Virus record (IMG/VR): IMGVR_UViG_3300017971_000650 | Coordinates: 1-29,085 of that record | DNA length: 29,085 bases | Origin: a virus | Strand: one strand, 5' to 3' | Part shown: positions 1-29,085 of the stretch, in pieces | Numbering within the stretch: the first letter of the stretch is position 1 | How the letters are laid out: each line of letters starts with the position of its first letter | Made by a program: the position numbers and the translations under genes | Notes under the pieces: generated by a model | The model's database searches: none | Seen by the model: the letters and a program-made list of their open reading frames with translations, nothing else | Told to the model about the DNA's origin: nothing

Positions 1-1
1 A

Positions 2-94
2 TTCAATAATGCCCTGACCGCAGTTGCCAGAGAATCAGAGCCTGAGAGGCAGAGAGAACTTGAAACGATAGCGGGGTCAATGCTTGGAATTTAG
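2..94 (+). CDS. C-terminal end of an upstream protein (partial)
   Basis: An open frame enters from the left edge and ends at the TAG at 92-94, giving the last 30 residues of a protein. The fragment is rich in Glu, Arg and Ala and ends in GSMLGI. It is too short to assign to a family. It is read in the same direction as everything else here, so it probably belongs to the same early operon. The -33-like TTG of the promoter proposed at 84-113 falls inside its last codons. Confidence 0.5.
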   Translation, partial: FNNALTAVARESEPERQRELETIAGSMLGI

Positions 95-113
95 GAATAT
101 AGCCGTATATTTG
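84..113 (+). promoter_or_regulatory. Bacteroidetes-type promoter candidate
   Basis: TTG at 84-86 is followed after 19 bases by TATATTTG at 106-113. This matches the Bacteroides primary sigma pattern of a -33 TTTG-like box, about 19-21 bases, then TAnnTTTG. Transcription would start near 117-120, just past the end of the upstream gene. It would drive the structured leader and the small genes that follow. This rests on consensus matching only; no transcript data are available. Confidence 0.5.
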
Positions 114-116
114 GGT

Positions 117-272
117 ATGATTCAGCTCAGTGAACATATCCGAACTCTTAACCTTAAGACCTTGCCCGAGGGCGAAGGAGAGAGGAACACCCCTATTCGT
201 AGGGGTGCTCCGCTCCTTAGCGTTAGGGATGAGGATACGGGTATTGAACTCGCTTTCTTAAGTCTAAATTAA
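117..272 (+). CDS. Doubtful small ORF over the structured leader
   Basis: A 51-codon frame starts at ATG 117 and can be extended to a TTG at 84. It ends two bases before the next gene. The translation (MIQLSEHIRTL...) has no recognisable domain. Its middle coincides with the strong hairpin at 188-207, so the base pattern may be set by RNA structure and not by protein. The start has no clear ribosome site and lies at the expected transcription start. I keep it only as a possible short peptide. Confidence 0.2.
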   Translation: MIQLSEHIRTLNLKTLPEGEGERNTPIRRGAPLLSVRDEDTGIELAFLSLN

Positions 273-274
273 TT
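118..274 (+). promoter_or_regulatory. Structured 5' leader RNA
   Basis: The stretch between the promoter and the gene at 275 can fold strongly. Bases 188-207 form a perfect 8-bp hairpin (CACCCCTA/TAGGGGTG) closed by a TTCG loop. An outer stem pairs AAGGAG (175-180) with CTCCTT (213-218), and two further G-C pairs lie beyond a mismatch. AAGGAG resembles a Shine-Dalgarno site and would be hidden by this fold. No U-tract follows, so it is not a standard terminator. It could be a regulatory leader or the body of a small RNA. A short open frame (117-272) also runs through it. Confidence 0.4.
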
Positions 275-487
275 ATGAAAACAGATTTTATTTATTTACT
301 GAAAGACGGTAGCGTAGACAGCGTATTCGGAAATCTTAAAACTCTGGTTGAGTCAATAAACAGCTTAAAGGATTATAAAATAATCGGATCATCATTGCGA
401 GGAAGCAAGAATGACGAGATATTTTTTAATGGCTATGTTATAAAAAGACTCCCCGTTGTTCGTGCTCCGTACTTAAAACGAGCATGA
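275..487 (+). CDS. Small hypothetical early protein (70 aa)
   Basis: This is a 70-residue protein starting MKTDFIYLLK, with an acidic-to-neutral first half and a basic C-terminus ending LKRA. I see no signal peptide, membrane segment or metal-binding motif, and I do not recognise the family. It lies 2 bases after the preceding small frame and 4 bases before the nuclease gene, so it is probably co-transcribed with the replication genes. The ATG at 275 is preceded by AT-rich sequence without a Shine-Dalgarno site, as is usual in this window. Function unknown. Confidence 0.55.
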   Translation: MKTDFIYLLKDGSVDSVFGNLKTLVESINSLKDYKIIGSSLRGSKNDEIFFNGYVIKRLPVVRAPYLKRA

Positions 488-491
488 AAAT

Positions 492-1616
492 ATGAGACAT
501 AACGAATTAACTGTCGGAGAGGTACGAGCAATGTACTTCGACGCTTCCGCATTAACTCTTCCACCCGTTCCTTTATATAGGATGGATGTGAAGGGAGATC
601 GTCATTACTTTAGTGTTAATGATGAAGGGCAACCGGAATTTTATACGGGCGTAACAACCTTAACTTCCCGGATGCTCCCTAAAGACGAACACCTTATTAA
701 ATGGATTGCTGATAAGGGATACGATGCCGCTATAGCCTATCGAAACGAAAGAGGAAAGTACGGAACTCTTATGCATACGTTATTTGCCTCTTTTCTGATT
801 GATAGAACGATTAACCTTGATATGGTAGACTCTTATGTGTCCGAGTACTGTACGAGGGAGAGATTGGATGTAAACGAGTTTATTTGGAGTGAAGACCTGA
901 AGCAGGATCTTCTTGCCCTCGCACAATGGGTACAGGATTACAACGTCAGACCTCTAGCGATAGAGATCTCCTTGTGCGATCCCGAGACGGGGATAGCAGG
1001 AACAGTAGATATGCCCTGTATTATGGATATACCTACAGAGGGCGATTGGGGAGAGAAGTACGCCTCAGGAGCGAGGAAAGGAGAAGTGAAGATAACAAAG
1101 AAAGCTATTCCGTATGCCTGTATCGTAGATTTCAAGTCAGGCAGGAATTATCCCGGTGGGGAAGCGAATGCGGCTCAGCTTAGATTATATGAGAAACTTC
1201 TCAGGGCGAACTTCCCGAATATATTTGATCTCTTAACTCCAGATCAGTTTGTGCATACCTTCCAGAATCATATTAAGCTATTCAATTGGTCTCCTAAAGA
1301 TTGGAGGACGACACCGGGGTATAACCTTACGGATCAAACGAGTGCTTTCTCTGATACCGAGGCCGAGCTTATGATAGATTGGTGGAGGGTTAAGCAGGAG
1401 AGATCCCCTGTAGAAGCGAAAACGAAGGTATTTTTTAAAGGGCATCTTGACCTCGATGAAACTCTTTCGGAATACTATACTTCAAAGACTATTAACGAGA
1501 TTGCCTCAGATAGACTTAATGATCTTGAAGTATCCGATATAGAGGCTTGGAAGTATGACACCCTCGAGGATCTCTTAAAACCCGCTACCGATGATCCAGA
1601 AGCTGAACTCAGTTAA
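492..1616 (+). CDS. RecB/Cas4-type PD-(D/E)XK exonuclease
   Basis: A 374-residue nuclease of the PD-(D/E)XK superfamily. The full motif set of the RecB/AddB/Cas4 branch is visible in order: a conserved His in the GTLMH segment (His95), Glu158, Asp173 in AGTVDM, the Asp-x-Lys of VDFKSG (213-215), and QLRLY (229-233), which fits the QxxxY motif. Such phage enzymes are typically metal-dependent exonucleases that resect DNA ends for recombination-dependent replication. It sits upstream of the Gp3-like protein and the replication initiator, consistent with that role. Its last 26 bases overlap the start of the next gene. The family is well supported; the exact polarity and substrate cannot be read from sequence. 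Confidence 0.85.
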   Translation: MRHNELTVGEVRAMYFDASALTLPPVPLYRMDVKGDRHYFSVNDEGQPEFYTGVTTLTSRMLPKDEHLIKWIADKGYDAAIAYRNERGKYGTLMHTLFASFLIDRTINLDMVDSYVSEYCTRERLDVNEFIWSEDLKQDLLALAQWVQDYNVRPLAIEISLCDPETGIAGTVDMPCIMDIPTEGDWGEKYASGARKGEVKITKKAIPYACIVDFKSGRNYPGGEANAAQLRLYEKLLRANFPNIFDLLTPDQFVHTFQNHIKLFNWSPKDWRTTPGYNLTDQTSAFSDTEAELMIDWWRVKQERSPVEAKTKVFFKGHLDLDETLSEYYTSKTINEIASDRLNDLEVSDIEAWKYDTLEDLLKPATDDPEAELS

Positions 1617-1959
1617 GGATACTGTATATAAACTCCTGTCGGAAGATCTCAGAACGAGGGACTCCGACAGGTTGCTTATATTACGGGTATGGGCGACTCA
1701 GAACCCGAGCCTACGAAACTCCGATTATTCCTTCCAACGGTTTGCCCTAGATTTTAAAGCCGGGGAGTATGCCGATACGGAGAGTATTCGGAGATGTAGG
1801 CAGAAGATCCAAGAACAGCACCCGGAACTTCGGGGAGCTATGTATAAGCGAAGGAAGGATGAAGAGGAAATTATGAGACAGGAGATAGGCAAGATGGAGA
1901 CAGGAACTCTCTTTAATATACCTCCAAAACCTTCCTCGGAAAATAGTTTCGATAACTAA
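1591..1959 (+). CDS. Small phage protein with IRR.RQKIQE motif, unknown function
   Basis: 122 residues, mostly helical and charged. The segment ESIRRCRQKIQEQHPELRG (about residues 64-82) resembles a short motif (E[ST]IRRxRQ.IQ...P.LR) that I recognise from small proteins encoded near the replication genes of many phages, usually annotated as hypothetical. The N-terminal part (LLSEDLRTRDSDRLLILRVW) is also typical of that group. No catalytic motif is visible. The start overlaps the nuclease gene by 26 bases, which suggests translational coupling. A DNA-binding or accessory replication role is plausible but unproven. Confidence 0.65.
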   Translation: MIQKLNSVKDTVYKLLSEDLRTRDSDRLLILRVWATQNPSLRNSDYSFQRFALDFKAGEYADTESIRRCRQKIQEQHPELRGAMYKRRKDEEEIMRQEIGKMETGTLFNIPPKPSSENSFDN

Positions 1960-1975
1960 ATAAAAAATAAAAAAG

Positions 1976-2194
1976 ATGAATATAAAAGTTTGTGATCAAT
2001 GCGGGATGCCTGATAATAAAGTTCCCGTATATAGGTATGTCGCTCAGCGATCTGCCAAGAAACAACGAGAGGCCGAGACAGTATTTTCGGCTGACCTTTG
2101 CGACCGTTGCTATGATAGTTTAATGGTTATAAAAGAAACACACTATTTGAAATTCAAAACTGAAAATGAAAATCTAGAATCCAATGAATCATAA
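1976..2194 (+). CDS. Small zinc-ribbon protein
   Basis: 72 residues with two CxxC pairs: CDQC near residues 6-9 and CDRC near 42-45. This spacing fits a single zinc ribbon. The stretch between the pairs is basic (QRSAKKQRE), and the tail is acidic. Small zinc-ribbon proteins of this kind are common in phage early regions and may bind nucleic acid or act as adaptors. The gene follows an A-rich gap (AAATAAAAAATAAAAAAG) that may help initiation in place of a Shine-Dalgarno site. Its end overlaps the start of the next gene by 11 bases. No specific function can be assigned. Confidence 0.65.
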   Translation: MNIKVCDQCGMPDNKVPVYRYVAQRSAKKQREAETVFSADLCDRCYDSLMVIKETHYLKFKTENENLESNES

Positions 2195-3032
2195 CAGTAG
2201 AATTATCCGGGAGCAATCCCGTACAAAAACTCGCTTCCCTCTTATCGGTAAGATCCGCATCGGGGAGAAACGAATGAACTCTCAAAACAAGGAGTATCCC
2301 GTATCGCTCGATTACTTTAAGGCTACGGGAGATTACGCCTCAAAATTCTCGGAAGCATATCCGGGGAAGCCTAATAACATCCAGATAGTTTTTATCTCTA
2401 ATGAGGATTGGGAATCGTGCTACGAAGAGTTCGATGCCAGAGATCCAGAAGGAAGGAGAGCCGGATACGGAGACGGGCAGACGTTCTTTCTCTTCGATAA
2501 GAAGAGTAACGAATATGAGCCTACGCAGGACAAGGCAAAGGTGGAAGCATACTCGAAGGAGAATAAACTGAAGTGGAAGCCTACGCTGACCTTGAACTTC
2601 CTTATCCCAAAGATCAAAGGAGTATTCGGAGTATGGCAGTTTCAGACTTCCGGGGATAAATCCTCGATACAGGCAATCCGATCTATCTATGATGAGATAA
2701 AGGATCAAGCCGGGACTGTAGTCAATATCCCTTTCGACCTTACGGTTAAGAAAGTTACGAGCAATAAGCCGGGGAGCAAATCTGTTTATCCTGTAGTTAA
2801 TCTTATCCCGAATATATCTTCGGATAACGTAGAGCAGTTGCGGCAGTTCCTAGAGGCAGGGCAGGATATTAAGAGGCTCGGAATGCTTACGGATGAGAAA
2901 GTAGCGGCACTCGGAGTTCATAACCCTGTAGAGGATCTCTCGGAGGAAGAGATTGAGAAGGAACTTGATTCGGTGGCTAAAGAGGTAAAACAAGAACCCG
3001 GAAATCTATTTGACGATGGCACGATTACGTAG
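2184..3032 (+). CDS. Gp3-like (recombination directionality factor family) protein
   Basis: 282 residues. The arrangement resembles the Gp3-like family (phiC31 gp3 relatives, often labelled recombination directionality factor): an N-terminal GKIRIG segment, YPVSLDYFKATG, a Gly-Asp-Gly (YGDGQT) near residue 92, then LTLNFLIPKIKGVFGVWQF, a Ser-Ile helix segment, and a strand rich in VNIPFDLTVKKV before a VYPVVNLIP strand. phiC31 Gp3 controls integrase direction. Many family members, however, sit among replication genes of phages with no serine integrase and may bind DNA or ssDNA. Here it lies between the nuclease and the initiator, so a replication or recombination accessory role is at least as likely. 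ATG 2184 is preferred because the GKIRIG segment lies before the next Met (2274). Confidence 0.65.
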   Translation: MNHNSRIIREQSRTKTRFPLIGKIRIGEKRMNSQNKEYPVSLDYFKATGDYASKFSEAYPGKPNNIQIVFISNEDWESCYEEFDARDPEGRRAGYGDGQTFFLFDKKSNEYEPTQDKAKVEAYSKENKLKWKPTLTLNFLIPKIKGVFGVWQFQTSGDKSSIQAIRSIYDEIKDQAGTVVNIPFDLTVKKVTSNKPGSKSVYPVVNLIPNISSDNVEQLRQFLEAGQDIKRLGMLTDEKVAALGVHNPVEDLSEEEIEKELDSVAKEVKQEPGNLFDDGTIT

Positions 3033-3864
3033 CGTCAATACTGCCTTCTGGACAGATCCTTATATCCAAGAGGCAGAGCCGAATGTCAAACTCTTATTCC
3101 TTTACTTACTTACGAATCCTTTAACTAACCTTGCCGGGATCTATGAGATAACTATCAAACAGATAGCTTTTGATACGGATCTCGGGAAGGATACCGTTGC
3201 GGAGATCCTCACTAAATTAGAGTCAGATAAAAAAGTTTATTATCGGGAAGGGTATATCATTTTGATAAACCACCAAAAACATAATAAGCTAAATACATCT
3301 ATGAAGGTAAACGTAGAGAATGTTATTTCGTCTCTCCCTTCCTCTATAAAGTCCATACTTACTGAGATAGGTACGGACTCTATACAGCCTGTAGACAGGG
3401 TGGGTACACCCTCTATAGATCCTGTAGACAAGCTCCGACAAGTTAAAGATAAAGGTAAAAGTAAAGGTAAAGAGAAAGAGAAAGCTAAAAGATCTCCGAT
3501 CGGGGAGAGAGCCGCTCAATTTAGAAATTCTGTTTTTTTAATAGGGAAGGATAAATATAATAAAGCTATGCTGAATGCTTTTATAGAATATTGGAACGAG
3601 CCTAATCAGTTAAGAACTCTGTTGCGGCACGAAGGAGAGAAATATTTTGAGATCTCCCGGAGATTGGCAACGTGGTATAGCAGGGAGAAGGAACAGAAAT
3701 TCGGTAAAGAGCCACCCTCGGGACAAGTTCCGAGAAAGTCTAGTAACGTAGATGATATTCTGAATGCAAATTACGATGATCCCAAGTACACCCGGGCGGC
3801 AGAGAAGAGGCTCGGAGGTACTAAAGGAATCGGGGATATAATCGAGAAGGGAGGTGGATCATGA
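3016..3864 (+). CDS. Phage replication initiator / replisome organizer
   Basis: About 282 residues. The N-terminal part (RLRSVNTAFWTDPYI... through INHQKHN) is the winged-helix domain seen in phage replication initiators and DnaD-like replisome organizers. A Lys-rich linker follows, then a C-terminal region with FIEYWNEPN and a helical segment that may contact the helicase or its loader. I choose ATG 3016 (MARLRS); an in-frame ATG at 3010 is also possible. The gene overlaps the previous one and ends in an ATGA overlap with the next. Its linker-coding DNA holds direct repeats, a hairpin and an A-rich tract, which suggests that the origin lies inside the gene, as in the lambda O gene. Confidence 0.75.
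   Translation: MARLRSVNTAFWTDPYIQEAEPNVKLLFLYLLTNPLTNLAGIYEITIKQIAFDTDLGKDTVAEILTKLESDKKVYYREGYIILINHQKHNKLNTSMKVNVENVISSLPSSIKSILTEIGTDSIQPVDRVGTPSIDPVDKLRQVKDKGKSKGKEKEKAKRSPIGERAAQFRNSVFLIGKDKYNKAMLNAFIEYWNEPNQLRTLLRHEGEKYFEISRRLATWYSREKEQKFGKEPPSGQVPRKSSNVDDILNANYDDPKYTRAAEKRLGGTKGIGDIIEKGGGS
3378..3491 (+). other. Candidate replication origin inside the initiator gene
   Basis: Two 20-base direct repeats, 3378-3397 and 3411-3430, match at 18 of 20 positions (CTCTATA..A..CCTGTAGACA, one 33-base period apart). Between them, AGGGTG (3397-3402) and CACCCT (3407-3412) form a 6-bp hairpin. About 15 bases further on comes an A-rich, nearly all-purine tract (about 3445-3491) of the AAAGGTAAAG type. 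Iterons next to an A-rich unwinding region within the initiator gene is the lambda ori plan. The repeats also encode an 11-residue protein repeat (SI.PVD), so duplication at the protein level is the rival explanation. Confidence 0.4.
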
Positions 3865-4040
3865 GCGGATCTATTAGGAAAATTAGTCAAGTGGCCTTCC
3901 GTATTACTCGCTACGAGTGCGAATATACTTTCTCATTAGATGGAGATAATATCCGTATTGAGAAGCGTACATACGGGGCAGATACCGATCAGGATCTTAC
4001 TATAAGACCGAAATCATTTCGTGAAATTCTCATAAAATAG
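3861..4040 (+). CDS. Small hypothetical protein (59 aa)
   Basis: A 59-residue protein (MSGSIRKISQ...REILIK) that starts inside the stop of the replication initiator (ATGA overlap). It is preceded by GGGAGGTGG at 3849-3857, one of the few good Shine-Dalgarno sites in the window. The sequence is basic, with alternating strand-like stretches (YECEYTFSLDGDNIRIEKRTYG), and contains no recognisable motif. Tight coupling, a good ribosome site and a stop just before the next gene make it a likely real gene. Function unknown. Confidence 0.6.
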   Translation: MSGSIRKISQVAFRITRYECEYTFSLDGDNIRIEKRTYGADTDQDLTIRPKSFREILIK

Positions 4041-4049
4041 GAGGTGAAA

Positions 4050-4439
4050 ATGAACGAGAATAAAGTTATTGACTCTCTAGCTACGGAGATAGTCCGGGAG
4101 CTAAGATTGCCCGAGAATCTATGCACACCCTTTATTAAAGAAAGATTACAATGGGCGTATGTAGCCGGACACGAAGAGGGCAGAAAGTTTATGAGCCACA
4201 GAAAATCTGTAGTTCAGCTAACACTAGAGGGATCATTCGTCAAAGAGTGGCCGAGTCCTACGTATGCGGCAAAGGCTTTCGGAGTCCACCGGAATACTAT
4301 TTCTAAAGTAGCGGCAGGGCAGGAACACCATAATACTGCCGTAGGCTTCAAGTGGGAATATTCAAAAGACTATTATAAGAGGCTCGAGGAAGAGAGGCTA
4401 AAAGAAATCGAGAAAATATTTCCTAGCAAAAGTCTCTAG
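4050..4439 (+). CDS. NUMOD1-domain protein without a nuclease domain
   Basis: 129 residues when started at ATG 4050, which has an AGGAGGTG site at 4039-4046; a GTG at 4044 is less likely. Residues about 53-104 (VVQLTLEGSFVKEWPSPTYA...HRNTISKVAAG...GFKWEY) fit the NUMOD1 module, a small DNA-binding element with a helix-turn-helix (AAKAFGVHRNTISKVAAG). NUMOD1 normally occurs beside HNH or GIY-YIG homing endonuclease domains. Here there is only a helical N-terminal part and a charged C-terminal helix, with no HNH or GIY-YIG motif. It may be a DNA-binding regulator or the remnant of a homing nuclease. It is the last gene before the terminator at 4520. Confidence 0.65.
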   Translation: MNENKVIDSLATEIVRELRLPENLCTPFIKERLQWAYVAGHEEGRKFMSHRKSVVQLTLEGSFVKEWPSPTYAAKAFGVHRNTISKVAAGQEHHNTAVGFKWEYSKDYYKRLEEERLKEIEKIFPSKSL

Positions 4440-4440
4440 A

Positions 4441-4477
4441 TTTGGATTAATAGAATCAATGATCTATATTTACGACA
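4441..4477 (+). promoter_or_regulatory. Promoter candidate with conserved CTATATTnACGAC core
   Basis: TTTG (4441-4444) and TATATTTA (4465-4472) are separated by 20 bases, the spacing of Bacteroidetes housekeeping promoters. The core CTATATTTACGAC, followed by ..TATG, recurs almost unchanged at 13679-13697, with the TTG at the same distance upstream (23 bases to TATATT). Two intergenic copies make a chance match unlikely. Transcription would begin around 4476-4480 and run into the terminator about 45 bases later. Confidence 0.55.
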
Positions 4478-4479
4478 AT

Positions 4480-4512
4480 ATGGAAAGTGGTTTTTTCATA
4501 CTTGGGTTTTGA
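4480..4512 (+). CDS. Possible 10-codon leader peptide
   Basis: ATG at 4480 opens a 10-residue frame, MESGFFILGF, that ends in TGA at 4510-4512, seven bases before the terminator stem. Three of the ten codons are Phe. The start lies at or just after the predicted transcription start, so the message would be almost leaderless. A ribosome stopping at this TGA would cover the 5' arm of the terminator, as in attenuators. Equally, it may be a chance frame inside a short RNA. Confidence 0.25.
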   Translation: MESGFFILGF

Positions 4513-4519
4513 GATTAAG

Positions 4520-4556
4520 GCGGGTATCTGGCTTCGGCTAGGTATCCGCTTTTTTT
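4520..4556 (+). terminator. Strong intrinsic terminator
   Basis: GCGGGTATCTGGC (4520-4532) pairs with GCTAGGTATCCGC (4537-4549) over 13 positions, with a few G-U pairs. The stem closes on a C(TTCG)G tetraloop and is followed by seven T residues (4550-4556). It ends the replication operon. Because a promoter candidate lies just upstream (4441-4472), it may also end a short RNA of about 75-80 bases or act as an attenuator for the genes from 4576. Confidence 0.9.
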
Positions 4557-4575
4557 ATGCTCCTAATTTTTTTAT

Positions 4576-4995
4576 ATGAATCAAGAAGATCGAATACATA
4601 CTGCCCTCTGTAGATATATCGCCCACCAATACCCGAGGGCGCTTTTTAATACAGACCTATCAGGAATACGTCTGCCTATGTCTCTGGCTCGTAAGGCGGC
4701 TCAGCTTAGATCCTCTAGGGCGTACCCCGATCTCGTTATATACGAGAGCAGAGGCAACTTCTCTGCCTTGTTTATCGAGATAAAGTCTCCCGGTACTAAG
4801 ATCTGGCTCAAAGATGGATCTCTCACTAAGAATAAACATATCAGGGAGCAGGCCGAGATGTTACAGGCTCTACGAAACAGAGGCTTTCTATCTTCCTTTG
4901 CTGTAGGTCTTGACGAGGCTATAACCCTAGTGGATTGGTATTTGGATTTCAGTAAACTAGATGACCCGTATCCCTTAAAACCCTTAAAACTATGA
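4576..4995 (+). CDS. VRR-NUC / Holliday-junction-type nuclease
   Basis: 139 residues that match the VRR-NUC branch of PD-(D/E)XK nucleases. An N-terminal Glu lies in MNQEDRIHTAL, then come AYPDLVIY (Asp at about 52), LFIEIKSPG (Glu68 and Lys70), DGSLTKNKHIREQAEML with a conserved-type Gln at about 92, and LRNRGF...FAVGLDEA near the end. Single-domain phage VRR-NUC proteins are thought to cut branched DNA such as Holliday junctions, which would clear recombination intermediates before packaging. It is the first gene after the terminator, 19 bases downstream, with A/T-rich sequence before ATG. It overlaps the next gene by 4 bases. Confidence 0.8.
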   Translation: MNQEDRIHTALCRYIAHQYPRALFNTDLSGIRLPMSLARKAAQLRSSRAYPDLVIYESRGNFSALFIEIKSPGTKIWLKDGSLTKNKHIREQAEMLQALRNRGFLSSFAVGLDEAITLVDWYLDFSKLDDPYPLKPLKL

Positions 4996-5201
4996 AGACC
5001 GATAAACAAAGTAAAGTGGCAAAACTGAACGAGATAGCGGAGAAGATCCAAGAAGCCTATTTCGATATTCAGGAATTTAACGGCCTCGATACCGGAAACT
5101 CTACAAAAAGTAAATTATTGGATGCCCTAGACGGTATCGGCACTATACGCAGAAAATTATTAACCGAAGATCAAAATAAAGAAGATGGCAAAACAGATTA
5201 A
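4992..5201 (+). CDS. Small hypothetical helical protein (69 aa)
   Basis: 69 residues, highly charged and predicted to be mostly helical (KLNEIAEKIQEAYFDIQEF; LLDALDGIGTIRRKLL). It starts in an ATGA overlap with the VRR-NUC gene and itself overlaps the ParB-like gene by 17 bases, so it is tightly embedded in this operon. I see no domain and no membrane segment. Function unknown; possibly a small accessory factor for the nuclease or the ParB-like protein. Confidence 0.55.
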   Translation: MKTDKQSKVAKLNEIAEKIQEAYFDIQEFNGLDTGNSTKSKLLDALDGIGTIRRKLLTEDQNKEDGKTD

Positions 5202-5988
5202 AATCGAGGAATTTAACCCGGAGCGTAGAAAGCTATCCGACCTCGTAGAATTTCCAGACAACCCGAGGATCTTAACCCCGGAGCGTAGACAGTTCCTAAT
5301 AGACTCAGTAAACGAGAACGGAAGGACAAACCCACCGATAATAAATACCGATAATACGGTTATCGGAGGCAATCAAAGGCTAGAGGTATTTATGGAACTC
5401 TTCGGCCCGGATCAAGAAATATGGGTAATGGTTCCACCCCGGAAGCTGACCAAGAATGAAGCCGAGAAACTTAATCTCAGGGATAATGTCTCGATAGGAA
5501 AGTGGGATGGTGATATAATCGTAGAAAAATACGATGTAGAGTATCTACGGGGAATCGGTTTTGAAGATTTTGAACTCCTTGATATGGGATATAATTTTGT
5601 ATATGAAGATCCTGATGGTGAAGATCCTGACACGATCTATACTAAGAAGATTGAAGCACCTATCTATACACCCTCAGATGGTGAAACAGATATAAGAGAC
5701 CTCGTAAACCAAGAGAAGTATTGGAAGCTCGTAGAAGAGGTCGAGTCAGCTAAGATCCCGGCAGATGTAAAAGCCTTCCTAAAGTTTTCTGCCGCCAGAC
5801 ATTTATCCTTTGACTATAGCAAAATTGCTGATTACTATGCCAAAGCACCAGAAGAGGTACAGGGATTAATGGAGAAATCTGCCCTCGTTATAATAGATTT
5901 TAATAAAGCTATTGAAAATGGATATATAGAATTGTCAAAGAAGTTAAACGATTTATTCGACCAAGACTATGCCGGGGATGAAAACTAA
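5185..5988 (+). CDS. Phage ParB-like (ParB/Srx fold) protein
   Basis: 267 residues. The N-terminal half has the ParB/Srx-type layout: LSDLVEFPDNPRILTPE, then NGRTNPPIINTDNTVIGGNQRLEVF with a GGNQR turn in place of the ParB GxxR box (about residues 61-65), and LNLRDNVSIGKWD. The C-terminal half carries FSAARHLSFDYSKIADYYA and MEKSALVIIDFNKAIENGYIEL. I associate this with phage ParB-like proteins found beside DNA methylases or base-modification genes. ParB folds can be CTPases, nucleases or DNA-sensing adaptors. With a glycosyltransferase and a radical SAM enzyme next door, guiding or sensing DNA modification is the best guess. Partitioning is unlikely because there is no ParA. Confidence 0.7.
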   Translation: MAKQIKIEEFNPERRKLSDLVEFPDNPRILTPERRQFLIDSVNENGRTNPPIINTDNTVIGGNQRLEVFMELFGPDQEIWVMVPPRKLTKNEAEKLNLRDNVSIGKWDGDIIVEKYDVEYLRGIGFEDFELLDMGYNFVYEDPDGEDPDTIYTKKIEAPIYTPSDGETDIRDLVNQEKYWKLVEEVESAKIPADVKAFLKFSAARHLSFDYSKIADYYAKAPEEVQGLMEKSALVIIDFNKAIENGYIELSKKLNDLFDQDYAGDEN

Positions 5989-6829
5989 AAACTTTGCCGC
6001 CTTTATCCTTACACATGGAAGGCCAAACCACGTTGTAACATATAAGGCTCTACGTAGTGCAGGATACACAGGCAAAATATACCTCGTTTTAGATGATGAG
6101 GATAAAACGATTGACCTCTACAAAAAGGAATACGGGGATCAGGTTATTGTATTCTCAAAATCAAAGGTCTTGGATATAGTAAATATGGCAGACAACTTTG
6201 AAGGGACAGGATCTGTTTTGTATGCCCGTAATTATAATTGGGATCTTGCTGAGAGCCTTGGAGTCGATTATTTTATTCAGCTTGATGATGACTATAATCA
6301 TTTTCGATATAAGTTCAATTCTAATATTGAATACGGAGATTGGGCGATTAAGGATCTAGATAGTGTTTTTGATTCTATCCTAGAATATTACAAGAAGATC
6401 CCTGCCCTCAGTATTGCTCTAGCTCAGGGTGGAGACTTTATCGGTGGAGAAGATGGAACTTATGCTCAGTCATTAGGAACGAGAAGGAAAGCGATGAATA
6501 CTTTTATCTGTTCTACAAAAAGACGCTTTCAATTTATAGGTAGACACAACCACGATGTATCTACATATACTTTATTAGGAAGTCAAGGGCATCTATTTTT
6601 ACAGCTTAATCACTTAGCTATAAATCAACTAGCAACACAGTCTCTTCCTGGAGGATTAACAGAAGTGTATAAGGAGAAAGGAACGTATATCAAATCGTTC
6701 TATACTGTAATTCATAATCCCTCTTCCGTAAAGGTTGCTACGATAGGAACAAAGTTCAAGAGAATACATCACAAGGTGAATTGGAACAAGACTGTTCCGA
6801 AGATCCTCTCAGAAGATTATAAGAAATGA
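5978..6829 (+). CDS. TAGT-type DNA-base glycosyltransferase candidate
   Basis: 283 residues from ATG 5978 (preceded by GGGG; ATG 5969 is an alternative). The N-terminal LTHGRP (11-16), TYKALRSAGYTGKIYLVLDDED (21-42), YARNYNW (82-88) and the DxD-like QLDDDY (101-106) are hallmarks of the GT-A-fold glycosyltransferases that computational work linked to TET/JBP base hydroxylases in phages (TET-associated glycosyltransferases). FIGRHNHDVSTYTLLGSQG (187-205) supplies a later conserved Asp/Tyr segment. Family members are proposed to add sugars to modified bases. No TET/JBP enzyme lies in this window, so the acceptor is open. The gene overlaps both the ParB-like gene and the radical SAM gene. Confidence 0.7.
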   Translation: MKTKNFAAFILTHGRPNHVVTYKALRSAGYTGKIYLVLDDEDKTIDLYKKEYGDQVIVFSKSKVLDIVNMADNFEGTGSVLYARNYNWDLAESLGVDYFIQLDDDYNHFRYKFNSNIEYGDWAIKDLDSVFDSILEYYKKIPALSIALAQGGDFIGGEDGTYAQSLGTRRKAMNTFICSTKRRFQFIGRHNHDVSTYTLLGSQGHLFLQLNHLAINQLATQSLPGGLTEVYKEKGTYIKSFYTVIHNPSSVKVATIGTKFKRIHHKVNWNKTVPKILSEDYKK

Positions 6830-7791
6830 AGCCGAGAAAAAACGAAACGACAGCCGTAAACCACCGGGAAGTCCTTGAAGATATTGTGCCTGTCGGTGTG
6901 CATATAGAGGATTGGAAAGAGTGGAGAGAAAAATACAATGCCGCATCCCGGCTAGAGGTACAGGAATTTCCTCCGCAGATAAATATAGAGCTAACGGGAG
7001 CCTGTAACTACAAATGTCAGTTCTGCGTACAGAGCTATATGGATAGAACAAAGGGAGAAATACGGCACGAGGATTTCAAGAAAATTATTAATGAGGCTGT
7101 ATCTCTAGGAACGAGAAGTTTGAAACTGAGTAATTGGAACGAGCCGCTCCTTCATAATTACCTTGAAGATTATATACTCTATGCCCGGAAAGCAGGAATA
7201 TTTAATGTCTATATCTCTTCAAATGGATCTCTACTATCAAAAGACAGGGCAGAATCCCTTATCGAAGCCGGACTAACGAAGATATTTATTTCGCTAGATG
7301 CTACAAATGAGGAAACGTACTACAGGCAACGTGGCCAGAGGAACTATAAAAAAGTAGTGGAGAACATTATGAACCTTATTGAGATCCGGGGCAAAGGTAA
7401 ATTTCCTATCGTCAGGGTGAACTTTCTGAAAACCGAAATCAATAGAGGACAAGAGGGAGAGTTTGTCCGTATGTGGGAAGGCATAGCAGATATTGTAGGG
7501 ATACAGATAATGAACGAACTCCCGGATAAAGAATCAGGAGTACAAAGAGAAGAGGACAGGAGAGAAAGCTACAGGTGTTCATTCCCTTTCAAGCAGTTAG
7601 TCGTAAACCATGCCGGGCAGATCCTTCCCTGCTGTGTTATGTACGGAGCAAAGATGCCTCTCGGCAATATAGCGGATATGACTCTTAAAGAGGCTTGGAA
7701 CTCTCAGCAGATGAAAGACCTACAGAAACTCCATTTTGAAGGAAGGTTCGCAGAGAATCCTTATTGTAGGAGATGTATCTCAGGAAAATAA
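6826..7791 (+). CDS. Radical SAM enzyme with SPASM-type C-terminus
   Basis: 321 residues. CNYKCQFC (Cys60, 64, 67) is the CxxxCxxC site for the radical-SAM 4Fe-4S cluster. NWNEP (103-107) stands where the GGEP SAM-binding motif is expected. A C-terminal SPASM/twitch region has Cys251 (RCSFPF), Cys269/270 (ILPCC), LGNI..M.LKEAWNS, and Cys314/317 (NPYCRRC), enough for an auxiliary cluster. SPASM enzymes modify peptides, sugars or nucleosides by radical chemistry. Overlap with the glycosyltransferase (ATGA) strongly suggests a joint pathway, perhaps remodelling a base or its sugar. Substrate unknown. Confidence 0.85.
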   Translation: MKPRKNETTAVNHREVLEDIVPVGVHIEDWKEWREKYNAASRLEVQEFPPQINIELTGACNYKCQFCVQSYMDRTKGEIRHEDFKKIINEAVSLGTRSLKLSNWNEPLLHNYLEDYILYARKAGIFNVYISSNGSLLSKDRAESLIEAGLTKIFISLDATNEETYYRQRGQRNYKKVVENIMNLIEIRGKGKFPIVRVNFLKTEINRGQEGEFVRMWEGIADIVGIQIMNELPDKESGVQREEDRRESYRCSFPFKQLVVNHAGQILPCCVMYGAKMPLGNIADMTLKEAWNSQQMKDLQKLHFEGRFAENPYCRRCISGK

Positions 7792-7809
7792 TCTAAATAT
7801 TTGAAGACT

Positions 7810-7959
7810 ATGAAAACGAAAAAGAATCTCAAAACTAAAGAAGCCGCAGACCGAATGGAAGAGGCTCAAAAGAAGAGTCAAAGCATGGAAACTCCCGAGG
7901 CTATTGAACTCGCCCTCGATACGCTTACAAAGGCTCTGAAAGATACACCATACATATAG
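7810..7959 (+). CDS. Small hypothetical protein (49 aa)
   Basis: A 49-residue frame (MKTKKNLKTKEAADRMEE...) begins 19 bases after the radical SAM gene. It has a basic start and an amphipathic helical body (ETPEAIELALDTLTKALKD). The 18 bases before it include AAATATTTGAAG. No domain is recognisable. Length, direction and placement are compatible with a real short gene that ends the modification operon, but support is moderate. Confidence 0.45.
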   Translation: MKTKKNLKTKEAADRMEEAQKKSQSMETPEAIELALDTLTKALKDTPYI

Positions 7960-8038
7960 CCTATAGGCAGGATAATTACAGGATGAATACAGGCTGTATA
8001 TAGGGTAACAGGAGTAACAAATTTACCAAAAAATAGAA
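7960..8038 (+). promoter_or_regulatory. Intergenic repeat region before the terminase genes
   Basis: This 79-base gap contains several ACAGG words (near 7974, 7989 and 8009). It also holds the dyad ATACAG-G-CTGTAT (7987-7999). The reverse complement of 7988-8000 equals TATACAGCCTGTA, exactly the core of the first origin repeat at 3381-3393. It could be a second site for the replication protein, an operator for the packaging genes, or part of the packaging recognition region next to terS. No terminator is visible. Confidence 0.3.
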
Positions 8039-8545
8039 GTGAGTGAGCAGGGAATCAGCAGACGAGATCAGATCCTTAAGAAAACGGAACAGCAAAAGCA
8101 GTTTATTAATTTTCTTACGGCTAAGATGTTTAACGTCTCAAAGGCTTGTAAGGCTTTCGGGATCTCCCGTAAAACTTATTATCAATGGCTCGATAGAGAT
8201 CCTGAGTTTGCTGAGATGGTTTGGGAAGCTAGAGAAGCCGAGAAGGATATATTTGAGGATAACGTCAAGCTCCTTGCCAGAGGTATTCCGAAGGTAGATA
8301 AAGATGGGAAGCTAATCGGGTGGGTGGAACGCCCGGATACAGCCTCGGCTATCTTCTTGAATAAGACTCAGAACAAGGATAGAGGATATATCGAAGGGCC
8401 AGAGAAAGCAGACGGAACTATCGAGGACGACTCTCTGGACTTCTCCAGACTTACGCAGGATGAACGAACAATATTTTTTAATCTTCTCGAGAAAGCTACA
8501 ATACAGAAGGATAGCAATATCGAGGATGCTGAAATAATAGAATAA
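8039..8545 (+). CDS. terS: Terminase small subunit
   Basis: 168 residues beginning at GTG 8039; no ATG lies early enough to include the N-terminal helix. Residues about 26-60 (FLTAKMFNVSKACKAFGISRKTYYQWLDRDPEF) form a helix-turn-helix of the small-terminase type, which recognises the packaging site. It is followed by a helical oligomerisation segment (FAEMVWEAREAEKDIFEDNV) and a WVERPDTASAIFLNKTQNKDRGY segment common in these proteins. The acidic C-terminus (EDAEIIE) could contact the large subunit. Its place just upstream of the large terminase gene supports the call. Confidence 0.75.
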   Translation: MSEQGISRRDQILKKTEQQKQFINFLTAKMFNVSKACKAFGISRKTYYQWLDRDPEFAEMVWEAREAEKDIFEDNVKLLARGIPKVDKDGKLIGWVERPDTASAIFLNKTQNKDRGYIEGPEKADGTIEDDSLDFSRLTQDERTIFFNLLEKATIQKDSNIEDAEIIE

Positions 8546-8551
8546 AGCCTA

Positions 8552-8620
8552 ATGATGCCATTTCTAGCCTCGTACATAGCAGATATAGTGTTCAGTAGTA
8601 TATTACCCAAGATAAGATAA
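8552..8620 (+). CDS. Hydrophobic 22-aa micro-ORF coupled to terL
   Basis: ATG 8552 opens a frame encoding MMPFLASYIADIVFSSILPK plus IR and ends in TAA 8618-8620, sharing its last A with the ATG of the large terminase (TAATG). The same stop/start fusion occurs at 10107, 16151 and 19671, between real genes. The peptide is hydrophobic enough for one membrane helix. It may be a real micro-protein or only a leader that couples translation into terL; no homology can be claimed for so short a sequence. Confidence 0.35.
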   Translation: MMPFLASYIADIVFSSILPKIR

Positions 8621-10107
8621 TGGAAGCCGCTACGATTATAAAATCACTCCCTATAAGCAAGGTCGTTAAGATCCGTAAAGAATCTTACAAGGATTCATAT
8701 TGGCGATTCTTTAAGAACGCTTGGAAGGTTATCGAGCCAGAAACTACGCTAAAGGAGAATTGGCACATGATCTATATATGTGAAGAGCTAGAGAAAGTTG
8801 CCCGTAGAATTATCTCCGGTATCCCTAGAGATGCACACCTGATTATTAACGTACCGCCTGCTACCACGAAATCTACACTAATAACGGTTGCCTTCCCGGC
8901 TTGGTGTTGGATCTTAGAACCTAGCTTGAAGATCCTAACTATGAGCTATGCCTCAGATCTCGCCCTGATCCACGCTGTAAAATCTAGGGATATTATTCAG
9001 AGTAATTGGTATCAGGATTTATTCGGAGGGATCTTCTCGCTTAAGTATGACGTAAATAAGAAATCCGAATATCAGAACGATAGATACGGACACCGGATAG
9101 CCTTCGGGGTCGGGGGTGGAGCTACCGGAAAACATGGAGACCTGAATATTTGTGATGATCCTCTTAACCCGAAGATGGCCGCTTCAGAGGCAGAGACAAA
9201 AAAAGTAAACGATTGGTGGGATAATACTATATCGAACCGCTTTACTGATCCTCTCGTAGCTCAGAAGATCCTCGTAATGCAGAGGCTATCAAAGAACGAC
9301 CTTACGGGGCATTGCTTAACGAAAGGAGATAAGTACAGGCAAATATGCCTTCCTGCGGAGAAGAGCAAACATATAAAGCCTATAGAGAAAGCCTCGAAAT
9401 ACGTAAATGATCTATTGGATCCCGTAAGACTCTCTCGCCCTGTCCTCGAGGACTTCCGAGTGGAGCTTGGGGCGCAAGGCTACGCAGGACAGTACGGGCA
9501 GACTCCTACAGCCGAAGAGGGCAATCTCGTTAATCCTGAATGGTTTGGAAGGTTCGACATACCTACGATTATTCAAGAAGCCTTTAATCAGGGTGTAGAT
9601 CTCTCTTGGGACTTCTTTATTGACTCCGCATTTACGGAGAAAACGACCAACGCTCCTACGGCTATTATGGCGGCCGCTAGGATACTCGGACACCTTTACG
9701 TAAGGCATACGCAGAGGGTATGGATGGAACTCCCCGAGCTTATTAAGTTTATCCCCGGTTATGTCTCTGCTCATGGATACTCGGAAGGATCTCGGATATT
9801 TATCGAACCAAAAGCCTCTGGACTCCCTGCGGCACAGATGTTACGTAGATATACGAAGCTGAATATTATCCTCGATACCGCACCGACTACGGATAAAGTA
9901 TCTCGGCTTAAAGCCTGTCTGCCCTTTATGGAGGCAGGAAGGCAGAAACTCTTAAAGGATAGCGATTGGATAGAAATGTACTGCGGAGAGTTAAAGACAT
10001 TCCCGTTCTCAGATTATAAGGACTTGACCGATATAACTACTATGGCTATAAATAGGACACAAGAACAAGACTCCGGTGGAGAGATCTTTGGAATGGAGGC
10101 GATATAA
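8620..10107 (+). CDS. terL: Terminase large subunit
   Basis: 495 residues. The ATPase half has an atypical Walker A, NVPPATTKST (77-86), a coupling-region serine stretch (TMSYASDLA), and a Walker B-like LNICDD (175-180). The C-terminal RNase-H-like nuclease shows FFIDSAFTEK with a conserved Asp335, RIFIEPKASG with Glu near 400, and a late Asp in FPFSDYKDLTDI. This enzyme powers DNA packaging through the portal and cuts the concatemer. Length and domain order are normal for phage TerL. The gene is followed without a gap by the accessory island (TAATG overlap), where many phages would have portal and head genes. Confidence 0.93.
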   Translation: MEAATIIKSLPISKVVKIRKESYKDSYWRFFKNAWKVIEPETTLKENWHMIYICEELEKVARRIISGIPRDAHLIINVPPATTKSTLITVAFPAWCWILEPSLKILTMSYASDLALIHAVKSRDIIQSNWYQDLFGGIFSLKYDVNKKSEYQNDRYGHRIAFGVGGGATGKHGDLNICDDPLNPKMAASEAETKKVNDWWDNTISNRFTDPLVAQKILVMQRLSKNDLTGHCLTKGDKYRQICLPAEKSKHIKPIEKASKYVNDLLDPVRLSRPVLEDFRVELGAQGYAGQYGQTPTAEEGNLVNPEWFGRFDIPTIIQEAFNQGVDLSWDFFIDSAFTEKTTNAPTAIMAAARILGHLYVRHTQRVWMELPELIKFIPGYVSAHGYSEGSRIFIEPKASGLPAAQMLRRYTKLNIILDTAPTTDKVSRLKACLPFMEAGRQKLLKDSDWIEMYCGELKTFPFSDYKDLTDITTMAINRTQEQDSGGEIFGMEAI

Positions 10108-10502
10108 TGGTGTATCTAATAACAGGCAAGGCAGGAGCAGGGAAGAGCCACTACGGAAGGGCATTAGCGGAAGAGCTAAAGAGTGTCGGCCTTGATCCGG
10201 TATATATGAGTGGAGATATATGGAGAGCCTTGAATGATACTTCCCATCCGCTATACTTTACCGATGAAGGAAGGATCGAAAACCTTATGAGCGTAGCAAA
10301 GTGGGCGGCAGATCTAGAGGAAGATGGAAAGATCCCAATACTAGCTTTCGTAGCTCCTAAAAGAAAGTGGAGATATCGGATGCGTATGAGGTGGCAAAAA
10401 AGCAAAGTGATCTACATTCCGGGCGGGGAGCTTTGGACAGGATCTAGTTATGAGATCCCCGACCTTAATGAACAAAATACACTATGTCTGAAATTAATGT
10501 AA
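10107..10502 (+). CDS. APS-kinase-like (CysC-like) P-loop kinase
   Basis: 131 residues, short for CysC (usually near 180-200). A Walker A loop, GKAGAGKS (7-14), is followed by YMSGDIWR (34-40), matching the DGDxxR site, then FTDEGRIENL (51-60), matching the GFSxxxRxxNI segment. AFVAPKRKWRYRMR (80-93) matches the SPxRxxR segment, and IPGGELWTGSSYEIPD (104-119) stands where CysC has its late substrate-loop residues. APS kinase phosphorylates adenylylsulfate to PAPS, the sulfate donor. The sulfotransferase-like gene overlapping it by 19 bases makes this reaction likely. A different small-molecule kinase remains possible. Confidence 0.7.
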   Translation: MVYLITGKAGAGKSHYGRALAEELKSVGLDPVYMSGDIWRALNDTSHPLYFTDEGRIENLMSVAKWAADLEEDGKIPILAFVAPKRKWRYRMRMRWQKSKVIYIPGGELWTGSSYEIPDLNEQNTLCLKLM

Positions 10503-11122
10503 TCGTAGCTCAGAGCCGTACAGGGCATAACTTTATTTATCATCAGTTCCTATCTTGGAACACCCCGGATCAGGTCTCCCGGATAGAGGGATATTCGCCC
10601 GAGGATATTTCCGAGAATCAGGATCTTATATTCAGCCATAACAATAAGCATCTTAAATCTATCGAAGATCCCTCGCCTCGATACTTTATCGTTATCCGGG
10701 ACTTCGAGAATTGGCTAGCCTCTTATCTGCTTATGAAGATAGGACACAAGGCATTCGATAACGAGACGAAGGCATATAAAGATCCAAGAGCGGTAGATCA
10801 TAAGATCCGGGTATGGTTCGATATTTATTATGAGGCTATAGGCAGTACGAACTTCCTTCCTAATAAGACCGTAATTGATTACGATGAATTTAGAACATCA
10901 CAGGCATTCCGCATGGAAATATGTAAAGAGACAGGCGGTATATATACCGAGGATAATCTCAATAGCGTTCCTCTAGGTGGTTCTGGAAGTAGCTTTGACG
11001 GTCTGGACTATCAGGGCCGAGGGAGCGAGATGAAAACAGGAGAGCGTAAAGAGCAAATCAAAGGATCTTTTGTCGAGAAATATTATAACGAGTTACTAAA
11101 CAAATATCTATTAAAACTATGA
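10484..11122 (+). CDS. Sulfotransferase-like protein
   Basis: 212 residues with a P-loop-like 5'-phosphosulfate loop near the start (VAQSRTGHNFIYHQFLSW, residues 8-25), and an IRDFENWLASY segment (71-81) whose Arg and Ser fit the 3'-phosphate-binding site of PAPS sulfotransferases. A late GGSGSSFDG loop (165-173) resembles the C-terminal cofactor loop I associate with phage sulfotransferases. The enzyme would transfer sulfate from PAPS to a hydroxyl or amine. Overlap with the APS-kinase-like gene suggests a donor-plus-transferase pair. The acceptor may be a sugar on phage DNA, a virion glycan or a host surface molecule; the sequence does not decide. Confidence 0.65.
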   Translation: MSEINVIVAQSRTGHNFIYHQFLSWNTPDQVSRIEGYSPEDISENQDLIFSHNNKHLKSIEDPSPRYFIVIRDFENWLASYLLMKIGHKAFDNETKAYKDPRAVDHKIRVWFDIYYEAIGSTNFLPNKTVIDYDEFRTSQAFRMEICKETGGIYTEDNLNSVPLGGSGSSFDGLDYQGRGSEMKTGERKEQIKGSFVEKYYNELLNKYLLKL

Positions 11123-11637
11123 AACGATTATTTTTATTCTTATCCCTAGCTACGCTGATACGCTGTACTTGCCTTCCGCAGATACCGCCTCAATATGCTT
11201 ACGTAGATTCAAACTGTAACGCTATCCTAGAGGATTATCGGGGTATAGTTATAGCGACAGATAATTGCTCAGATGTTCAGATCCTCCAAGAACCTACGCC
11301 CGGACAGGTTATAGGAGTTACGACAGAGGTAATTCTCAGAGCTATAGACGGAAACGGTAACGAGTCCTCGGTAAGTTTTGAGGTTCGTCTCCTTGATACT
11401 ATTCCCCCGGATATTCAGCTTAATCCTGATTGGGCGTATGAATGGGGCGAAGTAGGTGATATGTGGTGGACTGTAGTTAAGCATACTCAGAAATCCTTTA
11501 TCGAAGGAAAGGAGTTGGTCGCTACTTGGGATACGCTCAGACTCCTACATGGGGCATTTACTGTTATGAACTTTACTATACCGATACCGGACTCCCTTAC
11601 CCATGATGTTTATTGGAATTATCTACTAACGAAATGA
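11119..11637 (+). CDS. Secreted HYR-like Ig-fold protein
   Basis: 172 residues with a Sec-type leader (MKRLFLFLSLATLIRCTC) ending near residue 18. The two Cys there lack a proper lipobox because Arg precedes the first. Residues about 30-95 (DSNCNAILEDY...ATDNCSDVQILQEPTPG...VILRAIDGNGNESSVSFEVRLLDTIPP) follow the HYR (hyalin-repeat) Ig-like pattern common in Bacteroidetes surface proteins, with Cys33 and Cys50 in the usual places. The second half is Trp-rich and unrecognised. It would be exported to the periplasm or cell surface of the infected host, an unusual cargo between packaging and tail genes. It overlaps both neighbours (ATGA). Confidence 0.55.
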   Translation: MKRLFLFLSLATLIRCTCLPQIPPQYAYVDSNCNAILEDYRGIVIATDNCSDVQILQEPTPGQVIGVTTEVILRAIDGNGNESSVSFEVRLLDTIPPDIQLNPDWAYEWGEVGDMWWTVVKHTQKSFIEGKELVATWDTLRLLHGAFTVMNFTIPIPDSLTHDVYWNYLLTK

Positions 11638-11891
11638 GCAAGACTATAAAACATCCGGCTACAAAACAGGCCGAGACTCAGGATAAACTTCGAGAGGCCG
11701 CTTGGATCTCTTATATCAAGATTAATTTCGTATTCCGTTATCTCCGGGTTGTAGGTAAAGCAACGTGGAATCTCTTAAAGGCTCTCGCCCTTCTCTCTTG
11801 GACTGCCGTATTCAACCGTAAGAGATACCGCAGAATACTAAACACCCTCGGAGCAGACTTCGAGATAACAAAAAGAAAGGATAAGAAATGA
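11634..11891 (+). CDS. Small basic protein with one hydrophobic segment
   Basis: 85 residues from ATG 11634, chosen because it overlaps the previous stop as ATGA; a TTG 21 bases upstream is possible but weaker. A hydrophobic stretch, NLLKALALLSWTAVF (about residues 46-60), is flanked by basic clusters (FNRKRYRRIL; TKRKDKK). It could be a single-pass membrane protein or an amphipathic helix that binds nucleic acid. The length and the hydrophobic core allow a holin-like role, but there is no lysin gene nearby. Function unknown. Confidence 0.5.
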   Translation: MSKTIKHPATKQAETQDKLREAAWISYIKINFVFRYLRVVGKATWNLLKALALLSWTAVFNRKRYRRILNTLGADFEITKRKDKK

Positions 11892-12796
11892 CACTAAATT
11901 ACGATACTAAAAAGACTCATTTTCAGTTCGACTCTTCCCGTATGGTACGGGTAAAGGGAGATGATCTGAGTTGGAGGGACTCTATCGGGTGGACTGTCCT
12001 CGCTTGGCTCTCTAACGGGAAGCCGAAGAAACTATCTAATGCCCTCGATAATTGCTTGAAATATAACTCAGAGAAAAATATCTATGAGCTACGTAGACAC
12101 CCTTTACACATGGAGAAATCTTCTCGGGATCATTGGTCGTATTATATCTTATTCCTTAAGCTGAGAGAGACAGCCGAAGGGATACCTATGAAGCTATCGT
12201 TTTTAAGCGTTATGAAGAGACTTCCTAGTATGAGAGGTATGAACCTATGGATAAAGGCTCTACGAGGCGAGAGACGAGCTGAGAGGTTGTTCTACGCTAT
12301 TCAGATCCCCGGAGCTTGGATAGCTCTTAAGTGGTACAACTTTATTCGGTGGGCGTGTGATTTTCACCGGGAATGTCCAGAGGCTATATGGGATCAGTTC
12401 CGGGGAGAGATCCTCGAGGGTATGAGCCGCAGACAAAAAATAGGAAGGAAGATAATAATGAAGACCGTACCGCCATACTCTCTACAGGTTAAGGCTTGGC
12501 AGTTATTTATTATGAATCCTTCTGAGAAACTTAATCGCCTGAAGAGGATACTCGTAAAGCGTACAGGGCCGTATAATTATCAGCTTCATAAATTACTAGG
12601 ATCTAATGTCGATGAACTCCTAGCTAGTGGAGCGACTATTCGTAGCCTATCTGAGAGGTACAGGCAAATGACCGGAGATAGATTCGGAGTTAATCTAGAT
12701 GAATCTAATGACCGGGATGTGCATTTTTGTACCGAAGAGGAAACAGAATATAATAATCTCGAGAGAATGATTCTCGATTATATCTATAGCCTATGA
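11888..12796 (+). CDS. Unrecognised 302-aa protein of the accessory island
   Basis: 302 residues, rich in Trp, Arg and Met. Noticeable segments are VKGDDLSWRDSIGWTVLAWL (about 22-41), ELRRHPLHMEKSSRDHWSYYILFLKL (about 68-93) with clustered Arg/His/Asp, and a helical second half (KAWQLFIMNPSEKLNRLKRILVKR). The RHP...SRDH cluster looks like an active-site or metal-binding stretch, but I cannot name a family. No signal peptide or clear membrane helix is present, so it is probably cytoplasmic. It lies between the hydrophobic small protein and the methyltransferase with 4-base overlaps on both sides, so it belongs to the same operon. Confidence 0.6.
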   Translation: MTLNYDTKKTHFQFDSSRMVRVKGDDLSWRDSIGWTVLAWLSNGKPKKLSNALDNCLKYNSEKNIYELRRHPLHMEKSSRDHWSYYILFLKLRETAEGIPMKLSFLSVMKRLPSMRGMNLWIKALRGERRAERLFYAIQIPGAWIALKWYNFIRWACDFHRECPEAIWDQFRGEILEGMSRRQKIGRKIIMKTVPPYSLQVKAWQLFIMNPSEKLNRLKRILVKRTGPYNYQLHKLLGSNVDELLASGATIRSLSERYRQMTGDRFGVNLDESNDRDVHFCTEEETEYNNLERMILDYIYSL

Positions 12797-13332
12797 AAAC
12801 GATGCGAGATCATAACCTACATGAGAAGATAAAGTACGAGACTATCTGGAAGGAACACGAGTATGAGAGCAATACGGCATTTAATTTCGCTACCTATCTA
12901 AAGGATATTGTAATCGGAAGGTGCTTAGATCTAGGATGCGGAAACGGAACGACTGTACTGCGATTAAGGGATCTAGATATTGATTGTCATGGCGTAGATA
13001 TTACCCTTGCCGGAGTCCCGGATGAAGTAAAAAATATTATCCCTCACCGCTTCCATGAAGCACCTATCTGGCAGACTAAGTTCAAGCCGGATCTGTTTCA
13101 ATATTCCTTCTCTACGGATGTAATGGAGCATATCCCTACAGAGATGGTTCCGAGGACTATTAGAGAGATCTCTCGGATAACTACTATGAAAACTATTCAC
13201 CAGATCTGTACCCGAGATGCCGTAAAGAATTATTCGGGATATAAGGTACATCTGACCGTAAGGGATATTGATTGGTGGGAGTTTATGTTTAAGAAATATT
13301 GTATCGTTCCCTATGAACTAAAGGAGATATGA
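12793..13332 (+). CDS. Class I SAM-dependent methyltransferase
   Basis: 179 residues. CLDLGCGNGT (44-53) is motif I of Rossmann-fold methyltransferases. HGVDIT (66-71) supplies the acidic residue at the end of strand 2, and FQYSFSTDVMEHIP (102-115) is the motif IV-like region of the type 11/12 groups that act on small molecules, sugars or lipids. No DPPY/NPPF motif is seen, so it is not a standard DNA adenine or N4-cytosine methylase. It may tailor the product of the neighbouring transferase. It starts in an ATGA overlap and ends in another. Confidence 0.7.
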   Translation: MKTMRDHNLHEKIKYETIWKEHEYESNTAFNFATYLKDIVIGRCLDLGCGNGTTVLRLRDLDIDCHGVDITLAGVPDEVKNIIPHRFHEAPIWQTKFKPDLFQYSFSTDVMEHIPTEMVPRTIREISRITTMKTIHQICTRDAVKNYSGYKVHLTVRDIDWWEFMFKKYCIVPYELKEI

Positions 13333-13655
13333 AAAAAGAGAAGATAATAAAAAACTCAAAGAAGGCTCTATCGAATGAATTTAAAAAGAGGCTCTTCAGT
13401 ACGAAGGAGAAGCTATACGCCAAGATCCCGGAGCTACGACCGGATACAGGGTACTCAGCCGTTCATATCTCGAAGTACCAATTTAAGAAACTCTCGGACG
13501 AAGAATTTTCATATCTATACTACGCCCCGGATCTAGTTATTCACGTATCAAAATCTACGACTAAATATATCGAGAAACGTAGGCGGGAGCTAGGATTGAT
13601 GAGCTCTTCCGAGATCCCACCGCTAGGGATAGAAGAGCGTACACAAAAAAAATGA
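13329..13655 (+). CDS. Hypothetical basic protein ending the accessory island
   Basis: 108 residues, strongly Lys/Arg-rich at both ends (MKKEKIIKNSKKALSNEFKKR; IEKRRREL). The centre, KIPELRPDTGYSAVHISKYQFKKLSDEEFSYLYYAPDL, is more structured. No domain is recognised. It overlaps the methyltransferase by 4 bases and is the last gene before the promoter at 13657, so it closes the operon that began at the terminase genes. Nucleic-acid binding is possible from charge alone. Function unknown. Confidence 0.55.
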   Translation: MKKEKIIKNSKKALSNEFKKRLFSTKEKLYAKIPELRPDTGYSAVHISKYQFKKLSDEEFSYLYYAPDLVIHVSKSTTKYIEKRRRELGLMSSSEIPPLGIEERTQKK

Positions 13656-13656
13656 G

Positions 13657-13693
13657 TTGACTATTTAATATGAATACACTATATTGACGACTT
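13657..13693 (+). promoter_or_regulatory. Promoter candidate for the tail genes
   Basis: TTGACT (13657-13662) and TATATT (13680-13685) are 17 bases apart, good by both the E. coli sigma-70 and the Bacteroidetes pattern. The block CTATATTGACGAC..TATG (13679-13697) repeats that at 4464-4482 with only three differences over 19 positions, and the TTG-to-TATATT distance is the same (23). It lies in the first gap after more than five kilobases of overlapping or closely packed genes, so it probably starts transcription of the tail module. Confidence 0.6.
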
Positions 13694-13714
13694 TATGTCC
13701 GTATCTGGAATAAT

Positions 13715-13734
13715 CCTAAAAACAAATCAAAATG
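13715..13734 (+). promoter_or_regulatory. A-rich translation initiation element
   Basis: AAAAACAAATCAAAATG directly before and including the start of the gene at 13732 differs by one base from the sequence at the major capsid start (24624-24640). There is no Shine-Dalgarno site. In Bacteroidetes, A-rich upstream sequence often takes over that role. The shared element suggests strong, similar initiation of the two genes. Confidence 0.45.
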
Positions 13735-14094
13735 ACTGCACAAGAGAAAATTATTGCTGATGCCGAGAAGGCTCTTAAATCAGGGTATCATAAGAAAGCC
13801 TTGAAACTTTCTAAAGAAATCGAAGATGAAAACGTAAAAGCTACCATCGTAGCAAGAGCCGAGAAGCTACAGGCAAAGGCAAAAGAAGAGGCCGCACAGC
13901 CGAAGGTAGAACCGGAAACGAGGAAGGTATTAACACCGTATTCGATTGTAGAAAAATACGATGAACTTCTCGCTATCCTTGCTGAAATTGAGTCCGTAGA
14001 GAAGCAGAAAGCTCGGCCGTACAGATTCTACTATTTTCACCGCAGACAGATCGAAAACCTCAAAAGGAATTTTATTAAAGGTATGCGTCTATGA
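13732..14094 (+). CDS. Probable structural or tail-assembly protein (120 aa)
   Basis: 120 residues. The N-terminal half is helical and repetitive (ADAEKALKSGYHKKALKLSKEIED...VARAEKLQAKAKEE), resembling a single TPR-like hairpin. A PQPEP-style linker then leads to a second helical part (YSIVEKYDELLAILAEIESVEKQK). It is the first gene after the promoter at 13657 and shares the capsid-type initiation element, so high expression is expected. It overlaps the putative chaperone gene by 4 bases. I do not recognise the family; a small tail or assembly component is an inference from position. Confidence 0.5.
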   Translation: MTAQEKIIADAEKALKSGYHKKALKLSKEIEDENVKATIVARAEKLQAKAKEEAAQPKVEPETRKVLTPYSIVEKYDELLAILAEIESVEKQKARPYRFYYFHRRQIENLKRNFIKGMRL

Positions 14095-14897
14095 TAACAC
14101 TCACAATCGAAGATCGGGACTATAAATGCCCGCAGGATTGGAGTGAGATCCCTTTACGAAAATTCATAGAGATATGCGAACTCGATGTGCCAAAGAAGCT
14201 AGCCGACCTCTATGAAGCTAGTGTAGCTCTCTCTGATCCCGACCCGGAGAAATCTAAATTGGCAGAGGAAAGATACGACCTCATTAATGGAGAGATAACC
14301 GAGTATGATCTTATCCGTAGATTTCCTGTCTATTATGGTAAGATTATAAAAATACTCTCAGACGTTCCTTCCTCTGTCGTAGATAGGATTCATCACGAAC
14401 CACGTTCCGCTTTCTTTAATCAGTATGCTCGTTACATTATCCTCTCGTCTTTCTTTTCGTCTCCCGTTATCTACGATAAGGAATCAGGGATAAAGGCATA
14501 CGAGCCACCCAAGATCAAATCCTTTAAGATCGGAGGCAAGGAATATTTTTTGCCGAAGTCTCTTAATCTTCTCGGTGAAGAGATCCCTCTGGCTAAGGAG
14601 AAAGCCGTTACCTTTGCGGAGGCGGCAGATATAGAGACCGCATGGACTGATCTACAAAAAGAGGGAGCGAGGCAGATACCCGTATTTTGTGCAGTCTACT
14701 GCCGGGAGTCCGATTCTGTCTACGATGAAGAGAAGCTATTGGAGAGGGCGAACCTGTTTCAGGATCTCACGATGGATAAAGTTTGGGCGGTTTTTTTTTG
14801 CATTTCAGAGCTATCAGGAAGATACACGATTTATATCCGAGACTTTTTGAACGGAGTAAAGCTGCTGAGTCAGGAAGTTTCGCCCGTAGCGGATTAA
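14091..14897 (+). CDS. Tail assembly chaperone-like protein, short form
   Basis: 268 residues, read in frame 0 through the T-run. The N-terminus (LTIEDRDYKCPQDWSEIPLRKFIEIC) and the YEASVALSD segment fit proteins found in the tail-assembly-chaperone slot of Bacteroidetes phages. Near the end, VWAVFFCISEL is encoded across nine T residues (14791-14799), where a -1 shift would give the long form. In lambda-like tails the short (G) and long (GT) forms coat and fold the tape measure protein. Here the tape measure gene is further away than usual (19671). Assignment is by context plus the frameshift signal, not by strong homology. Confidence 0.5.
   Translation: MITLTIEDRDYKCPQDWSEIPLRKFIEICELDVPKKLADLYEASVALSDPDPEKSKLAEERYDLINGEITEYDLIRRFPVYYGKIIKILSDVPSSVVDRIHHEPRSAFFNQYARYIILSSFFSSPVIYDKESGIKAYEPPKIKSFKIGGKEYFLPKSLNLLGEEIPLAKEKAVTFAEAADIETAWTDLQKEGARQIPVFCAVYCRESDSVYDEEKLLERANLFQDLTMDKVWAVFFCISELSGRYTIYIRDFLNGVKLLSQEVSPVAD
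14791..14799 (+). other. Candidate -1 ribosomal frameshift site (T9)
   Basis: In frame 0 the codons are GTT TTT TTT TGC. Both P- and A-site tRNAs on TTT TTT can re-pair after slipping one base back. The -1 frame then stays open to 15085, adding 95 residues, whereas frame 0 stops at 14897. This is the arrangement of G/GT-type tail chaperone genes. A homopolymer sequencing error is the main alternative. Confidence 0.5.
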
Positions 14898-15085
14898 AGG
14901 ATTTTGGATGGAGAGGAAAGATCTATGAGATAGCTCAGGATGGGGCAGTCGGTACGCTAGAGAAAGTCGAAGATATGAGGCTATACGATTTTATGAATTA
15001 CTTAAGTTATATACGAGCACAATCAAAATATCGTGAAATCAGAGACGCTCAGGTTGCATCGAAAAATAAAGCAAAGAGAAAGTGA
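14798..15085 (+). CDS. -1 frame extension of the tail assembly chaperone
   Basis: 95 codons open in the -1 frame from the T-run. With the first 236 residues of the upstream frame this gives a 331-residue fusion. The later part (GWRGKIYEIAQDGAVGTLEKVEDMRLYDFMNYLSYIRAQSKYREIR) looks like a genuine protein and resembles chaperone C-termini (W..I..IA..G; LYDF..YLSY). The first 30 or so residues are Arg-rich and overlap the frame-0 coding region, so they are less natural. The only start at its 5' end is a TTG next to the T-run, and the first in-frame ATG comes deep inside (near 14975). Expression as a fusion is therefore more likely than independent initiation. Confidence 0.5.
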   Translation: MHFRAIRKIHDLYPRLFERSKAAESGSFARSGLKDFGWRGKIYEIAQDGAVGTLEKVEDMRLYDFMNYLSYIRAQSKYREIRDAQVASKNKAKRK

Positions 15086-15236
15086 AATCGAGATGCTTCA
15101 ATATATTATAAACTCCCTTTGCTCTAGAGAGTTAAACGCTGATGGAAGGAAGTTCATACAGAAAATAATAACCGAGAAACGCCATGACATTAGAAACATT
15201 AGCAACGAAATTAGAGTCGGCAAAGACCGGAACTGA
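15033..15236 (+). CDS. Small coiled-coil-like protein (67 aa)
   Basis: 67 residues from GTG 15033, or 47 from ATG 15093. It is a basic, helical protein (KIKQRESEIEMLQYIINSL...KFIQKIITEKRHDIRNISNEI) with heptad-like spacing. It overlaps the chaperone extension by 53 bases and the next gene by 53 bases in different frames, which is heavier overlap than elsewhere. Its reality is moderate. No family is recognised. Confidence 0.4.
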   Translation: MKSETLRLHRKIKQRESEIEMLQYIINSLCSRELNADGRKFIQKIITEKRHDIRNISNEIRVGKDRN

Positions 15237-15609
15237 TATCGAACAAGTTATCTTCGATTTCGCAGACTATCTAAATACGGATAGGGGAAAGGTGTACCCC
15301 GTTGTACTTTGGAATCTTACAGGGATTAAGGGCATAGCGGATCTGCGGGAAGGAAGCCGGGAACTCGAAGTTGATGTATTCTGTATCATTGGAGTAACGC
15401 CAGAGGATGATGTAAAACTCTCCCGGCTACAGAATTGGGATGACTGCGAGACTTATCTACAAGCCTATCTGGATGAGGTAAACGACCAAGACGATCTAAG
15501 CATCCCGGATCTTAATAACGTAGAATTTGAATATTATCCTGCCGGACTCCTATCGGTAGACAGGGAGCTTGGTGTTCGTTATAGAGTTACTTTGAAGCTA
15601 TGGTGCTAA
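15184..15609 (+). CDS. Putative tail completion / terminator protein
   Basis: 141 residues of alternating helix and strand. It ends VRYRVTLKLWC, a pattern seen in small tail-terminator or head-tail joining proteins where the last strand completes a beta sheet. VYPVVLWNLTGIKG (about residues 37-50) and ELEVDVFCIIGV (about 61-72) are the other core strands. Its place immediately before a protein resembling neck/tail-completion factors supports a role in finishing the tail or joining it to the head. The call is mostly positional; sequence identity to a named family is not evident. Confidence 0.5.
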   Translation: MTLETLATKLESAKTGTDIEQVIFDFADYLNTDRGKVYPVVLWNLTGIKGIADLREGSRELEVDVFCIIGVTPEDDVKLSRLQNWDDCETYLQAYLDEVNDQDDLSIPDLNNVEFEYYPAGLLSVDRELGVRYRVTLKLWC

Positions 15610-16151
15610 GATCTACAGCCGCTACGGGAGTCCTCGAGGATCTCCAGAAGCTACTTAAACAGGAGCTACTAAAGGAGTGGATTGCCCAAGGTCATTATAT
15701 GAGCGGTAAGATTATAGAAGAGGCAGAATTTGTTACCGAGACTGTAGCGAATACCTTACGGATGGATCTCTATATGTACGGATACGGAGCTATTATCGAA
15801 ACAGGAACTCCTGCCTCGAAGATCCCATATTCGGGGAGATCCGGAAGCGGAGGGACGAGCAAATACATACAGGCTCTTATAGGATACGTAGAGAAGAGAA
15901 TGAATATATCGGATCTTAAGAAAGCTAAAAGTATCGCCTTCGCTATAGCGGAGACTCAAAAAAAAGAGGGTATGCCGACTCGGGGATCTTTCTCATATAC
16001 GACTACCGGGAAGAGAACGGGATGGATACAGGAAGTATTCGACAGGAATGAAGGACTGATAGCAGAATTTATGTTCCGATATGTAAACGTAATATTTGAG
16101 ACTCAGTTCACTAACATGGTTACTAAGTACCAACGTAAATTTAAAGAGTAA
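15600..16151 (+). CDS. Neck / tail-completion-like structural protein
   Basis: 183 residues. A central stretch with GYGAIIETGTPASKIPYSG, SKYIQALIGYVEKRM and AFAIAETQKKEGMPTRGS resembles the HK97 gp10-like group of head-tail connection proteins, in which a YG..IE.G motif and a K..G.PTRGS segment recur. It overlaps the gene before by 10 bases and joins the next in a TAATG fusion. It likely forms part of the connector or the upper tail. Moderate confidence in the structural role, lower in the exact position. Confidence 0.55.
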   Translation: MVLRSTAATGVLEDLQKLLKQELLKEWIAQGHYMSGKIIEEAEFVTETVANTLRMDLYMYGYGAIIETGTPASKIPYSGRSGSGGTSKYIQALIGYVEKRMNISDLKKAKSIAFAIAETQKKEGMPTRGSFSYTTTGKRTGWIQEVFDRNEGLIAEFMFRYVNVIFETQFTNMVTKYQRKFKE

Positions 16152-17671
16152 TGGCACTAACGATAAACACACAGCCGGATGATTTCTTTTGTAACTCTGC
16201 CCTGTTTAATGTTACTACGAGTTTAACTGAGGGTGCTTCCTTCCAGAACTTAAGAATAAAGGCCGAACTATATTATGACGGTGTTATTATAGCTACGAAA
16301 GTATTGAGGAAGGGAGTTTCGGACTTTGATTTCTCGGAGATCCTTCGTAGCCTATGTCAGCCGTACCGCCCGGATCTTGATAGCTCTCTTTATTATGACT
16401 TGCCCGGAGATCCTGCCGGAGCTAATTTAATTACATCTTGGAGTTCTGCTATATATCCCTTCGATGCCTTTACCGCTAGTGGAGCTAATATAACTGCTAT
16501 GACGGAATCAGGATCAGCCTTCGCTCAAGCTCAGTCAAATACTTTCTCCATAACCGCAGGAAAATATTATGTGCTAAGAGTCCCGGCACAAACGATAGAC
16601 TCCGGGACACCCGTAAATATTACCTTCGACCAAGATCCTACAGTAATTACCCACCATAAGAAAACAGTCGGAAGGGATAGCGTTTCGATATACCTCTTCT
16701 GCTCTACCCGTACAAGTGCTACGGCTCGTCTCTTTCTTACTAATGCCTCAGGGAATAATACCGACTATTCTGATATGGATATAGAACTTTTCGAGCTACC
16801 TTCTGAACCTAGAATGGGAGCCTTGTTCGGTGTAGAATTTACGGAGCAGTACGAGAATGCCTCAGATGTAACTACAGAAGGTGGATCAGCCGCTTCAAGG
16901 CAGTTCTATTTCTTTGACCTAGAGGGAACGATTGATGATTATATATGCGATTCATCTACTAAGAGACTTCTCGTAAATTATCCGGAAGATCCTGCCGGAC
17001 AGGATGCGTTATATTTTTTTAATCATAACGCAGGGAATGATTGGGCAGAAGTACAGATAAACTTTCTCTCATACCTTCCTAATCTACAGGGAGATTATTA
17101 TACGTACACAGGTTTTCGTAGCATAGGTGGATCTGGCGGCTCTGGAACAGGAGCCTCAGACAGCAAGAATTATTTTGGTTACGGGGCATTTATCTTAAAT
17201 AAGAATAATACTGATATAAATAGTGCGATCAATGAGATATATGTAACGCTAGCAAATTATGATACTTCCGTAGCCGCTTCCGCATATCACTTTATTCGTA
17301 GAGTAAATAAGCCTGTATGCCCTGAAATGATCCGGCTAGAGTGGACAAACAGGCAGGGCGGCATAGCTCAATTTACTTTCTCCGGTGGTATCGAAGAGAT
17401 CCGAAAAGTAGAACGCACAAGCTACAGGAACTCTAGCAATAAAAATAGGACAGCGAGAACGCTTAAATTTACCGAAAAGAGGCTAGAGACAGATTATCAG
17501 GTTAAAGAGATCCTCGCCCTCGTTAGTGAAATAATAGAGAGCAAGACGGTATATAAATATGATACTGTAGACGGTGTAGAGACTCGTACAGAAGTCTTTG
17601 TAGTATCAGATAGTATGAGAGTACAGCGAGATAAGGATCAGCTCGTAGGCGAGATAACAATAGAGGAATGA
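16151..17671 (+). CDS. Large tail structural protein, probable tail-tip component
   Basis: 506 residues rich in beta strands, with many Ser/Thr/Asn and Tyr. The middle contains a carbohydrate-binding-like stretch (GKYYVLRVPAQTI...VSIYLFCSTRTSATARLFLTNASGNN) that looks like a jelly-roll insertion. The C-terminal part (RLEWTNRQGGIAQFTFSGG; RTARTLKFTEKRLETDYQVKEILALVSEIIES) matches the style of tail proteins of Bacteroidetes phages with an LxWxNxxGG motif. A flexible GGSGGSGTGAS linker lies near residue 330. Position before the hub-like protein and the tape measure supports distal tail placement and possible host glycan contact. Confidence 0.6.
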   Translation: MALTINTQPDDFFCNSALFNVTTSLTEGASFQNLRIKAELYYDGVIIATKVLRKGVSDFDFSEILRSLCQPYRPDLDSSLYYDLPGDPAGANLITSWSSAIYPFDAFTASGANITAMTESGSAFAQAQSNTFSITAGKYYVLRVPAQTIDSGTPVNITFDQDPTVITHHKKTVGRDSVSIYLFCSTRTSATARLFLTNASGNNTDYSDMDIELFELPSEPRMGALFGVEFTEQYENASDVTTEGGSAASRQFYFFDLEGTIDDYICDSSTKRLLVNYPEDPAGQDALYFFNHNAGNDWAEVQINFLSYLPNLQGDYYTYTGFRSIGGSGGSGTGASDSKNYFGYGAFILNKNNTDINSAINEIYVTLANYDTSVAASAYHFIRRVNKPVCPEMIRLEWTNRQGGIAQFTFSGGIEEIRKVERTSYRNSSNKNRTARTLKFTEKRLETDYQVKEILALVSEIIESKTVYKYDTVDGVETRTEVFVVSDSMRVQRDKDQLVGEITIEE

Positions 17672-19671
17672 CGATTGATATTTATATAGGAAGTGATCGG
17701 CTAGATTTTTCAGAAAGCCTTAACGTGCAATATTCTATCGGCACTATATTAGAAATATTATCCGGGAGAAACAATAAATCATTTACGCTTAATATTCCTA
17801 GAACGGATACGAACAGAAAAATACTCGCTTTCTATGAAGATCTATCTGTCTTTGATGAGATCTCCGAAACGGGATATATCTATATTAACGATGTAAGCAT
17901 TCTAGAGGGATCTGTTCGGGTACTGAAGATCACCTCAGAATATTACGAAATGATAATATCCGCAGACGATTGGCTCGATGCTAGGAAGGAATTAACGCTA
18001 CAGGATCTAGACCTATCAACGTGGGATCATACCTATCAGGCGAGTACCGTTACTACAAGTTGGGCGTCAGGGACATTCTACCGCTATCCTCTTATTAACT
18101 TCGGTGCTTTATCTAGCGGAGAGACCGGAGCATTGGCAGATGTTCTTATTCAAGATATGATCCCTATGTTCCGGCTAAAAGAGATTATCGAAGAGATCCT
18201 ATCAGATTGGACTATTAATAGTTCATTCCTATCGAATGCCGCCTTTACAAATAAATATCTTTTGTCCTCTCCACCGATATTAGATAGCTCTCTATTGGAG
18301 GGAATCGCTTTTGAGGCCGAGATTACTTCTCCGGGGAATAATACAGAGTCGGGCAATATACCTTCCTCAACCCAAGACACCGTAGTTCTAAGCAGGGATA
18401 CGTATGCAAATCGGGTAGATATAAATACACAGAATCTTGACGAAGGCAATAATTATAGTAGTGATCAATATACTGTTCCGAAGGATGGACAATATCGCTT
18501 TATAGCAAAGCTGACACCGAGCCATTCATTTCCATATACTCCCGATTCCTGTATTATAACATTAAGGATCTATCGTAGAAGATCGGCTGTCGATACCTCT
18601 GTAGCCTTCGAGACCTCTACGGATATAGCTGATCTGGATACCGAATTTACTTTAGATACTTTAGTCGCTCCCTTCCTAGAGGATGATATAATATGGGTAT
18701 ATGCTAGTGTATCCGTTACGGCTACAAATAGCGATCCTGTAAGTCCAGAGACATTAACGGTATTCCTTCCGGCAGGAGATCTATTTTACAACGTAGTAGA
18801 TCAATGGCTATTATGGCCTGCTCCGCTTTCTACGGTAACTATATCAGAGTGGATACCTCCGATCAATCAGGTATCTTTCTTGAAGGCCGTAAAACATCTT
18901 TTCAATCTCCGCTTCTTTGTAGATAGGAATAATAAGACGGTACGCATAGAGCCGCACGATGATTTCTTTACGACTAACGAGAAGGATTGGACAGAGTATA
19001 TTGATAATGAGAACCCGGAGCAGATGCCTATAGCAAATGATTATGCCTCTTCTATCGTTTTCAAGTTCAAGGATGATTCTAGTGATACAGCGATGGAAGC
19101 CTATAAAGATGAAAACGGGGAGATCCCCGGAAAGGGAACGATAACGCTGTCGAGCCTTTATGCAAAAAAAGAGGTTGAGACTATCGAAAATGAAGTCTTT
19201 TCGCCTATCGTTACAGGACAATTTAAAACTATTCTTTGGTGGACAGATAGACCGCCCCGGATATGGGGAACTATAGACGAAACATTATTGTATCCCGTAG
19301 AAAGGATAAAGTCATGGAGTCCGAGACTTCTACAATGGGAAGGCTATAATGCTGTTACGGATGATTGGAAATTTGAAGGAGTTACTAAAACAAGTTGGCC
19401 GGAGACCTCTTCCGTAAGTTTCGCTGATTTGATAGACGACTATTATATTAATAATATCCACCTTATAGATAAAGGAAAGCTATTGACTGTCGAGGCTATT
19501 GTCCCGGCACAGGAACTACAGCAATTCATTACGGTTCTAAATACTGATAGTGAAGAGGGATTCAGAGTGAGATATAAAATCAAGATCGGCACGGATGAAG
19601 TTTACGGATATATAAATAATATCGTATCTAACGGGGTGAAGGCGAAGATCGAATTTATAATACTTAAGTAA
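17668..19671 (+). CDS. Tail hub / baseplate-like protein
   Basis: 667 residues. The N-terminus (IYIGSDRLDFSESLNVQYSIGTI, then GRNNKSFTLNIPRTDTNRKILAFYEDLS) resembles a motif in Bacteroidetes phage and prophage tail proteins. Later segments include an all-beta central domain (about residues 210-385) and RFFVDRNNKTVRIEPHDDFF, the kind of sequence found in hub proteins related to gp27/Dit-Tal. The C-terminus ends in strands (RVRYKIKIGTDEVYGYINNIV). It overlaps the preceding gene by ATGA and the tape measure by TAATG. It is likely part of the tail tip that organises receptor binding. Confidence 0.6.
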   Translation: MTIDIYIGSDRLDFSESLNVQYSIGTILEILSGRNNKSFTLNIPRTDTNRKILAFYEDLSVFDEISETGYIYINDVSILEGSVRVLKITSEYYEMIISADDWLDARKELTLQDLDLSTWDHTYQASTVTTSWASGTFYRYPLINFGALSSGETGALADVLIQDMIPMFRLKEIIEEILSDWTINSSFLSNAAFTNKYLLSSPPILDSSLLEGIAFEAEITSPGNNTESGNIPSSTQDTVVLSRDTYANRVDINTQNLDEGNNYSSDQYTVPKDGQYRFIAKLTPSHSFPYTPDSCIITLRIYRRRSAVDTSVAFETSTDIADLDTEFTLDTLVAPFLEDDIIWVYASVSVTATNSDPVSPETLTVFLPAGDLFYNVVDQWLLWPAPLSTVTISEWIPPINQVSFLKAVKHLFNLRFFVDRNNKTVRIEPHDDFFTTNEKDWTEYIDNENPEQMPIANDYASSIVFKFKDDSSDTAMEAYKDENGEIPGKGTITLSSLYAKKEVETIENEVFSPIVTGQFKTILWWTDRPPRIWGTIDETLLYPVERIKSWSPRLLQWEGYNAVTDDWKFEGVTKTSWPETSSVSFADLIDDYYINNIHLIDKGKLLTVEAIVPAQELQQFITVLNTDSEEGFRVRYKIKIGTDEVYGYINNIVSNGVKAKIEFIILK

Positions 19672-22600
19672 TGGCAAGTACGAAGAAAATATTAACATTC
19701 AGGGTACAGGTCGAGGGAGTCTCTAAAGAGGCTCAAGAGATAGTAAAGATCGATCAGGCTCTCTCTGCTCTAAACGAAGAACGAAAAGAGTCTCAGGCTC
19801 TCTATAAGAAAGGGAAGATAAACGAGGAACAGCACCTCAAGAATCTTACTACTATAAAGAGTAAGACGAAAGATCTACAGGTTCAGAAGTCAAATCTTAA
19901 TAAGACCGAGAGACTATCGGCACAGGCATTTACGGCATCTGCCGGAAGTATGGAAGCCTTGCGGAGACGTACTGCACAGCTTAGAGCCGAGGCGAATCAG
20001 CTAAATACTAGCACAGCCGAAGGCCGTAGGAGAATGACCGAACTCCGTAAAGAGATTATCGCCAATACTAAGCAGATCCGGGACTATGATCGTAGTATCT
20101 CCGGGAGCAAAACCCTCGTAGGAGAATACTCGAAGGGAGCGGTACAGGCTTTCAAAGCAATAGCCGGGGGTATCGTTGCGGCTGTAGCCGTTGCCCGTAC
20201 CTTCCAGAGACTAATCGGTGGAGGGATTAAAGGCTTCGCAGAATTTTCAGAAGGACAGGCAAACGTACAGACTCTCTTAGATGCTAATAATCGTGCACTC
20301 GGAGGGCAGACGATACGGCTGATAAGAGATTACGGCCTCGCTGTAGCGGACACCAATAAGGCTCTTTTTGATGCCGTATCGGCAGGCGTTCCTGCGGCAG
20401 AGTCGGCAGAGTTTCTCAGGAAGGCTACCGTACTAGCAAAGGGAGGTGTTACAGATCTAGGGACAGCCGTAGATGGACTTACTTCCGTACTTAATGCTTA
20501 TGGACTATCATACGAGGAAACGGATCGAGTTGCGGCCGCTTTCTTTTCGGCACAGAAGTTTGGAAAGACTACCGTAGCGGAACTATCTGCTGAGATCGGG
20601 AAGGTTGCCCCGGTAGCGAATCAGCTAGATGTAACCTATCAGGAGCTACTAAGTACATACGCTATCCTTACCAAGCAAGGTATCCGTACCCAAGAATCTA
20701 CTACAGCAATCAAGAACCTTATGGTCGGAGTCCTTAAGCCTACGAAACAGGCGGCAGAGGTATTTGATAAACTAGGAATTGCTTACGGAGCGGCTAATGT
20801 AAAACAGGCAGGATTCGGTAACGTATTAAAGGATGTTGCCGAAGCCGTAGAGAGCGGTAATGCCGAGGTCGCTCAACTCTTCCCGAATATACGAGCTCTC
20901 GTAGGAGCAGGGGCGTTAGGTACGAGACAGCTAAAGGAATACGATGAGATCCTTCAAACCGTAAATAAAGATTGGGGCGAAGGCTCTTCTTTATCTCGGG
21001 CATTCGAGACTCAGATGAATGAACTCTCAACTACGATGAATCGGATAAAGGAAGGATTTAAGACTGCTCGTTTTGCCATAGGAGAATTTTTCGAGCCTCT
21101 TATTAAAGGCTTTGCCGATGCTGTATTCCCTATAGAGAAAACATCCGAGGCTCTTATAAGGCAACAGGCGAATATTAATAATCTAGTCGGAGCGGCTACG
21201 AACTTAAATACTTCCGAAGAGGTCAGGTTGGATCTTATAAAATCTATTCAAGAAGAGTACCCTGATTTCATAAAAAATATAGATGCCGAGAAAGTAAGTA
21301 ACGAGGAACTTAAAACGGCTCTTGCTAGTACGAATGAAGAGTATGAGAAGAGGATCAGACTTGCAGTCATAGAAGAGCTATACAAGGATCAAGCGGAAGC
21401 TATAGCTGAATCGGTACAGGAAGAGAGGAATTTGACCCGACAGCTAGAATTTCAAGAAGAGATCCTACGCAAAAATGCAGATGGTACTCTGGAAAGGAAT
21501 GCCGCTACTACGGCTCAAGTAAATGCAGCAATAATTCAAACTCAGAGGCTACCGGGATTGATTAAAAAAGAGCAGGATGCCCGGGCAGATCTTAAAAACG
21601 AGATACAAGAAACGATAAAGCTATTAGGAGATCTGAAGCTGTTAGAGGAAAAACCGAAGCCGAAGCCGAAGCCGAAGCCTGGAGGCGGTGGAGGTACTGA
21701 AGGAGAGACCGAAGATGAAAAGAAAGCTCGGATAAAAGCTGAGATCGCTCTAGAGAAAGCGAGAGCAACCCTCGAGATAGATATAGAGAAAGCAAGGATA
21801 GCGGCTATCGAGGATCTGGAAATTCAGGCACAGGCTAACGAAACGCTACGATATAATACTAGAGTAGCGGAATTATATTCGATACTAGAATTACACCCGG
21901 AGCTACAGAAGCAAATAAACGAGGCACTATTAGCCGAGGAAGAGTTATATCAGGCCAATACTTTAGAGATCTTTAGACGCTATGAAACACAGCGTACAGA
22001 GGAACAGCAGAAGCAAGACCAAGAGAGGAAAAAATCTGACGATGCTATTAGAGATGCTAAGATTAAAAATGCTCAGCAATATACTCAGATGGCAGGACAG
22101 GCGGTACAGGCTTTCTCTAATCTATTTGCCGCCGCCAAAGCCAAAGAACTTTCTGCCGTAGGAGATAACGAAGAGAAGCGTCTCGAGATCGAAAAGAAGT
22201 ACGCCAAGAAGGAGAGAAACATTGCATATATTCAGGCTATTATAGGAACAGCAAATGCGGTCATAAACGCTCTACAGACAAAACCGTTCCTTCCGATGGG
22301 GCCGATTATGGCAGGGGTGGCAGGAGCATTAGGCGGTATCCAGATAGCTACTATCGCCCGTCAGAAATTTGCCGAAGGCGGTAAAGTACAGCCGGGATCA
22401 GAAATGCCGGGGATGCCTACAACCGGGGATAATACTCTTGCCCTAGTTAAGCCGGGTGAAGTTATATTAAACCGAGGACAGCAACTACAACTCGGTGGGG
22501 CAGAGACTTTCCGAAAAATAGGTGTTCCCGGTTTTGCCTCTGGAGGTATTGTCCCTGCTCCTGATACTAGCAGATTGGATCTCCCGGATATATCCTCTCA

Positions 22601-22703
22601 GATAATAGCGGCTATGAAACAGATCCCCGTAGTGCTAGATATGCACAAAGTGAGAGAAGCAGATGAACGTCTAGATATTATCGAACAGACGGAAGGGATA
22701 TGA
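19671..22703 (+). CDS. Tape measure protein
   Basis: 1010 residues, setting tail length; at about 1.5 A per residue this implies a tail near 150 nm. Residues 1-140 are coiled coil. A hydrophobic segment (AIAGGIVAAVAVA) precedes the conserved TP901-type minor-tail core, with FAEFSEGQANVQTLL, DLGTAVDGLTSVLNAYGLS and TYAILTKQGIRTQESTTAIKNLM (about residues 180-400). A Lys-Pro linker near 661 leads to a long charged coiled coil. A second hydrophobic region (QAIIGTANAVIN; GPIMAGVAGALGGIQIATIA) is found near 860-900, followed by FAEGGKVQPGSEMPGMPTTGDN, typical of tape measure C-termini. Confidence 0.92.
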   Translation: MASTKKILTFRVQVEGVSKEAQEIVKIDQALSALNEERKESQALYKKGKINEEQHLKNLTTIKSKTKDLQVQKSNLNKTERLSAQAFTASAGSMEALRRRTAQLRAEANQLNTSTAEGRRRMTELRKEIIANTKQIRDYDRSISGSKTLVGEYSKGAVQAFKAIAGGIVAAVAVARTFQRLIGGGIKGFAEFSEGQANVQTLLDANNRALGGQTIRLIRDYGLAVADTNKALFDAVSAGVPAAESAEFLRKATVLAKGGVTDLGTAVDGLTSVLNAYGLSYEETDRVAAAFFSAQKFGKTTVAELSAEIGKVAPVANQLDVTYQELLSTYAILTKQGIRTQESTTAIKNLMVGVLKPTKQAAEVFDKLGIAYGAANVKQAGFGNVLKDVAEAVESGNAEVAQLFPNIRALVGAGALGTRQLKEYDEILQTVNKDWGEGSSLSRAFETQMNELSTTMNRIKEGFKTARFAIGEFFEPLIKGFADAVFPIEKTSEALIRQQANINNLVGAATNLNTSEEVRLDLIKSIQEEYPDFIKNIDAEKVSNEELKTALASTNEEYEKRIRLAVIEELYKDQAEAIAESVQEERNLTRQLEFQEEILRKNADGTLERNAATTAQVNAAIIQTQRLPGLIKKEQDARADLKNEIQETIKLLGDLKLLEEKPKPKPKPKPGGGGGTEGETEDEKKARIKAEIALEKARATLEIDIEKARIAAIEDLEIQAQANETLRYNTRVAELYSILELHPELQKQINEALLAEEELYQANTLEIFRRYETQRTEEQQKQDQERKKSDDAIRDAKIKNAQQYTQMAGQAVQAFSNLFAAAKAKELSAVGDNEEKRLEIEKKYAKKERNIAYIQAIIGTANAVINALQTKPFLPMGPIMAGVAGALGGIQIATIARQKFAEGGKVQPGSEMPGMPTTGDNTLALVKPGEVILNRGQQLQLGGAETFRKIGVPGFASGGIVPAPDTSRLDLPDISSQIIAAMKQIPVVLDMHKVREADERLDIIEQTEGI
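21654..21677 (+). repeat. CCGAAG tandem repeat (Lys-Pro linker)
   Basis: Four copies of CCGAAG encode a KPKPKPK linker inside the tape measure gene, followed by a Gly-rich turn. It separates the conserved N-terminal core from the C-terminal coiled coil. Short tandem units like this can change copy number by slippage and so slightly alter tail length. Confidence 0.85.
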
Positions 22704-22954
22704 TAAATATCAGATTAAAAACAGCCGAGGCTCTGAAAGCTGATCTGGATCTCCCCGAGGAAGTTACAGAAACTCTCTTCGATATGGGAGTAATTTCAGA
22801 GCGTGGGGCAAGGGATCTTCTAATCAGAAACGAGTACAAAAACAGGATAAACTTCCGCAGGAAAACCGATGTAAAGATCTTTTTGGCCGATAGATATTGC
22901 GTATCATTTTCGGCTGTTGATAAGATCGTAGCCGGAATTTCGGACAAAATATAA
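22700..22954 (+). CDS. Small HTH-like protein
   Basis: 84 residues. The C-terminal part (RRKTDVKIFLADRYCVSFSAVDKIVAG, about residues 52-78) has the spacing of a helix-turn-helix, resembling phage regulators in which xxYxVSxxxVxKIV forms the recognition helix. The N-terminal half is helical and acidic. It overlaps the tape measure gene (ATGA) and is followed by a 198-base gap with a perfect inverted repeat, a possible target site. A structural role cannot be excluded. Family not recognised. Confidence 0.5.
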   Translation: MINIRLKTAEALKADLDLPEEVTETLFDMGVISERGARDLLIRNEYKNRINFRRKTDVKIFLADRYCVSFSAVDKIVAGISDKI

Positions 22955-22963
22955 CAAATAATC

Positions 22964-22983
22964 ATATCTATAAATATAGATAT
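22964..22983. repeat. Perfect 9-bp inverted repeat
   Basis: ATATCTATA and TATAGATAT are exact reverse complements separated by AA. The AT-rich dyad lies ten bases after the HTH-like gene and could be an operator. As RNA it would form a weak hairpin, and no U-run follows, so it is not a typical terminator. Confidence 0.6.
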
Positions 22984-23139
22984 TCTAGCCGTATAACTAC
23001 CTCGCCCATAGCCGTTTAGTCGTACTACCTCTGACCTGTATTACTATACCCCAGAAGCCTTAAAATCGCTGTATCAAGCTAAAAACAGCATCATTCAGGA
23101 AATGTAAAATATTTGAGATTTCCGTATTGATTCTTACAA

Positions 23140-23147
23140 TAGCTTTG
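23140..23147 (+). promoter_or_regulatory. Possible -7 box for the head genes
   Basis: TAGCTTTG fits the Bacteroidetes TAnnTTTG -7 consensus exactly and ends five bases before ATG 23153, which would give a leaderless or nearly leaderless message. The nearest TTTG upstream (23112-23115) is 24 bases away, longer than the usual 19-21, so the call is tentative. Confidence 0.3.
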
Positions 23148-23152
23148 TATTT

Positions 23153-23413
23153 ATGGACAAGAATGATATTCTTAAGCTGATCGAAGATCTATTCGATAGC
23201 ACTACTTTAGATGTAGCAGATTATTGTTTTCGGATATATAGAGACAACGGGAATTATGAACTACATATCCATAATCGTCTAGAGAAGCCTCAGGATGAAT
23301 TGGTAGAAATCCCTGAGCTCAGCGAGATTATAAATGCTGTATCTTCAGAATGGACAGTAAAGAAATTCGCAGGAACTCACCCCGCTCCCGGTCTAGAAAT
23401 AATCATAAAATAA
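23153..23413 (+). CDS. Hypothetical protein upstream of the prohead protease
   Basis: 86 residues, acidic at the start (MDKNDILKLIEDLFDSTTLDVADYCF), with a mixed strand/helix body ending PAPGLEIIIK. No family is recognised. It begins the head module, 5 bases before the protease gene, and could be a small assembly factor. The start is ATG 23153 with no Shine-Dalgarno site, consistent with a very short leader. Confidence 0.5.
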   Translation: MDKNDILKLIEDLFDSTTLDVADYCFRIYRDNGNYELHIHNRLEKPQDELVEIPELSEIINAVSSEWTVKKFAGTHPAPGLEIIIK

Positions 23414-23418
23414 ATAGC

Positions 23419-24600
23419 ATGAAATTATTTGCTAGCGATCCATTATATCAGCAGACCTTTGAAGAGGTAAATCGTGATGAGGGAATAATCCGGGGGGTAA
23501 AGGTATGCTCAGAAGGTCCAGCCAGAGGTCATGGCGTATTCCTTAATAAAGACTTTATCCGGGGAGTTGCCCGAGAAGGAAGATCCCAAAAAGTAGGTGT
23601 TAAGGCTAGATTCGGGCATCCGAATATGTGCAGTACCGCCCTCGGGACTTATATCGGAAGATACAAGAACTATCGTACCGTTGAAGTGCCTGACGAGGCT
23701 TTTGAAGATCTTTACTATAAAGGAGAGCCGAAGAGAACAGGTATGAGGCTTCATACGATTGCCGATCTCCACTTAGATGAAACAGCTAAGAACCTTCCGA
23801 AGCTAGGGAACGCATGGGACTACGTTTTGAGTATGGCCGAGAATAATCCTGATATGTTCGGAAATTCTATAGTATTTCGCCCGGGAGAGGATAAGATTCA
23901 TAGATGGAAAGATGATCAAGGAGTAGAACAGCAACGCAGGGATGCTACGCTCGAGGCTCTCTTGGCTACCGATCTTGTAGATAATCCTGCGGCTACAGAA
24001 GGACTATTCGAGCAGTTTGGAGAGGATGAACTCGTTTTACAGGTTACATCCTTCTTGGATCAAAACCCGAGGATCTATGATCTGGCGGTTAATCACCCGG
24101 ATGTAGTAGAATCGTTTTTAAATAAATATCAGGAATATAAACACCAAAAACAATCAGAAATGGAAACTACGCAACAGACTGAGAATAAGGGACTTACAGC
24201 CCTTTTCGAGGATCTAAAATCATTTATTGCCGACACCTTCCGCAAGGGAGAAGAGGCCGAACCGGAGATCCCGGCAGAAGTTACAGAAAGGCTTAACGCC
24301 TTCGATACCCTCTTGAATGATCTTCCCGAGGCTCCCGAGATCCCGGAAGAGATGCAAACTGCCGTAGAAGATCTAGCGGCCGCAAACGAAAGGATCTCTG
24401 AACTCGAAGGACAGATTTCGGAATTTAGTTCTCGGGTACTCGAACTCGAAGGAAGGATCACAAAAGAGAACGCCAAAGGTACTGCTGTTGCAGGGTTGGA
24501 AGGAGCAGAAGATCCAGACGAAAATCTCAGCGAAGAGAAGAAGATGCTTCTTGCTGATCTTAAGAAACTCCGGGGCGAATTTGATACGCCTCACGAATAA
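23419..24600 (+). CDS. Prohead protease with C-terminal scaffold domain
   Basis: 393 residues from ATG 23419. The N-terminal part (about 1-210) looks like a phage prohead protease. KARFGHPNMC supplies a conserved His67, TIADLHLDETAKNLPKLGNAWDYVLSMAENNPDMFGNSIVF supplies Ser150, and LEALLATDLVDNPAAT follows as in related enzymes. From about 248 onward the sequence is acidic coiled coil (NERISELEGQISEFSSRVLELEG), typical of scaffolding proteins. The protein likely shapes the procapsid and then cleaves scaffold and capsid parts. A conserved initiation element inside the gene suggests that the scaffold is also made alone. Confidence 0.8.
   Translation: MKLFASDPLYQQTFEEVNRDEGIIRGVKVCSEGPARGHGVFLNKDFIRGVAREGRSQKVGVKARFGHPNMCSTALGTYIGRYKNYRTVEVPDEAFEDLYYKGEPKRTGMRLHTIADLHLDETAKNLPKLGNAWDYVLSMAENNPDMFGNSIVFRPGEDKIHRWKDDQGVEQQRRDATLEALLATDLVDNPAATEGLFEQFGEDELVLQVTSFLDQNPRIYDLAVNHPDVVESFLNKYQEYKHQKQSEMETTQQTENKGLTALFEDLKSFIADTFRKGEEAEPEIPAEVTERLNAFDTLLNDLPEAPEIPEEMQTAVEDLAAANERISELEGQISEFSSRVLELEGRITKENAKGTAVAGLEGAEDPDENLSEEKKMLLADLKKLRGEFDTPHE
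24137..24162 (+). promoter_or_regulatory. Internal translation initiation element (scaffold)
   Basis: A copy of the capsid initiation element inside coding sequence: 16 of 16 bases identical to 24615-24630, with the same 23-base distance to ATG. The residues it encodes (YKHQKQSE) fall at the junction between protease and scaffold domains, where an internal start would be expected. Confidence 0.5.
24160..24600 (+). CDS. Nested in-frame scaffold protein
   Basis: An internal ATG at 24160, codon 248 of the protease gene, opens a 146-residue frame (METTQQTENKGL...) that matches the whole scaffold domain. The 16 bases ATAAACACCAAAAACA at 24137-24152 are identical to those at 24615-24630 before the major capsid start, and both lie 23 bases ahead of their ATG. 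This points to independent translation of the scaffold, like Nu3 inside lambda C. The rival view is a coincidence of Lys/Gln/His codons. Confidence 0.55.
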   Translation: METTQQTENKGLTALFEDLKSFIADTFRKGEEAEPEIPAEVTERLNAFDTLLNDLPEAPEIPEEMQTAVEDLAAANERISELEGQISEFSSRVLELEGRITKENAKGTAVAGLEGAEDPDENLSEEKKMLLADLKKLRGEFDTPHE

Positions 24601-24614
24601 TCAATATATTTTTA

Positions 24615-24640
24615 ATAAACACCAAAAACAGATCAAAATG
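24615..24640 (+). promoter_or_regulatory. Translation initiation element of the capsid gene
   Basis: ATAAACACCAAAAACA (24615-24630) is followed by GATCAAAATG. It recurs before the nested scaffold start and, in its 3' part, before the gene at 13732. It supports ATG 24638 as the true capsid start although the next in-frame Met (24740) would avoid the hydrophobic leader. Confidence 0.55.
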
Positions 24641-26068
24641 AAACGTGCACTTTTATTCGCATTCAGGGCAGGACTCTTCGTACTGTTCGTTATCTCTCTG
24701 ATCGTCCCGGATGTATTTGCTGATCCCGGAACGATTGCTATGTCTACCTTTATTACTACCTCTATCACATGGGGCGGTAAGGAAACGCTCGACTATTTTC
24801 TGAGACCTATGTTCATTGGGAAGTCTCCGCTCGAGACTCAGGGCATAAGGATTATTCCGAATGTAGTATCCGGTCAAAAACTTAATTACTTCGGTGCGGC
24901 AAGTAAATTGCTGAAAGCCTACGCAAAGGGATTTTCAGCCGCCTCTGGAACGACTTACACTCAGAGGACTCTTACCACCTACAGGATGAAAGCCGAGGCC
25001 GCAGACGACGCTCTGGACTTCTATCAGACTGTATTCGAGTCCGGGTTAAGGAAGGATGATTGGAATAACCTTGACGATACGATGCTTAAGAACATCATAA
25101 TCGAGATCTACGCTAACGCTGTAGCCTCGGATGTGTACCGTCAATTCTGGCTCAATAACGATGATAAGGAGACCGTAAGTTCGGGAGTAATTTCCGGGAC
25201 AGCCGATGCAGATTATAATGCCTTCGATGGTATGTGGAAACTTCTTATGTCGAATGCTGCTACTTCTCCTTCAGATACTCAGATCTTCCGTCATACCGTA
25301 ACCGATGGAGCCGTAGCACAGGTCAATACTGTTACCCTTACGGGAACTGCCGGGACTGCTAACGTAACCGTTGGTGGAGTAAATTACTTGGCTACCTTCG
25401 ATACGAGCATTGCGGTTACTTCTGCCGCCTTTGTAGCTCTTCATGCGGCTGCTCTTGCTTTAAGAGAGATAACCCTGACAGGAACGACTACGCTTGTATT
25501 CACTTCTGCCGTACCGGGACAGCCAATACCTACGCCTACGGTTACTAATGTTACCGGGAACTTGGATGGGAGTAATGCCGCTACGACAGCGAATACCGCT
25601 CCTGCCGCTCTCGCTTCCGGAGAGTCCGAAGATATTTTCTTGGCTCTCCATGTAGGAGCAGATAAGGTTCTGAAACAACTTCCTGCAAATCAGAAAGTCT
25701 TTCTCGTATCGGATCTCGTCCTCGAGAATTACATGACCTATCTTGAGAGCCTCGGTACGGAACGTGCTCAGGTACTCTTAGAGAACGGACAGAGTTTCTA
25801 CACATACCGGGGTATTCCCATTATCGGTATGGGTTGGGATGTGCATCTCGATGCCGACTTCCCACACGCTAGCGGATCTCTCTACGCTTATCCTCATAGG
25901 GTCATATATACCTCCATTGATAACTTGGTTCTCGGGATAGATTCAGCGAATCAGTTTACCGAGACTAAGATGTGGTACAACCCGGATCAGGAAGAGAATC
26001 GCTTTCGCTCTAAGTTAGTGATGGGAGTACAGTATGTTCATAACAAGCTGACTGCGGTTGCCTATTAG
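24638..26068 (+). CDS. Major capsid protein with signal-like leader and inserted domain
   Basis: 476 residues. From about residue 44 (WGGKETLDYFLRPMFIG...YTQRTLTTYRMKAEAADDALDFYQTVFESG) the sequence fits capsid proteins of the HK97-fold type seen in Bacteroidetes phages, and it follows protease and scaffold as expected. Residues 1-28 (MKRALLFAFRAGLFVLFVIS...DVFA) look like a Sec signal peptide with an Ala-x-Ala-like end, odd for a capsid protein. Residues about 225-325 form a Thr/Val/Ala-rich Ig-like insertion (VTLTGTAGTANVTVGGVNYLATF) of a kind seen as a surface domain in phage structural proteins. The C-terminal part (YTYRGIPIIGMGWD...RVIYTSIDNLVLG) is typical of capsid P-domains. Confidence 0.75.
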   Translation: MKRALLFAFRAGLFVLFVISLIVPDVFADPGTIAMSTFITTSITWGGKETLDYFLRPMFIGKSPLETQGIRIIPNVVSGQKLNYFGAASKLLKAYAKGFSAASGTTYTQRTLTTYRMKAEAADDALDFYQTVFESGLRKDDWNNLDDTMLKNIIIEIYANAVASDVYRQFWLNNDDKETVSSGVISGTADADYNAFDGMWKLLMSNAATSPSDTQIFRHTVTDGAVAQVNTVTLTGTAGTANVTVGGVNYLATFDTSIAVTSAAFVALHAAALALREITLTGTTTLVFTSAVPGQPIPTPTVTNVTGNLDGSNAATTANTAPAALASGESEDIFLALHVGADKVLKQLPANQKVFLVSDLVLENYMTYLESLGTERAQVLLENGQSFYTYRGIPIIGMGWDVHLDADFPHASGSLYAYPHRVIYTSIDNLVLGIDSANQFTETKMWYNPDQEENRFRSKLVMGVQYVHNKLTAVAY

Positions 26069-26109
26069 GCAATCGTAGTTTTGCTCTCTAAATATCGGAG
26101 GACACTACT

Positions 26110-26766
26110 ATGAAAAACATTAGAAATCTAATTATCAGCTTTGCCGCTATTATCGTCTTTACGGTAGTTCTGGCAATGATACAGGCCGAGGCAGGGGTTA
26201 TCGGGGCATTCGCCATAGCCGCCTTTACGAAATCCTGTACTAAGAACGTTGGGGGCAACTCTGCGGTCTATGTTACGGAAGCCGCTAATATCAATGCCGT
26301 TACGGTTACTTCCGGGGAGATCTCAGCACTAACGATGGACTCCGGTAAGACATTCCATGAAGTACAAACGGATCTTGACAGTATTATTCATACGCAGGAA
26401 GGAGCAGGGAACTCTAGCAATATAGGTTATACGCATAGAGTGGAGATGGGATTCGCCAAGCCGAGTACAACCTTAAATACTCTCCGGGACTCTCTCGCTG
26501 ACGCTTCTCCATGCGGTATTCTTGCTATCGTTACAGATGGTAATGGTACTTCATGGCTTGTAGGCTATAACGAAACAGACGGGTATAACAGAGCCTTGCG
26601 GTTGGTACAGGACAATATGGCCTCGGGTGCAGAGCCTAACGAGGATGATGCTCAAAGAGTATCTATCGCCCTCGAGTGTATTAACGGATACCTGTCCCTG
26701 CCTTTTGATTCTACTGTAGGAGCTACTATAACGGGTGGTACAGCGACCTTCATAACTTACGCTTAA
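26110..26766 (+). CDS. Virion structural protein with signal-like leader
   Basis: 218 residues. The start is fixed by GGAGGACACTACT just before ATG 26110, a rare good Shine-Dalgarno site here. Residues 1-28 (KNIRNLIISFAAIIVFTVVLAMIQAEA) are a hydrophobic leader that could be cleaved after Ala28, the same length as in the capsid protein. The rest contains SPCGILAIVTDGNGTSWLVGYNETDGYNRALRLVQD, a segment style I know from abundant structural proteins of Bacteroidetes phages. It may be a decoration or second coat protein; a tail-tube protein is less likely by position. Confidence 0.6.
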   Translation: MKNIRNLIISFAAIIVFTVVLAMIQAEAGVIGAFAIAAFTKSCTKNVGGNSAVYVTEAANINAVTVTSGEISALTMDSGKTFHEVQTDLDSIIHTQEGAGNSSNIGYTHRVEMGFAKPSTTLNTLRDSLADASPCGILAIVTDGNGTSWLVGYNETDGYNRALRLVQDNMASGAEPNEDDAQRVSIALECINGYLSLPFDSTVGATITGGTATFITYA

Positions 26767-26945
26767 TGCCCGTAAAGAAGCTCAAGATTGCTTCCGGCTA
26801 TAAGGGATCTAGCGTAACTGTTAAGAAGGGATCAAGGATGTTTAGAGTCAATCTGGATGATGCCACCCAATCACAGTTGAAAATCCTTTACGATCTCGGG
26901 CATCCCTCAGTAGTTCCGGATACGAAAAGCAAGAGCAGTAAATAA
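26766..26945 (+). CDS. Small basic head-module protein (59 aa)
   Basis: A 59-residue frame (MPVKKLKIASGYKGSSVTVKK...KSSK) starts in a TAATG fusion with the previous stop. The sequence is Lys-rich at both ends, with a core (SRMFRVNLDDATQSQLKILYDLGHPSVV) that resembles small phage proteins placed next to capsid genes. It ends directly before an intrinsic terminator. Probably a minor head or completion protein. Function unknown. Confidence 0.6.
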   Translation: MPVKKLKIASGYKGSSVTVKKGSRMFRVNLDDATQSQLKILYDLGHPSVVPDTKSKSSK

Positions 26946-26950
26946 TAACG

Positions 26951-26983
26951 AAGGGTGGACTAAACGGTTCACCCTTTATTTTT
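26951..26983 (+). terminator. Intrinsic terminator after the capsid operon
   Basis: AAGGGTGGAC (26951-26960) pairs with GTTCACCCTT (26967-26976), ten positions with one G-U pair, leaving a six-base loop. A T-rich run TATTTTT (26977-26983) follows. It separates the abundant capsid transcripts from the portal and adaptor genes, which may need lower expression through partial read-through. Confidence 0.85.
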
Positions 26984-26993
26984 AATAAGAGTT

Positions 26994-28256
26994 ATGAAGA
27001 CTGATAAAGATATACACGCTCATCTGATCTCTCTCTCTGAGCCGGAGATAAAGCCGTACTCGGATATACGTAATTTTGGTACTTCCGATTTTATCCCTTT
27101 CGGTGCTGATAATATGTTTCCGCAGGCTCTCGCCCTCTTCTGCCGCACCTCTCCGAATCATAGAGGTATCTTGAACTCGAAGCATACCTATTTTATGGGA
27201 GACGGACTAACTACCGAAGATCAATCTTTTTTGGATCTTCTTGACGATATAAACTATCAGGGAGAATCCATTGAGAAGTTTCTCGAAAAGATAGATACTG
27301 ACTACGGGATGTTTGGTAACGGATATTGGGAATTGATTACAGATAGGAACAGATCGTTTTTATGGTTCAATCATATAGATGCTACGAAGGTCAGGCTAGA
27401 GAAAGGACAGGAGCGAGTAATATTACACCCTGATTGGTCGAAGGATACCGGGAAGTATGACAAGTACAGGAAGTATTTGCCCGTATATCCTCAGTTCGAG
27501 CCTGATCCGGGCGTAGAGGATTTTCCTGCCTATCGCTCCGTATATCACCAAAAGAAGTACGAACCGGAATTTGTTTACTATGGAGTGCCTCAGTACCTCT
27601 CTTCAAAGGACAGTATTCAGATAGATCTTAAGACGAATAAATGGAATCTATCGAGGCTCAAAAACTCCTTCCGGGTATCAGGTATTTTGGTCGTTCCCGT
27701 AAAAGATCCTCAGGAGTCGAAAGACGTAATGAACTATATCAAAAAGAACTATACGGGAGAGGACAATCAGGCAAAACTTCTCACGATTACCAAAGGGAGA
27801 GCTACAGAGAATCAGAAAGCGGAACAGGCTCAGCTTATAGAGACTAAGCAACATGACGAGGGATCTTGGATAAAATTACATGAGCAGAGCCTTGCCGATC
27901 TTATAGTCTCTCACCAATGGTTCAGAACTCTTACGGGGATAGCTGACAATACGGGATTCGATACTCAGAGGATCTTGAATGAATACGAGGTCGCTAAGAA
28001 TACCGTAATCAATAACCGACAGAAGGAATATATCGAAATAATTTCTGAACTCTATAGGGATGTTATCGGCTTGGATGTACCGGAAGATTTTAAATTTATT
28101 AACAGACCTCCGCTCGATACTGATAATTACAAATACGTATGGGAACTCCGGCAGGAGAAAGGTCTGGACTTCGATGAGAACGATCCTGCACAACAGATAA
28201 TAGTAATGCCAAACCAATCAAGATCTAGAAACGATGGCTCTAATAACAGCGGATGA
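26994..28256 (+). CDS. Portal protein
   Basis: 420 residues. The N-terminal FGTSDFIPFGADNMFPQALALFCRTSPNHRGILNSKHTYFMGDG is characteristic of portal proteins from Bacteroidetes phages (PFG.DN.FP....P.H..IL..K...G.G). It is followed by a stem/wing region (FLEKIDTDYGMFGNGYWELI) and a helical clip and crown part (WFRTLTGIADNTGFDTQRILNEYEVAKNTVINNRQKEY). Twelve copies would form the channel for packaging by TerL and the docking point for the neck. It overlaps the adaptor gene by 23 bases. Unusually, it lies after the capsid gene and nearly 17 kb from terL. Confidence 0.8.
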   Translation: MKTDKDIHAHLISLSEPEIKPYSDIRNFGTSDFIPFGADNMFPQALALFCRTSPNHRGILNSKHTYFMGDGLTTEDQSFLDLLDDINYQGESIEKFLEKIDTDYGMFGNGYWELITDRNRSFLWFNHIDATKVRLEKGQERVILHPDWSKDTGKYDKYRKYLPVYPQFEPDPGVEDFPAYRSVYHQKKYEPEFVYYGVPQYLSSKDSIQIDLKTNKWNLSRLKNSFRVSGILVVPVKDPQESKDVMNYIKKNYTGEDNQAKLLTITKGRATENQKAEQAQLIETKQHDEGSWIKLHEQSLADLIVSHQWFRTLTGIADNTGFDTQRILNEYEVAKNTVINNRQKEYIEIISELYRDVIGLDVPEDFKFINRPPLDTDNYKYVWELRQEKGLDFDENDPAQQIIVMPNQSRSRNDGSNNSG

Positions 28257-28752
28257 AATAATCGGACAGGCTTTCTCTCGGGATGTTTCTACAGAGAAGA
28301 TCAAGAGTAACATAATTGAAGCGGTACAGCTACGGCATATCCTTCCTATAGTGGGCGAGGACTTCTATGATGCTATCGTAGCCGCTCCCTCTTCCTATAC
28401 GGCTATAGTAGATCTCATTAAGCCTGCCCTTGCTTATTTCGTGAAATATTACGTACTTCCCGAAATCTATGTAGAGGTATCTACGACGGGAGTAAATGTA
28501 CTGACGGGGCAGAATAGATCCAGAGCATCCGAAGGAGAGTTAAACGACCTTCGTAATACTACGCTAGATATGGCCTTTGCTAGTATCCGAAGACTAAGTA
28601 AATATCTGGATGATAACTCTGATTCATACTCTCTCTATTATAAAGCCAAGAACGCTGACGAGACTATAAAAATAGCCGGGGGAATAATCTTTGAAGATCC
28701 TGACCTCGATTCTGACGATGACGACTATACTCAAGATCTTAAATACTACTAA
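28234..28752 (+). CDS. Head-tail adaptor-like protein
   Basis: 172 residues, mainly helical, starting ITADEIIGQAFSRDVSTEKIKSNIIEAVQLRHILPIVGEDFYDAI, the layout of the small adaptor proteins (gp6-like; DUF6712-like in Bacteroidetes phages) that bind below the portal. The tail is strongly acidic (EDPDLDSDDDDYTQD). It overlaps the portal gene by 23 bases and ends in a TAATG fusion with the next gene. Head completion or neck role inferred from sequence style and position. Confidence 0.65.
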   Translation: MALITADEIIGQAFSRDVSTEKIKSNIIEAVQLRHILPIVGEDFYDAIVAAPSSYTAIVDLIKPALAYFVKYYVLPEIYVEVSTTGVNVLTGQNRSRASEGELNDLRNTTLDMAFASIRRLSKYLDDNSDSYSLYYKAKNADETIKIAGGIIFEDPDLDSDDDDYTQDLKYY

Positions 28753-29085
28753 TGAAGATAAATCTACCAGATAGTGTTTTTAAGGGTCATACGGTTACGA
28801 TCGTAGGCGGTGGGTACTCTCTAGCCTCTTTTGACTTTAATCGCCTCAGACAGCCTGTAATCGCTTTAAATTACGCTGTCAAATACTTTCCTTCCTCTAT
28901 GTTCTTATGTATTGATGCTCCCGTAACCGAGAAGTACGGTATGGGAGAGTTTCTCGATTCGTACTCCGGTTATAAAGTATGCCTGAGAAATCTTACAGAA
29001 AGGAAGGACTTCACTCAGGTTGAGATCTTCCCGAACCATGATACCCTAGATCTCGATTGGCATATTGAGAAAGTAAACCTGTCCG
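28752..29085 (+). CDS. Phage 'norphogenetic'-like / glycosyltransferase-related protein (partial)
   Basis: An open frame runs off the right edge; 111 codons are visible. TVTIVGGGYSLASFDFNRLRQPVIALNYAVKYFPSSMFLCIDAPV resembles a protein group common in phages (VxIxGGGxSLxxFDxxxL...VIAxNxA...P.ad), often labelled 'norphogenetic protein' and possibly related to DUF115-like sugar transferases. It starts in a TAATG fusion with the adaptor gene. If it is a sugar-active enzyme it could share chemistry with the other modification genes. The C-terminal part is outside the window. Confidence 0.5.
   Translation, partial: MKINLPDSVFKGHTVTIVGGGYSLASFDFNRLRQPVIALNYAVKYFPSSMFLCIDAPVTEKYGMGEFLDSYSGYKVCLRNLTERKDFTQVEIFPNHDTLDLDWHIEKVNLS

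Follow-up and report, generated by a model that had tools for sequence, protein, structure and literature searches.

A cassette of three overlapping genes, encoding a ParB-fold protein, a TAGT-family glycosyltransferase and a BtrN-like radical SAM enzyme (rSAM), is a real and recurrent unit in viral sequences. In the window, a 29,085-nt stretch of viral DNA (IMG/VR record IMGVR_UViG_3300017971_000650), it occupies positions 5185–7791, with plus-strand ORFs at 5185–5988, 5969–6829 and 6826–7791 that overlap by 20 and 4 nt. It lies directly upstream of the terminase genes, which are on the same strand (small subunit at 8039–8545, PHROG 4044, 6.9e-11; large subunit at 8620–10107, PHROG 38, 9.2e-77). 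The trio may be a ParB-guided phage unit for DNA glycosylation and sugar tailoring, to which about an even chance is given. A first-pass annotation made from the letters alone had described three overlapping genes here, the first ParB-like and the second of the TAGT family, and all of this was recovered. Its proposal of a DNA-hypermodification unit also stands as the best-supported reading of the gene company and families, with DNA as the presumed rather than the observed substrate.

The first gene encodes 267 aa, an N-terminal ParB/Srx-fold domain followed by a C-terminal helical domain (CTD; aa 150–267, positions 5632–5988). A profile search matched the protein to PHROG 620 (“ParB-like”) at 2.8e-27. 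It has no Pfam match up to an E value of 1, unlike relatives L008 and L028, which pass Pfam ParB_N, and a PDB sequence search gave no credible match. In an AlphaFold2 model (mean pLDDT 85.8), residues 2–138 match ParB folds (5k5d_A, Z 12.9, 129 residues aligned at 3.2 Å; 7bnr_A, Z 12.4). The model thus points to the ParB N-terminal nucleotide-binding fold, with binding or hydrolysis of CTP or ATP as a putative activity. A canonical partition ParB is less favored because no HTH family matches the protein. This ParB domain also occurs as a fusion partner of N6/N4 DNA methylases, in 55 of 80 viral proteins, and two of four phages inspected have such fusions near the terminase. These resemble the window protein in ParB domain family and, sometimes, in terminase-side position; they differ in that here a separate glycosyltransferase is linked via the CTD, with no fused methylase.

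The CTD, all-helical in the model, matches no Pfam family above cut-off and no library fold above Z 3. The latter comparison used the whole-protein model only, so a new fold is not claimed. The domain was detected in 28 phage records, and its pairing with TAGT is near-obligate. It lies upstream of the window-type TAGT in all 106 loci with room for it, and a search with the CTD alone found a TAGT downstream in every one of the 79 loci that had room (including L323 and L332, missed by the overlap rule, and L314, where the glycosyltransferase is 2.4 kb away). Where the ParB domain has been lost, as in Vibrio phage L032 and also L098 and L153, the CTD is retained alone.

The second gene encodes 286 aa, or 283 if translation starts at the ATG at 5978. 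Its product belongs to Pfam TAGT family PF20691 (3.4e-33; 115.7 bits vs. a cut-off of 27.5) and matches PHROG 842 at 1.4e-67, with no credible match in a PDB sequence search. Its AlphaFold2 model (pLDDT 90.6) is matched by GT-A chains with Z up to 14.9 (5ggf_B and 1fo8; 191–193 residues, 3.1–3.4 Å). The HGRP, DDED and DDDY signatures first used to place it in this family are well conserved among 65 aligned glycosyltransferases: R18 (HGRP) and D107 (DDDY) never vary, and D45 (DDED), D106 and D108 are at least 90% conserved. By this conservation and by comparison with GT-A enzymes, the DDD motif at aa 106–108 (6284–6292) is a likely metal/NDP-sugar site. The enzyme may transfer a sugar to DNA or to a DNA-linked sugar.

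The third gene encodes a 321-aa enzyme with Pfam matches to Radical_SAM (4.2e-20) and SPASM (1.2e-15). Its best PDB match is BtrN, at 3e-13 with the single sequence and 2.2e-22 with a profile. BtrN is a radical SAM enzyme, 2-deoxy-scyllo-inosamine dehydrogenase; it is shorter, at about 250–270 residues, and shares with the window protein the radical SAM core and one auxiliary cluster, whereas the latter is a phage gene product encoded beside a TAGT. In 17 of 17 aligned rSAM sequences the cluster motif CxxxCxxC (C60, C64 and C67; 7003–7026) is invariant, as are five cysteines in the twitch-like auxiliary-cluster domain (C251, C269, C270, C314 and C317; 7564–7779), four of which (all but C270) align with the four cluster cysteines of BtrN 4m7t. 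Although the Pfam SPASM profile matches, these five are the only C-terminal cysteines, against seven in a full SPASM set, and we take the arrangement to be the one-cluster “twitch” pattern. The first-pass statement that all expected cysteines are present therefore holds for CxxxCxxC and for a BtrN-type cluster, but not for a seven-cysteine SPASM domain. By analogy with BtrN, oxidation of a sugar-alcohol carbon is a putative activity of the window enzyme.

The four nearest cellular rSAM relatives, outside one phage-like contig, are 37–38% identical to the window protein. As read from translated ORFs without a family search, they adjoin glycosyltransferase-like, sugar-epimerase-like and transporter-like genes, suggesting clusters of surface-polysaccharide type. 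In a tree, the window rSAM joins the cellular clade on a long branch with support of 93/95, possibly a long-branch artefact. Scanning viral contigs with the rSAM as a single sequence gave zero matches, and tblastn against phage records found only matches of 22–31% identity, some of them partial.

ParB and TAGT genes are beside the rSAM gene in all 34 viral loci of the rSAM family with enough upstream sequence, in the order ParB-TAGT-rSAM or, in one clade, ParB-rSAM-TAGT. The rSAMs are 40–47% identical to the window copy, and the TAGT subtypes at these loci are highly divergent, with partners down to 18–25% identity to that of the window. Conversely, no rSAM was found near the window-type, CTD-linked TAGT at 104 of 105 IMG/VR loci (these counts are of loci, many of them near-identical, and not of independent events), so this TAGT subtype does not need the rSAM, which is an optional add-on. 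A class-I methyltransferase is encoded at eight of 41 rSAM loci vs. none of 73 ParB control loci, L036 has a TAGT-methyltransferase fusion, and L040 a heptose-1-phosphate-adenylyltransferase-like gene. These were counted in favor of the module as extra tailoring-type members. None of the papers listed by literature searches described a ParB-TAGT-rSAM unit.

The TAGT could instead glycosylate RNA, a protein of the phage or its host, or a glycan on the cell surface, with the rSAM tailoring the product. The GT-A neighbors of its model in the PDB do include protein and polysaccharide glycosyltransferases, and the nearest cellular rSAM relatives are in polysaccharide-type clusters. A target other than DNA is nevertheless considered unlikely, given the near-obligate CTD/ParB pairing, a ParB domain otherwise found as a DNA-methylase fusion partner, and the terminase-side position. 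Nor do the rSAM clades share a small peptide: among 13 rSAM representatives the sole conserved small ORF is terminase-type and common to four, which also argues against RiPP maturation.

A more classical route, in which a TET/JBP or thymidylate-synthase-family enzyme encoded elsewhere in the genome makes a hydroxymethylated base for the TAGT to glycosylate, is doubtful to a greater degree. As the window record is a fragment of 29 kb, a hydroxymethylase could be encoded elsewhere in the same genome. As the first-pass annotation had noted, the window itself has no Tet_JBP or thymidylate-synthase homologue. Among 42 non-control records (the window and 41 relatives) there were no Tet_JBP matches, one thymidylate-synthase-family match, in a 191-kb Vibrio phage (Vibrio pv27), and one cytosine-C5 methylase; the positive controls, phage Nigel (gp2, 4.2e-8) for Tet_JBP and T4 for thymidylate synthase, were both detected. 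Relatives without any acceptor-enzyme match include HHTV-2, phi jlb1, c5, NTR1 and Porphyromonas 005b, each of them labelled a complete genome. Because the known enzymes are rare or absent in the searched records, complete genomes included, a hydroxymethyl base pre-made by known routes is unlikely for this family; the earlier suggestion that the sugar is added to a base made elsewhere keeps some room in the window's own genome but is disfavored across the family.

TET/JBP-linked phage glycosylation operons, reportedly described by Iyer et al. in 2013, are said to include a TAGT-family glycosyltransferase and occasionally a radical SAM enzyme. The cassette resembles them in both members, but the window and its 41 relatives lack TET/JBP and have a ParB protein with a CTD instead. 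The classical route does have known T2/T6 biochemistry behind it: according to a recent paper, the T2/T6 PF20691 member (beta-glucosyl-HMC-alpha-glucosyltransferase), which has the family and GT-A fold in common with the window TAGT, adds glucose to DNA hydroxymethylcytosine that already carries glucose (PMC13216743). The T-even enzyme follows a dCMP hydroxymethylase and an alpha-GT, whereas in most carriers here no hydroxymethylase was found, and the window system adds a ParB-CTD partner and a terminase-side location. The same paper reports solitary TAGTs, without an alpha- or beta-GT and with their role unexplained, in 288 of 753 phage genomes (PMC13216743, 2026). The TAGTs described here are likened to these without a search for alpha- or beta-GTs; they differ in having the CTD partner and rSAM add-on, and ParB gave no hits in that paper.

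It had also been suggested that the rSAM itself prepares the acceptor, functionalizing a base that the TAGT then glycosylates. Radical SAM enzymes can functionalize unactivated carbons, and one clade has the rSAM gene between those for ParB and TAGT. This is improbable, however, given that most CTD-linked TAGTs have no rSAM found beside them and that BtrN and the nearest cellular relatives indicate sugar substrates. Since the rSAM is optional and its cellular kin lie beside polysaccharide-type genes, it most likely tailors the sugar instead. A viperin-type or other defense enzyme adjoining a glycosyltransferase by accident is very improbable indeed: PADLOC pVip profiles match the rSAM at 7.9e-17, but only over residues 52–186 in the radical SAM core, while the BtrN match covers the auxiliary-cluster domain, the auxiliary cysteines are invariant and the ParB/TAGT company is constant.

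In a DNA-glycosylation and tailoring unit, the ParB-fold domain would bind nucleotide and load onto phage DNA, and the CTD would hold the TAGT, directing it to that DNA before or during packaging. The TAGT would then glycosylate a base with an NDP-sugar as donor, in most carriers without a hydroxymethyl group made by TET or thymidylate synthase, and the BtrN-like rSAM would oxidize or otherwise remodel the sugar. Trio conservation, CTD-TAGT pairing, ParB-methylase fusions, BtrN kinship, the tailoring-type genes and the action of the T2/T6 PF20691 member on DNA (PMC13216743) were counted for such a unit. Counted against it were GT-A neighbors with protein or polysaccharide substrates, the long rSAM branch, the fragmentary window and, in the portions of the literature examined, the lack of precedent for glycosylation of an unmodified base by the TAGT family.

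More speculatively, and on balance improbably as a joint statement, the ParB-guided TAGT could place the sugar directly on a canonical base (e.g., on an exocyclic amine) that has received no hydroxymethyl group from TET or thymidylate synthase, with the BtrN-like rSAM of the window and its kin oxidizing or rearranging the DNA-bound sugar, and the unit could stand where ParB-fused DNA methylases are encoded in related phages. Such direct glycosylation, if true, would be new DNA glycosylation chemistry, and a radical SAM enzyme that tailors a sugar linked to DNA would to our knowledge be the first case. If DNA is the target, this would be a glycosylation route not starting from hydroxymethyl bases, with a possible protective role and consequences for restriction evasion and phage DNA sequencing.

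The CTD partner domain and rSAM add-on are, as far as the searches go, new for the solitary TAGTs of PMC13216743, one group of which gains a genetic setting: a CTD partner, a ParB chassis shared with DNA methylases, a usual place before the terminase and an optional rSAM. Among 5,426 complete E. coli genomes, 885 carry the ParB-CTD/TAGT pair (at least 80% of it), which makes the question testable in that species.

The cassette at window 5185–7791 consists of three overlapping ORFs on the + strand (overlaps of 20 and 4 nt). The first encodes a ParB-like protein (267 aa), the second a glycosyltransferase (286 aa) and the third a radical SAM enzyme (rSAM, 321 aa); genes for the terminase small (from 8039) and large (from 8620) subunits come next. 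These three assignments, proposed in the first-pass annotation, are backed by Pfam and PHROG. In AlphaFold2 models built from alignments of window relatives, residues 2–138 of the ParB-like protein have a ParB fold (Z 12.9 to 5k5d_A, 12.4 to 7bnr_A), and a helical C-terminal domain (CTD) stands apart from them; the glycosyltransferase, a member of the TAGT family, has a GT-A fold (Z 14.9, 5ggf_B and 1fo8).

Among relatives, TAGT is consistently paired with the CTD. The window glycosyltransferase as query identified 26 IMG/VR loci and, by tblastn, 35 phage records; an alignment-based scan gave at least 591 relatives among at least 599 candidates, and of the 80 retained all but one were new. TAGT is immediately preceded by a ParB domain and/or CTD in 103 of the 106 loci with upstream room (23/24, 73/75, and 7/7 for annotated phage loci). 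Visual inspection of the three exceptions showed a broken ParB/CTD followed by two tandem glycosyltransferases in L010 (500–2270), and the order CTD, class-I methyltransferase, TAGT in L151 (3838–5894) and L152, a variant without the ParB domain. Counting these, the CTD precedes TAGT in 106/106, as a weak fragment only in L010. A further scan with the CTD alone (80 loci kept, 79 with downstream room) found TAGT directly downstream in 76; L323 and L332 have an overlapping TAGT, and in L314 one lies 2.4 kb further on. Several IMG/VR loci, and L032 from a Vibrio phage, have the CTD but no ParB domain. The CTD is carried by 28 phage records, and every organism group represented was also matched in the glycosyltransferase search (compared by group).

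TAGT carriers include Lactobacillus, E. coli, Salmonella, Vibrio, Nocardia and haloarchaeal phages, plus a divergent Porphyromonas pair. A terminase gene follows the pair within two genes in five of seven annotated loci; in HHTV-2 it is several genes off, and none is annotated within the stretch of the Vibrio phage locus examined. In E. coli the pair resides in Rac-like prophages, with matches in 1572 of 5426 complete genomes (over at least 80% of its length in 885). YnaK of the K-12 Rac prophage (L270, 5878–6141) is a truncated copy of the ParB-CTD protein, nearly identical to the first 85 or so residues of the 263-aa E. coli protein, beyond which the similarity of K-12 to the compared strain stops. 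In strain ECCHD184 (L271, 4501–5292) the annotation treats an intact 263-aa ORF as a truncated/incomplete ynaK pseudogene, a labeling that may cause intact pairs to be missed.

For rSAM, a two-sequence alignment retrieved 43 viral loci, 41 close (39–48% identity) and two distant; as L047 and L008 are the same contig, and L074 and L075 are together on another, independent contigs are fewer than loci. Every one of the 34 close loci with enough upstream sequence has ParB; the other seven have just 3–896 nt upstream, too short to hold it. TAGT accompanies rSAM in 39 of the 41, and the remaining two (L056, L075) are cut off. Two main gene orders occur: ParB-TAGT-rSAM, as in the window, with the CTD in many, and ParB-rSAM-TAGT, with a ParB of ~345 aa containing two ParB stretches and a divergent TAGT. 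The sixteen other aligned rSAMs are 40–47% identical to that of the window, whereas the divergent TAGTs are 18–25% identical to the window TAGT: rSAM is not simply tied to one glycosyltransferase lineage. With rSAM nearby in just one of 105 loci brought in by the window TAGT subtype, and in none of the 73 TAGT-free ParB controls, it is an optional add-on to ParB-TAGT. Since nothing in 50,697 phage records matched rSAM above 31% identity, uncultivated phages are the only source of the trio in this analysis. Campylobacter phages CP20 and vB_CjeM_WX1 (matches H172 and H173) have distant radical SAM proteins (24–26%) annotated as "BtrN protein."

BtrN is the best PDB match of the window rSAM (3e-13 for the single sequence, 2.2e-22 for the profile), and its four auxiliary-cluster Cys residues align. 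Scanning GTDB genomes with a 17-sequence rSAM alignment gave 31 loci, one of them (L163, a Maricaulis MAG) phage-like and with ParB. The nearest cellular kin, L159–L162 (37–38% identity; the remaining loci are weak), group with the window rSAM in a tree (93/95, with long branches flagged). Judged from the translated ORFs, their neighbors look like glycosyltransferases, a GalE-like epimerase, and sugar-nucleotidyltransferase-like and ABC-exporter-like genes. A class-I methyltransferase is found within 2 kb in 8/41 rSAM loci, 2/79 TAGT loci and 0/73 ParB controls, and in L036 is fused to TAGT. A heptose-1-phosphate-adenylyltransferase-like gene directly 3' of rSAM in L040 (2425–2820) hints at an ADP-heptose-type donor.

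By family, the cassette belongs with the TAGT systems. It differs in composition from the TET/JBP-linked type, the TET/JBP gene having been looked for and not found, and nearly all relatives searched yielded no hydroxymethylase. Three families were searched across the full length of 44 records, two of them controls and the rest the window with 41 relatives; the IMG/VR members may be fragments. Tet_JBP was found in neither the window nor the 41 relatives, control phage Nigel alone matching; thymidylate synthase matched only control T4 and Vibrio pv27, and cytosine-C5 methylase matched nowhere but in the L021 record. These whole-record searches, with both controls matched, agree with the earlier observation that the window has no TET/JBP or thymidylate-synthase homolog. 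HHTV-2, phi jlb1, c5, NTR1 and Porphyromonas 005b, labeled complete genomes, yielded none of the three. Known hydroxymethyl routes were thus not found in most carriers. ParB-linked TAGTs in L029, L030, L032, L033 and other phage records are labeled "beta-glucosyl-HMC-alpha-glucosyltransferase"; this looks like name propagation, since no hydroxymethylcytosine pathway was found in most such phages. In Mycobacterium phage Nigel (L158, 1–1744) the TET/JBP-like gp2 also lies shortly before terminase, after the uncharacterized gp1.

The T2/T6 TAGT substrate is glucosylated hydroxymethylcytosine in DNA (PMC13216743), making DNA, by analogy, the most likely substrate here. The phage ParB domain is mainly a DNA-methylase partner: among the best 80 ParB-domain viral loci, 55 have N6_N4_Mtase in their proteins and seven the CTD with TAGT. 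Annotated ParB-methylase fusions lie just before terminase in two of four cases inspected, and a published survey reports that fusions of the ParB fold with SAM-dependent methyltransferases bind ATP (PMC12704722). The ParB domain could thus be a nucleotide-dependent DNA-loading part, with the CTD as an adaptor that would let it carry TAGT in place of a methylase; rSAM and the methyltransferase may decorate the sugar. Solitary TAGTs in 288 of 753 phage genomes are left unexplained in PMC13216743, which does not mention ParB; PMC13390438 mentions neither ParB nor radical SAM. No description of a ParB-TAGT-rSAM unit was found in the mostly open-access literature searched.

The window is the entire 29,085-base IMG/VR record, which may be a fragment. 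The best matches to its large terminase (8620–10107), at about 40% identity, are from Cellulophaga and Chryseobacterium phages and vB_RanS_PJN03, which hints at a Bacteroidota host. A portal-like protein is encoded at 26994–28256 (PHROG 11226, 2.6e-16), ~17 kb 3' of the large terminase gene and beyond the tape-measure gene, an unusual order.

What the first reader, a model, noticed from the sequence alone, without database searches (positions are those of the whole stretch)
10107..11122. Phage PAPS kinase plus sulfotransferase pair
A compact APS-kinase-like protein overlaps by 19 bases a protein with both PAPS-binding signatures. Together they would make and use the sulfate donor, a self-contained phage sulfation pathway. 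It is placed directly after terL. Possible acceptors are a sugar placed on DNA by the nearby glycosyltransferase, virion glycans or host surface polysaccharide.
Basis: partly seen in the sequence, partly recalled or inferred. Interest (0 to 1): 0.75.

Follow-up and report, generated by a model that had tools for sequence, protein, structure and literature searches.

The report
Phage sulfate-donor kinase and sulfotransferase pair
A phage carries two overlapping genes that most likely make the cell's activated sulfate (PAPS) and then attach sulfate to some molecule, probably a sugar; relatives of the kinase gene in 40 other viral fragments also sit next to or near sulfotransferase genes, which suggests a widespread but undescribed phage sulfation module.

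Summary
Two overlapping ORFs follow terL: a 131-aa kinase (10107-10502) and a 212-aa protein (10484-11122), 19-nt overlap. The kinase is a compact member of the APS kinase family (PF01583 51.7 bits, cut-off 21.1). Its AlphaFold2 model (pLDDT 91.7) matches 30 APS kinase entries (VIA Z 17.3-14.1) ahead of the next family (gluconate kinase, 12.3). It lacks most of the usual substrate lid. The second protein has no library hit, but shows both PAPS-binding signatures with canonical spacing (R72, S80), and a modest model (pLDDT 62) whose 25 best Foldseek matches are all sulfotransferases. The strongest evidence is comparative: 42 viral loci were found by kinase sequence alone. In the 40 where the neighbourhood is visible, a sulfotransferase lies beside the kinase (36) or within about 2 kb (4), from different families and in both gene orders. 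A kinase whose partners change but are always sulfotransferases most likely makes PAPS. Not supported: 'self-contained' (no ATP sulfurylase found in the window, so APS must come from the host) and a DNA-linked acceptor (the DNA-type glycosyltransferase is absent from 15 other kinase records). A glycan acceptor is favoured but unproven.

The parts
8620..10107 (+). terminase large subunit, immediately upstream; shares one base (TAATG) with the kinase start
   Evidence: PHROG 38 E 9e-77; closest annotated relatives are phages of Flavobacteriia
10107..10502 (+). compact APS-kinase-family protein, 131 aa, proposed to convert APS + ATP to PAPS
   Evidence: PF01583 E 1.3e-13; AF2 pLDDT 91.7; best structural matches all APS kinases; relatives in 42 viral loci
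10125..10148 (+). P-loop GKAGAGKS (aa 7-14)
   Evidence: sequence; invariant G7, K8, A11, G12, K13 in alignment A1
10422..10460 (+). GGELWTGSSYEIP motif (aa 106-118), which replaces the longer KGLYKKAR...FTGIDxxYEAP lid of ordinary APS kinases
   Evidence: alignment with CysC; motif GG-x-LW-x-[GN]-x-x-Y-x-x-P found in 34 of 42 kinase loci and in the window
10484..10502 (+). 19-base overlap of the two reading frames
10484..11122 (+). divergent PAPS-sulfotransferase-like protein, 212 aa
   Evidence: no Pfam, PHROG or NCBIfam hit; AF2 pLDDT 62.3; top 25 Foldseek PDB matches all sulfotransferases; VIA Z up to 9.9
10514..10531 (+). 5'-phosphosulfate-loop-like signature SRTGHN (aa 11-16); relatives have RRSGNH or KRSAGH
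   Evidence: alignments A2-A4
10691..10723 (+). 3'-phosphate-binding-like signature VIRDFENWLAS (aa 70-80; R72 and S80, spacing 8)
   Evidence: R72, D73, N76, A79, S80 invariant in A4
10985..11002 (+). GSSFDG motif (aa 168-173), invariant GxGSSF in this sulfotransferase family; possible third cofactor contact
   Evidence: G168, S169, S170, F171 invariant in A4; role inferred
11119..11637 (+). next ORF, overlapping the sulfotransferase stop (ATGA); lipoprotein-like 172-aa protein; may be co-translated
   Evidence: only a weak HYR hit (E 0.52)
12793..13332 (+). class I SAM methyltransferase in the same gene run
   Evidence: PF13649 E 5.6e-8; methyltransferases are also the commonest neighbours of the kinase elsewhere
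5969..6829 (+). TAGT-type glycosyltransferase upstream of terL; possible but unproven partner
   Evidence: PF20691 E 3.4e-33; absent from 15 other kinase records

Best explanation
The two genes form a late, phage-encoded sulfation unit. The 131-aa protein is a minimal APS kinase that 3'-phosphorylates host-made APS to PAPS. The 212-aa protein is a divergent PAPS-dependent sulfotransferase that moves the sulfuryl group from PAPS to an acceptor. The acceptor is most likely a sugar: a glycan on the virion or on the host surface made in the late phase of infection. Shown here: the ORFs, family membership and fold of the kinase, sulfotransferase-like signatures and a sulfotransferase-like (modest-confidence) fold of the partner, and conserved kinase-sulfotransferase pairing. 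Inferred: APS as the substrate, PAPS as the donor, catalysis. Inferred more weakly: a glycan acceptor and late expression.
For: Kinase: PF01583 above cut-off; PDB sequence matches led by APS kinases, E 2e-7 alone and 1e-18 as a profile; AF2 pLDDT 91.7; Foldseek ranks 1-24 and VIA ranks 1-30 are APS kinases or bifunctional ATP sulfurylase/APS kinase entries, with a Z gap to gluconate kinase (14.1 vs 12.3); residues matching CysC motifs, D37, R40, R56, N59 and P84, are kept. Partner: 5' and 3' PAPS signatures invariant across the family; 25 of 25 best Foldseek hits are sulfotransferases, VIA Z 9.9 over 172 residues. Pairing: 42 viral loci fetched by kinase sequence only. 35 have an adjacent Sulfotransfer_3-like gene (Pfam; profile hits tyrosylprotein sulfotransferases at E 1e-10). 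L043 has a clear adjacent PF13469 gene (E 5e-22). L039 and L044-L046 have a long protein, GT9-type in L045, whose C-terminal part belongs to the window's own sulfotransferase family. The two remaining loci are cut inside the kinase. In the tree the window kinase nests among kinases paired with Sulfotransfer_3, so partner families were exchanged while the function 'sulfotransferase' stayed. Glycan acceptor: neighbours include methyltransferases, GT2, sugar-binding GTs, epimerases and a DegT aminotransferase; ST-GT fusions in L039/L044/L045 and probably L065.
Against: No biochemical data. The kinase scores far below the NCBIfam apsK equivalog cut-off (48.8 vs 138.7 bits), lacks most of the APS-binding lid, and has Ser35 where nearly all relatives have Asp (first D of DGD). 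The sulfotransferase model is of modest confidence (pLDDT 62; the 5' loop is under 50), and no sequence-profile library recognises the family; profile comparison with the Sulfotransfer_3 set was inconclusive (E 0.07). The window holds no recognised ATP sulfurylase. The acceptor is unidentified. A 341-kb viral record carries a window-type sulfotransferase domain without any APS kinase, so the transferase does not always need the kinase. Many of the 42 loci are related to each other, so pairings are not 42 independent events (at least four partner or order arrangements).
Confidence: 0.74

Rival explanations
1. The kinase acts on a PAPS-like nucleotide other than APS, as Campylobacter Cj1415 does (it helps make CDP-phosphoramidate 3'-phosphate), and the partner transfers that group (for example a phosphoramidate) rather than sulfate.
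For: Cj1415-Cj1418 are required to make the 3'-phosphorylated CDP-phosphoramidate donor (PMC11800397; that Cj1415 resembles APS kinases is own knowledge). Some relatives of the window kinase are fused to or beside a cytidylyltransferase-like protein (L009, L039, L044, L045). The lid that contacts APS is shortened.
Against: The partners are recognised sulfotransferases in most loci, with a profile matching tyrosylprotein sulfotransferases. Most loci, the window included, show no cytidylyltransferase beside the kinase. The closest folds are genuine APS kinases.
Confidence: 0.1
2. Sulfation of modified DNA: the pair sulfates a sugar placed on phage DNA by the TAGT glycosyltransferase.
For: TAGT is present 3.3 kb upstream of the pair; the family is tied to di-glucosylated cytosine in T-even-type phages (PMC13390438). 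A paper cites an earlier computational study (Iyer 2013, not readable here) as reporting glycosylation and sulfation systems in phages (PMC10829341).
Against: TAGT is missing from 15 other kinase-bearing records, up to 97 kb long, and no thymidylate-synthase-type hydroxymethylase is found in any of the 16. The window itself may be incomplete, so enzymes outside it cannot be excluded.
Confidence: 0.1
3. The acceptor is a protein or small molecule (for example tyrosine on a virion protein, a lipid or a sulfolipid) rather than a glycan. This shares the PAPS mechanism with the best explanation and differs only in the acceptor.
For: The Sulfotransfer_3 partners of related kinases match tyrosylprotein sulfotransferases in the PDB; acceptor specificity cannot be read from the sequence.
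Against: Neighbourhoods are rich in sugar-synthesis genes, and the window's own sulfotransferase family is fused to glycosyltransferase-type domains elsewhere.
Confidence: 0.2
4. The kinase is a generic small-molecule kinase (gluconate-type or nicotinamide riboside kinase in NAD salvage) and its place beside a sulfotransferase is incidental.
For: Gluconate kinases are the next structural relatives; NMNAT-like proteins are fused to or beside it in some phages, including isolated phage DLP_6.
Against: Pairing with sulfotransferases in 40 of 40 readable loci, with changing sulfotransferase families and gene order; clear structural preference for APS kinases.
Confidence: 0.06

Closest known systems
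APS kinase CysC / APS kinase domain of PAPS synthase (PF01583, TIGR00455)
   Same: P-loop, second Asp of DGD (D37), R40, R56/N59, P84 and the final YExP stretch are kept; fold matches Archaeoglobus 7yq0 (Z 17.3) and human PAPSS1 2ofw (Z 16.2).
   Different: 131 aa instead of about 170-200; the KGLYKKAR...FTG lid is replaced by GG-x-LW-x-G; Ser35 replaces the first Asp of DGD; well below the equivalog cut-off; no relative of this compact form found in 84,980 species genomes by pattern search.
Cytosolic and bacterial PAPS sulfotransferases (SULT fold; Sulfotransfer_1/3)
   Same: 5' and 3' PAPS-binding signatures with canonical spacing; the model's best fold matches are SULTs, TPST2, StaL and polyketide sulfotransferase domains.
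   Different: Very short (212 aa); not recognised by any Pfam, PHROG or NCBIfam model; 5' loop reads RTGHN instead of RSGTT; family-specific GxGSSF motif.
Sulfotransferase genes previously noted in phages (e.g. OM43 phages, PMC10580990; glacier-ice phages, PMC8290583)
   Same: Phage-borne sulfotransferase; authors of the OM43 study state that its function is unclear.
   Different: Those passages report the transferase alone; the pairing with a dedicated APS kinase was not found in the held literature.
Campylobacter Cj1415 pathway (CDP-phosphoramidate 3'-phosphate)
   Same: An APS-kinase relative (own knowledge) that prepares a 3'-phosphorylated donor for decorating a surface glycan.
   Different: Uses CDP-phosphoramidate; no phosphoramidate-pathway gene was recognised in the window, though Cj1416-Cj1418 homologues were not searched for by name.

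Membership tests
APS kinase (PF01583) | Score above the Pfam gathering threshold | tested here: met
   51.7 bits against 21.1
APS kinase (PF01583) | APS kinase fold rather than another P-loop kinase | tested here: met
   VIA ranks 1-30 are APS kinases, Z 17.3-14.1; gluconate kinase 12.3
APS kinase (PF01583) | P-loop, DGDxxR, RxxN, (S/A)P motifs | tested here: met
   GKAGAGKS; SGDIWR (first D is S in the window); RIEN; AP
CysC-type APS kinase | Full KGLYKKAR...FTG substrate lid | tested here: not met
   Replaced by GG-x-LW-x-G-x-x-Y-x-x-P, in the window and in relatives
CysC equivalog (TIGR00455) | Score above the equivalog cut-off, which NCBI uses to assign APS kinase function | tested here: not met
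   48.8 bits against 138.7
APS kinase (PF01583) | Phosphorylates APS at the 3' position | not testable with these tools
   Needs an enzyme assay
PAPS sulfotransferase superfamily | 5'-phosphosulfate loop and 3'-phosphate-binding motif | tested here: met
   R12-T-G-H; R72...S80, spacing 8; R12, R72 and S80 invariant in A4
PAPS sulfotransferase superfamily | Sulfotransferase fold | tested here: inconclusive
   Best 25 Foldseek hits all sulfotransferases, but E no better than 2e-3; VIA Z 9.9, rmsd 4.1 over 172 residues; model pLDDT 62
Sulfotransfer_1/2/3/4 (Pfam) | Match to a Pfam sulfotransferase model | tested here: not met
   No Pfam match at E up to 1; PF13469 absent from the window record
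PAPS sulfotransferase superfamily | PAPS-dependent sulfuryl transfer | not testable with these tools
   Needs an enzyme assay
Self-contained sulfate activation to PAPS | ATP sulfurylase in the same genome | tested here: not met
   No PF01747 match in the window record; the window may be a fragment, and the CysD/CysN type was not searched separately

The most novel reading that the evidence does not exclude
Phages carry a dedicated, modular sulfation cassette: a near-lidless class of APS kinase found so far only in viruses, exchangeable sulfotransferases (including a new family fused to glycosyltransferases), and in some relatives a minimal HxGH nucleotidyltransferase fused or adjacent to the kinase that would act as a miniature ATP sulfurylase, so that such phages turn sulfate into sulfated glycans on virions or host surface by themselves.
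Probability: 0.15. Interest if true: 0.85.

Novelty: new variant of a known kind. Interest (0 to 1): 0.62.

Why it matters
Sulfotransferases have been noted in phage genomes with unknown function (OM43 phages, PMC10580990). A dedicated PAPS-making kinase attached to them would show that phages invest in the donor as well as the transferase, so sulfation during infection is likely real and selected. Sulfated phage glycans could affect receptor binding, exclusion of other phages and recognition by host defences, and they are directly testable with 35S-sulfate or mass spectrometry. The kinase also extends the APS kinase family to a nearly lidless form, a useful case for how substrate lids evolve.

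Tried and rejected
Single-sequence search of viral contigs with the sulfotransferase found no relative; only alignments reached its family. tblastn of the kinases in 50,697 phage records gave only ordinary CysC-like proteins or DLP_6, and tblastn of the sulfotransferases gave nothing. Genome-contig search with the kinase alignment found nothing. Profile comparison of the window sulfotransferase family with the Sulfotransfer_3 set was inconclusive. A TerL search for close relatives with an empty site gave only distant contigs (30-31%), so insertion of the pair could not be dated. Considered and lowered: NAD-salvage kinase, DNA sulfation, phosphoramidate donor (see rivals). Literature searches combining phage with sulfotransferase plus APS kinase, adenylylsulfate kinase or cysC returned no relevant paper; Iyer 2013 and Taylor and Raushel 2018 are not held. 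The PDB profile search with the sulfotransferase alignment gave only an irrelevant E 0.46 hit.

Full report
WHAT IS THERE. ORF calling confirms the two frames: 10107-10502 (131 aa) and 10484-11122 (212 aa), overlapping by 19 bases. terL (8620-10107) shares one base with the first (TAATG) and the second shares four with the following ORF at 11119 (ATGA), so terL, kinase, sulfotransferase and the 172-aa lipoprotein-like ORF form one tight run. terL is most like those of phage vB_RanS_PJN03 and of Cellulophaga, Croceibacter and Chryseobacterium phages (34-40% identity), so a Bacteroidota host is likely. The window is a 29-kb virus record and may be a fragment.

THE KINASE. Pfam APS_kinase matches at E 1.3e-13, 51.7 bits against a cut-off of 21.1. 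NCBIfam apsK matches residues 2-102 but far below the equivalog cut-off (48.8 vs 138.7). Ten sequences from the window and viral loci align over the whole length. The AF2 model has pLDDT 91.7. Foldseek's first 24 PDB hits are APS kinases; VIA ranks 1-30 are APS kinases or bifunctional ATP sulfurylase/APS kinase entries (Z 17.3-14.1, 114-121 residues, rmsd 1.7-2.5), then gluconate kinase at 12.3. This motif is present in 34 of 42 kinase loci and the window, whereas CysC-like proteins met in the phage records have the ordinary lid (L058, L059, L060). The window departs from its relatives at one nearly invariant position, Ser35 for Asp.

THE SECOND PROTEIN. No match in Pfam, PHROGs or NCBIfam. 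Its relatives are the C-terminal part of a 584-594-aa phage protein in L039 and L044-L046 whose N-terminus is Glyco_transf_9 in L045 (E 3.1e-9; similarity), the N-terminus of a 1003-aa protein of a 341-kb viral contig (L065), and cellular proteins of Symploca (L052, L053) and a Thermoanaerobaculales MAG (L054). They share R[ST]xGH or RSGNH near the N-terminus, RDxxNxxAS with R-to-S spacing of 8, and SSF near the C-terminus. These look like the 5' and 3' PAPS-binding motifs plus a family-specific motif. The AF2 model is modest (pLDDT 62, pTM 0.63), but the top 25 Foldseek hits are all sulfotransferases (best E 1.8e-3) and VIA gives Z 9.9 to SULT1C3 over 172 residues. I take this as good evidence for a sulfotransferase-like fold, short of proof.

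THE PAIRING. Loci were fetched by kinase sequence alone (patterns MVYLITGK and Y[IL]PGG[TEN]LW), so there is no selection for sulfotransferases. Of 42 loci, 35 carry an adjacent gene of one Sulfotransfer_3-like family (Pfam E 2e-7 for L002; its profile hits tyrosylprotein sulfotransferases at E 1e-10). L043 has a different, clear PF13469 gene next to it (E 5e-22). L039 and L044-L046 have the window-type sulfotransferase domain in a long fusion protein within about 2 kb. L048 and L050 begin inside the kinase gene, so one side is unseen. The adjacent Sulfotransfer_3 gene lies upstream in 24 loci and downstream in 11. On the kinase tree the window kinase falls among kinases with the Sulfotransfer_3 partner (support values were not examined), so the partner seems to have been exchanged for an unrelated sulfotransferase while the pairing stayed. 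These loci are not all independent; I count at least four arrangements. Kinase pairs show strong purifying selection (dN/dS about 0.1 for L044/L045 and 0.08 for L010/L012).

HOW IT LIKELY WORKS. Host ATP sulfurylase makes APS; the phage kinase makes PAPS; the phage sulfotransferase uses it. The window has no PF01747 ATP sulfurylase, so 'self-contained' is not right. For the acceptor, 81 upstream neighbours of the kinase in other loci are rich in methyltransferases, radical SAM proteins, GT2 and sugar-binding glycosyltransferases, epimerases, transketolases, and one DegT aminotransferase, i.e. glycan synthesis and decoration. Together with the GT-ST fusions this favours a glycan. The nearby TAGT glycosyltransferase of the window is a DNA-glucosylation family in T-even phages (PMC13390438), but it is absent from 15 other kinase records and no thymidylate-synthase-type hydroxymethylase is found; DNA is a minority option.

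RIVALS. Cj1415, which I know as an APS-kinase relative, works on CDP-phosphoramidate (PMC11800397), and some phage kinases are fused to or beside a cytidylyltransferase- or NMNAT-like protein (L009, L039, L044, L045, DLP_6). That protein could equally be a minimal ATP sulfurylase: one copy gives a sub-threshold ATP-sulfurylase hit (E 0.007; 1.6e-4 in the single-record search). Neither is established.

NOVELTY. Phage sulfotransferases have been reported as lone genes with unclear function (PMC10580990; PMC8290583), and a computational study cited in PMC10829341 is said to have proposed glycosylation/sulfation systems in phages; I could not read it. I found no report of the kinase-sulfotransferase pair, but the library lacks most subscription journals. 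I rate it a new variant of a known kind.

Noticed in passing
L009 8001-8720; L039 5346-5786; L044 3884-4249; L045 4635-4991; L057 4001-4732 (phage DLP_6, AMQ65958.1): APS-kinase-type domain fused to or beside a ~110-aa HxGH nucleotidyltransferase (GRYQPxHxGH, GRDVGW/Y, ISATxIR); phrog_10255 covers the fusion. Function unknown; candidates are a minimal ATP sulfurylase, NMNAT-like or cytidylyltransferase.
   Followed up: partly
L045 2298-4070; L044 1544-3328; L039 3595-5349; L065 4737-7748: Proteins joining the window's sulfotransferase family to a glycosyltransferase (GT9 type) or a putative MptE/DUF115-like region, hinting that the acceptor is a sugar.
   Followed up: partly
L052 5569-6453, L053 5515-6465 (Symploca), L054 5521-6357 (Thermoanaerobaculales): Uncharacterised cellular family (RRSGNH ... 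RDPFNTLAS ... GGGSSFEG) without any Pfam or NCBIfam model; probably a new PAPS sulfotransferase family.
   Followed up: partly
L005 / record G013 (14 kb): Three or four Sulfotransfer_3 matches within one 14-kb phage fragment, plus sugar-transferase-like genes.
   Followed up: no
window 6826-7791: Radical SAM/SPASM protein directly after the TAGT glycosyltransferase; radical SAM genes also recur upstream of the kinase in other loci (6 of 81 neighbours).
   Followed up: no
L012 5531-6202; L013 6076-6675: Additional sulfotransferases of another type (Sulfotransfer_2, PF03567; E 1.7e-11 in L012, sub-threshold in L013) within 3 kb of the kinase, so some phages carry two kinds.
   Followed up: no
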